DNA of 64,000 nucleotides from NCBI GenBank assembly GCA_900095095.1, contig FMBT01000293.1, positions 62,001 to 126,000 of the forward strand, in the 5' to 3' direction. Source of the stretch: Fragilariopsis cylindrus CCMP1102 (taxonomy: Eukaryota > Bacillariophyta > Bacillariophyceae > Bacillariales > Bacillariaceae). Positions 1-64,000 of the stretch are shown piece by piece (positions within the stretch are counted from its first letter, which is position 1; each line of letters opens with the position of its first letter). The notes beneath the pieces were generated by a model that saw nothing but the letters and a program-made list of their open reading frames with translations, did no database searches and was not told the DNA's origin. The position numbers and the translations under genes are program-made.

Positions 1-377
1 CATTCCCAATCAACTTAGAACGTCAACTTATGGTTGGTATTTATGATGAGGTATTAAATGTAACAGTGCCTGATCCATCCTATCGATTCTTTGTTGATAA
101 TTTATTACAAACTGTTCGTGATTCTATTGCTGATTGTGTTGAAGTTTCTTACAAGAATATGAAAATTTCTGATGCAATGACTATGATGAAATTTAGTACA
201 CAACAAGAATTATTAGAATACGTTGAAGAAAGTAGAGATGATTGGATCATTGAAGAAAGTACAAATACATTATGCTTCCAACCACCACCAACAGGATCTA
301 AAGCTGGGGATATTCCTTCTATGAAAATGATTAATCAAACATTGAGTTATGCAACTGAAATGGAACGTATTGTATAA
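1..377 (+). CDS. RPN12: 26S proteasome regulatory subunit RPN12 (PSMD8), 3' part
   Basis: This is the C-terminal part of the 19S lid subunit Rpn12; the 5' end lies outside the window. The frame is open from base 3 and ends in TAA at 375-377, giving about 124 residues. The sequence follows the PCI/winged-helix end of PSMD8/Rpn12: a short helix with FPINLERQLM, then VDNLLQTVRDSIADC, a KISDAMTMM segment and a FSTQQELLEYV helix. It ends in the family-typical tail ATEMERIV (animal proteins end in a similar LEMIV). Rpn12 is one of the last subunits to join the proteasome lid and helps dock it on the base. No intron is visible in this part. It converges on the thiamin pyrophosphokinase gene. Confidence 0.9.
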   Translation, partial: FPINLERQLMVGIYDEVLNVTVPDPSYRFFVDNLLQTVRDSIADCVEVSYKNMKISDAMTMMKFSTQQELLEYVEESRDDWIIEESTNTLCFQPPPTGSKAGDIPSMKMINQTLSYATEMERIV

Positions 378-1013
378 ATACCATTACATAATAATTAGAA
401 TGATTGATTGATTGATTGATTGATTGGTTCCTAGGAAAAGAGAATAAATTGAAATGAAATAATAAAACAATATAGTAAGGCATAGTTATACCGATGAACT
501 TTAGTCTGCAAACACACACACATATATACACATGCACATACACATACTACACCTAGAGAAGTAGTAATATGAGCTATATCAAACCCATATAGGAAGGTAG
601 ACACGACATAAGTTCTAGCTTTGTCAATAGGAACTCACGTTAACTCGAGGTGTAGCGTACTTGGAGCCGATGAATCCATACCTCCTTCCTTTGAATGATT
701 TGATTTGATTCATTGACTCTTCTAAAAAATTAAGAAGGAAAAACAAAAACCCATATTAAATAATGACTTCTTTTGCTTGATCCCGTGGCACAAACTCTTC
801 CTCCTACCGTAACGTTAGCACCTATTTGAATATAAATAAGTCATAACTACATTTCTACATAATTTACACCAGTATAATATAATACATCCTACAATATAGT
901 ATTAAAGTACCATACGCAAGATAATAATATTTTAATACAGATATTTTGAATACAGTCATATACTACTATATTAGCATTATTAGTTATATTGTACTACTAG
1001 TACTTGCTTTAAG
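378..1013. other. Intergenic region between convergent genes
   Basis: This stretch holds the 3' flanks of RPN12 and the thiamin pyrophosphokinase gene. A tetranucleotide microsatellite (TGAT/GATT) lies at about 401-426 and a short AC/CA run at about 510-542. I see no RNA gene or credible reading frame. Confidence 0.6.
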
Positions 1014-2131
1014 TTACTTTTTAGTACAAATTTCAGCAGTAAATATAATAGGATGACTTGCAAAGATTTTAACGATTGGTTCCATAATATGATTCGATGA
1101 ACTAACAAGACCACCAAATTCTAATGGCATTGATCCATCTAGGTCCCATTTCAATCCTGTTGTAATAATCGACTCACAACGACAACCTAATGGTATAAGA
1201 CCACATGTTGGACCTTCTCCAAACATATTTTCTTCCTCAAATTATTATTATTATTATTTTCATGATATGGTAGTCGTATGTGACAATGTATATTTGCTGG
1301 TATTAAAAATGCACATGTTTCATCACTATACAAATATAGTTGATAATTAAATTTAGATGACCATTTATATAATGCTGCAAAGCTTGCCATTTCTTGGTCG
1401 AATCGACCACCAAATGCACCATAGATAATAACACGACGACTATAACTATCGACGAGACGATGACGACTATGACCACCATCATCATCAGTAGTAGTAAGAT
1501 CATCATCATCAGAACAACAAACAACTTGTAATGCTTTATCAAGATCATTCGTATCTTGACATGCATCTTTTTCAATAATTACATTATGAGTAGGATGATT
1601 TTCATAATATGAACGAACATTTGGTTTTAATGAATCTAAATCACCGCGTATCCGATTTGGTATATATAAATCTTCTTCTTCTTTTTCGTTTTCTTCTTTT
1701 TTTGATGATCTTCCTAACTTTGACTTTGACATTGATTTTGAGTAATCATATAAACGATTCGCACCACCATCAGCTGCTATTCGAATAGTACTTGATTCCC
1801 ATATATGATGAAATATTGGACTCAATTCAGGAATGGGATAATTTAATATTATTAATACCGTTTCTTCTTGTTCTATTTCTGATTCTATTTCTTGTTCTTT
1901 TTCATCATCCTTTTTAGAAAGAATACTAGAGAATGTTATGATACTGGTATCATCATCTCCCTCGTCTTTGCTGTCTTTCGTAGTGCTGTCGCCAATGCTC
2001 ATATTATTGATATTATTATTGTCACTTGTACAAGTGCTACCAGTAGAACTAACGTTGATGTGAAATGATGTAGTCTGTTGCAGTAGATGTGCTAGTAGAA
2101 GTAGGAGGATACTAATTGTACTATAGATCAT
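1014..2131 (-). CDS. TPK1: Thiamin pyrophosphokinase, frame broken near the C-terminus
   Basis: The enzyme transfers pyrophosphate from ATP to thiamin, giving thiamin diphosphate. Family motifs are in order: AADGGANR (residues 119-126), GDLDSL (163-168), the acidic QDTNDLDKA (192-200) and YGAFGGRFDQE (237-247). The C-terminal thiamin-binding part (GPTCGLIPLG, then TTGLKWDLDG) is in a different frame, read from 1226 to 1014. The break is a -1 shift at or just after an AAT tract (about 1230-1259); an unrecognised short intron is less likely. The N-terminus is a hydrophobic signal peptide followed by TTS-F at residues 20-23, resembling the Phe rule for import into the complex plastid. A low-complexity insert (about 24-90) separates it from the catalytic domain. 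The gene is divergent from the JmjC gene. Confidence 0.88.
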
Positions 2132-2651
2132 AGCAGTTTCAATACAATTATCAACGGCGAGATTAAAATATTGTAGAATTGTACTACAACACCGTAACTT
2201 ACCTACTCACTCTCTTAATTTTACAGAACTCGAAGAATTCTCACCATACCTGCTACTACACCTCTATTAGTACTGTACTTCAATTTGAGAAAATGCCGAT
2301 GTCGATGTGGAATGATAAAATTTACTATTTTGAATCTTAGACAATTCGAGAATGTTCTGCTCGCCCGTTAGAAAAAAAGAAAAATCCTCACATCCCCCGA
2401 ATGAGTCACGAGTCGAGTCATCGGCCATTCATTATGAATTACGTGCTAGCTGTTTGATGTTTTCAGTTTTGCATTCTGTTTGTAAAATAAATTAAAAAGA
2501 TGGAAATAAAAACTAAAATGGTTGTCAAAATCAAAATCATCAATCTTTTATTCATTGAATCATCTCGCTAGGAAGTAGTATAGAAGCTTGATCGATAGAT
2601 AAGCCTACTTGTATATAGAGACAATACAATTCAAAAAAAAAACACAGGAAG
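2132..2651. promoter_or_regulatory. Bidirectional intergenic region, TPK and JmjC genes
   Basis: This 520-bp gap separates divergent starts and must hold both promoters. It contains A-rich runs near 2370 and 2632 and no clear TATA box. The promoter role is inferred from gene orientation only. Confidence 0.4.
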
Positions 2652-2791
2652 ATGAGACAACAAGAACAAGAACCGTCCTCTAAGAAAAAGAAACGCAAAA
2701 ACCAAAAAAGAGTTAGACTTGTCGACTTTACGTGTATCGAAGAACCACATCCATATGGTGTCTTGCCTGGTGGGAATCGTTTCTTCGGATC

Positions 2792-2823
<32 letters not shown>

Positions 2824-4664
2824 CATCATCAGTATCATCTACCAATAATAATACTTTAAGTGATAATTTATGGCAACAGATTATATCCTTTTGTGATGGT
2901 TCCACTACAGGAAGATTAATTCAGGTTAATCGATATCTGTATGTTATTGGTCATCAACCAGAATTATGGAGAGATCTTGTATTAAGAAAATGTCAGTCAG
3001 AAAAATTAACGATATCGAATGTTGGTCCATCCTGGAAGGATACATATGTTCTTCTTACTACTAGTACGTTAAATGATGATGATCACAATAATAATAATAA
3101 TAATAATAACAATAAATACAAATATATACCACATCAACCGATAAGAATGACAGGTATTTATTCTGATGATATTTATCGTTCACATCTATGTCGAAGTTTT
3201 GCCCTACCATCTGTGTGGTTACAACAACAACAACAACAACAAACTCAAACGCAAACAACCACAAATAATAATAATAATAATAAAGAAGTCGATACAGTAG
3301 ATGTAGATGATATGACATCTCAACAATTTTTCACACAATACGAAGAACGGAATCGACCTGTTGTAATTAAAGGAGCTGCAAATGGGAAAGCATCCGAAAA
3401 ATGGAAAAATTGGAATTATTTAATGAATAATAGTAAACATTGCAATAGCAATAGTGATAATGATATCGATACAAGTAGTAGTCCTACATGCTGCTCGTCA
3501 CCGTCATTGTCGACGACAAAAATAAAAACAAAATCATATCGAGCAACAAGTGGAGGTGCTCCTCTTCCAGGAAATTTTACCTTAGAAGCATATCATGATT
3601 ATACTCAAGATACAAATTATTTAGAAGAATCACCATTATATTTATTTGATCGAAATGCATTTACAACCAATAAAGAATGGGAAAATGATTTTTTCCCTGA
3701 ATTTCATCGAAAATGTTCATATTGGGATCCGTCATCCAATACTAATGGTAAATGTGGTCATGATTTATTACAACATTTGGGTAATGATAAACGACCTGAC
3801 CATACATGGTTAATTGTTGGTCCGAAACGATCTGGTAGTGTATTTCATATCGATCCAAATGCAACCCATGCATGGAATGCATGTATTACTGGTCGGAAAC
3901 GTTGGATATTATATCCTCCAGGACAACCACCTCCAGGAGTATTTCCTTCCGCAGACATGGATGAGGTGGCATTGCCTCTTTCTGTCGGTGAATGGATTAT
4001 ACAGTATTGGACAGAGCATATTGAGCAATATCGAACACGACCAGTTGATCAGCGCCCATTAGAATGTACAACTCATCCGGGCGATGTCGTCTTTGTACCT
4101 CATGTAAGTCAAGTCAATGGAACTGAACTGTATGTATAACAGTAAGAGATCATTCGTGAAATAGGATGTACACTTTTTACTGACACTTGTCCTTCTATTT
4201 TTCTATAGGGATGGTGGCATTCTGTAATCAATCTTGATGATTCAAACATTGCAATTACTCATAACTATGCTAGTCCAAGTAATCTTGGGAATGTGTTGAG
4301 ATTTTTTGTCGATAAACAAGATCAGATTAGTGGCTGCAGAGATAGGAAGGAAAGTATCAAACCAGAGTATATACATGATGAACTTGTTAAGGTATTAAAA
4401 ATAAAAGAACCAAAACACCTGGAAAAAGCATTGCAACAGACCGGTTGGACGTGTCGTGCATGGGATGAGGGAGATAACAAAATAAAAGTCAAACTTAGTA
4501 CGCGGCAGCAGCAGGACGACGAAAACGAAAACGAAGATAACATCAATAAGAAGCGTCGAACTTCTGCCATGAATGGTGAAAGAGATGACGGTAAAAAGCA
4601 AGAACTGACTTCTGTCATGTCGAAAACTGACACAGTGTCAACTTTTAGTTTTTCATTTCTATAA
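2652..4664 (+). CDS. F-box and JmjC (JMJD6-like) 2-oxoglutarate oxygenase
   Basis: There are two exons, 2652-4103 and 4209-4664, with a 105-bp GTAAGT...TATAG intron; the product has 635 residues. A basic N-terminus and Ser run precede an F-box-like segment (about residues 66-115, with LWQQIISF and ELWRDLVLRK). The JmjC domain follows. Its iron ligands are H399 and D401 in VFHIDPN, and H488 in GWWHS, a His restored only by splicing. GRKRWILYPP supplies the usual 2-oxoglutarate-binding region. Domain order and sequence resemble JMJD6 (lysyl hydroxylase/arginine demethylase), with the substrate unknown here. The F-box would connect it to an SCF ubiquitin ligase. Asn, Gln and Ser runs interrupt the space between domains (about 138-215 and 255-290). 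The tail is Lys/Glu-rich. Confidence 0.88.
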
Positions 4665-4795
4665 ACAACAGTTTGAATATCTTCTTACCTGTTTAATAGT
4701 CCTTCATATTTTTGATCAAATAATAATAACATTAGCTACAATACCACCGTATTGGTATCTTATCCCTCTCTATTAGTTTTATTATATACCGCATG

Positions 4796-6004
4796 TTATA
4801 TCGCAGCAACAGTAGGATCCGAAATTGATGTTTGAATTCCTAACCTAATATTTTCATCAGAAGTTGATGATACCATATTCTTCAACATATTTATGCTACC
4901 ATTAGTATCATTAGTACCTTGGTTGCTTTTGTTGTCGCGTATTGTGTGTAGTTCGAAATTCCCTTTTGAATGATTGTTATGCTGTTGTTGTTGATGGCCG
5001 TCATCCTCTATTGTAACAACACTTCCACGTCTCTGTAAAAAACCAGGAGAATTTTGAGGAATTTCCTGTAATCGTTGTTGACGTCCTTGCCGTTTCTGTC
5101 GTTGTTGGAGAAAGCATTCATATAAAGGTCTGGTACCAACCCGAATAACAAATAGTAAAATTCCCGCAAATAAACCCCGTCGACGTATGATTGGATTCTT
5201 TACAATAGATATAAAAGTTACAATCCAAACAATCGTCAGTACCAGAACTATCAGTATCCCCGAATCTGTTGCATCACAATTTGTAGCAATAAATATCTTA
5301 AGTGATTGACGCCAATTTCGTTCCGTTTGTTGTAATAATAATTGAGCTCGACGTTGCCTTGCTTGTTGTCGAACAGATTGAAAAGAAAACCATACATACT
5401 TTGTTGACAATGAGAACCAATTGGTCGATCCTCCGGTTGATGTAGGTATATTATTTCCGTGAGTAGTCAAAGAATCTCCTCCCATCTCTGATGATGAAAA
5501 ATCCAGATGATATCTTTTCATTTCTGCTTCAACATATTCGTCATCGTCATCATCATCAAGATCAAATGAACCTGAAAAAACTGCGGAAATTGTTGGATAG
5601 GATGACATCTGTTTGGGTGATAATGATGAATTACTACTTGAAATGACGGGTCCACCATCGTTTGCATAACTCCTGTTGTCATTTAAGGGAGATCGTTCTG
5701 CCGAAATCTGTGCTAAAACATCATCGACTTCATTTGAGTAATCTTTGTCGTCGTTGTCGTCGTTGTTACTTTCCATACTCATGCATGATCCCCCCGAACT
5801 ACTATGCGACCCTCTTCGCTTTAGTGTTTTTTTCTGCTTAGGTATGGCCCCATCTTCAATTATTTCGTTTTTCGTAGAGATTCGATTGTATCTGACCATT
5901 GTGTTTTGCGTTTTATTAGAAGCAAAAAAAAGCTGATTTTTTTTTCTTTTCTTTTTCGTTTGGCAATTGGCGACAAGATTCTGTAGGACCAACCGTAGCT
6001 CCAC
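4796..6004 (-). CDS. Hypothetical two-TM membrane protein
   Basis: I do not recognise this protein (402 residues, no intron seen). The N-terminal half is Ser, Asp and Asn-rich with an Asp run at about 150-156. A Gln/Arg-rich amphipathic stretch (about 210-232) precedes two predicted membrane helices, about 249-268 (hydrophobic, with a Trp) and 277-293. The basic turn between them (KNPIIRRR) suggests a hairpin. A Gln/Arg-rich region and a polar tail follow. The start may instead be the Met at 5899 (MVRYN), since the first 35 residues are Lys-rich and poorly structured. It converges on the JmjC gene. It is probably an integral protein of an internal membrane; nothing identifies a function. Confidence 0.65.
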   Translation of the reverse strand: MELRLVLQNLVANCQTKKKRKKNQLFFASNKTQNTMVRYNRISTKNEIIEDGAIPKQKKTLKRRGSHSSSGGSCMSMESNNDDNDDKDYSNEVDDVLAQISAERSPLNDNRSYANDGGPVISSSNSSLSPKQMSSYPTISAVFSGSFDLDDDDDDEYVEAEMKRYHLDFSSSEMGGDSLTTHGNNIPTSTGGSTNWFSLSTKYVWFSFQSVRQQARQRRAQLLLQQTERNWRQSLKIFIATNCDATDSGILIVLVLTIVWIVTFISIVKNPIIRRRGLFAGILLFVIRVGTRPLYECFLQQRQKRQGRQQRLQEIPQNSPGFLQRRGSVVTIEDDGHQQQQHNNHSKGNFELHTIRDNKSNQGTNDTNGSINMLKNMVSSTSDENIRLGIQTSISDPTVAAI

Positions 6005-6530
6005 TACAGGACATGCAAATAAAAATGAATCTTGACAAGAAACATGTAGTCCTACAAGTAACTTTTAGTCTGTTATTACTACTACTACTACTCGTAGATG
6101 ATTCCTTCTATATTCCTACGTCATAAGATCGGAGTAAACTTTTTTACTTAATGCCATTACTTAGTGCGATACATTATTGGGGGAGAGAATATGCTTTGAT
6201 AAGGGGGATACGACTTGTACGACGTCCTACAAAACATCACGTTCAAAGCGCTTCGTCGCGGTTCAAAATTGTATGCATTTTTTGCGCCTTACAAGCCGTA
6301 TGTTTCTTTAAATCCATCCGTTATGTTTTTATTTTCACATGCTGAATGCTGCGCGACAAGATACAGTAGGCAACGATTTTACAAAAATGAAAAAATCAAT
6401 ACTAAAAGTTACTGATGACGATATCGAGATAGCAGAGTAAAAGACTCACTCAAGAACGAGGTCCTTTACTGTACCTCAATTAATAGGCTCCGTGGCATAG
6501 CATCGATTAGTTTGACCAGCCAGTCGTTCA
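6005..6530. promoter_or_regulatory. Bidirectional intergenic region, two-TM protein and kinase
   Basis: This 526-bp gap separates divergent genes and should contain both promoters. Small frames inside (for example 6151-6415) have no coding character. I see no defined motif. Confidence 0.4.
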
Positions 6531-8866
6531 TTGTCCGCCGATTGCCTCATCATGGAGGAGCTTCAAGATGCTATCGAGGATGCTCAGTACGTGAATGCAA
6601 TTGCGACACAAGAAGAAGGACCAAGACCTGTATTATCATGGGAGATCCCAAATGAAGAACAACTTGCTGAATGGGAGGAGAAAAAGAAAACAGAACGAGA
6701 AAAAAATAAATTGTCTGGGCCGGAAGTTTTCGGTACTGATTGGTGTCTACAATCGGAAATTGGTTTTTATTTGTTTTCTGAATTTTTAAAGGATACCGAC
6801 ACATGTAATGATTATTTGAGAATTAATTTCATTGAGGAGCTTATTCGGTGGCGGAGACTAAGAGGAAATAACAGACTAGCGAAAGCTAAAGTAATAATTG
6901 ATAAATATCTATCTGAACAACCAAAAGATTCTACCGGTCAACCAATATGTCCAGAAAAGACTCAAATCGTATCGTACGATATATATCGAAAGGTGCCGCC
7001 ATTGAACCTTTCAGATGAAGAATTGAAAAACTTATACTCTGCTAACAAAGTATCCAGTGATTCGTCGTCGTCAGGGCCAAACTGCCTTGGTATATCTGGT
7101 CCTATACTAGATGAAATTCAGCACGATGTTGCTTTAGTTGATGAAAATCATACTTCCACTTCCAACGGTAGCCTTTGTTTAGATGGTGGGAAGTCGCCAA
7201 CCTCCAAAGAATTACAACAAGAAAGTGCCGATACAGTAGAAGCCGTTGAAAGTTTACCCGATAGGCAATCAGTTAAGGACAAGTACGCAACGATGAAACA
7301 ACTTACCCAAAGTATAAGAAAGAAAAAGGATGCTAACATTCTTAGTCATTTGTTTGCAAAAGTGGATATGGTTATAGTCGAAAGTTTGCGCATACAATAT
7401 TGGCAACAATTCACAGAATCGGAACAATATACCAAAATGAAAAACTTCCTGTGGTTTTATGATCGACAGGTCGTTGCTGATGACTTCTTCTCTATGCGCG
7501 TTCTAGGAAGAGGTGGATTTGGGCTTGTAACAGGTAAGTAGTAACATGATGTAGTAACGTTGATATTATTCAGGGTTCAGGATTATCCAGTAGACGATTG
7601 ATGACCGAATATATCCCAATTTGTACGATAAAATTGTAATTGGTTCTCGAGCTTAATTTGCTATTGTCTTGTTGCGTTATTATTTAACTTGTCAAACAAA
7701 CAGCGTGTAAGAAAGGGACTTCTGGTAAGCTATATGCTATGAAGGTCATGAACAAAAAGAGAATAAAGATAAAGAAGTCAGAGATGCTAGCAATTAATGA
7801 ACAAAAAGCCCTTGCGTCTGTGGAGAGTCCCTTTGTGGTCAATCTTAAGTACTCATTTCATTCAAAGGAGGACATATATCTTATTCTGGATTTAATGACT
7901 GGCGGAGATCTCAGCTATCACTTACATCAGAAAGGCTCATTTCCTATAAGAGAATGTAAATATTATGCTGCTAGAATTATGTTGGGACTACAAGCACTTC
8001 ATGATCAAGGCTACGTATATCGTGATCTCAAACCAGAAAATTGTCTTTTGGGGGAGGATGGTAGAATAAAATTAACAGATCTTGGACTAGCTACGAAAGT
8101 AACACCAAATCTTCACGGTGCCGCTGGGACAAGAGGGTACTGGGCTCCTGAGATGTTACGGCGGGATAAGAAAGGGAGGAGGATATCGTACGGACACGCA
8201 GTCGATTGGTTCAGTTTTGGTTGTTGTCTTGCCGAATTTATATCTGGATCAAATCCATTTCGCTCACAAGAGGCCTTGAAGTTCGGTCTCGATGCTGGAA
8301 AAGAGTCAAAGGTACGAGAGGAGCAGTATCACTATTTAGATTATTTTCCTGTTTTTATTTTTTAGTAACCTATCTAACATACTTTTTCTTTCATTTGCTT
8401 TGACATTGGATAGGAAAAGGCCATTGATTACGCAACCCTCGAAATGACCCCTGAATTTCCTGAAACAATATTTGATCCAGAAGCAGCAGATCTGTGTCGA
8501 CGTTTATTGGATAGGAATGAAGTTACAAGGCTGGGAGCAAAAGGATGCGAACAGATCATGGCCCATCCATGGTTTAAAAGTTGTGATTGGGGACTAATTT
8601 TATCTGACAAGACGACACCACCCTACGTACCTCCGAAGGATGTCAATGCTGCTTCTCAAAGTGAAATTGGAAATTTTGAGGAAGATAAGAAGTTCGACGA
8701 TGTTGTAATTGACGAGAAAGATGAAAAAGTTTACGCTCATTGGGATTGGACGAATCCTCATGCTTTTGCAGCAGAAGTGATCGAGTTTATGATTTATGAG
8801 AGAGATACAGGAAAACCTCTTGTTCCGCTAAAAGACCAAACGAATTGCTGCTGCAATGTGATGTGA
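6531..8866 (+). CDS. G-protein-coupled receptor kinase-like protein (RGS homology + AGC kinase)
   Basis: There are three exons, 6531-7533, 7704-8311 and 8414-8866, with introns of 170 and 102 bp; the product has 687 residues. The N-terminal half (about 60-320) has the layout of a GRK RGS-homology domain, with GFYLFSEFLKD and FIEELIRWRRL. The kinase domain starts at LGRGGFGLV (glycine loop). It has the beta-3 Lys (K348), YRDLKPEN with the catalytic Asp at about 442, DLG (about 460) in place of DFG, and WAPE (about 481-484). DLG is the form GRKs use. A C-terminal extension (PPKDVNA, WDWTNPHAF) ends in cysteines and CNVM, a CaaX box predicted to be farnesylated, with neighbouring Cys for palmitoylation. 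It should act at the cytosolic face of a membrane; no receptor substrate can be named. Confidence 0.88.
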
Positions 8867-9367
8867 TGAGAATACACTCATATAGGTTATAAATGTCCGT
8901 GGTGACGATTATTAAAGAGTAATTGAGAGAAAGTTTAGTTAATGAGAATAAAGAATAAATTACAACTGTATTGAATTCAAGGCATATTTTCTTTCTTCTT
9001 ATCATTGTGTGCTTCTTCTTAATTATTGTTGGGAAGGTTGATAGATACCAATCAGTCCCACCCACTGTTTTGTCATCGATGCTACAATTGTATTCTATTA
9101 TTCACTTTCTTTACTAAATTAGTTTGGCAAAACCGAGTTGCTAGGTTGGGGGAGGCGGGTTTTCGAATTTTCTTCGAATTAATTTTTAGTGCTGGACGAG
9201 CAACCAATAAGCATAATACTATGCGCCAACAAAAATCGTCTGATATTGAATATAAAAAAAAGGATTCTTCATCAAAACAATTCATACTTCAAGTAGTCAG
9301 CATAACGTTACCCCAACGCAACGCAACATACAAACATACAGTAGACAAAAGAATATTAAGAAATACG
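8867..9367. other. Intergenic region upstream of VTE4
   Basis: It contains the kinase 3' end with AATAAA at about 8947-8952 and the promoter and leader of the tocopherol methyltransferase gene. An open frame runs in from 9026 but has no good start before 9368, and I treat it as leader sequence. Confidence 0.5.
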
Positions 9368-10879
9368 ATGTTGGATTCATTGCGATCGTGCTACCTACTC
9401 CTTCTCCTTTTCTGCACACAGAAAGTTGTCGTCGGATGGGTTTCTTCAAATAATGTTCGACAACCCTTTTCGACTACTAGTGCTAGCAGCAGCGGCAGCA
9501 GCAGTAGCAGTAATTTGAAAATGGGTGTATCAGCTACGATGCGGTAAGTAATGATGGTAAAGCCATTTCGTATAAATAATGTACACCAACAATTGGTATA
9601 TCTCACGAACGACTTCCTCCTTTTTTTCTGTGCGTATGATTTAAACTCTAGACGCGTTCGAGATAGTGTACTTAGCAAGGAAAGATCACGAAAAGATTTG
9701 AAGATAGGTATCGCGGGTTTTTATGATCGATCCTCAAAACTTTGGGAGAACGTCTGGGGAGAAGTAAGTACAACGTAAATCGAAAACGTACAGATGAAAC
9801 AAATATTATTCATTTTGCTTCCTTGTTGGTATGAATCTTTGCCAATGCTTTTGCTTATTTCTGTCAAGAATGAAGATTTATTCGTTTACCTCTCAACAAC
9901 ATTATTATTGCTAATGCATGTACCACTCAAACACGCACTAATATTCTAAATCAAACACAATAGCATATGCACCATGGTTATTATATTCCTGCAGATAGAA
10001 CCGATCACCAACAAGCCCAGGTTGATTTGATCGATGAAGTATTGAAATGGGGTGACGTTACAGAAGCAACGAACGTTGTTGATGTAGGTTGCGGTATCGG
10101 TGGAAGTAGTCGTCATATTGCTAGAAAGTATAACTGTAAAGCGAATGGTATCACATTGAGTCCATACCAAAGTTCAAGGGGGAACGAGCTTGCAAAAGAA
10201 CAAGGATTATCCGATACAGTTTCTTTTCAAGTGGCAGATGCATTAGAGATGCCTTTTTCAGATAATTCGTTCGATTTGGTTTGGAGTCTAGAAAGTGGAG
10301 AGCATATGCCGGACAAAAAGAAATTCACAGATGAACTCTTTAGGGTCGCGGTGCCTGGTGGAAGAATCCTACTTGTTACCTGGTGTCACAGAGATCTAGG
10401 AGAAGGCGAGACTAGCCTTACAAAGAAGGAAGTCAAATTACTAGCACGTATCAATAGGGCCTACTATCTTCCAAAATGGTGTTCAGTACAAGACTACGTA
10501 GATCTGAGTAAGTTTTCCGTATATATAGATAGAAGTGGCATGCATTATAGATAGACATGTTTTTATTCTAAATCGCTTCACTCACCTACTTGTTTCCTCG
10601 ATAATTATGATGGATTTTTAATATGTCATTATTTCGTACTCAGTGAAAGCCAAGGGAGCTTCAGACATCAAACGTGAAGATTGGTCGTATGTTATTGCTC
10701 CGTTCTGGAAGGCTGTCATTAAGAGTAGCTTGAATTTACGAAGTCTTTTCGGTCTTTTAAAATCTGGATTTTCAACAATCCGAGGTGCATACGCCATGCT
10801 ACTCATGTTGCGAGGGTTTAATACTGGTCTTATCAAATTTGGTCTCATCACCTGTACAAAACCTAAAGTGAGTATGTGA
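9368..10879 (+). CDS. VTE4: Gamma-tocopherol C-methyltransferase (VTE4), plastid-targeted
   Basis: Four exons (9368-9543, 9652-9763, 9964-10507, 10644-10879) encode 355 residues. The enzyme methylates gamma-tocopherol with S-adenosylmethionine to give alpha-tocopherol, the last step of vitamin E synthesis in plastids. The spliced sequence follows plant VTE4 throughout: IAGFYDRSSKLWENVWGE-HMHHGYYIP, SAM motif I VVDVGCGIGGSSR, FQVADALEMPF, WSLESGEHMPDK, the post-motif PGGRILLVTWCHR, and the C-terminal FGLITCTKPK. The exon 2/3 junction restores the E-HMHHG motif. The start at 9368 gives a hydrophobic signal peptide (LLLLLFCTQKVVVGW) followed by Ser-rich sequence. Trp after the predicted cleavage site fits the rule for diatom plastid presequences. 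It converges on the amidotransferase gene, 130 bp apart. Confidence 0.93.
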
Positions 10880-11008
10880 AGGAATTAAGGTAGTAATATT
10901 AATATTCATCCAATAGATGTCTATCATAAGAAAGGAAAAAACGACTATATTTTTAAATTTTACATTCAAAATTTGTACTCCTATATAAGATATAGACAAT
11001 AGGAAATA

Positions 11009-12217
11009 TCATATGCAGCTCCCTTGAAATGACTGCGGATCTAAATTGAACTCTTTCATATCTTCTTCAAGCACCGGTCTTTCAAAGGCGGATGATTGTA
11101 GTCCATGTCCAAGCAGCTCAACCTCAAATAGTGACTTTGGTGATATATTTGGTCTTCCCTGATCAAAAACAATCAATTCTCCCCTCGACATTTCCATCCA
11201 TTCTTCATTTTCGGTAAGTGGCTTCGTCGCAATCACTGACACACAATCATTTTCTTTATTCGTACTCGAAAAATTAACCGCAATATCTATGTCACAAAGT
11301 TGACAATTGTTTGTGAAAGGATATTCGCGTGTAGTATAGTGAAGTCCATTCCAGACAGTGCTGCCTGGCCGACTCCCTGGCCATGAATACACCCATTGAG
11401 TATGTGGACCACACGTTAAAATGAAATTCATTATCGTTCCTTCTGGATCTTCCATAATAATCTCATTGCATAACTTGTGAAGAGCATCCTGAAGAACAGG
11501 AAGAGAAGGCAAATGTTGAAATTGTACTCGTAGTGCATTTAATACGGCGCAAAAGGCAGCCTCCGAATCCGTACTGCCAATTGGATGGTAATATCTCTCA
11601 TCTCTGCAGGGTGAATCATTCGGGACTTTTAATGCTTCCAGTTTCGCTTTTGGGTCTCTCTTAAACATGGGAATATCTCCATTCATTGCAAAGGCCCAAT
11701 TTATTCCCCACATTTCTCGTGAAAACGGATGAACATTTGACAGTTCTACACCACCAACTGTCGCATATCGTATGTGAGACATCATATTCAGTGTATGTAT
11801 TGGATGATCAGAAAGAAAATTGGCAGTTCTAGAAGAAGAAGCGGGATTTGAATCATGGAATTGTCGGATTCCAGATCCCTCTGCTTCGTAAAAAAGAACA
11901 CCCCATCCATCGCGATGGATATCAGTCTCTCCGCCTCTTTGTAGAAACCCTTTGAAGCTAAAGGTAAAGTCTGTAGGTGAGGCACAATTCATTCCAAGAA
12001 GTTGACAACCCAATGCTGAAGTACTGCTACCGATAGGATTGAGAAGAATATTGAGATTTGTCATAGCAACATTTTCATATTGATCAAGATGACGATGATC
12101 ATACTTCTTAATCCCAAAAATAAAACTAGATGCCGGTATTACGAGAGAATGAAGTAAAGCTACTAGTATGTAGGGAAAGAAGATTCTTATGGAACCATCT
12201 GTGGAGAATCCCATCAT
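11009..12217 (-). CDS. Class II glutamine amidotransferase-like (YafJ/DUG3-type), plastid presequence
   Basis: This 402-residue single-exon gene encodes an Ntn-fold class II glutamine amidotransferase domain like bacterial YafJ and the yeast Dug3 family. The catalytic Cys is C71 (ALGCQLLGMN). It is followed by QRGGETDIHRDGWG, MSHIRYATVGG, VHPF and AMNGDIPMF, the usual glutamine-site blocks. No synthase or second catalytic domain is present, so it is probably a free-standing amidohydrolase or peptidase. The first 31 residues are a signal peptide ending ASS-F, the Phe-type plastid targeting signature of diatoms. In this enzyme class the catalytic Cys must be the N-terminal residue, so about 70 residues have to be removed to expose C71. 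The true substrate is unknown. Confidence 0.85.
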   Translation of the reverse strand: MMGFSTDGSIRIFFPYILVALLHSLVIPASSFIFGIKKYDHRHLDQYENVAMTNLNILLNPIGSSTSALGCQLLGMNCASPTDFTFSFKGFLQRGGETDIHRDGWGVLFYEAEGSGIRQFHDSNPASSSRTANFLSDHPIHTLNMMSHIRYATVGGVELSNVHPFSREMWGINWAFAMNGDIPMFKRDPKAKLEALKVPNDSPCRDERYYHPIGSTDSEAAFCAVLNALRVQFQHLPSLPVLQDALHKLCNEIIMEDPEGTIMNFILTCGPHTQWVYSWPGSRPGSTVWNGLHYTTREYPFTNNCQLCDIDIAVNFSSTNKENDCVSVIATKPLTENEEWMEMSRGELIVFDQGRPNISPKSLFEVELLGHGLQSSAFERPVLEEDMKEFNLDPQSFQGSCI

Positions 12218-12418
12218 CTTGACTGATGTTACTGTTTGAGAGATTGTTCTTATTTATCATTTATTTTATGACTTGTGATGTTTTGTTCGTTTGTTTGTTC
12301 GGATCGTCGTTCGTGCTGAGCAGTCAAACAGGTGTCAAAGGCAGACAGTGAACCTTCGTACGATATGCTGCCCCTCCCCTAAAACAATCAACAACAACAA
12401 ATATACTTAACGAACAAA

Positions 12419-12463
12419 GGCCTTCCGGCACTATTTTACAGGGCCTTCCGGCACTGTAAAAAT
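12419..12463. repeat. Direct repeat with embedded hairpin
   Basis: The 14-mer GGCCTTCCGGCACT occurs at 12419-12432 and again at 12442-12455. The second copy is flanked by ATTTTACAG on the left and CTGTAAAAT on the right, which are reverse complements. The copy itself contains GCC-TTCC-GGC, so the whole can fold as a 9-bp stem extended by an inner 3-bp stem. Confidence 0.7.
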
Positions 12464-12504
12464 ATTAGGGTTTGATCTAAAACTTTAAAACTAATGATTA
12501 CTGT

Positions 12505-12547
12505 ATACTGTACAGCTACCCGCTTTTGGGGAAAGCGTGTACAGTAT
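12505..12547. repeat. Two-stage hairpin
   Basis: ATACTGTACA (12505-12514) pairs with TGTACAGTAT (12538-12547). Inside, CGCTTT (12521-12526) pairs with AAAGCG (12532-12537) around a five-base loop. The six bases GCTACC on the left side form a bulge. It could be a structured RNA element or the remnant of a small mobile element. Confidence 0.7.
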
Positions 12548-13263
12548 GTGTGAGGTGTATTGTATACCATGCTCTAGATAAGATTAATCTACATTCAAGA
12601 CATCTGTTTAACTATTGATTGATATCAATAGGGTGGCATGTTTCATTCGTGAATTATAAGCGATTATTAGCAATCATTCACTAGTGTGTTAGTCCCGTAA
12701 TATATGTGCACACGGCATCGTATTGACAGGTATTTTGGAAAAGAGAGTACAAATAATATATATAGAAACACTAGCATCCTTCTTATTATCCTCTGCTACA
12801 CATAGCACATGAGATGTTGTTACAACTAGATTGCTTTCTCAATATTTCTAGCACTTGTAGATTTATATGATCAGAACAGATTCCCTGAGGTGCCTCTATT
12901 TTTTCAGCATCACAATAAACAGTTAGTATAGAGTAAGACAGGGATAAATAAATGTGATTCTTTCTCTTTCTAACCTATCTGACAGCAATTTCTTTATACT
13001 ATCAATGATTGTTGTGATATGATTGGTGCTTGGAATTATGTAGCATTTTTAATCCTAGCTGCTGTAATTTGGCGTTTGAAAGAAGGTGCTGTTGTTGTTG
13101 TTGTTTTTGTTGTTGCTCTGTTGTTGTTACAAGGATGGGTGGTGGTGGTGGTGGTGGTGGGGATAAGGAGAGAAATAGACTGAGGAAATTAATATCAAAG
13201 TAGCACAGTGCAATACCAATTCTAGAATATTGGCACTTCCTAATAAAATAGTTAGGGTATCTA

Positions 13264-13271
<8 letters not shown>

Positions 13272-13298
<27 letters not shown>

Positions 13299-13299
13299 T
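13272..13299. repeat. (AC)n microsatellite
   Basis: An uninterrupted AC dinucleotide run of about 14 units. The minus-strand frame that crosses it is an artefact of the repeat. Confidence 0.95.
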
Positions 13300-14961
13300 C
13301 ATAGCGATATTCACTACCTATGTGTCATGTACTCTCAAAACATTATACTACTGTGATGAAGTCACTCAAAACCATGTCACATAAAACCCGTATATTGCTT
13401 CCAAGTTGTATTATTTTTATGGAATGTTTTAGCTATATTTAGCTTATAGTGCTAGTACACAGTTGTTTAGGTGGTGGAAGTCCTGACTACTGTACAATAC
13501 TAAATAAATGACAATACCTCAAAAACTTACAGTCAGCAAGAAGACAAAGAACATGTTAAAAATTGTAGTACATAAGTAATCCAAGTGTATTCAGAGGGAT
13601 AAGATGGCTATCATGGATCTTTAGAATAGGAAGTAACCATTTTGGTAGCTTCATATATGGCCCTACTATACATGCCTTCAGTCCTACTTTGTTGACACAC
13701 ACATGTTGGCCACCAATCTCCACTATGTATAGGGATTGTTAATAATTAATCATACAGTATCAGTTCCTCTTCTTCGTCCTTTGTAGGGGGGGGGGGTGAT
13801 TTTTTGAATACTTCATCTACTATTACTACATTTGAAGGGTACAATCTCGCGCGGAAGATGGAGAAGGGGATTTTCCTCGTTGCATTGTTTTGCACGTGAT
13901 TCTGCATGCTTTTTTACGACGATGAGTAAAGAGTGTTGCTAGTTAATCACTAATCACAATTAATCAGTGCTGTTGCTGTTGCAACAGCACAAATATTGGG
14001 TTTTCTATACACCAACATTGATCATGAGATTTCCCCCCTATAGATGGTTTTTTTTCTGCCACATCCCTGAGATGATTATTAACTACTGAGTGGTGGAGCT
14101 ATTCTAGTCCATGCTATGTATTGTTTGTATTGTTGCCATTGAACACAGTTCCTTATTCAATACAGGGATGTATTATTTGTCACCACTGAACAGTTCTTTA
14201 ATCAATACAGTGTGGTAGTGTAGAATAGTGGTGGGTCGTCTGTTGGGTGCAAGCCTGTCTACGGCTGTGTTGAACAAAGAGGCAGCTACTATAAAATAAG
14301 AATAAGTTAATATAAAATATATTTGAAGGGTAGAGGGGTGAGTTGAGTGGCAAAGTAAGTTTCTATTGAATTTCTTTAGCATAAGAGGGTGGTGGTGATG
14401 ATAATAATGATAATGATGTGTATTTTTTGCTTTGCATTGTATTGTTGATCACTTACTTCATCATACATCAAATCACTCTTCATACCATTCATTTACAACA
14501 TCATGTACAAGTACCAATTTATTTTTTGCACATTTTTTATGGGGGTGCAACGAGAAAACCTACCTTTTCCGAAACGAAATTTTGTTTATTTTTTGAACAA
14601 TAACAGCTTTCAATTTGAAGTTGAGAAATAATATAACCTATGCCCGATCGCATTAAGTAAAAAAGTTGTATGAAAACGTATGTACGATTACAATAACACC
14701 GATTGCTTAACATGCACCGTGTACAAAAACTGCACAGGAGTTTTTTTCTTGAGTTGGAGTGACACACACGACATCGATCCAAACAAAAAACCATTTCGAT
14801 ATTGTTTTATTTTTTATAATTTTTCTTTTTGCTGTGGCTCTGGAAGCTTCTCCCACAAACAACAGCATTCATTATTCTAACGACACAAGTTCAGTTAGTT
14901 TCAAAAACAAGTACACAGCTACTGCATCATCAACACACCACCTACCTACAGGTACCTACCA

Positions 14962-17900
14962 ATGAATCATATTCCATCAACGAACAGTTCATCGTCTTCG
15001 AAATCTACGTTGACGACGTCGACGTCTACCACGACGACAACACCAAATTACGACAACAATAACGGAGATAATAATGGTGATGGTGTATCTCGTAAGTTAG
15101 TATCTATCTTCGATCCAACGATGACGACGATACTAAATAATAATAATAATCATAATCACAACACAGCCAAAACGAATAATATAAAGAAATCTAATTTTAT
15201 CACGATGAACGACGACGACGACGACGACGACAACAATAATAGTAGTAGTAGTAATAGTATCCGACAAGACCAGTATGAAAGTCGTCTTTCATCGTCCCAT
15301 CTTCGTCAGTCTTTATTAACTACCGCCAGTCATCGACGAAAAGCGCAGCAACAGCAACAGCAACAAAACAACGGAAAAAATCTTGGTGGATACATTGCAA
15401 AATCCACTGCTACTACTACTACTACTAGTACTACCTCATCTTCATCATTATTATTGCCATCATTACCATCATTACCATCATTACCTCCAGTATTACAGGC
15501 AGTCTCCCGTCGTCGTGAGAGTATAACCAGTAAAAGTAGTTACGGTAGTATGAGTTCTATCTTAGAGGAAAATGAAAATGAAAGCGACGAAAATGAAAAC
15601 AAAAATGAAAATGATCGCAACGAATTAAAAAATGAAAGCGACGAAGAAAGCTATGAAAATTGTTACAGTAACGATTATCAAACAACAACAATGGTCAATG
15701 ACTACGACACTGAAGACAGTGTTGACAACGACGACGACGGTAACTTTTACAATTATGAGTCACATACTGATGATGATGATGATGATGATGACGATGAACT
15801 TGAATCTAGTCAAGCTAACGTTATTGCAATTGGTGTACTCGAGGGTGATGATGATACAGATGAAGAGAAAAAGGATAATGACGAGGACGAAGTACAGAAC
15901 GGCAACAAGAAGGAAGATCGTCGTGTATCATCGGATGAAGTAGTTGCTAAAGATATCGCTCAAGAGGAACATAATATTAAGATGCAAATTAAAATGGCAG
16001 CAGCAGCAACAAATAGAAATTCGATACAACGTCGTCCTCATCGGCCGTCGTCGTCGGTGAATAATAATAACACCGGTACTACTACAACAACAGCTACTAC
16101 TACTACAAGTAACATGAATGGTCCAGACGACAACTTGAAAAAACGGAGTAGTGTAGCTGATGCCAATGCCGACCGAGACCGAGAAGAGAAGATGAGAACC
16201 ATTCAGGGAGCACGAGAAGGTGTTATGGTTCCAAGAGTACCACGACCACGAATACCTCGTCGATTACACAGTATGACCTCCTCTTATACAGCTCCACCAC
16301 GACAACCAGTTCGTAAACGTTCTACGTATCATAGTGGTGGTGGGGATTATGGGAATGGGAATAGTAATGATAGTAATGGTAACGGTGATGGTGATGGTGA
16401 TGGTAATGGTAATGGTGATGGTGATGAGTCATCAATGCCATCATCAACAACGGTAGTAACAGCAGCAGTATGTGTAGCAGCAGTGTGCGTAGCAGCACCT
16501 ACAGTGTCAATATCAAAGATGAAAGAAGTGAAGGAAAACAAAGATAAGAGTGGCAAGGAGGTAAAATCTGCGATGAATGATGATGATGTTGCCGATGATG
16601 ATGATGATGATGATGATGATGACGATGACGACGGTGACCGTTCCAGTGGAATCGATTTAGATGATAAGACCCGACAAAGAATTCTTACTCGATCGACTCT
16701 TGTCCATGCGCAAAAACGAGCACCAATCAGCAGTTCCCTCAGTAGCAACAGTACAGTAGTAGTGGTGTTGGAAATGGATATGATGGAGGTGGTATGGGTA
16801 TGGCTCGTTCTGCTACTGCGTCTGTCGCTGTCGCTGCTTCTGTTTCTGTCGCTGCTACATCTTCTCGTCCAAGTGATGACAAAAGTAACATGCGAATTTC
16901 ACCGAGGATTTCTTTATCGTCGCCGTCGCCGCCTGGAGCCACTAGTAGTGCGCACAGTAACAATAACACAGGTAATAATAGTATGACATCACCATCATCA
17001 ACCAGCACACCACTAGTAGGAGGTCGACCATCTGACGAAAAGGCCAATTTTCGTAGACGTCCTCTTTCCAATATGGTATCTTCTTCTGATAGTGTAGGAC
17101 GATCCTCTGTCCATACAAATACATCCGATAACGCTTCCGTTAGCGTCATCTCTGACGATCTACGACAAGTAGAAGATCTCGAAGCCCAAGAAGAAGAAGA
17201 AGACGAAGACGAAGAAGAAGTTGTCCTACTACCCGGTGCTTTTTTTTGCCCTGGAATGGGTGATGAACCACAGCAAGAAGGACAAAACCAAGGTGTTTCC
17301 GGCTACGATTCTGGATTTGAAGATGATGACAGCGATGTTGAAGATCCTGAGATCGTAACAATTTTGTCATCGGGACAAGAACTGGACGACAACTCAGAAA
17401 TACCGGGAGGAGGTTCGATTGCAACTACTGCTGCTGCTGCTGCAGCTGCGGTTGTTACAAGTACTCCTCTTCAAGCTGAACTGTACGAGGTTGAAGCAGC
17501 TGTAGCCGCAGAAATTCTAATCGAAGAAGATGACGATGATCTAAATGGAAAAGATTCTGTCCGTAAAATGTCGGTTAAAATATCCTTTGTAATGTTTGCT
17601 TTACTCCTTGTTGCAGGAATCGTTATGGGAGTTGTGATACCACGTGTTGGCAACAAAAATGATGATAATAGTGGTAATCCAAACGATCAAGATGATACAC
17701 CCATCGTTGAGGGTTGGACTCAAGTCGGTGAAATCTTAACGGTAGAAGATGCTTCCAAGGACAATATTCGTTTTGGAACATCTGTCGCTCTTTCTGGTGA
17801 TGGGAATCGAATTGCAGGTACGTAACGATAAAACTAAATCAACAACAACAACAACACCAACAATAGCGACAACGACGACGACGACGACGGCGAGATAACA

Positions 17901-18305
17901 TACATTGAATGTAATCTTTTGCTCACTATTTTTCTATTTCTTCTTCTTGATAACTATCTTCCCCGATAATAAACACTGTGTGTACCTGTTTTGGGCAAAA
18001 GTTGGACTTCCGGGATCTGATGATCCAAGTGACGACACAATGAAGAGCACTGGAAGTTTTCAGATATTTGATCTAGCATATGGAACCGGATCGAATGAAA
18101 TTGAATCGAACGGAACTGAATGGGAGGAGACATTCCAAGATTTTGGAATCTATTCAAATGCCGAGCTGGGCACTAATGTTGCTCTCTCAGAGGATGGAAG
18201 ACGTGTTGCAGTCGGAGCTCCATCGTATGATTCAGAAATGAATGGATATGTTGTAAGTTTATTATCCTATATCCTTACTATTGTTGTCATTATCTAAAAA
18301 AATCA

Positions 18306-18345
<40 letters not shown>

Positions 18346-19383
18346 AAATCAATCTTTAAAAAGCCAATTCTTACTCCTTTCTCACTTGGATATTTCTTTT
18401 TCTTCTCTTTTCTTTTCTTATAATTGACTTCCTCTTCGTAACGCTAGTCAATATATCAAGAATCATCTGAAAACGGAAGGTGGGATCTAATTGGTAACAT
18501 CACCAGCAGTAACGATACCACAAATGCTATTAATGACATCTTTGGGGATGCTGTTGGGTTCTCTGGGGATGGAACCATCATCGCCGTAGCTGACAGAAAA
18601 GCGGATCAAGTAGATGAAAATGTTGAGGATGCAGGCTCTGTTCAGATCTACCACGAAGTCAATGGAGCATGGAAACCAATGGGAAAACCGCTTTTCGGTG
18701 CAGAGAAGCGCGACCTATTCGGTTGGTCTGTGGCTCTCTCCAGAGATGGTTATAGGGTTGCAGCATCGTCGTTGGGAAGTAGCGATAAGCCAGGTAATGT
18801 CCGAACATTCGATTATGACGAAGAATCGGGTGACTGGGAAGAAGCTAACTCTACCTTGGTTGGAGACTCGACACAAGAATTATTTGGGATATCTGTGAAA
18901 CTATCGGATGATGGTTCGATCCTAACAGTTGGTGCTCCAGGTTATTCTGGGAATGGAACAGAGGCTCTTAGTGTGGGTATCGTACGATCATATCAGTACG
19001 ATGAGGATGAAGAAGAATGGTCGCCTTATGGTCAACCATTGGAAGGAGCAAATGCATTCGATGTATTTGGTAGCTCGATAGCCTTGAATTCCGCCGGCGA
19101 CATTGTAGCCATTGGGGGTCCCGAAAACGATAGTTTCTGTGACAATTGTGGTCATATTCAGGTCTTTGAAAATAAGGAAGGGATGTGGGAGAATTCCGGC
19201 TCCGCTGTAGGTCAGAGTGGTTTAGATGGTGGCCAGTTCGGTTACTCAGTAGCCTTATCCGGAACAGGAAGTCGTCTTGTTGGAGCTGCTCCTTTTACAA
19301 TTCAAAATGGATTTGTGAGCAAGGTTGGTCAAGCCATTGTTTTTGACTCTATCATAAATGCAACTGAAGACACGCCACTATAG
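14962..19383 (+). CDS. Type II membrane protein with seven FG-GAP-like repeats; frame break in the cytoplasmic part
   Basis: Coding segments are 14962 to about 16752, then a shifted frame to 17817, then 18002-18252 and 18448-19383, with introns of 184 and 195 bp. The long N-terminal region is low complexity (Asn, Thr, Ser, Asp and Glu runs). A single membrane helix follows (VKISFVMFALLLVAGIVMGVVIP, about 17571-17645). The C-terminal part has seven repeats of the form FG-x-SVALS-x-DG-xx-(V/I)A-x-G. They start at about 17770, 18165, 18540, 18715, 18880, 19065 and 19240 and could form a seven-bladed propeller outside the cell or in a lumen. Near 16741-16755, in an AGT-rich repeat, the frame moves by -1 and the upstream frame runs into unrelated sequence. 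No enzyme motif is seen; an adhesion or cell-wall role is possible. Confidence 0.75.
18304..18342. repeat. (AC)n microsatellite in an intron
   Basis: A nearly pure AC repeat inside the second intron (18253-18447) of the FG-GAP-repeat gene. Confidence 0.95.
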
Positions 19384-19833
19384 TATGATATAATACAACA
19401 TAATGGAATTTAATAGGATTCAATTTAACATAATAATATAATTATAATATAATAAATATAATGCCATGTCAGGCCAGACCATGCCATGCAATGATGGACG
19501 GCATTCGTCGTGATTTTCCTCTACAACATACCTACAAGTCTTTAGTGTACAAGTTATGATGATGATTCATTGTCATGATAATATGACATCGTGCTATTGT
19601 AAAGGTAAGTACAGTATTCAAATATATTCAAACACTTAGCTAACACTTTGGAATACTGGTATAAGTATATAGTATACACAGGCAATGTTATTAGTCCCAT
19701 AAACGGTATTCCATTCAAATGACAGTATACAAGAGCAAACGCTCAACTTAACCATTCAGTTGCAAAAACCAACAATACAAATATAGGCATCCTCATAATC
19801 TAAAAACAAAACAGTTAATGACAAAACTCAGAC

Positions 19834-19868
<35 letters not shown>

Positions 19869-21335
19869 CATTGTAGTCAAGTGTAGACATCTTAAATAAT
19901 ACAGGTAGCTCTAGATTTGTTGGTAAGTCAAGTGGTTCCAGTTCGGAGTAGTACCATCCAGTGTTGTTGGTTCTAATGAGAGTAGTTTGCTGATCAATTT
20001 AAACCCTCCAGTAACGTGTCAAAATTCGACTCTGTATTTGTATGCACCTTCTCAGAGAATTCCCTAACGTATAGATTCAAATCTCACATAAATTTCCTCT
20101 GACTGTTCACTTAGTTGTAAGTATTTTTATACCAACCTGTAGCTATATACTACAAGCTATTCTATCTTGTATCAATTTGTATCAGTAGTGCACTGGTAGT
20201 AATTGGAATATGAAGGGTTTGCATTCTTTACTTCTCATGGTGAGATGGAAGGATAATCTTGATGTATAATAACCTGTGTAATAGTAATTTTCCTTGAGGT
20301 TCTCTGAATCACACTAACTAGAGGATCGAAATTAATTATCTCCCAGAAGATCTGGTTTTTGACCAGAACTCACCAACTGATATGAAATATAAAGAACAGG
20401 ACCAAAGTATAAGCTACTTGTAATACTAGATACTAGCTAGTAGCTATCATAAAAATCTATGTTTAAATTAGTATGATTTCACGTATTAATTTTTTGACCA
20501 ACAAAACCAATTTCTACAAAAAAATACCCTTCCTATTAGATAAGATAAGAAGTCAGTGAGGAAAAGCTATTTGAATCTCGACTTCTCACATATATTATGG
20601 TCCTTCTTTTGCTGAGCTATCACTACTGCTGTACAATAGTACCACCACAGCATACTGCACTGGGTATCCTACCCCTTACTGTACCTTTCAGCGGCTACTT
20701 TGGGGTGTTGATTACCAACGACGAGTTCCCCAAAATTGTAGTAACATTACTTTTATTTTTTGTGAAATCTTTTCGCTCTCTGTTTACGCTTTTCTGACGG
20801 AAGCACTACAGACGTCCAGAAGGCCAAACGTTCTTCACCGATAAGTTTTCCGAATTTGATATTTTCAGAGTTTCTAAGAGTTAGTTTTGAGATTACAAAA
20901 CGAGACTATATCTGTCCAAATACTATGTAAAATGCACACGTGCAGCATTGTGGGTCTTTATCGCGAGCTCTGAGGCGTGTCGTAGGCGTGTTGCTATATA
21001 TATCATTATGTGATATGAAATATAAGCAGTTCACGTGCCGGTTAAACTCACTAAATAACCGGGAGGTCGTGTCCTGCAATTACAGTCAGTAGTAGACTAG
21101 CAACAACTACCCGTATACTAGTAGCCAGAAAAGGTAAAAGAGCACACAATAACTATCGTTAAAGCACAACACCCGATTGACTGATAAAGGAAGCTTATCG
21201 GCATTATACCAAGTCTAGCTAGGGACGCATTGCAATTGTTGTTGCCGGTAAAAAAAACATGCGTTGATCTGGTCGACTGCAATAATATTTATTTAGAAAT
21301 CGCGAAGAAAGAAAGCGAAGGTCGAAGAATTCACC
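19384..21335. other. Intergenic region with CT microsatellite
   Basis: No gene is supported in this 1.95-kb gap. Very AT-rich TATAAT-like sequence follows the upstream gene (19384-19460). CACGTG cores (E-box/G-box type) occur near 20937 and 21032, in what should be the promoter of the next gene. The frames at 20597-20797 and 21230-21490 lack coding character. Confidence 0.5.
19835..19865. repeat. (CT)n microsatellite
   Basis: An uninterrupted CT dinucleotide run of about 15 units in intergenic DNA. Confidence 0.95.
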
Positions 21336-24038
21336 ATGAACGACCAATTTGGTGGCTTCGATTTAAATTCTTTTGGACTGGATGGTTTTACTCAAGGGAC
21401 GAGTTCTACCACGACGCAACAGCAACAACACAGTACACAGCAGCAGCAGCAGCAGCAGCAACGATACGTCTCCGCGTCGAACAGTACTAATAATGTTGGT
21501 CCATGCATGGAGACTTATGATCCCAATCAGGTTCTAGGTGGTGTCGGCGGCGCTACGTATGCTAATTCTATCGGGACAAATCACCACAGTCAACATTCTC
21601 TTCATTCTCATTCGTCAAGGGCGGGTCCAATTAACGGCTCGAGGAATCATCAAAATCATAGTAGTCAAAACCATAGCGTACACCACCACCATCACCAACA
21701 ACAACAACAACAAACACATCAGACACTCATGCCTGCTAGCGTAGTTGTTCCTGGAAGTATCCCCGGTGCGTTATCATCTTCACAGCGACGGCCATCGTCG
21801 TCGTCAATTAATGCAAATGGTATCGGAATAAGTCAAGGGGGAGGATTTCCTGATTTTGAACCGATACCGATGTCGAAACAACGTGATGGGAGAAGAGTGC
21901 AACATCAACATTTATCAGTTTCGTCGCGCCGTAGTAGTAGTAATAATAATCACGCTCCACACACTGTTGGTGCACCATCCTCCCCTGTAAATAATCATCG
22001 TCTACAACGTCAACGCCAACATGAATATCGTCATCAACAGCACACGCAACAACCGCAAACACAACAACAACTTCACAGTAAAAGACCGCCGGATGCAATA
22101 TCATCAGACATCTTTGCAATCCATCATCAACAGCAGCCGCCGCCGCAACAACAACAACAGTCGCGATCGAAATCGAAGCCAAAGCCACAACCACCCAAAA
22201 TAGAAGAATGGTTAGAGAAACTCGAATTGAAAGTATCCGGAGTGTCTTTAGAACCGATGACCGGTACGGAAATTATTGCGAAGGTGACGCTTAGATCGAA
22301 TGAAGTAGTAACTCGATATTTACCATGCGTAGATTTTTTAGTACAATGTCAACAAGAACTACGAAAGGGATTACAGGTAGCAACTGCAAAGCGGTATGTT
22401 CATCATATGTTCCGAGATACGATGACTCCTCGACAGTTTTACACCAATTATATTGCCAGTCTACCAGAACGTTTCTATAGAAAGAATCGTAGACTTATGG
22501 ACCATGAAAATATAACAGCTGCAGTGAAAGAACTACAAACATTATGTGCCAATGCTAAGGGAGTAGAAAGTCAAGGCTGTGAGGTTGTGAAGAATACATT
22601 TTTAGGTGGGATGAAGGATGGTGAATCGTGGGGATTAAGAAAATGGCTTTCAAAGCAGGGTGGAGCGTTACATATCTGTAATGATACCGAGTGTTTATCC
22701 AATTCGTGCCAAACACTTGATAGAGACTTAGAATCAACCAAAAAATTAGCAGATCGATTACGTCCACTTGCTGAGAATGCATTGAAGAAATTAAAGAGTG
22801 AGATACCATCTTCCTACCAAGAACAGAGTTCTGCACATCCGTATCTTCCATTTTTCCACCGTCTCGAGTGCGCGTTACGAGGTATGGCCAATTTTGATCC
22901 GGAAGATGATGATGTTATTTGTATCATTGATGATGATGAAGTAGAGGAACTTAAAGCAAAAGCGAAAGCATCAGATACTAGTAGTAAGCGCAAGTCTGAT
23001 TCTACTAGCAAAAGAAACAAAAAATCATCATCATCATCATCATCTTCAACAAAGCGAAAGTCTTCCGCGGCATTCACGCCTTTAATCGAAAAGGATGACG
23101 ACAATAGTGTGGACAGTGACATCGAAATTCTAGATGAAAAACCTCCAGCGAAACGAAAACGAGTACGAGATGAGGAAGCAGCAACTTTATACACCGATAA
23201 AACGAGCACGGGTGTTGATCATGACGACGACGAATTTAATTTAGAAACAGAAACGGGAGACGATTCAGATATTATGGAAGAGTTACTGAAAACCCTAGAT
23301 GATAATGACGATCCAATTAACTTTGATGAATTTGAACAAGAGAGTGGTGACGACGACGACGGTGATAATGATGCAAATCACACTACAAACAATATCAATA
23401 CTATCAATGCATTTGATCTTGCCGATGGCTTGGATTCATTAGCTACACTTTTTGATTCCAATCAACACGATAAGGTTCGTCCGTCAGACATTATTGGGGA
23501 AGTAGAAGGATTTTGGGATGACAGCTGTCGTTACGCTAGTGCATTAAGATTGTTCTCTGAAATATTACGATCTCCTGACTGTACAAACTTTGTCCTTGAA
23601 TCAGTAGATGAAGACGAGTTGATTCAAATGGGGAAACTTCCGTATACTGAAATAGTTAAGCACCCGTTATCTTTCCGAGATATTGTTTCTGCCCTACTGC
23701 AAGATTTTAATGCAACCGACAACAGTATAGAGTGCAGCAATGGTCTGTTACCATTCGGTACAACTCTTTCAGATTGGAATATGTGGAAAGGATTGGAATT
23801 ACTTCAAGCAGTCGATTTAGTCCTTTTGAATTCTTTGGCGTATGGAAAAGCAAACGAAGGGGCATCTAAATCGAACGCTCGATCTCGAACAAACAAACTC
23901 CGAAAAGTTCTTTGGGCGGGCATCAAACAGGTCGTTGATGACCATATGTCATCGGCTGATGCAGAGGGACGGAGGCGTTGTACTCCTACAAGGAGAGGCG
24001 AATCAAGTGGCTTTGTTGTTCGGAAAGGTTCGGCATAA
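21336..24038 (+). CDS. Nuclear Gln-rich protein with SUMO-interacting motifs and bromodomain-like C-terminus
   Basis: I do not recognise this 900-residue protein as a whole. The first 290 residues are Gln, His and Ser-rich, like a disordered regulatory region. A well-formed domain of unknown family follows (about 288-520, from IEEWLEKLEL to GMANFDPED), with conserved-looking Cys and Trp residues. Next is VICIIDDDE (527-535), a hydrophobic core followed by acids as in SUMO-interacting motifs, and a second such motif, IEILDE (596-601). Basic KRKR clusters (about 607-615) look like nuclear localisation signals. The C-terminal part (about 715-885) has a bromodomain-like pattern: LPYTEIVKHPLSFRDI, then a helix ending LLNSLAYGK. 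The usual acetyl-lysine-binding Asn is not at the expected place. A chromatin role is inference. Confidence 0.7.
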   Translation: MNDQFGGFDLNSFGLDGFTQGTSSTTTQQQQHSTQQQQQQQQRYVSASNSTNNVGPCMETYDPNQVLGGVGGATYANSIGTNHHSQHSLHSHSSRAGPINGSRNHQNHSSQNHSVHHHHHQQQQQQTHQTLMPASVVVPGSIPGALSSSQRRPSSSSINANGIGISQGGGFPDFEPIPMSKQRDGRRVQHQHLSVSSRRSSSNNNHAPHTVGAPSSPVNNHRLQRQRQHEYRHQQHTQQPQTQQQLHSKRPPDAISSDIFAIHHQQQPPPQQQQQSRSKSKPKPQPPKIEEWLEKLELKVSGVSLEPMTGTEIIAKVTLRSNEVVTRYLPCVDFLVQCQQELRKGLQVATAKRYVHHMFRDTMTPRQFYTNYIASLPERFYRKNRRLMDHENITAAVKELQTLCANAKGVESQGCEVVKNTFLGGMKDGESWGLRKWLSKQGGALHICNDTECLSNSCQTLDRDLESTKKLADRLRPLAENALKKLKSEIPSSYQEQSSAHPYLPFFHRLECALRGMANFDPEDDDVICIIDDDEVEELKAKAKASDTSSKRKSDSTSKRNKKSSSSSSSSTKRKSSAAFTPLIEKDDDNSVDSDIEILDEKPPAKRKRVRDEEAATLYTDKTSTGVDHDDDEFNLETETGDDSDIMEELLKTLDDNDDPINFDEFEQESGDDDDGDNDANHTTNNINTINAFDLADGLDSLATLFDSNQHDKVRPSDIIGEVEGFWDDSCRYASALRLFSEILRSPDCTNFVLESVDEDELIQMGKLPYTEIVKHPLSFRDIVSALLQDFNATDNSIECSNGLLPFGTTLSDWNMWKGLELLQAVDLVLLNSLAYGKANEGASKSNARSRTNKLRKVLWAGIKQVVDDHMSSADAEGRRRCTPTRRGESSGFVVRKGSA

Positions 24039-24249
24039 TTGAATTATTAATTAGTAAACATGATTGATTAAAAAAAACCTCTGTAAAAATCGTAACTATT
24101 GCTTCCTTGACGAGATGATACTATTTTGCTACTACTAATGCGTTTTATTGGATTTTGATAATTTTATTCTATTAGAAACTGAACGAACGAAAAATTAGTG
24201 TCACCTAACTATTGAAATGAAAAGTTTTCTCGTTATTATAACAACCTCA

Positions 24250-26232
24250 CTAAATATGTTTTGGTTTAATTGATCTATTATTCGTGCGCCGTACTTCTGT
24301 TGGAGGAAATTCGTCACTTGGGTGGTTTGAAGAGTTCGAAGGGGGTTCATTCACATCGAAACCTGATCGATGATTAAGCCCTGTTGTAGCTGATGTTGTT
24401 GCTGCTGCTGTTTGTTCTATCCCAAATTCAGTAGATGGTAATTTTATAGCTCCTTCTACTATGGACGATAGGTGATGAGTTCCTATACCTGGTGGGGTAC
24501 CCCCGTTGGCAGATGATGATTCGGTAGTGGCCTTTCGATTTAACATGAAATCAGGAGGATCTAGCACTGTATCGTTCAGATTGCGTCTCGATCTGGTAAA
24601 ATTTCGTACCTCTCGTGGATCGTCGACTTGTGAATGTGGCCAAAGATCTGGTCGACTCACACTTTGCCTTCTAATCAAAGGACTGCGCTCATTAAGTGGC
24701 ATACTTGAATCTCCTTCCGAACGATTATAAAAGAGAACGTAGGAGGATTTAAACAACTCCTTGTGAATGGATTCATCAACAGAACGGTACGATCTATCAT
24801 TGAACTCATACCACTTATCATCAAATCTATTTAATGTATGAGCGGTATAATGACCCCCACTCAGACCTCCCATGTGATTTGATACAGCATAGAGATCGTA
24901 AGTCGGGTAAACTCCACGGGAAGATTTGACTCGTGATTTCAAATCCCAATCTGTGACAGGATGCTCTATAGAAGCATCATTCTTGGAACCAACTTTACCA
25001 TATTCATTATACTTGAACCGCTTCAGGTGAACGATCAATACTGGAGGTAACATCCATATATCTTGTTTTTTGGTTCCATCCACATGATCCTTGCACTTTT
25101 CACAGTAATACTGGTCTGCTCCTTCGAGTTTCTCTTCTTTCAGGTACAGGTCCATACAACCATCAATGGATTTGCATGTCTTCGTTATTGGAAGGGATAG
25201 ATACATAAAGGGTTCAAATCGAATATTCACATGACCACACGTCAAACACGTACATGTATTCCGTATTTGTCCCTGAAACATATCTACAATAAGTGACTTG
25301 TTACGACGCAAATAATTTTTCCAATTTTCAACAGCATCCTCTTCATTATTAGATCCATCACAGTCGTGATCTTCGATGTATGGCCTTTCTTTTACTCGAT
25401 TCAAATCTTCGTGAATACCATCCAACAAAAAGGCCAGTAATTCCTGTGCGTCGTGCTGGTGATAACCAACAAATTGTGGCGCAAAGGTCTCAAGTTGTTT
25501 CTTAAAGCTTATGGGCTCTACTACAGATTTACTTCCCAGCCACATTTGTTTTGTAAGTTCAGCATATGCAGTTGAAAGTCTCCCACCTGTACCCAAAAAA
25601 TTCTTCTTGTTGATTTCGGACCGATAGTCGTATCCAAGAAAGTAATCGGTCAACGGGATCGTGGCACTTAAACATTGTAGACTACTGTTTAAGAAACAAG
25701 TATTTCCAAGGTTTCTTAATCCGATCACTCCCATAGGAACGCTCTGATCATGTTTACTTATTTCTGCCTCGGACAAATTATACATCACTGCCTCATGGAC
25801 ACGACTGTACGTTGTAGCTCTTTGTCTTGGTGAGTTTGGTACATCGTTCACGTTTTTGGGGCTGCTATCAAAGACGGCATTCCCACCTCGATCGACTCGA
25901 GATCCTACACGTAAAATGGATTTTCGAATCGAAGAGAAGATTCCATCTCGATTGCGTTTCGTTCCTGCAGCGGCGGCTGATATCATTTGCTCCCTTCGGG
26001 GTGGAGGAAGTTGTGCTATAGTAGGTGAAGCATCAGAATAATGCGGGAAATCGCCATGATCATCGTCAATGTTGTCAGCATTTCCGTTTCCTCCCTGCTG
26101 TTGATCTGGTCCTTCTTCCATTGGCGGGGACTTAGAGCAGGTATGCCCCATGATCACCGGCTCGTCAGGCCGATCTTCTTCTTTTCTTGAGAAATCTAAA
26201 GTCAAGAGCTTACAGAGTTTTTCTGTAAACAT
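24250..26232 (-). CDS. Ubiquitin-specific protease (USP/UBP family), possibly N-myristoylated
   Basis: This single-exon gene encodes a peptidase C19 deubiquitinase. The Cys box is GLRNLGNTCFLNSSLQCL, with the catalytic Cys at 179 of the 660-residue reading. The His box is GGLSGGHYTAHTL, followed by WYEFNDRSY with the third catalytic residue. Two CxxC pairs (CTCLTCG and YYCEKCKD) form the zinc site of the fingers. QFVGYHQHDAQELLAFLLDGIHED is the usual QQDAxE block, here with HHD. The catalytic domain spans about 168-510; both flanks are polar and disordered. The first Met is at 26232. The Met at 26151 starts MGHTCSKS, a good N-myristoylation sequence with a palmitoylatable Cys, and may be the real start, giving 633 residues. 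Confidence 0.9.
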   Translation of the reverse strand: MFTEKLCKLLTLDFSRKEEDRPDEPVIMGHTCSKSPPMEEGPDQQQGGNGNADNIDDDHGDFPHYSDASPTIAQLPPPRREQMISAAAAGTKRNRDGIFSSIRKSILRVGSRVDRGGNAVFDSSPKNVNDVPNSPRQRATTYSRVHEAVMYNLSEAEISKHDQSVPMGVIGLRNLGNTCFLNSSLQCLSATIPLTDYFLGYDYRSEINKKNFLGTGGRLSTAYAELTKQMWLGSKSVVEPISFKKQLETFAPQFVGYHQHDAQELLAFLLDGIHEDLNRVKERPYIEDHDCDGSNNEEDAVENWKNYLRRNKSLIVDMFQGQIRNTCTCLTCGHVNIRFEPFMYLSLPITKTCKSIDGCMDLYLKEEKLEGADQYYCEKCKDHVDGTKKQDIWMLPPVLIVHLKRFKYNEYGKVGSKNDASIEHPVTDWDLKSRVKSSRGVYPTYDLYAVSNHMGGLSGGHYTAHTLNRFDDKWYEFNDRSYRSVDESIHKELFKSSYVLFYNRSEGDSSMPLNERSPLIRRQSVSRPDLWPHSQVDDPREVRNFTRSRRNLNDTVLDPPDFMLNRKATTESSSANGGTPPGIGTHHLSSIVEGAIKLPSTEFGIEQTAAATTSATTGLNHRSGFDVNEPPSNSSNHPSDEFPPTEVRRTNNRSIKPKHI

Positions 26233-27533
26233 ATAGTGGTCGGTCTTGTCTTTCTCATAAATGAAATATTGTATTTGTTTACACAGGTTGTCGCTGGATT
26301 GCTATCCATTAATGCTAACTTTTCCAACCTCTTCTTTGACTACCAGTACTTCGTCTCTGCCTACTTATTACTCTCTCCTTTACTTAAAAAATAAACACGA
26401 AAATACCTCCTCCGTCTCAGAAGAAAGTTACGCCATGAATTTTTTTTACACATCAGAGGATAGATTTTTTCTAAATTATTGCGCACCTTTATTTTAACCT
26501 TATTTGCTTATTCAATCAAAAAAATTATTAAGGATTTCGTTTTGGGGCATCGACAAAAAACAATAAAATTACTTTATTAACCAATCGATCAAGGTAGGGA
26601 TTCTTCACATGCCGGTGAATACAATACAACAAACATAGGATAAGAAGAAGAATAAAAGTAAGCGAGCTATCTGCTGTATTTAATCTTCCACCATTACTTT
26701 ACTGGATCGAAGAATAGCAAGTAGACCAACAACAACAAATCACATATTGGTCAGAACATGCCATTGCTATTGTTTTTGCACCATTTTATGGAGCAACCAA
26801 GAAGCCTAATAGGAACAGTTTATTGTAACTTCTCTACTGAAACGTTGACACATGAGCCACAATCAGTATAAACCAAGCACTGTTGGTATTGTTCAACACC
26901 TATGATGATGTGCGGTGCTGTACATAATAATGAGAAAATATATAATTTAATATTTTTCTCTGCAACCAGGGATGAATCTAATAGTACTGATACTTAACTG
27001 TTTCATGTCAACTCCATATTCATTGTGTGGCATCTCTCTTTTGCTTCACCGCTACTACACAGTTTGAAATTGTTTCAACTACATTTCCTTTATTTAAATA
27101 CAGTATAGTAGTATACAGTAGTGCTCCACTCACGCCACACCATGTTACAATAAAATGAAAAAAAATCAGGAGTTTCACGATTCAATTCGATTCGATTCAT
27201 AATGACTTTTCTTATATTTTGATAATAATTAATTGTGCCACTTGTACTTTTATGTGGCATTTTATCCCCTTCGCCGTTTCCGTCGACCTTGAAGAAGTTT
27301 GTGAACATTTTTGGACGCGTTTGACAATAATAAATACCGATGGGATTTTTTGAGATTTTTAGTTTCCATCTCATCATCGCAAGCTCTTGGTCGTTGCCTT
27401 TCAATTAAATAACATCAATAATGGTGAAAAGATAAACTGCAAATTTGCACTATAACCATCTTCAAATAGAAACACTTCAAATAGAAACGCATTACAGGCA
27501 CTGAAGCTAATGAAGATTTGTGTTCATTGATGT
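26233..27533. other. Intergenic region between divergent USP and LRR genes
   Basis: It should hold the promoters of both flanking genes. A minus-strand frame at 27090-27377 (about 95 residues from its first ATG) has no recognisable domain and ends in low-complexity Tyr codons, so I do not call it. I see no RNA gene. Confidence 0.45.
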
Positions 27534-30261
27534 ATGTACAGTAAAGAATTGTTTCTGACAATGGATTCCAAAACGTGGAGTAGACGGAGGAAGAGGAGGA
27601 GGAGCTTGGTTCCTATCCTATTTTGCTCAGTTATCGTTGGAAGTGACACTGCCTTCGCTGCCGATCATCACTTAAGAAGTACACGGCGGACAAACGACTT
27701 GGGAATTAACCGAGAAAGAATACTACCATGTTCGTTTGAGTTGAATGAAATAGAATCTGATATAGAATCACTAGAGGCTAGATCAAGACATCGTTCACAT
27801 CCCATAGAAAGGAATATTTTCGTCCACCATACACAGACAACTGCATCTCCAAGTGAATTGCCTTCCACTCTACCAACAAATTATGATATTACGTCGAATA
27901 TTCCATATACTATACCATCGTCAACACCATCTCTAACACCGACGATCGTTCCATCTTTATCACCGACAAGAATACAAGTTACACAACCTGCTGCCTCAAT
28001 TGTGCCAACTTTGACAGACAGCAACACCGAAATACCATCTTCAATAATAATAGATGATGATATTAATGATGAAGATGGTTTCAACATAACTGACTCGCCA
28101 TCGCCGTCCTCACAACCAATAGAAGGGGATGGTAACTCAACCATTACTTCAATCGATAAGTTTCTAGGACAAACAATATCAGATACCGGGGAAATTGATA
28201 TTTTAGGCTCACCACAGAACAACGCTCTTCTGGCAATATTAAACAATACACCAGAACTTGATCCGAGTAATCCAGAAGATCAAATAGAGATACTTCAACG
28301 GTACGCACTAAATACATTATACTTTTCAACAAATGGGGATAGTTGGAAGGATAATAATATGTGGACGTCGGCGAGTCATCCATGTGGGAGTGGAAATTAT
28401 GGGAACGATACAAACATTAATAATACAAGTCAAAGCGCTGCATGGTTTGGGGTACTATGCGACCCGACTGAAGAAATTATTGAAAGGTTGTCTCTAGAAG
28501 GCAACGATTTACGAGGGGGGTTACCTTCTGAGATACAAGGTCTAAACGGATTACAGGTATTGGAATTGAATGAGAATCAACTAAGTGGATCTATTCCGGG
28601 CGCTATTGGGAATCTAACAAAGCTAACTATATTTGAAGTTGGTACTAATTTTATTTCTGGAACGGTCCCAACAACAATAGGAAGTCTTTCTTCAATGATA
28701 TTATTAGATATTTCTTCGAATTTTCTTACTGGGACTTTGTTTACAGAGTTGGGACAATTGTCGAAGCTCACTGGGCTCTCGATTAAGTCTAACTTTTTGG
28801 GTGGCTCAATCCCTACTGAACTCTTGTCTCTATCTTCTATGGGTAAGTTACTTGGCGGGCGGTAGTCTAATAAACTTTCTAAAATGATCGAATATATATT
28901 TCTAACTGCTCGTTGCCATCAATTTCTAATTCCTATATTTCTTCTCGATATTTTATCAAAACCAATTGCTAATGGTATACAGTTTCTTTGGATATGGATA
29001 ATAATGAACTTTCAGGATCGCTTCCATCCGAAATTGGACAACTAACTAATGCTATTTCAGTTTCTATTTCAGGAAATTCGTTAACTGGAATCGTCCCAAA
29101 GGAGATTGTGACACTAGAAAACCTTGAAACTTTCAGTGCCAACACCAATTTCGTGGGAGGCCAACTACCGGATATATTTGACAAGCTCTTCTACTTGAGA
29201 AGCTTTGATATGGCATTTAATTTCTTGACGGGTTCATTACCCCCATCACTTTTCTACAACGCAAGCCTATTGGAAAGACTGAATCTTAGTGGCAATACTC
29301 TCGGGAATGAGCTTCCCTTACCAGGAGGTCTCGGTCAGATGAAAGCTTTGCAGTTGTTAGATCTATCTATAAATCAATTTCTTGGAACAATTCCAGGTGA
29401 AATAACTAAAATGAAATCACTCAAAGAGTTACGATTAGACAAGAATTTTTTGACCGGACAACTTCCAACGGATTTTTTTCAGTTAAGTAATATTGAAATT
29501 TTGTCATTGTCCGAAAACTCTCTTTCGGTACTTCCAACTCGACTGATAGGTTTTCCAAGCTACGGGAACTACAACTTAGTTCTAATATCATCGAAGAGTT
29601 ACCTGAGGAGTACGTGAATAATTTTACAAATCTCGGTAAGTTGCAAGAAGTGAATTAGTTACTCCCTCATCTTTGAACAATCTTTCTTCAATTACTCATA
29701 CTAATAAACTTTGCTTTTTTGTTCATATATCAATCATCAATAGAAATTTTAAATGTTTCAAGAAACGCCATCGGTGGAGATGATTTTCCGAGTCGGTTCC
29801 AGTCAACCGCTCTTACAACTGTGGACTTTAGCTTCAATAACTTGAATACAACATTTAATCTATCATCTTTGACAGGTCTTGTAAACATTCAGAACATACA
29901 TATGGCTTCTTGCTCAATCCAGTCAAGTCTACCTAATGATATAAGTGTCCTTCAGTCATTGGTCACGATTGATTTGGATAGTAACGTATTTTTGGAAGGT
30001 ACAATTCCTTCATCTCTCGGGGACATTTCCACACTACAAAAGATTATTTTGGCGTCAAACTCTCTCTCAGGGACAATCCCTGTGGAACTTGCTCAGCTTG
30101 AGAATTTAACCATTTTTGAATTGCAATTCAATTCTCTCACGGGTACAATCCCTACAGAGTTTGGCACATTGACTAACCTTGAAACCTTTAATACTACTGG
30201 AAATAATATAACAGAGGCTGGAAATAATATAACAGAGGATTTGAATGAACTTAATGATTGA
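27534..30261 (+). CDS. Secreted leucine-rich-repeat protein, one-base frame break in exon 2
   Basis: Three exons: 27534-28842, 28983-29635 and 29744-30261 (introns 140 and 108 bp). The start could also be 27561, which gives a compact signal peptide with a basic n-region (RRRKRRR), a hydrophobic core and an AFA cleavage site. A Ser/Thr/Pro-rich stretch (about 105-200) precedes a segment like the N-terminal cap of plant LRR proteins. About twenty plant-type repeats follow (LxxLxLxxNxLxGxIPxxL). At 29551-29554 (TTTT) one base appears missing. After it the good frame continues as LRELQLSSNIIEELPEEY, an LRR, while the unshifted frame runs to an early stop. The C-terminus has a tandem 21-base duplication encoding GNNITEA/GNNITED. 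No membrane helix or kinase follows, so it is probably secreted. Confidence 0.83.
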
Positions 30262-30997
30262 TTCTGAGGATGAGGGGGAAATAATAACAATTTTAGAGCT
30301 TAAAATTAATAGTAACATTTATTTTATCTAGTAGTAAAATAATAGTTACATTGCTTATTTCTTTAGTTGCATTTATTATACCTGAGAGTACAAACCTCGC
30401 GCAATGTTGCACTTTCTATTTGTATGGAAGAAAAACACGGGCATTTTTTACCTTGATTTTAATTATGATACGCTAACAATATTATGTTTCACTATCAACA
30501 ATAATTGCAATCTGTAGGAAAGATGTTGAAGTTGGGTGGCTATATATATTGTCTATCCTATATAACAAAATCATCGGGATAGTAAACAAACACATCTCTG
30601 GTAATAAGTTACAGTTATCTAGAAACTGCTACGGGTTTATATATATAAAACTATACGAAAAAAAAGATTACGAATGAAGACTCACTCTGTCTGCTCCACC
30701 TCCACCCTATCGGTACCGTAGTTAAAAAAATATGTGACTTGATAATTTCTCTCAGCACTACGCGCATACGGGACTGACTGGATTTGATCACGGACTAGAT
30801 TCTTGCGACCAACCACGAAAGCAATATCGAAATAAAGAGGCAGGCAAGAAGATGATGATAACGACAACATCGAACAAGATAACTAACATAAAACAACATT
30901 AACATCTTTGCTCAACCTCAGACTTTATTGACCATTGCCAATTGCACCTCCCTCCGTTTATTGCTTACTGAATATTGTAAATTAATAATTTTCCATC
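30262..30997. other. Intergenic region upstream of eIF1
   Basis: AT-rich sequence with no gene. It holds the LRR gene 3' end and the eIF1 promoter. The minus-strand frame at 30682-30870 looks like chance. Confidence 0.5.
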
Positions 30998-31482
30998 ATG
31001 CCTTCTACTTCTATGCAATTTAGTACATTCGGTAAGTATATTTATATCTAATCAAACATTTAGCATTGGGCGTCGTAGAACAAGTGTCGTTTGGGGCGTA
31101 CAAATAAATAATTACAATATTCTCACAGCAACAAACGTATTTGTTTTCTTCTTCTGTCCTGTATATTACATTACACACAGACGCCTTTGAGGACGCAGGA
31201 GATAATGCTGGTGGAACCTCGGAGGAAAAAATTCATGTTCGTGTCCAGCAACGTAACGGAAGAAAATGTATCACAACCATCGCAGGTTTGGCCGAAGATT
31301 TAGACATTAAACGAATTTGCAAGGCATTTAAAAAGAATTTTAGTTGTAACGGTGCTGTTCAAAAGGATGAAGATGCTGGAGAAGTTGTTCAATTGTCAGG
31401 TGATCAAAGAACAAATGTGAAAAGTTTCCTTGTTGATCAAGAAATCTGTCATGGCGAGAACATTGTTTTGCATGGTTTTTAA
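30998..31482 (+). CDS. SUI1: Translation initiation factor eIF1 (SUI1)
   Basis: Two exons, 30998-31031 and 31181-31482, give 111 residues, the normal eIF1 length; the 149-bp intron falls after codon 11. The SUI1 core is clear: KIHVRVQQRNGRKCITTIAGL, then DLDIKRICKAFKKNFSCNGAV, and the end FLVDQEICHGENIVLHGF. eIF1 binds the 40S subunit near the P site and enforces start-codon selection. The first exon encodes only MPSTSMQFSTF, so the gene is not visible as one open frame from its ATG. It converges on the Gln-rich zinc-finger gene. Confidence 0.95.
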
Positions 31483-31858
31483 GACAAACATATATATATC
31501 TATATATGTACAATGTACAATTGTATATCAAATTGGTGGTGGCATATACTACGGGAAGTCGTTTGTTAACACTGGGTATTCTATAGCATACAAGATATCC
31601 CTATAATTACAATGAAGGTAGGATAATTATTCTAGCTCAACTTTAGGTGGTCGATTTCTTCTTTTTTGATTAACAGTTGTATGTGTATGAAATATATAAT
31701 AGAAGGAAATCGTTTTGTACAGAAGAGTATATCTCCTAATTTCGAAAAATAATGATGTTAATATAGAAAAAAATGACGAAGACGCAGATTCACTTCTTCT
31801 GTTTATCGCACTTATACAAGTACTACAATTTTTAGATTCCTGCACCGCTATATCGCAT
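31483..31858. other. Intergenic region between convergent genes
   Basis: Holds the 3' flanks of eIF1 and the Gln-rich gene, with a TATATA/TGTACA-rich patch at about 31490-31525. Nothing else is seen. Confidence 0.5.
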
Positions 31859-34405
31859 TCACAACTTATCATCTTGTTCTGTTTGCTGCTGATCAGGCTG
31901 TTGTTGATGTGGATTTGAAACATCATGATGAACGATCTGCAGATCACTTTGAGCTTGTGCAAGCGCCTGTTCGTGGTCATGTGGGTTTGATAAATGCGTC
32001 AGCTGGTGTTGAGCTAGCTGTGCAGGATCATTTGATGCAATCTTAGTTTGCGAATATTGGAGTTGATGCTGTTGCTGTACCTGCTGCTGCACCTGTTGAT
32101 GTTGTTGTTGCTGCTCTTGCTGCGTATGAAACATCTGGATATGCTGCGGTACGTCATGTTGCACTAGCTGTGAAGTTGGGTTGGAAGGCAAGACAGGGTT
32201 GAGTTGTTGTTGATTCTGCTGATGTTGTTGTTGCTGCTGTTGCTGCTGCTCGTAGGAAACATTTACTACCTGATGGGAGATAGAGCGAGTTGATTGTTCC
32301 TGTTCCTGTTGGGGGTACGACACATGCGTAATTTGTTGTTCAACGGATGGTGCTTGTGCTTGTGGTGCAGGCATAGACGCGAAGCCATGCAAGCTAAGAG
32401 CTGGCTGCTGCTGCTGCTGCTGATGAGGAGACGATGAATATGTAGTTTGTTGTGAGATGCATTGTACTTGGGACATTTGTGTTGGCGGTGAATATACAGG
32501 CGCAGCAATGGGCAGAAGAGGTTGTTGGTATTGTTGTTGAGTGTACGGTACATGGGTCATTTGTTGCGTAATTGCTGGTACTTGTATTTCTTGGGTTGGT
32601 TGTGCTACGTTTACTGGTATGGTAAAATGGGATGGCTGATGCTGCTGCTGCAACTGCTGATGTTGTTGTTCTTGCTGCTGGTGCTGCTGCTGTGGAGCTG
32701 GTACTAGCTGGTGCTGATGTGGAGCTGGTACTATCTGGTGCGAGGTAGTAGTAACTACTCGTGAAGAAGCCGAAGCTTGATAATGATGTTGCTGTTGCTG
32801 CTGCTGCTGCTGCATCAGTTGGTACGGGTGTGCTTGAACTTGAACTTGAGCTACTTCGTAAATCTGTGGACTCATCGAAGGTTCCTGTTTGATTACTGGA
32901 ATCGTCGATTGGTGGTACTCTGCGGTGTGGCCATGCTGATGCTCTGTATACTGCGGAGAAGGTTGCTGCTGCTGTTGTTGCTGTGAAAGTGCTGGTGCAA
33001 CAAGCTGGTTCATCTGCGGGGGAGCTGCGTATACTTCACCTTGAAGAGGGTTGGTAGGGAGATCCTGCTGATGGTACCCTCCTACACCGGTGATAGCCGC
33101 AACAGTCTCGCTGATCTCCTGTAATTGATGATTATGTACTGGTACTTCACCTTCACTTGTAGTCATAGTATGTACGACTCCTACAGGTGTGGGCAAGATA
33201 TTTTGATTAACATCCCGATATATCTCGCGTTGATAATACCCATCTTGTTGGTGCTGATTTGGTGCATGTACTGGTAGATAGCCCTGTGTGGACGGTTCTC
33301 CTAAAATAGCAGTCATGGCTGCCTGTGCTACTATGTCACTATTGGCGCTAGCAGAACCCCCATAAATGGATGTCCTTCGGGTCGAAGAAGATGTTTCGCT
33401 ACCGAAGGAGGTTCCATGCCCATGCTTATACTTCGATACGACACGTTCAAATTCCTTTTCTGTAAAATCAAAAATTTCTGCTGCTAAAGCTTCATTTGTA
33501 TCCACATCCCCATAAATAGATGGATCCCAGACATCGGCTCCCACGTCGTTAATGTCGCCACCGTCATCGATACTCCCCACCTTGGACTTGGCTTTGTTCG
33601 TTTTACGTCGTTTTTTCTTACCATCACTACTACCACATTCCCCAGTGGCTTTTTCTCCGTGTCGTTTCTTTCGTTCGGTTTCTCCAAATCTTTCGCAAAT
33701 AAATTGTGCAAGTACCATATGAAATCCTTTATCCCTGCCCCACGCTCTAGCTAGTTGACGAAAAGACGCACCAGGAACGCCTGTGAGGACTAGTATTTCC
33801 ATCCATACTAGTTCCCGCTCCCAGCCCTCAAGCTGTGCGGCAGGATTGTCTATTGGAAACATCCCGCGTGCTCTCCGTTCTTCATTCCGATGCCAAGCAG
33901 GAGGCTTCAATGTATCGAAGCCATGTTTGAGATGAAGAATCAGAGGCATTGTATTATTCCATTCTTCTTTTCCGTTCTCACTTTCTTGTTCTCCGTTTTT
34001 GTTATTGTTGGGAAGAAAAGTTAGACTTTTAGGAAGAATCTCGTCATAGACGCTGATCCCTTGAGCTGGAGGTGGATTGTCCGAAATTTCCACCTTGGGA
34101 ATGGGTGTTGTTTGCCTTTTCATGGCTTTGAAATGGGACTTGCACATTTTATCAAAATTCCCCTGAGCCTGCTTGTCGCAACCCTCTACCTTGCAAGTTT
34201 TTGGTTTCGCTCCGTGACGTTGGCAAAGACCTTGTGACTTCACAATACGGTTGCACCCTTCTGTTCGACAGAAACGCCTTTTGTGTTTAAGAAATATCTC
34301 GGATGAATTGTTAACGTAAAGAAGCGAATCATCGCTTGGTATTTTCTCCTTCGTTGTCGCGGTTTCCTCGGACTTCAGAGCTGCAGCGACATGAGGAGTA
34401 GTCAT
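31859..34405 (-). CDS. Zinc-finger, Gln-rich protein (WRKY19-type CxxxxC fingers)
   Basis: This 848-residue single-exon gene encodes a putative transcription regulator. Residues 46-92 hold two small zinc modules: C46-x4-C51-x9-C61-x2-H64 and C71-x4-C76-x11-C88-x3-H92. This is the short repeat seen in WRKY19-like and many stramenopile proteins. A conserved-looking domain follows (about 150-250). It contains WHRNEERRARGMFP, LEGWERELVWMEILVLTGVPG and the RQLARAWGRDKGFHMVLAQFICERFG helix. A basic KKRRK cluster is a likely nuclear signal. The remaining 500 residues are Gln/His/Pro-rich, as in activation domains, with many CAG/CAA runs. Target genes are unknown. Confidence 0.8.
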   Translation of the reverse strand: MTTPHVAAALKSEETATTKEKIPSDDSLLYVNNSSEIFLKHKRRFCRTEGCNRIVKSQGLCQRHGAKPKTCKVEGCDKQAQGNFDKMCKSHFKAMKRQTTPIPKVEISDNPPPAQGISVYDEILPKSLTFLPNNNKNGEQESENGKEEWNNTMPLILHLKHGFDTLKPPAWHRNEERRARGMFPIDNPAAQLEGWERELVWMEILVLTGVPGASFRQLARAWGRDKGFHMVLAQFICERFGETERKKRHGEKATGECGSSDGKKKRRKTNKAKSKVGSIDDGGDINDVGADVWDPSIYGDVDTNEALAAEIFDFTEKEFERVVSKYKHGHGTSFGSETSSSTRRTSIYGGSASANSDIVAQAAMTAILGEPSTQGYLPVHAPNQHQQDGYYQREIYRDVNQNILPTPVGVVHTMTTSEGEVPVHNHQLQEISETVAAITGVGGYHQQDLPTNPLQGEVYAAPPQMNQLVAPALSQQQQQQQPSPQYTEHQHGHTAEYHQSTIPVIKQEPSMSPQIYEVAQVQVQAHPYQLMQQQQQQQQHHYQASASSRVVTTTSHQIVPAPHQHQLVPAPQQQHQQQEQQHQQLQQQHQPSHFTIPVNVAQPTQEIQVPAITQQMTHVPYTQQQYQQPLLPIAAPVYSPPTQMSQVQCISQQTTYSSSPHQQQQQQPALSLHGFASMPAPQAQAPSVEQQITHVSYPQQEQEQSTRSISHQVVNVSYEQQQQQQQQHQQNQQQLNPVLPSNPTSQLVQHDVPQHIQMFHTQQEQQQQHQQVQQQVQQQHQLQYSQTKIASNDPAQLAQHQLTHLSNPHDHEQALAQAQSDLQIVHHDVSNPHQQQPDQQQTEQDDKL

Positions 34406-34912
34406 GATAGCAGTTATTTCGACTTGAAAATCTTCTTTTATATATAGTACACAAAAATAGTCAATCGAGTATTCTTCGTGTGTACTGTATTCGTGTTCGT
34501 TAAACTCGTAATTATTCTCGTGTTTCTAAATTGCTGGCCTTTCTTCCGAAGCTTGAAACACAATAAGATAATCACACAAAGCTCGCTATCGTTGTGTGAA
34601 GCGTGATAATAATTGTAGTTTGGTAGGTGTTGAATGTTTTATGTGGGTTATGCGGTATGTATTGCTCTATCTTTGCTTCGACTCTCACGTTACTATACGA
34701 CATACAGTAATAGAGCGGTATGTTTAATGCGAGGCAAGGAGGATCTAAACGCAAAGACAGAATCTAGTACGCAACGTACATAATTTCTACGTAATGATAT
34801 TTTACTTAACGCTATTTCTCCGACACGTTACGATCGATGAAAAAATAACTTTCATTATCTATAATATTATACAGTATAATAACTCCTAATAATAACACAG
34901 CCCTCCTGCCCT
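34406..34912. other. Intergenic region
   Basis: Upstream region of the Gln-rich gene, AT-rich, with no gene seen. The minus-strand frame at 34572-34754 has no coding character. Confidence 0.5.
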
Positions 34913-35207
34913 TCAGGTAGCTATTTTTACCAAAGTATGCAGTATATCTAATACAGCATCATCCAATTGATTTTTCAGCTTGAATCTTGGATTCTATTGA
35001 CTTCAAATTACCAAGACCTGCATACTGTGTTGTCATTTTTTCAAGCTCTGCTTTTACCAATAAATTATTTCTGAAGTCAGACTCCTTTCTTCTGTTCTTC
35101 ATGTAGAAATCACATGAATCAATCAACAGTCTTGTGATACGATACAGGAGTGCGGTAATGTAGGAATGATTCGGTGCTTTTAAGCCAGCTAGTGGACAGA
35201 GAGAAGT
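34913..35207 (-). CDS. Orphan coding exon of an unidentified gene
   Basis: The minus strand reads as convincing protein from a TTTTGTAG acceptor at 35208-35212: TSLCPLAGLKAPNHSYITALLYR, a RLLIDSCDFYMKNRRKESDF helix, then LVKAELEKMTTQYAGLGNL and KSIESKIQAEK. The frame stops at 34959-34961. If one A is added in the AAAAA run at 34971-34975 it continues as NQLDDAVLDILHTLVKIAT to a stop at 34913. The composition is helical and charged, perhaps coiled coil. I do not recognise the family. An upstream exon is not clear: the nearest ATG (35339, MFLKDKESKNKTPEGR) lies only 4 bp beyond the VWA8 stop, and a direct join would need a very short intron. Confidence 0.45.
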
Positions 35208-35343
35208 CTACAAAATTATTAATATATGCTTACTTGTAGTGTTGACTATGCCTATCTCTAGTTATTTATTGGGTTTTCCGTCCGTCTCTCATCGTCCTTC
35301 TGGTGTTTTGTTCTTCGATTCTTTATCTTTCAAAAACATGCAC

Positions 35344-38300
35344 TTATTTTAGGACGCCTGATGTAAGTATGTCTCTCACCGCCTTTGGTAGTTCACTAGT
35401 TTCCATACAAATGTATCCTGATCCAACTGGCAATGATTTTTTTATGTCGTCTGCCTCCTCACCAAAGCTAGCAATAAGTACTATGTAAGTTTTCACACCC
35501 TTTTGCGTCCCATAGTCAATTATCCTTCCAAGTTGACGTGGATCAATCCCATACCGTGCTAGGTTGGCATCGCTCAAACAAATGACTGTACCATTGTTTC
35601 CATCATCACTACTCCCTCTGCTAGACACCTCGTCAATAGCCTTCGTCATTGCCTCAAGCGTAAAGTCGCCACTCCTACAGTATTGGCTATGTGCCATCAT
35701 CGACTGAAGGACTTGTAATCGATCCTTTTCATTACCTGGTGGCATGGTCCAATCTACGAATGGAATGCATGGCGAGTCTCCACTATGACCAACAATACTA
35801 TAGTCAAAAACATTTGACTCTCCAATATTGCACTGAAAACTCTCCATGATAAGTAGCGCAGCTTCAAGACAACGTATAAGCCGTTGATCGTAACCATTAA
35901 ATCTATACATAGATCCACTTACATCCATAACAAAACGAATGTTATTTTGTTCATTTGATGGAGAATCTATACTCCCTCTCCTCTTATAGATATACTTATC
36001 ACCTGTTATTCCATCAACTAATTTTGCATCATCAATCTCCCCATATGTCTGACGTTTTAGCCAGCCACGGTCCGTTTTACGTGATTCAACATTGATAAGA
36101 ATACCCTTGAGCCTTGATACGTCCTTTTGAATTTGAGCTGAAAAATCCTCGTACATGTCATACTCTTCTTCACCCATTCCAATTTTTCTCAAGCGTTCCT
36201 CAAGTGCCTTTTTGGCTATTTGTGCTGATGCTAGTTTAGCCTGTTCGGAGACTTCTTCTTTTGATTCGTCACTTACTTGATGAACTCGATGGCCTCGATC
36301 CAATCGATATGGACCTCCTATAATGAATGTCAAGTTGAGGAAAAGTTGTTAGTCAAATAATATAACGATTTAATCAAAACTACAAGCACAAATACAAATA
36401 CACTTACCCCTGCCACCTAAACCAGCCGTATCACTTCCACCAGTACCACCTGCCCATTGGTTGCCTCCAACATGTGGATCATTGTTCTCGTCCCATTTAC
36501 CAAATTTGGGAGTGTCAGTCTTGGGAGGATCTAAACTGTTTCCATCTTTATCCCTATTGGAATCAAGATACTCAATACGCAAGCTTCGCTGTGATTCTTC
36601 TCCTGAGTCATATTCACGTCGTGACAATTCTTCTTTCCAACTTGAGTAATCAGAAATACCGATACCGTGCTTCTGAAACGTGTTTCCCAGCATTAAGTAG
36701 GTTTGCTTATCATACGAATCGAAATCAAGAATATTGTGTAGCGCTACAACTATCCCATCTTCAGGAAACTTCTCGAGATGCTTGACAACTGCAATTGCTT
36801 CTCTGGTTGAGTAGGGATAATTTAAATCGCCATCGTCAGAAAGGCGACGAAGGTCTGAAAACGAAGAGGCAATTGCACGTATAATCTTTCGGTTCAAACT
36901 CGGAGCATACGACGTTAAAAGACTAATTTCGGAGTCCAGGTCAGGATTGTTTACTACTCTTGTATTAAAGCAATCTCCAATTTCCGGAAAAAGTCGTTTC
37001 CGTGAAATGGGAATCCAGGTCTATTAGCAAGAACCCATAGACTAAAGTTTGGATGAATTCTGATAATGTTGGATCTGAACTATCACCGTACCTCGATATT
37101 CGACGACCATCCGCAAGCAGAAGCTCCTATTGAAACCAATCAATAAAGTAAGAAGTAAACAGTTTTTGTGGTTAGGGAAAATGTCAGAGAGAAAGGGAGT
37201 GATAACAACGAAAGTATAGTGTGATCATAATGTCTTACTCCATCTTCTACCAGACCTTTGAGAACTGATACGACTTCTACCGGTGCCTTAATAAGATATA
37301 GAAGAAAAGAACGTATGATGAGAATAGAATGATGGAATGTAGAGAGGACATACATGGCTACGGAAATTGTAGAGCGATTGTCGTTTTCTTACTTTGTCAG
37401 CTTCGTCTATAAGTAAGGCACAACCATCGCGGACAGCTCGAATCAAAGGAGAATCGTTCCATATAATCTTTCCGTCCTCCAATTGTGGCGTCAAAGTGAG
37501 CTGTCCGATCGTTGAATCGCGATGAAGTTGAATGTATTCGCGTTCCCAGTTTGCAATTTGACAGAGGCGATCAATTATTTTGTTTTTTCCAACTCCCTGA
37601 TTACCTAGAAGAAGGAAGGATCTTTCACCTCCTTTCCAATCTCGAAGAAGATCATGTATAATTTGAAGATGAGCACTAATATCATATGCTCCTGGAGATG
37701 GTACCATTTCTGGCCTCCGGACATATCCTCGCGGAATGACAAGGGATCCAATCGTGATATCGTTTTCACCTATCGAAACCATTAAATCCTTGTTCGGATC
37801 TTTATTGAAGGTTGGTTTAGTTTCTGTTATTCGAACTTCATTAAACACTGTATCTAATAAAAGGCGTTGTCTCGGGGGTAATAGATCTAGCAAAAATATT
37901 GAAGACAATACATGATGCAAATCGTCATGTAGTACCATTCTTCGAGCTACTTGAATCATATTCCTGGTACTTAATGGAGCGATACCACATTCTTCGGCAA
38001 CAGCATCTGTCAATCGTCCTCTTAAAGCTAAAATAGCATCCAATGCTAAATCTGAACCTCCTCAGAAGACGCATATCTTTTCAGTATCGCTCGCAAACAC
38101 TCATCTGTTGGCGTTGGTATACGTATGTACTAAACATAGCCATCAGATTGGGAGTGATCCATCTTATAGAGTCTCCACCTAAAGGTAGTGACGCCAGTGC
38201 AATTACGCGGAAGGATGGATGGACTGAAACGACTGAATCACTATTTAATGAATCGTTTGTATTATCAGAACGGTCATGCCTCAATGCACGTCGACCATCT

Positions 38301-40040
38301 GGAAAAGGTATATCTCTGTCCACAATCAGACTCTGTAAACTCGATAGGACATCCGGCCGCAACTTTTCTATGCCATCTAGTACACATATGTCACCTTTTT
38401 TTGCTGCTTGTATGAGTGGTGAGTCTTCCCATCGTGTCTCTCCTGTCAATGGATCCGTGGACCGCCGTTGTAACAAATCTTGACTCGTCATTTCTGAATA
38501 AATAGCAAATAAATGTGTATCATATCCCAACATGGCAGCAAATTCTTGCGCATACGTCGTTTTCCCCTCACCCTTTGGTGATACCAGAAGGAAGTCATTC
38601 CCCGATGCATGTTCTTGAATCATTGCAGATAAGGCTTTTCGAAATCCCAAAGTGTGGACAATATGAGGTGATGAAGTGAGATTGATAGGACGTCCACCAG
38701 TTTGAGCAGATACAGAAGGACTGTCCTGGGTAGATTGTTCAGTGGAGAGTTTCAAATCTGTTTCAAATGTGATCTTGAGATGAGAATTGTCATCGATAGA
38801 ATGAGAAACTGACTTTAACACGTATTGCGCGACGGATTTACTGTTCCCATTGCTACTGTGATTCGCATCAAAGATATTCGCAAATTGTTCAAGTTCATCC
38901 TTCCTATTCATTGTGTCGTCGTTGTTCCCTGTAATGGGATAAGCTCTATGTATGATACTCATACGATCTTCCAAAGGGAAGTCTCTCATTAACTTCCAGA
39001 CGAAATTCAATCTGTTCGAAGGGAAGAGTTTCCCGTTATCTTCCATAGCACTAGCTAAGATGGCACACGATTTCGCCAACGATATATCGTTTTCATTATT
39101 GTTTGATCCCATCCCTACCAGAAGTTGCTCATACAATTCTTCACTTGATGGATTGTCGACTCGTCGTATCTGAAATCTTGATCTAAAGGGTGGATCTAGA
39201 CTACGTCCTGGAAACGGAGGACTGGGAACACCCAAAGCAATCACTCGAAAGTCAGGATGAATTGGCGTCAAAAAAGACGACGACGACGTTGACGATGACG
39301 ACGATGACGAATCTGAAAGTTCCTGACATCGATGATGTGGTAAAAGTATTGTGCCATCCTCCAAATGCATTTCTCTATTTTCCAGAAGATTGTTCAACGT
39401 AGGGAGTACGTTCCTTTCCGCTTTTTCAATTCCGTCAAGAAGCAATAACCTACCGTATTTAGCGGCTCGAACAGGTGCCTGGTCGATAAATTTTATATGT
39501 GTACCATCAATATTATTATTTACAATTTCTCGTCGTTGTTTGAGATCCGATTCTGTTAAATCTCCACTAATAGTTAAAATTTCAATAGGTTTTTGCATCA
39601 TTTCTGCGTATGAAAGTGCTAGACGTCGCCGATGAACTTCGCCTGAACCAGGAGGACCAATAAGCAGCATATCTTGCTGGAGAGAATCCTTAGCCATCAT
39701 CCATTGTAAATGCTTTAAAATCACAGGAGAATTTGAAGATAGTTTTAATGCTTCTTCTGCATCAGCAGCAGCAGTACCAACTGATAGTTTGGATACTGAT
39801 GTTTCATCATTCGAAAGATACTGTGAGGGTATCAGCCAATCGTCTTGCTCAACAGTAGCAAAAGCGCCATGCTGTTTCGGTCCAGGTCCCTTACCCAGAG
39901 GAATTTCAACATTACCAATTCGAATTAACGACGAGACGAGGAGAAGTTCTGTCGTACATGGAGATGGTTTCTCGTGTACCGCGTAAATCAGCAATGCAAC
40001 TGTTACAACGGAGAACGATGTGCCTTTTTAGCTTTGTCAT
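35344..40040 (-). CDS. VWA8: VWA8-like triple AAA ATPase with C-terminal VWA domain; several frame breaks
   Basis: Segments: about 40040-37393, 37286-37239, 37126-36408 and 36317-35344, with introns of 106, 112 and 90 bp. The protein follows animal VWA8, a midasin-like ATPase reported in mitochondria. AAA1 has LKHLQWMMAKDSLQQDMLLIGPPG, but its P-loop reads GPPGSGEVHRR and lacks the usual Lys-Thr; ESDLKQRREI and AERNVLPTLNNLLENREM follow. AAA2 has SPKGEGKTT, and AAA3 has GNQGVGKNKIIDRL and ALLIDEADK. The C-terminal part has DPHVGGNQWAGGTGG, YKRRG and a VWA domain with the MIDAS DVSGS. Frame breaks lie near 39930-40000, 38115-38127, 38044-38060, 37052-37060 and 36979-36984; on each side the correct frame continues with VWA8 sequence. 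The long region between AAA3 and VWA in animals is almost absent. The start at 40040 (MTKLKRHIVLRC, presequence-like) is tentative. Confidence 0.85.
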
Positions 40041-40692
40041 CGTTGGTCTCTGTTCGAAACAAAATACATCCACAGATAAATTTCATTAATGAGCGAAAGA
40101 GAATTTATTACAGAATACCGAAACAAGAAATATAGAGACGCCATCAATGAAAAATGAAAATAGAAAACGAAATAAAACTTGACATTTACTTACGACAATT
40201 CACAACACAAACATTGAGCATAATCGTCCGTCCGTCGTTCTTACTATTACGATTCAAAATAAGGACTATAATATTAATATACTGTATTTTAATTCGAATA
40301 TTCTAAACAACGATTCAACATGGACACCTTGACTTGGTCCTATACCTACTGTATGTAAATAGTATTTTTACAGATATTCTACTGTCTATAGTCTATGGTC
40401 TATTGTAATAGTATAGTATTCAATATATAATATATGTATAATTTCCTATTTTACAGTCCATCTTTAAACAATGTATCATTCGATAAACAATGTCAGGTTT
40501 TGGCGGAAATCGTATAAAGTCATTTCTGGTTGTAATGAAAAAAAAGGGCCCAGATATTTGTTTCATTTCTTCTCAAAATGTTTAGCGTTGAAGATAATAA
40601 AATGGAATCATCCTTGTGCTCACATTTTCCATTTTTTTTCAATTCGAGAGAAGAGACCCATATACAAGAGAAAACCAACAAAAATAGAATAT
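40041..40692. other. Intergenic region
   Basis: AT-rich sequence between the VWA8 promoter and the 3' end of the REEP-like gene. The plus-strand frame 40471-40746 has no recognisable content. I see nothing else. Confidence 0.5.
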
Positions 40693-41590
40693 CTATTCGA
40701 CTTTTTTGGCACCAGCAAATTTTTGGACGTTTGGTCGAACAACTGAACTGTAGATGACCTGTGCTCCGGATGTTTGAGGATGATAGAGCCAGATTATTAC
40801 ACCGATTTTAATAAGATGGAAAAAGCGTACTGTACGTGCCAATGGAAATGTACTTTCTAGTAGCATCATAAAACTGAAAATAACCCAATACGTCATCCAT
40901 TGAGTAGCATCTCCATCCACAGTCTTTCCACCCTCCAATGCTTTAAATGACATGTAGCGGGATATAAAAACCCAACAAGATCCGATGCGAGTTTCATTCC
41001 ACCAGTAACATAAATCAAAGAAAGAATAAGAGACAAGGCACCGACGAAAAAATAGACTTTGGAATGACCTGTTTTTTCTTCAAGTTCCTTTAATTTTTCT
41101 TCCAGGAAGACAAGATAAGATAAGATTGGAATGAACAAAAAGAAGATTTAAGATATTGAGAAATTAAAGTTAGAAAAAGTAAGTGCTTATTTTTGTTACC
41201 CACAATACTATCAATCAAACAAAAGAATCGAACTTGGAGAAGGCACGTAAAAAAAGAAGTTCATTCACCACACGAAACGGGAAAAACGACACAATCATTT
41301 TATATTTGAACCGTACTGTGAACGTGACGGTTAACAACACTTTCTATCGATTTCGATTTCGTATGCCGACTTCGATTCTGAACGAATCAATCAATCAATT
41401 AATTAATTTCAAAATATATTCCGCAACCTCAAAATTAAACATAAACACATCATTTTAATATGATACTACAGTAGTAGCCTGAGAATTTTGCCCACGGAAA
41501 CACCGAACTTTTCTTACCATATTGTGTCACCGAAGGATACTGGGCAATGAAGCCATCGACCTTTGCTAGTGCTTGTTCAAATTTATCCAT
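40693..41590 (-). CDS. REEP5/Yop1/HVA22-like ER membrane-shaping protein, one-base frame break
   Basis: Exon 1 is 41590-41518 (MDKFEQALAKVDGFIAQYPSV), then a 419-bp intron, then exon 2, 41098-40693. The TB2/DP1/HVA22 domain is clear: LKELEEKTGHSKVYFFVG, a hydrophobic helix, LASDLVGFLYPA, then SFKALEGGKTVDGDATQWMTYWVIFSF, and LYHPQTSGAQVIYSSVVRP. These proteins form membrane hairpins that curve ER tubules. Between FLYPA and MSFKALE, near 40945-40955, one base is missing: the upstream frame reads CHLKHW and the downstream frame resumes the family sequence. Adding one base would restore about 180 residues, the usual length. The C-terminus AKKVE is short. Confidence 0.88.
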
Positions 41591-42055
41591 GATGATATTT
41601 GTTTATTCTTTTCTTGTGTGTCTTTTTATACAGCTTCTTATTCAAAGTAATGGTTGTGATGGATCTGCTATTATCAGTCTTGTTTAGAAAGAGTTCTGTT
41701 TTTTTTTCTCAAACGGTACAAAAAAATGCCGTGGTGGTGCGAGTTGGACGACGCTTTTTTCAAATTCTTTCGCAGAGCAAAGACTGGTAGAATTCAAGCC
41801 ACCACGAACAAAATCAGCCAATCACATTCGCGTATGATTAAGTCCTGTCCCGTGAAATGAAGCTGGTCCAGAGACAGAAAAACAATTTAAATTTAAAATT
41901 TCAGAAATAATGACAGAAATACAACACTTTTTTGCTTTTTTTGCTGTAATCGGTATTCTTTAGTACAATCCTCCTTCTATCTGAACTTTCAAACTTTGTC
42001 ATGGTTCAGATTAGTTCTTCGAATAAATAATGAATGAAAACAAGTGTGAAAAAAG
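41591..42055. promoter_or_regulatory. Bidirectional intergenic region, REEP-like and RUS genes
   Basis: This gap separates divergent starts and should contain both promoters. I see no defined motif; the plus-strand frame at 41599-41790 looks like chance. Confidence 0.4.
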
Positions 42056-43703
42056 ATGTCTCGTATGACGACAAGGCGGTGTTGTTCTCCGCATATCTTC
42101 GGTTTGACTAGTAGTAGTACTAGACAGCATATAAAACCTTTTCTTAACTGCTTCTTCCTTCAGTATCGATATTACGGATCATCAACACGTATAATACCAA
42201 TAGCCCTATCATCAAAGAAGTCAACAAAATCCAACACCCGTCCATATAATATATGTGGTAACAATAAAATCAAAATATTGGAATCTAAAGTATCTAATCT
42301 AAACGACGACGAAGACGATACAGGTGGGGTTATCTATACTTGTCGGGATAATAACGGTAAAACGGCGAAAAAAAAAAAGACATAATAACATGGAATGTGA
42401 CAAACCGAAATAAATATCATAATTCCAGCGTACACATACAATTGCAAACTATTAGTAGGAAAATGTTGTCAACATTCCTCCCAGCTCAATATCCTAAAAG
42501 TGTTGCACAGGGTTACCTTGGTTTTGCTTCATTTTGTTTTACAGCCTCAGTTGCTGGATCGGCTGCGATGGTTTTATCAACTCAAACTCTTCTATTGGCA
42601 GTTGGTATTATCGGACAAAATGTTCCACAAGCCTCAATCATGGCGGGTGCATTAAACTGGATTATAAAGGATTTTATGGGACAATTGGGTGGAATCATCT
42701 TTGCAAGTCGGATGGGGAAAACAAAAGCTTTTGATCGTGATCCAAAAAGATGGAGAATGGTATCGGCAATCGCATTAGATAGTGCAACATTGTTAGAAAT
42801 ACTTTCACCACTCTTTCATCAATCATTGATATTACCAGTAGCAAGTATTGCTAATATTGGTAAAAATATTGGCTTCTTAACTGCCAGTGCTAGTAGAGCA
42901 GCACTCCATCAATCCTTGGCGATATCTGGTAATTTAGGAGATGTTACCGCCAAATCTGGATCTCAAAGTATATTAGCTTCTCTTGTTGGAACCTCGTTAG
43001 GTATCGGACTTTCTACGATACTTCAGCATGATACGTTCAACTTTGGGATTTGTTTTATCTGTCTTTCAGCAATCCATCAGGGATGTACATTTATGAGTCT
43101 ACGGAATGTTCCATTGACCCATTTGAATCGACATCGATTACATTTGGTTCTAGAAGAGTATATACAAAGTGGAAACATACTTACCCCTATTGATATTGCT
43201 AAGGTTGAACAATTCATTCCATTCTTATCCAACGATTCCACGCGGAATTGGCTAAATATCGGAAGACCGATGGGAGAGGTTTGTCGAAACCCTAACGATC
43301 TAGAGAAGTGCTTAATGTTAGTACCAGATGAAGAATATTTGATTAAATTTCATAAAAACACCCACGATATTGATCTGATCTATTTCGTTGATTCAACAGA
43401 GAAGGATGTCATCCGTGGTATTATCACGCATACCGAATTCGGCACACGCACCAGCAGATGACGACTACCAGTATAAGTAGTGCTGTGAATACTTCAAATA
43501 ATATGCAACCAGAAGGTTCAAACCAAGAAAAGACCAGCAATAATGAAATGCCATCTAAAGGAATTACACGAGAGACTCATATTGAAGTCGAAGAATGTTT
43601 TCCAAATTTATTTGAGCAGCTTCGTACACAAGGATGGAATATTGGATCTAAAGTCACAAATATTGAGGATAGTAATGCGAGTAGAATACGCATCAAATCT
43701 TGA
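42056..43703 (+). CDS. Root UVB sensitive (RUS)/DUF647 protein, two frame breaks
   Basis: Three frames make one gene. The first (42056-42385) is a basic, Ser/Thr-rich leader that looks like an organelle presequence and ends in a poly-A tract (42368-42379). Dropping one A joins it to the second frame (to 43461). That holds the DUF647 domain: FLPAQYPKSVAQGYLGFASF, ALNWIIKDFMGQLGGIIFASRMG, AIALDSATLLEILSP, SASRAALHQ and AKSGSQSILASLVG. A second shift near 43445-43458 leads to 43458-43703, which carries the C-terminal ECFPNLFEQLRTQGWNIGSKV block shared by RUSF1/C16orf58 and plant RUS proteins. The shifted joins give about 550 residues. Plant RUS1/RUS2 act in plastid-linked UV-B and vitamin B6 responses; a precise role here is unknown. 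The gene converges on ArgRS. Confidence 0.88.
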
Positions 43704-43901
43704 AGTAAATGTGATACAATACTTGTACAGTTGCCGTGGCAACGAGATGCTCCAATGAAAAATTTGCCCGGGATCTCTAACGTTGGTTAATAATGCCAGT
43801 ACACGCACCAAGTACAGCTATCTACATAGATAGATATTATACTAAAATAATACGAAAATGCCGCTACTTTTTTTTGATAGAATTCAACTTAATTTTACAG
43901 T

Positions 43902-46423
43902 TTACAGTCGTTCCACCACTTCTATACCGAGCAACGTTAACAGTAATCGAATCGTACTTGCTGTGGCAGTACATATTGTTAATCGACTTGCTTTGATTTC
44001 GGGCGTCTCAGCATTGTTGACAGAACAACTTTCGTAGAATTTGCTGAATTTCTGAGTCGTCTCAAAAAGATACTCACACATTCTATTCGTATACAACTCT
44101 CGTTCAACTTCTTTCAAAACGTCTGGTAATCTAACAAGATTCCGGATAAGTTCCAGCTCAGCATTATCAGTAATGACAATCGTAGAAGCCTCCGGCCAAT
44201 TGATCTTGTCTGTGCTGTCTTGCTCACTTGCTTTTCGAATAATTCCACAGATTCGTGCATAGGCATATAACATGTACGGCGCAGTGTTACCATTAAGACT
44301 CAACATTCTTTCGTAACTAAACTTGTAGTTCGATTCCCGATTCATTGACAAGTCAGCATATTTTACAGCACCGACGCCTACAATTCTTGCAACTTTATCA
44401 ATTTTGTCATCATCAATGCTTTGATTCTCAGGTCGAGATCTGAGATCTTCGCTTGCAATTCTTACTGATTCATCTAGTAAATCCTTTAGTCTAACAGTAT
44501 CACCAGAACGAGTTGCAAACTTTTTCCCGTCTTCACCCTGTACCAAGCCAAATGGAACATGCTCTAATGTAGACGATTCTGGAACATAACCCGCCAATTC
44601 TGCAGCTGAAAATACCATATTAAAGTGTTGCGCTTGTCCAGAATCCGTTACATATAAGACACGATCGGCCTTTTCCCCTCCATCCTCTCCGGCCATCAAG
44701 ACTCTTTGTCGGATGGCAGCTAAGTCAGTTGTTGCATAGTTAAATCCACCATCAGATTTTCGAATTAGCATGGGCATTGGGCTGCCATCCTTATTTGCGT
44801 ACTAAATTCCCAAAAGAGTCATGAATAGACAAAGGCAAGGTAAGTAATTTGTACATTCGATTCCATTTGAATCAATCATTCATACTATTGCTCATTCAAA
44901 AGAACATACTTATTGCAGTAATTTAACAAGGTGACCAACAACAAAACATAAACATTTTCAAACGATGCATTGTTGCTACTTACGCCATCAAGGAAGACTG
45001 CAGTGGCCCCCTCACTTTGTACGGCAAGACCTTGTCCTTCTAAATCTTCCACAACTTCATTAAGATAGGGATTGTAAAACGACTCACCCCTTTCCGTCAG
45101 ATTCTTTATGTTAAGTGTGTCATATATTTTTTGATATTCAACCCGAGAAGCAGCACAAAGAGCCTTCCAAGCAGCAAGTTCTTCTTCATTGCCAGCTTGT
45201 AACTTGACAACTCCCTCTCGAGCACGTTTCTTGAAATCCTCGTCCCAATCGAATCTTTTCTTAGCCGCCTTATATAGTAAAACTAGATCACCAAGCTCGA
45301 CATCTTGTGATGTTTCGAGAGTTAAAGCAGCAGGATATTCATCTCGTAAGTGTTCAACTAACATACCGAATTGTGTTCCCCAATCTCCCACGTGGTTCAA
45401 CCTAACAACGTCATGGCCTACAAATTCAAGCATATTACTTAGAGTGTCGCCGATAATAGTTGATCTTAAATGTCCAACATGCATTTCTTTTGCGATATTG
45501 GGAGAAGAATAATCGACAACGATTTTTTGTGGATTGGATACTGTAGGTTGTGCCAACCGTCCAGCTGCATCTTCTGCCATGGCTTGTGCAGCCGATGTCA
45601 GGTAATCATTTGTGAATCGTAGATTGATAAAACCCGGTCCAGCGATTTCAGGTTCGCCCATACAATCACCAATTTTTGGTAGTATTGCTTCTGCAATTTT
45701 TGCAGCACATTCTCGAGGGTTCATACCGACATATTTTGATAAACCCATAGCAGCATTTACTTGATAATCACCGAATTCAGCCTTCGTTGCTAGTGTTACC
45801 ATAGTATCTGCTTTGGTAAATGGTTTTGCATTGGCAGCCGCTGCATCACCAATAGCCTGTTTTTCTTCTTCGGTTATAACTTTTTCTTCTACTTCTACTA
45901 CCTCTTCTACTACTACTTTTTCAGCTGACACATCTTCGGTTCCCTGTTTCTTTTTTTTTTTCTTTTTCTGCTTTTTTGGTTTATTTAATTTGGCCAGTGC
46001 AGCACCTCGAGCAACTTCGGCTGGATCGAATAAATCATTCAATGCCTCTAATACAGCCTCTTCGACGAAATCTATACTTTTGATAGTGAAAGCGGGAGTA
46101 GTCACTGTTTCTGTTGTCGTTGTCGACATAAAAAGACGGGATGTTGATGATAATATTGGTGACGATGACGACGGTGTCCTTGCGGATCTGGCAGCAGAAA
46201 AAGTGGTAGTCGGAGTCGATGTTGAAGTCGAAAGTAATCTTACTTGTGCCCTACTATCACGAGCAATACGTTGAATTGGATTCATTGTTATTGCTGCTCG
46301 TCGTCGAGTAACGCCGAAACCATATACACGAGATAATCGAAACATGTTACTGCTTGTACCGATGATGGCCATAATCAGGCAATAGGAACGACTTATCTCC
46401 AGCTTCATAATATTCCCTCCCAC
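43902..46423 (-). CDS. RARS: Arginyl-tRNA synthetase
   Basis: Two exons, 46423-44984 and 44801-43902, with a 182-bp intron, encode 779 residues. The class I aminoacyl-tRNA synthetase joins arginine to tRNA-Arg. The N-terminal Arg tRNA synthetase domain (about 200-290) includes AEFGDYQVNAAM and EIAGPGFINLRF. The HIGH motif is HVGHLRST, preceded by VVDYSSPNIAKEM. GKKFATRSGDTVRLKDLL corresponds to the degenerate KMSKS region, and the anticodon-binding DALR-type helical domain closes the protein (LLTLLGIEVVERL). The first 110 residues are Ser/Thr/Arg-rich with a hydrophobic start, so organelle targeting is likely. A Met at residue 6 is an alternative start, and a downstream Met near 46104 (MSTTTTETV) could make a cytosolic form. 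A poly-Lys run (about 150-160) precedes the domain. Confidence 0.95.
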
Positions 46424-47457
46424 TTACTTATAATCACTTTTGTAGTACAACTTTTTTTTTCTTTAATTACAAATTATTTGGTGTCGTCGTCAACGTCGAT
46501 TATGAAATTAGAAAAATACCTCTTTTCGTATGGTTCCCATCATACTGTGGCAGACACACATCATTAAATCTAAATCTATCAATAATTATGTGGGTGGTGC
46601 GTGAGTTTTCCCAAGTTCTGGGGCGTGCGTAATTCCTCCAAATACCTCCCCCTTTTGTCACGCCCGGCGCGTCCATCGGCCTAATAGTAACTTTGAAACA
46701 CTATTAGTAGTGTACTATTGACGAAGTACTCTTCACTACTTCAAGTTCTTTCATACATAAATACCAGTAGGGTTAAGTACAATTTTTTCATACAAAACCG
46801 TTTGATAGTTTTACGCGAAAAAAGCTCGTTAACTGTTTTACGGGTGAATCGATACTTCAGTAGAAAAAGAGCAGAAGAGTGGTTACATGTCTGCACTACC
46901 GCTGCGTGTTGTCTGGCGACGCTATTAAAATTTATTCTTATATTATTTATTTGTGTCATTAGTATTAACTCCGCATACTACCATTTTCTCCTCCTCCGGT
47001 GTTGTATTTGTCAAGGGATTAATTTGTTGGAAGATACTATTGTAGAGAATATTCAAATTTCATTCCTAGTACTACCCGATATCGAAAGAGCGGAAGTAAC
47101 AACAAACGTTTCGAATTTAGAGTAAGTTTATCTGTAGCTAGTCCTGTATGGGCATTTCTGCGGGTTCGATTATTTTCGCTTATAGCATGGCAGGGTCGCG
47201 TAATTAATTTGGTAGTTTCATATGTTGTCACATAAAAGCATTTGTTAGGAACAATTGTTTTCTTCTCTGAACTCTATTACCGTGGCTCACGATCGCAAAC
47301 CAATTCCTTTTCTTAATGGATTAATTGCATTTAAAAACAGCAACAACAACAACCAAATCTTCTTTTTCGTTTTAATAGAGAATTTAAATTATTTTTCAAA
47401 ATCCCGATTTCCACGACCCGAAAATAAATCAACATATAGTAAAAATAGTCTATTATT
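46424..47457. promoter_or_regulatory. Bidirectional intergenic region, ArgRS and RING-CH genes
   Basis: This 1-kb gap separates divergent genes. The plus-strand frame 46718-47125 is long (135 codons) but has no ATG and no recognisable domain, so I do not call it. The promoter role is inferred from gene orientation. Confidence 0.4.
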
Positions 47458-49640
47458 ATGAGTGGGCATGCTAATACACCCACATCTACTGCTGGAGAGG
47501 GATTCCGACCATTTGCCTCTATGACTGACCGGAACAGAAATGCAAGCGGTTCAAGCCAAAGTGATACCGGTGGTGGTGGTGGTGGAGGTGGTTCTTCTTC
47601 TTCTTCCCATCCAAAACTAACGAAAGTTGTGGACAAAGATGAGGTTGGTAAAGAGAAAGATATTAATAATAATAATAGAGGGAGAGAAAAACAACGTGAG
47701 GGAAGTAGTAGTTTAGAACTTAATCTACCTGCTCGATGTATTAATCCTGCATCCGAAGTTAATTCTCGTCTTGATACACAAGTTGAAGTTCGTGTCTACC
47801 CGTGCAACAACAGTCAAGGTAGTGGAAAGAAGAAGTTTACAACCTTTACAATTAAACCTGAGGTACGTGCGTCTTGCTTTTTGTCTCGTCCCGGTTATTG
47901 GTTATTGGTTATTGAACATAAGAATGATAATGATAACGAATTTTTGAGTAGAGGAATTACAGACCGGAGTGTATATATAAGTGCTAACCTGTTGCGCAAT
48001 TGTTTTTCTTTTTACCATATTCCACTACAGGGAGTAATCATTCAGGGTTCGAATCGAAGCCGTAATGCCAATACGATTGATCTTGGTTCTGAATATGCTA
48101 TGCAGGTTGGACGTAAACTCCAACGATATGAATTATCTGATACTCGTGCTTGTCAGTTATTGGTAACGACTCATGCAAAGAGTTTTTGGGTTGTACCGGC
48201 TCCAGAAGCATTCTCTCGTCATTCTGGAACATGTCGACTACTTGGAGATCGAAAACACCCGCCGGCTCCTCATACACTTCAAGTTGGTGATTTCCTCCGT
48301 GTTGGTTCTGTGGGCGTCGTTGTTATTGAAACTCATAATGGAATAGAAAACCGTGTATTGAGTGAAGAAAAAATTCAAAAAATCATGAAAGACACAACCA
48401 ACAGTAACGCAGGTTTCTTAGATTTGGCAGAAACAGATGGAGGTAAGCAATTTTTCTTCTTTCCTTTCATACTTTCCTTCTTTGAGCACCAACAAGAAAG
48501 TCTGAACAACCTCCTCACTTCAATTTATTTCTTGATGTTTTGTTTACAACAGAAAACTCGGATGACTCTCTGGAGGGAGACACGGAACGCGCAGGTGCTA
48601 GCGGTCGCTCTGGTATGGTAGGAGACAAACCAATTTGTTATATGTGTTTTGATGAAGAAGACACGGAAGCCAATCCATTGATCACTCCCTGTAAATGTAT
48701 TGGAGACACGGCGCATGTCCACGTCGAATGCTTAAGGAAATGGCATACCGCTGAAGCGGATAACCAGGTTTGCTTCCTTTCCTCTGTTGATGCTACGTGC
48801 TCTGTTTGTAGAAGTACTTTCAAATCCGACTTTAAGTTGAAAGATGGCCGACAAATGAAGTTGTTCAAATCGTCACTTGAACCTCCGTATGTTTCACTAC
48901 TTGTTGCAACTAAGCACGAAATGGCACAGCGTTTATTTAACACTCGCTTTCAGCTTTCGTTCAGTACACTTATGAAAGCTGACGGTAAGAACGCAACACG
49001 ACCACTTCTTCTGGGACGTTCGTCTGGATCTGATATGGTCTTAGACTACCGCACAGTATCTGCTCGTCACGCGTCTATCCGTTTTAAGAATGGTGAATTT
49101 ATCTTCACTGATGCCGGTTCGTCGAACGGTTCATACTTGTATTTAAGAAGGCCACTTGAATTGTCTCCATCACAATCCGTGCAATTTCGTCTGGGTAGAT
49201 CGATGATCTCTATGAAAGTTGTCAATAAGTGGAATCGACGGTTGTTACGGGCAGTGCGCCGTACTGGTCAATCTGGAAGTAAAGAAAACGACGAAGACGC
49301 AACTCCGGATGATCGTTCGATTGGTAGCAACGACGATGACATTCGTATCACTGATGGTACCTCTGGTGTTGTAACTCAAAGTATTGCTCGTCGTACTAGA
49401 GAAAGTGTCATGGGTTCGATGCCTCCAGCAGGACAGCTCGCACAGCAATCGGGCAAGCACTTGGATCTTTTGTTTGCTTTAGCTTACCCACAAAAGGTTG
49501 AAAAGGATGCCAGTAATAGTAGATCAAGTAGTATGGCCAGAGTGAAGGAAGATCCCGACGAAGATGGTGCCCCCAGTACTCCCCTCGCAGTCGAAAAGAA
49601 GGAGAAGGATGCAATCGAAGAAATTATCGAATCGAATTGA
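47458..49640 (+). CDS. RING-CH (RINGv) and FHA domain protein, likely E3 ubiquitin ligase
   Basis: Three exons, 47458-47862, 48031-48442 and 48553-49640 (introns 168 and 110 bp), encode 634 residues. The middle of the protein holds a RING-CH finger with C4HC3 spacing: CYMC, CKC, then H-x2-C in VHVECLRKW, and CSVC. It is preceded by a diverged segment (MQVGRKLQRYEL, VGDFLRVGSVGVVVIE) that may be another FHA-like sandwich. After the RING comes a clear FHA domain: LLLGRSSGSDMVL, SARHASIRF and DAGSSNGSYLYLRRP, the phosphothreonine-reading loops. The N-terminus is Gly/Ser-rich and the C-terminus acidic. The architecture suggests an E3 ligase recruited by phosphorylated partners; no membrane helices are seen, unlike MARCH proteins. 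Substrates are unknown. Confidence 0.88.
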
Positions 49641-50216
49641 AATTGAAACCGAATTACGCTGTAGCACCACAAATTGAAAGAAGGGAATGAAATAAAATTA
49701 CTAGTCGTTCTCTTTTCCACCCTCGCCGAATTTATCAAGTTGAAGAAATATTCAATTTGAAACAACAACTAGATCATCACTTATTATTTATTAAACTATT
49801 GAATAGCTCTTTTCTCTACTCCAACTGTTGTTTACAAGTTGAATTTTAGACTATTACTTACTATGCTACTGTCCTTGTTCTATGTATATAGATTATCGAA
49901 GTACTACCTACTACATGTACTTATTGATTTCTACTAGATAGCTAGATAGCACGCAGTATTAACACTACGTACAAGTAGGGAAAAATTCTCCGTGCTTTTT
50001 GCGCGAGGATATCGAAAACAAGCGAATTCTACAGAACGACAGTTTTGAGAATTGGCTGCAAACAAAAAAAAAATTCATAATCAATAAACAACTTCGGCTA
50101 CTTCAGTATTCTTATTTATCTCGCTGACTTCGAAGTACGATTAGAAAAAAGCTATCGGGTAGTGCAGAAAGACAACGCTTTTGTAATATAAACCGTAGAA
50201 AAGACTTATATTCAAG
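49641..50216. other. Intergenic region upstream of CSN6
   Basis: AT-rich 3' flank and promoter. I see no gene or RNA element. Confidence 0.5.
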
Positions 50217-51425
50217 ATGGAGGTTGAACCTACGATAACCGACGAAAGAGGAGGAGGAGAAACTCGCGTTGCCATCCACCCGGTAAGATCTTTAGTTTGT
50301 AGGAATAATAAAAGACAATTATTTTCACATTTGTACCTACGATTGCTAAAAATATGCAAATGGAATTTGCTAATTATTCGTTTTGTTTTCTTCTTTTTCA
50401 CCGCCTGCCTTAATTCGGATTATTAGCTTGCAATTGTCCATATGTCAGACCAATACACAAGAATTTCTTCTGGTGGCTCTCCGTTGGACAAGAACGCACC
50501 CGTTGTGGGTCTGTTGTTTGGATTGTCAGATGGCGAAAACAATAACGATCCCTCATTAAAGACATCAGAAATAATGTCCAACAATGACACCAACACAACC
50601 ACCGCCGCGGAAGGACCGTTCCTTCAAATTCTTGATGCAGATGATATCCCCGTTGAAGTTTCAGATGCGTCGACAATTCAAGTCGACCTACATTTTGCTG
50701 TGTTTTCAAAACACAAGGTAGTTGGATGGTATCGCGTGTCAGGAGAGAACGAAGAACCGACATCCGATGATTTGTTGATCACAAAAACCTTAAAGGATCA
50801 TTATGCCGCCTCTGATTCGTTCTGTTTTTGTTTACTCAAAGTTCAATCGAAAAAGAAAGATAATGGAGACGAGGATGAGATGAAAATGTCGGAGGACGCA
50901 GCAGCAACAGATACATTGAGTAAGGATTTGCCTATCAACCTGTATGAGGTTCATAATATCCAAAACACACCAATCTTGGTCGGATTATCAAACTGGCAAT
51001 TGGAGACGTCTCCATCGGAAAGAATTTCTATTGAACGCGTAATGAAAGCCCCTTCATCGGAATTGGGTGACGGAATAAGCCCGTCAAATAATCCCTACAT
51101 CATTGAAACGAAGGTAATGCAACATTCGTTGACAAGTATGAAGGATCGTGTACAAGTTTTGGTATCGTATCTTGAAGATGTACAAATAGGAAAAATTACG
51201 GCAAATCCTACCGTATTACGTCAGATCCAACAAATCGTGGTTTCGTTGGGTCCACTTTCAAGTCTAGCAGCCACAACCAATGAAGGGGAAGAAGAGGATG
51301 TACAAATGTTAGCTCATTTAGCAATTGTTGCTCGGACTGTAAATACAATTCAATCCTACACTGAAAAATTCCGTGTAGTGAATGAAAGCCGTACTCTATC
51401 GAAAGAAATGCGACGTGCATTTTAA
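50217..51425 (+). CDS. CSN6: COP9 signalosome subunit 6 (CSN6)
   Basis: Two exons, 50217-50282 and 50427-51425, with a 144-bp intron, give 354 residues. The MPN domain starts at TRVAIHPLAIVHMSDQYTR and VVGLLFGLSDG and continues to KHKVVGWYRVSG, the position of the GWY motif in CSN6. It lacks the JAMM zinc-binding His residues, as expected for the non-catalytic partner of CSN5. The C-terminal helical part (about 225-354), from SLTSMKDRVQVLVSYLEDV to KEMRRAF, matches the CSN6 tail that enters the signalosome helical bundle. The complex removes NEDD8 from cullins. An acidic Lys/Glu insert (about 150-175) is a local addition. Splicing joins VAIHP to LAIV, so exon 1 alone is only 22 codons. Confidence 0.93.
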
Positions 51426-52067
51426 TTGATTGATTAATTAAAAAAGAGAAGAAGAAAAACTACTGACAATAATAACAAAAGAAAGCATGATAAGCACGGA
51501 TCAGGGGTGGGTTTGTCGGGGAATAAATTCCAGCACAACCGAATATATATATTACAACTATCGTTTCGAACTCTAAAAAGAACTACCTGAAAACATCATC
51601 ATCGTCGTCATGATTTTTCGTTGAGACGAATTACTACTAGATATAAAATTTATAGAATATTGATTTACTGTATATTACGATTGATTTGGTATGAGATATG
51701 TAGTATAGCATCATTGATAACATAGATGAGATAGTATTACAAAAATGAAATGTGAATGAATAATATTGATACTCTCTGGTAAAGAAATTAAACAGTACGT
51801 ATTGCTTGAGGGGGTGGTGGTTCAAACTCATTAACTTTTCCATCGAAGAATAATGGTAAGATGACATAAATGTGCTTACTAACTGCGTTCTTGACTGTGC
51901 TTCCTGTCTTTTAAATAGGAGCTATGCGAACATGTATGTTTTACTGGTTTGACTCATAGTACCGTAGTGATCTACAAATACCAAATAGCAAGTTTATTGT
52001 CTAACATTTTTCTCTTATATAATGATATTATACTATAAAATCTACTACACATCAAAGGAAATTAAAA
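51426..52067. other. Intergenic region upstream of tRNA-Ala
   Basis: CSN6 3' flank and AT-rich sequence. Nothing else is recognised. Confidence 0.5.
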
Positions 52068-52139
52068 GGGGGTGTAACTCAGGGGTAGAGTGGTCGCTTT
52101 GCATGCGACAAGTCGCAGGTTCGATTCCTGCCTCCTCCA
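52068..52139 (+). tRNA. tRNA-Ala (anticodon TGC)
   Basis: A complete cloverleaf is visible. The D arm is ACTC/GAGT, the anticodon stem GTCGC/GCGAC with loop TTTGCAT (anticodon TGC, alanine), and the T arm GCAGG-TTCGATT-CCTGC. The acceptor stem is GGGGGTG against CTCCTCC with discriminator A. It includes the G3:U70 pair that identifies tRNA-Ala, and a T:T mismatch at 6:67. There is no intron and no encoded CCA. The internal box B (GGTTCGATTCC) is intact. Confidence 0.95.
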
Positions 52140-52140
52140 C

Positions 52141-52146
52141 TTTTTT
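52141..52146 (+). terminator. RNA polymerase III terminator
   Basis: A run of six T follows the tRNA-Ala gene by one base, the usual polymerase III stop signal. Confidence 0.8.
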
Positions 52147-53366
52147 ACGTTTTGCATCATCATAAAATAAATTTGTGTCATCTTTTTTGTATCTCATATT
52201 ATAATATGTATTATCATCTTTACGCACCCAGTAAGGCAAATAGATTTTTTTTGTTTCCACTTATTTTTTGTCCAAATTGTGGATGGTGGTGGTGGGGGTG
52301 GTGTTATGTTCTTAGCTTACATACATGCATCTGTTGTTTTTTAGATACTTGCAAGCATGATTTAACAACAACATGGATCAAGAAAGCTGATGGGGTCTTG
52401 TTTGCTACTGGTGAACCCAAGCTTCCAGACAAGCTGAAGTACCTTTATCCCCAGGTTGTTGACAGTTGGTTTATTCATCAACAATACTTCATATTTATCA
52501 ATAATCCCCATCAATGTTATTCTTCATTGCTGCCCTCAAAGTTGTTGTCTTCTTCTTATCCATTGGAGGAGGAGTATTTATCCATTCAATTCAGATTGTT
52601 GATGGTATGCCTTCTTTGTGGAGCAGCATCTGTCCCATAGAAGTGTAATAACTAAGGCATCTAGTAGTGTCTGTGAACAGATTCAATTAAATTTTCATCC
52701 TCGTTCATTATTTCAATATATTATACGATTCAATTTATTTTAAGTACAATGTCTACAAATTGATCAGTTTTCTGTTCAAAAGAAGGTTCAAGTACATCAA
52801 GTGTGTGCTATTTTGAGCTGATGATTATGGTGCATGTAGGTAAGATTTAAGATTCACAATTCTAATATAATATAATATTTTGATTCCCCAGCCAGCAACA
52901 CTATTCATATAGAGTAGCTACACTACGCAAAGTAGCTAGCTAGAGATGTTACTATTCATTACATAATATCATACGGTAGATAGCCTCAATATCATAGATA
53001 GCCTCAATACTCAATATAATCCTAAATGTGAGAATTTATAAGATAGATTCTTTGATTTCTTACTTCCAAATTCTCATATTTGTGTGAGATTTGAGTCGTG
53101 AGGCTAGAGCTTAGTTTATTGGTACTACGCAGTAGCTAGTATTAGTACAGTACGTTTGAACGTAGCGTAGCGCTCAGTACTGTACAACAACATGATAATA
53201 AAAGTTGAAAGCAGATTTCTATTGACACAATTCGAGATGTTTATTTATGTGTTGCTTGGAAAGTTTCACAAGATCATCCGCATAAAATCGGAAATTGTTC
53301 ATCCATCTTTGCATTCATACCTGGTGACATCTATTTAAATAGATACGATTATTTGAAGAACGAACC
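52147..53366. other. Intergenic region
   Basis: No gene is called. A 162-codon plus frame (52152-52640) includes a less AT-rich part, but nothing is recognisable. A 15-base direct repeat (TAGATAGCCTCAATA) lies at about 52977-53012. CTAGCTAG and GTAC-rich palindromic patches lie near 52925-52945 and 53140-53185. Confidence 0.45.
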
Positions 53367-54667
53367 ATGGGAGGTCGGAAGGATATTTGCGGTGGTCGAA
53401 GAGGCACGACCTTCGAGGCTACGAAATGGTTGTCCTTAGATTTGTGTGGCTTTGTCGGAATCACATTAAGCTTTTCTGTTCATCTTTTTGCCTTTGCTGT
53501 CATCACCTGTTATTTGCTAGCTGGTTCTTTAATTTCAACGGCTGTATTCATACTCCTGTATATGCCGGTATTCCTTCTGGCCCTTGTTTCGTTATTTATG
53601 GCTTGGTACGTAGCACTTGGTTCGACAATCCAATGTAATGTATGCTTTCCAGAGAATTAATTTCTCACAGATTTTCCTTTTCTTTTTTTGCATGCCGAAT
53701 CAATTCATAAATTACATTACGTAGGACAACCGATCCCGGCAGCGTTCCAATGGGTGCTAGGCCGTTAGTTACTATACGACGTGCAGCCTCTTCGACAGTC
53801 GATGAAAGTAATTCAAACGGCGGAGGAGGGAGCAATAATCAGCGTAAACGAGCATTACGTAGATGTCCTAAATGTAATGATAATTTCAAACCAGCTCGTG
53901 CTCACCATGACTCTGTAACTGGCCGATGTATTATAAAATTTGATCATGCATGCCCGTGGGTAGGTAATGCAATCGGTGCAATGAATCACAAATTCTTTGT
54001 TCAGTTTGTTGGATATACAATGACATCTTGCTTTTTTTCACTCTGTTTGATCGGGTTAAGAACATTGTACTGTGGACCACCCTCTCCATTATTAAATGAA
54101 TTTAGGAAAGGAGAAAAAGAAACACCAGAACACGTAGAAGAGTGTACTGGTTGGAATGAAAGTTTTGCAGGATTGATTCTACTGATAATATCCGTAGTCT
54201 TCTTTTTATTTACAAGTTGCATGTTTGTTGAACAAATTGAGGCAATCAAAACCAATGCTAGTAAGATAGCTCGTATGAAAATGAGTGTCGGATTGGGGGG
54301 AACAGAACTGCAAAGGGTGACAGAAGAATTTAATGAAATGTTTGGAGGGGACTCGAACCAATGCGCATTGCATTGGTTTATACCGATGCCTATTGAATTT
54401 CCACGCGGAATGAAGAAAGCAGTGCTAGGTTACGACTGGGACGAAACATTTGACGCAGTGCCTTATCAAGAGAATGGAGATGTCGAAACGGGTCCATCAC
54501 GATCTGCCGCAAGAACTAATCTTGAATTGACAACAGTTTCGTCTGCATCATCGTCATCATCGAATATGAATCAGAATGAGGTAGAGGAAAATCCAAAGCT
54601 CGTCAAACGGAATAACAGTAGAGATCACGTTCAAACCCCAATAAATCCAGTAGGCACTTTGACCTGA
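53367..54667 (+). CDS. Palmitoyltransferase-like protein with DHAC motif and one zinc site lost
   Basis: Two exons, 53367-53605 and 53725-54667 (119-bp intron), encode 393 residues. Two membrane helices (about 25-80) are followed by TTDPGSVP, then the cysteine-rich domain, then two more helices (about 172-195 and 225-248), the usual zDHHC topology. The cysteine-rich domain has CPKC, PARAHH, GRC and DHACPWVGN, with the catalytic Cys at 156. Position by position it matches human zDHHC20 numbering. C142, C145, H155 and C162, the four ligands of one zinc ion, are here D142, T145, A155 and A162. The other site (CPKC, H141, C148) and D153, H154 and C156 are kept. The typical TTxE motif after the last helix is weak. 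The C-terminal tail is Ser-rich. It is probably a protein S-acyltransferase or a changed relative. Confidence 0.85.
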
Positions 54668-54858
54668 CACAATCAGGGCAGGGCATTTAAAACAAAAGTC
54701 CTACGAGACCAATAAGTTCGATACTTTTGTCTCTCCCTAAATTAATGTAATTATTATCCTAAATCAATACACTTTTTTATCACTACAAATCACTATATTT
54801 TTGTTACTGTACATAGTTGTAAACTTTATTTCTACTATATAAGCTATCCGTTGCTTAT

Positions 54859-57683
54859 TTAATCCAGAGCACAATCATCATGAGGTCCACAAGACGAGAT
54901 GGGAAGGTTCATGATGTCGTCAGGTAGATCCAATAAGGTAACAGGATCTTCACGATCATAAGGAAGGGGAGACATAGAAATATCATCCACTGGTTGCCCC
55001 TCTTCAGAACTGTCGTCCTCTTCCATGGCTTCGTTGGTCTCATCTCCTGTTACTGGGATGAATTTCCCTGGACTTACTCGATGTTCACCCTGATCTTTAT
55101 CCTTATTGTCTCCAACTTGGGGAAACTCCCTCTCTACCTCTTCTTGGTCCGGAATCGACCTAAATTTAGATTTAACAGGTTCAGGTCTCGATGGAACTTC
55201 TGCTACTTCCACCTTCGAATTCGATATGATATCGTTCTTACTAGCCGATTGACGTTGATGTGAAGTATTAATCTTTTCATCCATATCAGAGGTTTTCTTT
55301 TCCTCTTCGACACGATCACAATGATAGTGAGGATGATCTTCCTTGGCTCGCTGATACCTTGGAGAACGAGGTGAAGGAGGACGAAATTCTTGTTGACGAT
55401 CTCGATCATAAGTCGACGGTGACCGAGGCGGCGCCCCAGATGGACGATGTATCACTGGTCTAAATGACCGGGACGTTGACCGAGGCGATAGATGCAATTG
55501 TGGTGAATACCCTCTCTTGCTGCTACTCGGCCTTCCCTCTCCTCTCAAACATGGTACAGAAAGATCCCCACTACTCTCGTTGTTATCATGATAATCATTG
55601 TGGTCGTAGTAGTGGTCATGGTGACGATGTTGTTGTGGTGAAGCTGATCTTGGCGTCCAACTAGGTGATCTTTCGGGTATGCACTCGCCATGATGATATG
55701 GCGAGGGTGGGTACTGACCAGGAGAGTCGTATGCCTCATATTGATGCCTATAACCGCGCCTAGGAGACCACGGCTCCTCCGCCGGAGGTTGGTTCGAGTA
55801 GTAGTCCCCCGGTGAGTACTTATCCTGACCTAGCGGCATGGGCCCGCTTGATGAAGTCGGCGAAGGAGGACTTAATGAGCGTGTCGGAGCCGGAGAAGTA
55901 GGAGCATACATCCCAGCTGTTGGCGGTGAACGATGCTGATGATGGTAATAGTGGTCATCATGGCTATGCTGATGGTGATAACGCGTATCATGATGACGAC
56001 TACTTCCATGCGGAGACCAAGAATGATGACGAGGGGGTAGTCCAGGATCTGAAGGCCCATTATGATAATCAAATGAATGACTACGGGAATAGCTTGGAGG
56101 CTTGCTATATGGTGGATGTGGCGCTTGATGATATGGAGAGTGGTGTGGATGTGGATACGATCGATGCCTTTCGGGGTATGGAGGTGGACCCCCACCCCAT
56201 GTCATCGGTGAATTAGGAAGAGAACGACCGTGTGGTGGTGGAGGAGGTGGTCCTGGTGAACGAGGAGATGGTGGATACATACTATAGTTCCACGGTGGTG
56301 GGTAGTTAGTACCTCCTGGTGTTCTTGGTTCATTCTGCGTCTTGATGCGTCTGGCCTTGCTTGTTAATTTGGCCAATTCAGATGGATTTGATTTTATACG
56401 CCTGTGCCCTTTCTTTACTAAGGCAGGCTTTATTTTTGGAGTTTTTAAAATGGATCGATTGATAGAATTAGAAAGGAGACGATTGAGTTGATATTTGTGA
56501 ATAATACACTATGATATAAAATTATATTCAAACAATACGGATACATACCTTGATCGCCTTCACCTTCTCTGGAGATTGCCCCTTAGTCCCCTTGTTATTT
56601 TCTTTCCCATTTATTCTAATTGTGCCCTTTTCTTTACCTCCCTTCTTTTTCTTCTTATCGTTATCTCCATCTTCCTTGAAGTGATCTGTACCATCCTCAC
56701 TGAATACACCATCTAGGAAGTAGGGATCTCCAAGATCATCTGATAGTTGCTTCCTCAACATAGCTGCTCCGTCACGTAAAGCCTGACTTGTTTTTTCCAC
56801 AGCCTTTTTGTGACCAATATCATGCCAAAGCCCCGATAATGGATCCTTATCAAGGAACCTACCCGGCGGATCAAGAGATCGTACAGCCTGTACGATAGAT
56901 CTAGATATTCCCATCTTCTCCCTTTTGGTGCTGGAAACATACAATTCCTAAAAGTAATAATCGTCGAAGAGGGAAATTGAGAAGGGAAGAAAAAGAAGAA
57001 TGGCGGTGAGTACAGTGTACGGGTGTTTCGGTTCAACAGGCGAATGCTTCAAATTGGGTATAACTTTTTTTACAAAATATAAAACGATGAATACGATAGC
57101 GAAGAGTAGCATCAACAACTAGGTCTATTGCCACGAAGTAGCTTCGGATGAAAAGACGATGATGATGACGATGGTGACGACGACGGAGGGGAAGTGGCGA
57201 CAGTAGCATCAAGAATAATTATATTATCATCATGGGAGTTACTGTAATAATATAATAACAACGTAAATATGTTTACAGTTTTTTCTTTCTAATTTGTTTG
57301 AATTGTTCTTTTTAACGAAACCGAACAACGGCATCAACGAATAATTCAGTCTTGTTATATTAAGATTCCATTTTGTTTACAAATTCTATTATGTGAAGTA
57401 TTGAAAAATCAAAGGAATTTGGAATGTTGGAAATTTCTTCTAATTTTTTTTTCAAACGTACCTTATTCAAACCCACGAGACTGCGAAAACTTTCATTTCC
57501 AGGATGTCGATTCGTTGTGACTCCTCTACCGCAAAGAACATCTTGATGATGAGGCTTTACGATATCGAACATTTTCTGTTCATCTACAAGTAAAAGGTGG
57601 TTATCAGACGTTGTTGGAGGGATCAAACTTGATGTCGACTCCACCGGTATCGGTCCTGATGTGTCTACTACAGAGCCCATCAT
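54859..57683 (-). CDS. DUF6824-domain protein with long Pro/Ser/His-rich C-terminus
   Basis: Exon 1 is 57683-57462 and exon 2 is 56947-56549 (intron 514 bp). Exon 3 starts at 56508 or 56427 and ends at 54859. The DUF6824 domain, common in diatoms, is split across exons 1 and 2. It runs HHQDVLCGRGVTTNRHPGNESFRSLVGLNK-ELYVSSTKREK, then ISRSIVQAVRSLDPPGRFLDKD, LWHDIGHKKAVEKTSQALRDGA. A Lys-rich stretch follows (possible nuclear signal). The last 500 residues are Pro, Ser, His, Tyr and Arg-rich with RSPS-like pairs and end in VTLLDLPDDIMNLPIS, an acidic-hydrophobic motif. The intron before exon 3 would be only 40 bp if exon 3 starts at 56508; starting at 56427 makes it 121 bp but with a poor acceptor. 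A regulatory or DNA-linked role is often suggested for this domain; it is unproven. Confidence 0.82.
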
Positions 57684-59139
57684 TACATACACAGGTAAAA
57701 AAATTCTTCTCTTCAAGATTTTAAATCTATTTTGTGATTGCCTATGTACCGTTATCTTACACGAGAAAGCAAGGTAGAAAGCTTCTCTCTATCCGAATTT
57801 TAGCAGGCTTTTACAAAAGAATTGGATTTCATACCGAATACCACCGCGAGTCGACTGTACAAGTGACTTCATTGAGGCGACTCACATATTAAGTACTAAA
57901 AAGTACCGTTGAAGAAGAATTCTTCACGTGTCAAGAAGCATCGAATTCCCAATCAGTATGTTTGTTTTTGGCGCGAAAATGAGCTTAGTTTGTGACGTGC
58001 TTAAGTAAATGTGTTTGGCATGTGCTCCAAATTTTCATTTGCAAGCAACGGGAATTAAAACAGCACATACTGTACGACGTAATTCACTGCCGGTTAGGTA
58101 ATATCCATCAAAAGGAACACATTCTCAGTAATATCATCTGTTCTATTTGGTAGTATCACCCGTGTTTTGATAGTTTTTATTTTCAAGAAAATAAGCCTCG
58201 CGACCAACAATTCAATTATTCAACAAGTCACATACAGTACACATTTTTCAATTGTCCGTTGGTGTTTCTTGAGCTAGTGAAAAGAGAATTGTAATATTGG
58301 CTTGCATAAATCATACATCATCATACGTCATACACTCACTCACCCAATCAACCCTTCTAATGCTACTATGGTAACAAAATTAAGTATAGTGGAGAGACAA
58401 AATATATTAAAATATCAAGCATTTTGCATTACCAGATCAGACATGTTGGAATTCACTTCTGTCTACAGACTGAGGTATTCGTTCGCACCTCCACACAGAA
58501 GAACATTCCCCAACCGGCAGATTTAAACCCCACTAACTGTAACAACAACCATAATCCAACTCCATTATTGTCACTCTGTCCTTCTATTTGAATGAAGATA
58601 AATCCATTATGATGGACTTGCATATGATAGAGGAGTACACGCATGGTTCACCTATAGATAATGTTCTATAATGTGCTTACTTCCTTTCACAGAAAAGTAT
58701 AGCAGTAGAGCAGATATTTCTTCACATTTAGAGATATTGTTAATACTGAGCTTACTATCCTTAATGCAGCAGATCTAATGCTTGTTTTTTTCTAGAACAC
58801 TTTGGATGGTTTCTCTACTACAAGAAAGTAAAGGGAAAAGTGTTTTTACAATTCCCATGTTCATCTTCTGTAAATTTATTAGGAAACTAAAGTGCTAATA
58901 ATAGGTGGTCTAAGTCAATGGTTAATTTCTTTCCTTTTGGAGGAAACAATCAGCATTAAAGCAGACTATATGGAAAGAGATAATCTCTGGTAATGATACG
59001 TATATTAGTTGATATGCAGCACCATTTAATTCGATATTTAGTAGCAACCTATTGGATAATGTATATATTGAATGTAGGACTATACTTAGTACGTAGTAGC
59101 CACTACAGAAGAAGATGAAAAAATTGTGGAGCTTATCTA
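57684..59139. other. Intergenic region
   Basis: No gene is supported. It includes the upstream region of the DUF6824 gene and the 3' flank of the fucosyltransferase. Short frames near 58302-58644 have no coding character. I see no tRNA or large repeat. Confidence 0.45.
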
Positions 59140-60666
59140 CTACCATATGCCTGGTCGTAGATCTATCATTTTTGTACAATTCCCGCATCTTGGATTTATA
59201 ATATTTGTCCTCAAATGATTCATAATAGTACTCCAATTACTTTTTGTTGTTAGGACAAACATATTTGCTTCCATAGCTACTAACAGCGACGCCAAAGCAA
59301 CCAGCCCCGCACGTCCTTTTGTGTTTCTTGCCGCCCAACTCGCACGGTTGCCCTTCGGTGGCCGAAACGCATTGATTTCAAGTAAAGTTATGTCAGAGAA
59401 AACATTCCATCCATTTGGTATCGCTTCCATGAATCCCTTGTATGCTCTTGGATCTTCCGTTGCGAGATAAATATTGGCTGTGGTAGCATTAACAGCTGTT
59501 GTTGTATTATTTCCGTGCGTCGGATTTATAGAAAGAATCGAATTGACCGCGTCAATATATTCTTGAATAGGCGGTAGATCCATTTCCCAGAATTTATCTC
59601 CCCAGCGGATATGCACAGTCACCAAATTTGTTGGAACTATTCCGTTTGGAAAAATGATCCCAATTTGTCGCTGTGCTTCTTGAATAACAAGAGGGCTCAA
59701 TCTTTGAAACAAATACTCTGTCGATGCTGCTCTCACCATGGCTTTTTCTTCAGGCGACGACTTCGCTAGCTTACACCAATCTTCTGTCTTTCGAGGATCT
59801 GTTATATTGGGTAAAGTCGAAACGTTGCTGTATCGAGTACTATCGCCAGTGATAGATATTATATTATCGTTATCTGTAATATAATGTACGCTGCTGGAAT
59901 CGGAACATCTATATTCCGACGATGGGAAGTAACAAAGCATGGGTGACATAATTGCTTGTTGTCGCATATCGCAGTATTCTTGATCAAGCCACAACCATTC
60001 TGGTGCATGCGACCGCATTCTAAGTCTAGTTTCCATCCCATTGCATAATGCTTGTCCCCAAAGAATAATGTGAGAACCGAGTCCAAAAGTATTATCGAAA
60101 TGATGACTCGCAAGCGGTAGAGAACAATTTGATTGATGCTGATCTATTATCTTTGCATAGTCAGAGAGTGGAGGATAAAACATCCAATTTCTTTTCAAAC
60201 GTCCACATGTCGTGGGATTTTTATGCTCCAAAACATTTATAGATGGATCTGATCCTTGCTTTAGTGTTTGATTTTGATTGATGAAACTCGGCCTGTGATT
60301 CAAACATGATATCGTCTGATTGATATCTGCGTGTTGATGCTGTCGTTTTTCTTCTTGTTGTTGGTGGTGGTTGATTAAACCAGGATTAGATATCGGATGA
60401 TTTTGATTCGATGGCGATAGTTGAATTGATCTTGTTACTGTTTCGTTTTCGATCCAATATGGTTGAAACATCAAAAGGTACACCCCCAATGACGATATAA
60501 CTGCTAACCTCATAAAACTGCTCATTTTTAATCGACCTTTACCGCTATCTTCGTTTACAAATGAATTATTACTAATTTCAACGTATTTCGTAAATACAAT
60601 AGATAGCAGTTTTAGGCTGCTCTTGTTGTCTTGGGTTTGAGGATCTTTCTTTCTTTCATTTTTCAA
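59140..60666 (-). CDS. FUT8-like fucosyltransferase (GT23-type), Golgi membrane
   Basis: This 508-residue single-exon gene encodes a probable type II Golgi glycosyltransferase. Either the first Met or the Met at 60525 starts it. The latter puts a signal anchor right at the N-terminus (MRLAVISSLGVYLLMF). A Gln/His/Asn-rich stem follows. The catalytic part resembles alpha-1,6-fucosyltransferases: FGLGSHIILWGQALCNGM, LVTVHIRWGDKFWEM (compare the VHVRRTDK motif of FUT8), IYLATEDPRAYKGF and the last block GLVALASLLVAMEANMFVLT. Several Cys and N-glycosylation sites fit a lumenal enzyme. The likely donor is GDP-fucose; the acceptor (core N-glycan or other) is unknown. It is divergent from DNAJC21 with 295 bp between. 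Confidence 0.8.
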   Translation of the reverse strand: MKNERKKDPQTQDNKSSLKLLSIVFTKYVEISNNSFVNEDSGKGRLKMSSFMRLAVISSLGVYLLMFQPYWIENETVTRSIQLSPSNQNHPISNPGLINHHQQQEEKRQHQHADINQTISCLNHRPSFINQNQTLKQGSDPSINVLEHKNPTTCGRLKRNWMFYPPLSDYAKIIDQHQSNCSLPLASHHFDNTFGLGSHIILWGQALCNGMETRLRMRSHAPEWLWLDQEYCDMRQQAIMSPMLCYFPSSEYRCSDSSSVHYITDNDNIISITGDSTRYSNVSTLPNITDPRKTEDWCKLAKSSPEEKAMVRAASTEYLFQRLSPLVIQEAQRQIGIIFPNGIVPTNLVTVHIRWGDKFWEMDLPPIQEYIDAVNSILSINPTHGNNTTTAVNATTANIYLATEDPRAYKGFMEAIPNGWNVFSDITLLEINAFRPPKGNRASWAARNTKGRAGLVALASLLVAMEANMFVLTTKSNWSTIMNHLRTNIINPRCGNCTKMIDLRPGIW

Positions 60667-60961
60667 TGTTGAGATTGTACTGTATGCGATCGAATTTGTA
60701 TTTTCAAATTTTGTTGAATTTTGAAATTTGAAATCGAATTGACCATCTTTCGTTCATACGTGGATAAAAATTATTTTTCACCGAGAATTCACAACAGCCA
60801 TCAAAAAATGGGCACATCGCTTATTCAAACACACAATGAATAACGTAAACACCGAACACAAATTAAAGAAATACATACCGTCGAAACACTGCTTCACAAC
60901 AGAAAAACAACCAACACCATCGATGCAAAAGAAGTAATAGATACTGTATATAAGCGAAACA

Positions 60962-62549
60962 ATGGTTAACGAAAAAGAAGAACAACAGGACCAGAAGAAA
61001 TCGGGTTCTAAGATTCAATGTCATTACGAAATTCTTTGTGTCGAGCGTGACGCCGACGCTTCAACCATTAAGAAGGCTCATCGAAAACAAGCCTTAAAAT
61101 ACCACCCCGACAAGAACTTCGGTGATGAGCAAGCGTCTAATACATTTTTATTAGTCCAACAGGCATACGAAGTATTATCAGGTAAGTTCTTCGTGCTTTG
61201 TTTTCATGAAAGGAATTTGCTGTTGTTTGCGTTCCGTATTCACTCACATGTTAGTAATGATATTAATTGAATCACTTTTTCTTCCCCCTTCTCTTTAAAT
61301 AAAAGATCCACAAGAACGGAAATGGTATGATGATCATCGTGATGCAATTCTTGCCGGTTGGTCTGCATCTACGGGAGAGGATGATAATGATGCAGCAGAA
61401 TTCATGTTATTCAATAATATAGCTACTTACATGCAAGCTAATTGTTATTCGGGTTATCATAATGAGAAGGGAGGATTTTATCAAGTTTATACGGATGTTT
61501 TTGAAAGTATTGTAGCATGCGAATTGAAGCAGTCAGAAAGGTCGATTAATTTGCCTTCAAAGTTTGGAAATATTGATACCGATTGGGAGGATGTTAATCT
61601 TTTTTATCGATCTTGGGATTCTTTTTCTTCGGCATTAAACTTTGCATGGGAGGACAAATACAATTCTCGAGAAGATGGAGAAAGCCGCAGAATACGAAGG
61701 CTGATGGATGAAGAGAACAACAAGGCAAGGAAAGCTGCCAAGAAAACGTACAACAATGACATAATGCAACTTGTCGCATTTGTGAAGAGGAGGGACCCTA
61801 GAGTAAAGTCGAAACTTAAAGAACAGGAAAAAATGAAGAAAGAACGAGAAGCTAAACAGAAAGTAGATAAGATTGAACGGAAGAAAGATCGACAACAGGC
61901 AACAGAAGCATGGAGAGAAGCTTCAATGCAGGATATGGAGGAAGCAGAAGAGAACGATAGAATGAGAGGGAGGATTAGACTAGCAGATTTAGATGATGAC
62001 TATGACTACGGACTAGGAAAGAAAGGAAAAGGGAAGAAGAAAAATAGATATATAATTGAATATGATGAGGAGGAGGAAGATACGGAGCTTATTGAACAAA
62101 TTGTCACCAGTACTGATCAAGAGGGAGAGGAAGAGAAAACAGAATGTATACCGGTACCGGTAGATGGTTCATCCGAACAGGAAAATGACGAAAAACAAAC
62201 GGATGAAACTCTTGCCGATCAGGATCAGGATGATCAACAACATATAATTATGGAAGATCCACTACTAGTAGAAACAGACATTATTCAAGACGACGAGGAC
62301 GATGACTATATTGATGATGCCGATTCAACTGAAAGTGAGGAAAGTGAAGAACCTGATATTTGGAGATGTGAATGTTGTCGGAAGGATTTCAAGAGTGAAG
62401 CTCAGATGGAAAATCACATGAAAAGCAAGAAGCATAAAACTGCTCTAAAAAAGTACGAGGCAAAGCTTAAGAAGAGAGAAGAAGAGATAATGTCGGATAT
62501 GCTTGAAGATATGGCGATGAATGACGAATTTTTTGAAAAGAACCAATAA
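60962..62549 (+). CDS. DNAJC21: DNAJC21/Jjj1-like J-domain protein of 60S ribosome maturation
   Basis: Two exons, 60962-61181 and 61306-62549 (124-bp intron), give 487 residues. The J domain (about 20-85) has HYEILCVERDADASTIKKAHRKQALKYHPDKN, with the HPD tripeptide needed to stimulate Hsp70. After splicing, DPQERKWYDDHRDAILAG completes it. The next region, with YQVYTDVFESIVACE and a Lys/Glu-rich coiled coil, is typical of Jjj1. The C-terminus carries a U1-type C2H2 zinc finger (CECCRKDFKSEAQMENHMKSKKH), followed by charged sequence. Jjj1/DNAJC21 helps recycle export factors from late pre-60S subunits. The acidic run before the finger (about 310-410) is long. Confidence 0.93.
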
Positions 62550-63021
62550 TTACAAGTGGTGTAATGAATCTCTAGCTAGCAATAATATAATCAAAAATGG
62601 AGGACAGATAACAGTAATATTCGGAATTTTTGTGTTGATAAATAAATAGCTAGTCATCCTCCAATAGAATGAAAACTTTCAATGACGACCAAGATCCGAT
62701 TTGTTCAATTGATTTGAAGTGATACAGCTTCTTCACGATCTAGATTAGTAAGGCCTTACGTCATATATTTCAATAGTATTTTATTTTTGTCATAATTGAT
62801 GTCAGCCATACATACACAGGCTCTTATCACTCAATTGCAGTGATTACGAAACAAAACGAAATATTAATGCTCCTGTCTATTCAATACCTATTCGTTATAA
62901 TATCTAATTATAGTTCTGTTGTTGAGAAATATTCGTACAGTTCTCAACTCTCAGTACTCGTCAGTGTACACGTTGCCCTTTTTTCATTTTCAATATGTAA
63001 TACCGAATTTGGGGGACCTAA
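62550..63021. other. Intergenic region between convergent genes
   Basis: 3' flanks of DNAJC21 and QCR7. No gene is seen; the frame at 62840-63025 looks like chance. Confidence 0.5.
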
Positions 63022-63599
63022 TTAACCCGACTTGTGATTGTTAAGAAGATCAAATTCAAGATCTCTATTCAGAATTTTGTCAACATCGGCCGAAATTTCT
63101 CTTTTCATTGGTTCCAATATCATATTTGGTGCATAATCCTGAAGCTCCTTTTGTTTGAAAGCCAAATCACTGGCACGTTTCAATCGACGGTAACGACCTT
63201 CAATGACATCCGGATCTGCCAATTCAAGTGCCTCGTTGACCTCTGGTTCATCACGACTCATCAAATCCTCGTATCGAAGTCCTATTTTTTTCAAAACGAT
63301 ATTGTTCATGGAAAACGACACAAGATTCATTTCATTGTTAGTAAAAGTTTAAGATAAAATTAAAATGCCACATTAAAATCGAGTCGGATGAGTCGTATAG
63401 TGTGTTCTATCACGTTAATTTTTCTCCTCAACGCAGCTGTAACGAACAGCTTTTCCGCCTTGTCGTTTCGTAAAGGACTGGCTCTCCATTGTCGTTCATC
63501 AAACTCACCCATCTTATTCAGTTCCGTTTGTACCGCACCCTGATAGGCTCGGGAAGCTAGTTTCATCACAGGTTCTAACGCTTTTACTATTGACGCCAT
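63022..63599 (-). CDS. QCR7: Cytochrome bc1 complex subunit 7 (QCR7/UQCRB)
   Basis: Two exons, 63599-63509 and 63281-63022, with a 227-bp GTGAGT intron, give 116 residues, the usual size of the 14-kDa subunit of respiratory complex III. Splicing restores ELNKMG-LRYEDLMSRDEPEV. Next come EALELADPDVIEGRYRRLKRASDLAFKQKEL and YAPNMILEPMKREI, all in the order of UQCRB. The protein binds the matrix side of cytochrome b and is required for complex assembly. As in other species there is no cleavable presequence; the amphipathic N-terminus may serve as the signal. Confidence 0.92.
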
Positions 63600-63934
63600 G
63601 GTTGTTTATTTTTTTTGTTTCCTCTTATGATTGATGAGTTCTGAAGAAGTTGAAGAAAATCGTTCGTTGTGTGATCGATAAGTTCGTTGTGTCGTTATAA
63701 CTTTCGATTTATTTGACTAGTTCGACTAAAATCGCACGATCTGATCGCCACCGCTCATTAATTCGAGACATCGAAAAAACGATCATGTCGATCATCAAAT
63801 TTCACAAATATTTTTTCAGCAATCAAAAAAATCTCCGGTATGAGGTAGGAATTGTCACACAAAACCCACAATAAAAAGTATCAAACGCTTCAGATTCATT
63901 TATTCGTCTTCGCCCACCATTGAATTGGCTGATC
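63600..63934. promoter_or_regulatory. Intergenic region upstream of QCR7 and a possible partial gene
   Basis: Contains the QCR7 promoter. I see no defined motif. Confidence 0.35.
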
Positions 63935-64000
63935 ATGTCGATGGCGAATCGTCTTCCACCTCCACCAAATGGACAAGTTTTGTCATTGGTATCAGCATTA
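63935..64000 (+). CDS. Possible start of a gene cut by the window edge
   Basis: ATG at 63935 opens MSMANRLPPPPNGQVLSLVS and continues to the window end; a second Met (63941) is an alternative. Another frame is also open here, so the call rests only on the ATG and the protein-like sequence. No function can be inferred from 22 codons. Confidence 0.35.
   Translation, partial: MSMANRLPPPPNGQVLSLVSAL

Follow-up and report, generated by a model that had tools for sequence, protein, structure and literature searches.

A palmitoyltransferase gene and its surroundings

The window, that is, the whole stretch of 64,000 nucleotides from the diatom Fragilariopsis cylindrus CCMP1102 (contig FMBT01000293.1) analysed here, carries on its plus strand a zDHHC palmitoyltransferase (PAT) gene at positions 53367-54667, which open reading frames and an enumeration of splice sites resolve into two exons with a 393 aa product. 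When the start is held at 53367 and donors between 53560 and 53664 are scanned, frame and DPG motif both survive in three splice pairs, a single one of which has a consensus-like donor (GTACGT at 53606); the alternatives use GTTATT at 53591 or, at 53564, a GC donor. The likely gene structure, judged from the sequence, is 53367-53605 joined to 53725-54667, around an inferred intron of 119 bases (53606-53724, GTACGTAG...TTACGTAG, G+C 0.336). The first exon holds the start codon, the N-terminus and TM1-TM2, which align to those of an intact paralogue from the same genome (C299). The second holds the DPG motif (53732-53740, read from the sequence within TTDPGSVP), the cysteine-rich domain, TM3-TM4, the C-terminal tail and the stop codon.

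The assignment to the zDHHC family is clear from the second exon, which scores 90 bits against the Pfam DHHC profile (PF01529; curated cut-off 28.7). Compared with solved structures, it matches eight distinct sequences at E ≤ 0.001, all of them palmitoyltransferases with human DHHC20 at the top (phmmer against 6bmm, E 9.6e-15). A Pfam search of the exon-1 and exon-2 frames at E up to 0.1 gave DHHC as the sole match, and thus none of the ankyrin repeats that precede TM1 in PATs of the Akr1/HIP14 type. Hydropathy peaks lie at residues 60-78 and 230-248, the scan used giving TM1 and TM3 no separate peaks; an AlphaFold2 model has two long helices after the cysteine-rich domain, and in the BLAST alignment C299 matches it along this entire stretch. 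C299 is the best BLAST match among the 14 other assembled PAT types of the genome (29% identity over 295 columns), and the window PAT itself was found once, on a single contig.

Three other open frames of the window were noted. Upstream of the PAT gene, on the plus strand (50427-51425), lies a frame of 332 aa with a MitMem_reg domain (PF13012, E 3.3e-13), and convergent with the PAT gene, on the minus strand (54859-56508), a Pro/His/Ser-rich frame of 549 aa with no Pfam match. Further away, a glutamine-rich frame of 888 aa (minus strand, 31859-34525) contains a zinc finger of the WRKY19 type (PF24906, E 1.2e-8).

Zinc ligands and catalytic residues

Aligned by phmmer to human DHHC20, whose numbering is used throughout, the cysteine-rich domain reads RRCPKCNDNFKPARAHHDSVTGRCIIKFDHACPWVGNAIGAMNHKFF, with one extra residue following CPKC. 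In the DHHC20 structure, C142, C145, H155 and C162 are the ligands of one zinc ion (site 2) and the other four, C128, C131, H141 and C148, those of the second (site 1). This grouping fits reports that in the HHC stretch a His and the Cys next to it are ligands of separate zinc ions (PMC8227752), and that Cys146 of zDHHC3 and Cys161 of zDHHC9 are not part of the same finger (PMC7586229).

The earlier note had read this domain as HHD-SV-T-GRC followed by DHAC-PWVGNA, with one zinc site replaced by D, T, A and A and everything needed for the other site and for catalysis still in place. The motif is indeed found on the plus strand at 53903-53971, and the alignment to DHHC20 bears out each of these substitutions and retentions. 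Site 1 is complete (4/4), with C128 and C131 in CPKC (53864-53875), H141 at 53906-53908 and C148 at 53927-53929. None of the four ligands of site 2 is left: D142-S-V-T145-G146 (53909-53923), predicted by AlphaFold2 to be a hairpin turn, stands in place of the CxxC knuckle, H155 has become Ala within the DHAC active-site motif (53942-53953), and A162 replaces the last ligand (53969-53971). D153, H154 and C156 are all kept in that motif, as are CPW and NHKFF further on and R126, K135 and H140, which have been named as a likely CoA-binding patch (PMC8227752).

The codons concerned are GAC at 53909 (C142 to D), ACT at 53918 (C145 to T) and GCA at both 53948 (H155 to A) and 53969 (C162 to A). A minimum of 2 + 2 + 3 + 3 = 10 base changes separates them from any ligand codon, so that read error is untenable as an explanation of all four. 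Had four of the eight ligands been lost at random, exactly site 2 would be hit once in 70 cases, and one or the other whole site twice in 70. The earlier note considered random decay unlikely, and at least 10 substitutions in an otherwise open and well-kept gene do argue against plain decay as well as error. A DNA pattern for HHD-xx-TGRC has one match in the genome, at the window gene, and its reversed control has none.

The window PAT thus shares with human DHHC20 (PDB 6BML/6BMM) and with C299 the domain order, DPG, CPxxC, H141, C148, D153/H154/C156, CPW, NxKFF and the CoA patch, but differs from these enzymes with two CCHC sites in the replacement of all site 2 ligands and in a second respect. 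The claim that nothing else had changed was wrong, as the place of the TTxE motif is taken by SKIA (54260-54271); phmmer sets n-a-s-k-i-a against n-r-t-t-i-e of DHHC20 in a low-scoring stretch, and the register is identical in a BLAST alignment with C299. The enzyme has been changed elsewhere by this reading, and its activity could be weak or lost. Two intact PATs of the same clade, C648 and C88:410k, also have no strict TTxE, BLAST aligning GTID to its place.

Loss of site 2 across the PATs of the genome

In the genome (67.9 Mb, 818 contigs), at least 28 matches to the Pfam DHHC profile collapse to 22 gene places and 15 PAT types when look-alike contigs are counted once. The look-alikes are C648/C565, C80/C773, C189/C223, C322/C451, C90/C530 and C499/C84/C232, among which only C189/C223 has a measured identity (97%); C37 was counted together with C408, as its presumed copy. 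Copies on two or three contigs are as expected from uncollapsed haplotypes or recent duplication.

Ligands were read by hand from the translations of this one genome. All four ligands of site 2 are kept in 8/15 types. Neither H155 nor C162 is present in 7/15 types, the other 8 keep the two of them, and no type splits the pair, a linkage that is significant by Fisher's test for 15 types whose kinship is not corrected for (p 1.6e-4; 7.8e-4 without C408 and C322, 1.3e-3 without C306 too). Far from being exceptional, the window PAT is accompanied by six further types with a degraded site 2 in its own genome, and yeast Akr1 offers a precedent (PMC8227752). At positions 142, 145, 155 and 162, where the window gene has D, T, A and A, these types have C, S, F, T (C499), D, T, Y, P (C596), D, K, M, T (C223), D, S, Y, A (C88:603k), D, T, T, A (C322) and C, C, L, G (C408), the last being counted among the seven losers despite its C142 and C145. 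The two weakest members of the set are C408, whose exon has no Pfam match, and C322, whose exon falls just below the cut-off, when each is scanned alone. From these sequences, the loss does not look like a one-off but like a variant that recurs within a known family of enzymes.

Some of these relatives have peculiarities of their own. The PATs of C596 (L002, minus strand 1372-2193), with a DHYC core, and of C189/C223 (L007, minus 1078-2544; L008, plus 895-2379), with a DHMC core, have GW for PW after the active Cys, are one residue longer around the knuckle and have lost most of their zinc ligands; they form a supported pair in the tree described below (99/97). C322 (L021), C451 (L022) and C408 (L020) are PAT-like, with DHTC and DHLC cores and few zinc ligands left.

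Site 1 follows a different pattern. It is whole in 7/8 types with an intact site 2, and in the eighth, C306, which has no readable exon covering positions 128/131, both visible ligands are present (2/2). It is whole in only 2/7 degraded types, the window gene and C499, the former being the only one of the 15 types read in which site 1 is complete and site 2 fully gone. Damage to site 1 is restricted to types with a degraded site 2 (5/5, among 15 types), which suggests that site 2 is degraded before site 1 is damaged. Some of these readings depend on alignment or exon limits: positions 128/131 of C322 and C408 were scored as unseen, being N/A and N/V provided that the open frame there belongs to an exon, and C148 of C596 and C223 hinges on the placement of a one-residue insertion (R or H in the former, C or I in the latter).

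A maximum-likelihood tree was built on the cysteine-rich domain and TM3-TM4, in which the rows of C88:318k, C80, C408 and C322 fill less than half of the columns. The window gene forms a clade with four intact PATs, C299, C88:318k, C648 and C88:410k (98/97). In a reduced tree, from which the eight ligand columns and the four fragmentary rows were removed, it still groups with the remaining three (99/98), with a warning that long branches, including that of the window gene, meet there. Single clades were then imposed on groups chosen after the sequences had been seen, and likelihood fell for each of the five such groupings: the complete set of seven losers (p-AU 0.018), the five types with D142 (p-AU 0.016), the window gene with C596 and C322 (the DxxTG types discussed below; p-AU 3.7e-5), with C499 (p-AU 4.0e-4) and with C88:603k (p-AU 0.028). 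By parsimony the loss label needs four changes, two of which are forced by well-supported branches. With shuffled labels a mean of 5.2 changes is needed, and because 106/500 shuffles require as few changes as observed (382/500 on the reduced tree), the tree does not show the label to be clustered or unclustered beyond chance. As the window gene nests with intact PATs and a single clade of losers is disfavoured, these sequences indicate that site 2 was probably lost more than once; an exact number is not claimed, since the groups were defined post hoc, branches are long and 5/12 inner branches have support under 80.

A proposed metal-free turn in place of the knuckle

The replacements of the knuckle are themselves partly alike. 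D142 is present in 5/7 degraded types, and 3/7 lost knuckles read DxxTG, namely DSVTG in the window gene, DRRTG in C596 and DPDTG in C322. The two forms stand side by side in C408 and C322, nearest relatives in the tree (98/96, both rows being fragmentary), which read GALYCRECGVLI and GAWYDPDTGVIV, respectively; the CxxCG knuckle of C408 (CRECG) stands where C322 has DPDTG.

Structure prediction, a check proposed in the earlier note, was run on exon 2 with AlphaFold2. In the model, residues 64-67 and 72-75 (exon-2 numbering) form strands on either side of the DSVTG turn, and in a control model of an intact paralogue (L009) strands 74-77 and 82-85 flank CPEC in the same register from residue 142. 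The hairpin is thus predicted in the register of the intact knuckle, but the model carrying it is of low confidence: its mean pLDDT is 57 (80, 80, 73 and 65 for ten-residue blocks of the cysteine-rich domain) vs 72 for the control (92, 90 and 87). The two models share one alignment of 14 proteins (the window protein and others of the genome) and are not independent, and as AlphaFold omits zinc, an identical hairpin could be predicted with any ligands. Searching with the window model, Foldseek returned DHHC enzymes as all of its best 11 PDB chains (9 at E ≤ 0.001), from DHHC20, 6bms (DHHC15), Erf2 and ZDHHC5, with TM-scores that are low (0.15 to 0.29).

On balance we favour the reading, based on sequence and model, that the window gene encodes a working zDHHC S-acyltransferase with four TM segments, whose cysteine-rich domain binds one zinc and whose second knuckle is now a metal-free turn. 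For this PAT we infer single-zinc binding, catalytic activity and capping by Asp and Thr. Site 1 would hold the scaffold beneath the CoA patch and D153/H154/C156, supporting the sheet that presents C156. At site 2, a beta-hairpin turn that needs no metal, D142-x-x-T145-G146, would have replaced the CxxC knuckle, and its Asp142 carboxylate and Thr145 hydroxyl may cap what was formerly pinned by two thiolates and zinc; the turn's own hydrogen bonds would then hold the second knuckle, with Asp142 and Thr145 in the thiolates' stead. Freed from the constraint of the metal, H155 and C162 could each become a small residue, Ala. The acyl-transfer chemistry relies on D153, H154 and C156, all retained. 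Two other roles for Asp142 were considered and dropped, that of a substitute zinc ligand, with which a site containing T145, A155 and A162 would have one ligand in all, and that of a D142-R147 salt bridge as the sole replacement, which is less probable because the basic residue of the paralogues is not at a fixed place.

There is a parallel for such a conversion in the chromatin proteins Cren7/Sul7, which are zinc ribbons without their former zinc. CPxCG zinc knuckles are described as occupying hairpin turns, and in Cren7/Sul7 they have metal-free descendants, some family members keeping the ligands (PMC5906684). These proteins differ from the window PAT in being unrelated to it and in offsetting the lost metal by stronger hydrophobic contacts (PMC5906684). 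A closer precedent is yeast Akr1 (DHYC), like the window enzyme a PAT without some of its zinc ligands, H155 among them, and reported to be active (PMC8227752, PMC4192757, PMC3234281). In Akr1 the two fingers are said to be short of one histidine as well as five cysteines (PMC8227752), 6/8 ligands over both sites; it and has ankyrin repeats, whereas site 1 of the window PAT is whole. Ligand loss in working PATs is already known from Akr1, Akr2 and Pfa5 (PMC8227752, PMC4192757), and Akr1 suggests that two CCHC zinc sites are not strictly defining for zDHHC enzymes (PMC8227752). Among the literature matches listed, we found neither a PAT in which one site is entirely lost while the other is complete, nor diatom PATs, nor a recurring DxxTG replacement, nor any paper containing the peptides searched for.

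The main competing explanation is that the protein is a pseudoenzyme, having kept the PAT fold but lost all or nearly all acyltransfer under relaxed catalytic constraint, and now serving as a scaffold or partner subunit. The degradation of both site 2 and TTxE, the latter termed essential (PMC8227752), is what this would produce, and so is the additional damage to site 1 in 5/7 of the types with a degraded site 2. We nevertheless think it unlikely: D153, H154, C156 and the CoA patch of the window PAT are intact, its intact clade relatives C648 and C88:410k deviate from strict TTxE as well (GTID), yeast Akr1, Akr2 and Pfa5 are said to be active with Tyr for H155 (PMC4192757), and Akr1 is reported to be so without 6/8 ligands (PMC8227752).

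Quite improbable, in our estimation, is drift in a tolerant domain, by which the second zinc is dispensable, ligands are lost singly, with each loss depriving the remaining ones of their use, the D/T/A/A set has no role and the recurrence of DxxTG is a coincidence. Losses are certainly frequent (7/15 types read), the replacements vary (D or retained C at 142; T, S, K or retained C at 145; A, F, Y, M, T or L at 155; A, T, P or G at 162), camel DHHC8 is without ligands and two yeast PATs tolerate many ligand exchanges (PMC8227752). Set against this, D142 in 5/7 types and DxxTG in 3/7, on branches that do not group, look too uniform, though the motif was noticed post hoc and no probability is attached to it. 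A decaying pseudogene or an assembly artefact is very hard to credit even for a gene known from one genome and one contig, with no second copy as a check on the reads, given at least 10 base changes over four codons in an intact frame, consensus intron ends, DPG, CPW and NHKFF motifs that are conserved along with the active site and site 1, and the related D-x-x-T/S/K knuckles on other contigs, where C189/C223 and C322/C451 each repeat the same reading.

If the window PAT is a working enzyme with a metal-free turn, it could represent an intermediate, and we tentatively raise the possibility that diatom PATs repeatedly and independently drop site 2 via a DxxTG turn, along with H155 and C162, and that site 1 falls later. 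That zinc economy of the alga is the reason for losing site 2 is speculation. It is hard to separate zinc needed for the fold of a zDHHC enzyme from zinc needed for catalysis, as mutants may misfold, and a clean test of these roles would come from an enzyme that in nature lacks just one of the sites and has a candidate metal-free substitute for it.

Relatives were also looked for outside the diatom. A protein search with exon 2 of prokaryote and virus contig collections found none. The HHD-xx-TGRC DNA pattern matched one viral contig, where inspection by eye suggested phage-like frames and showed no PAT at the matching position, and a longer version had no match in non-viral genome contigs. 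Patterns for DHHCPW, DHYCPW and DHFCPW matched 9, 12 and 1 viral stretches, respectively, where translations read by eye at 22/22 matches (two of them, L033 and L027, cut close to the match) revealed no PAT; the DHAC pattern had no match in the viral stretches. In the diatom genome itself, the silicon transporter family gave 27 exon-wise matches (best E 1e-226), as would be expected of a diatom, compared with a match in 1/14 control genomes, which was below the cut-off.
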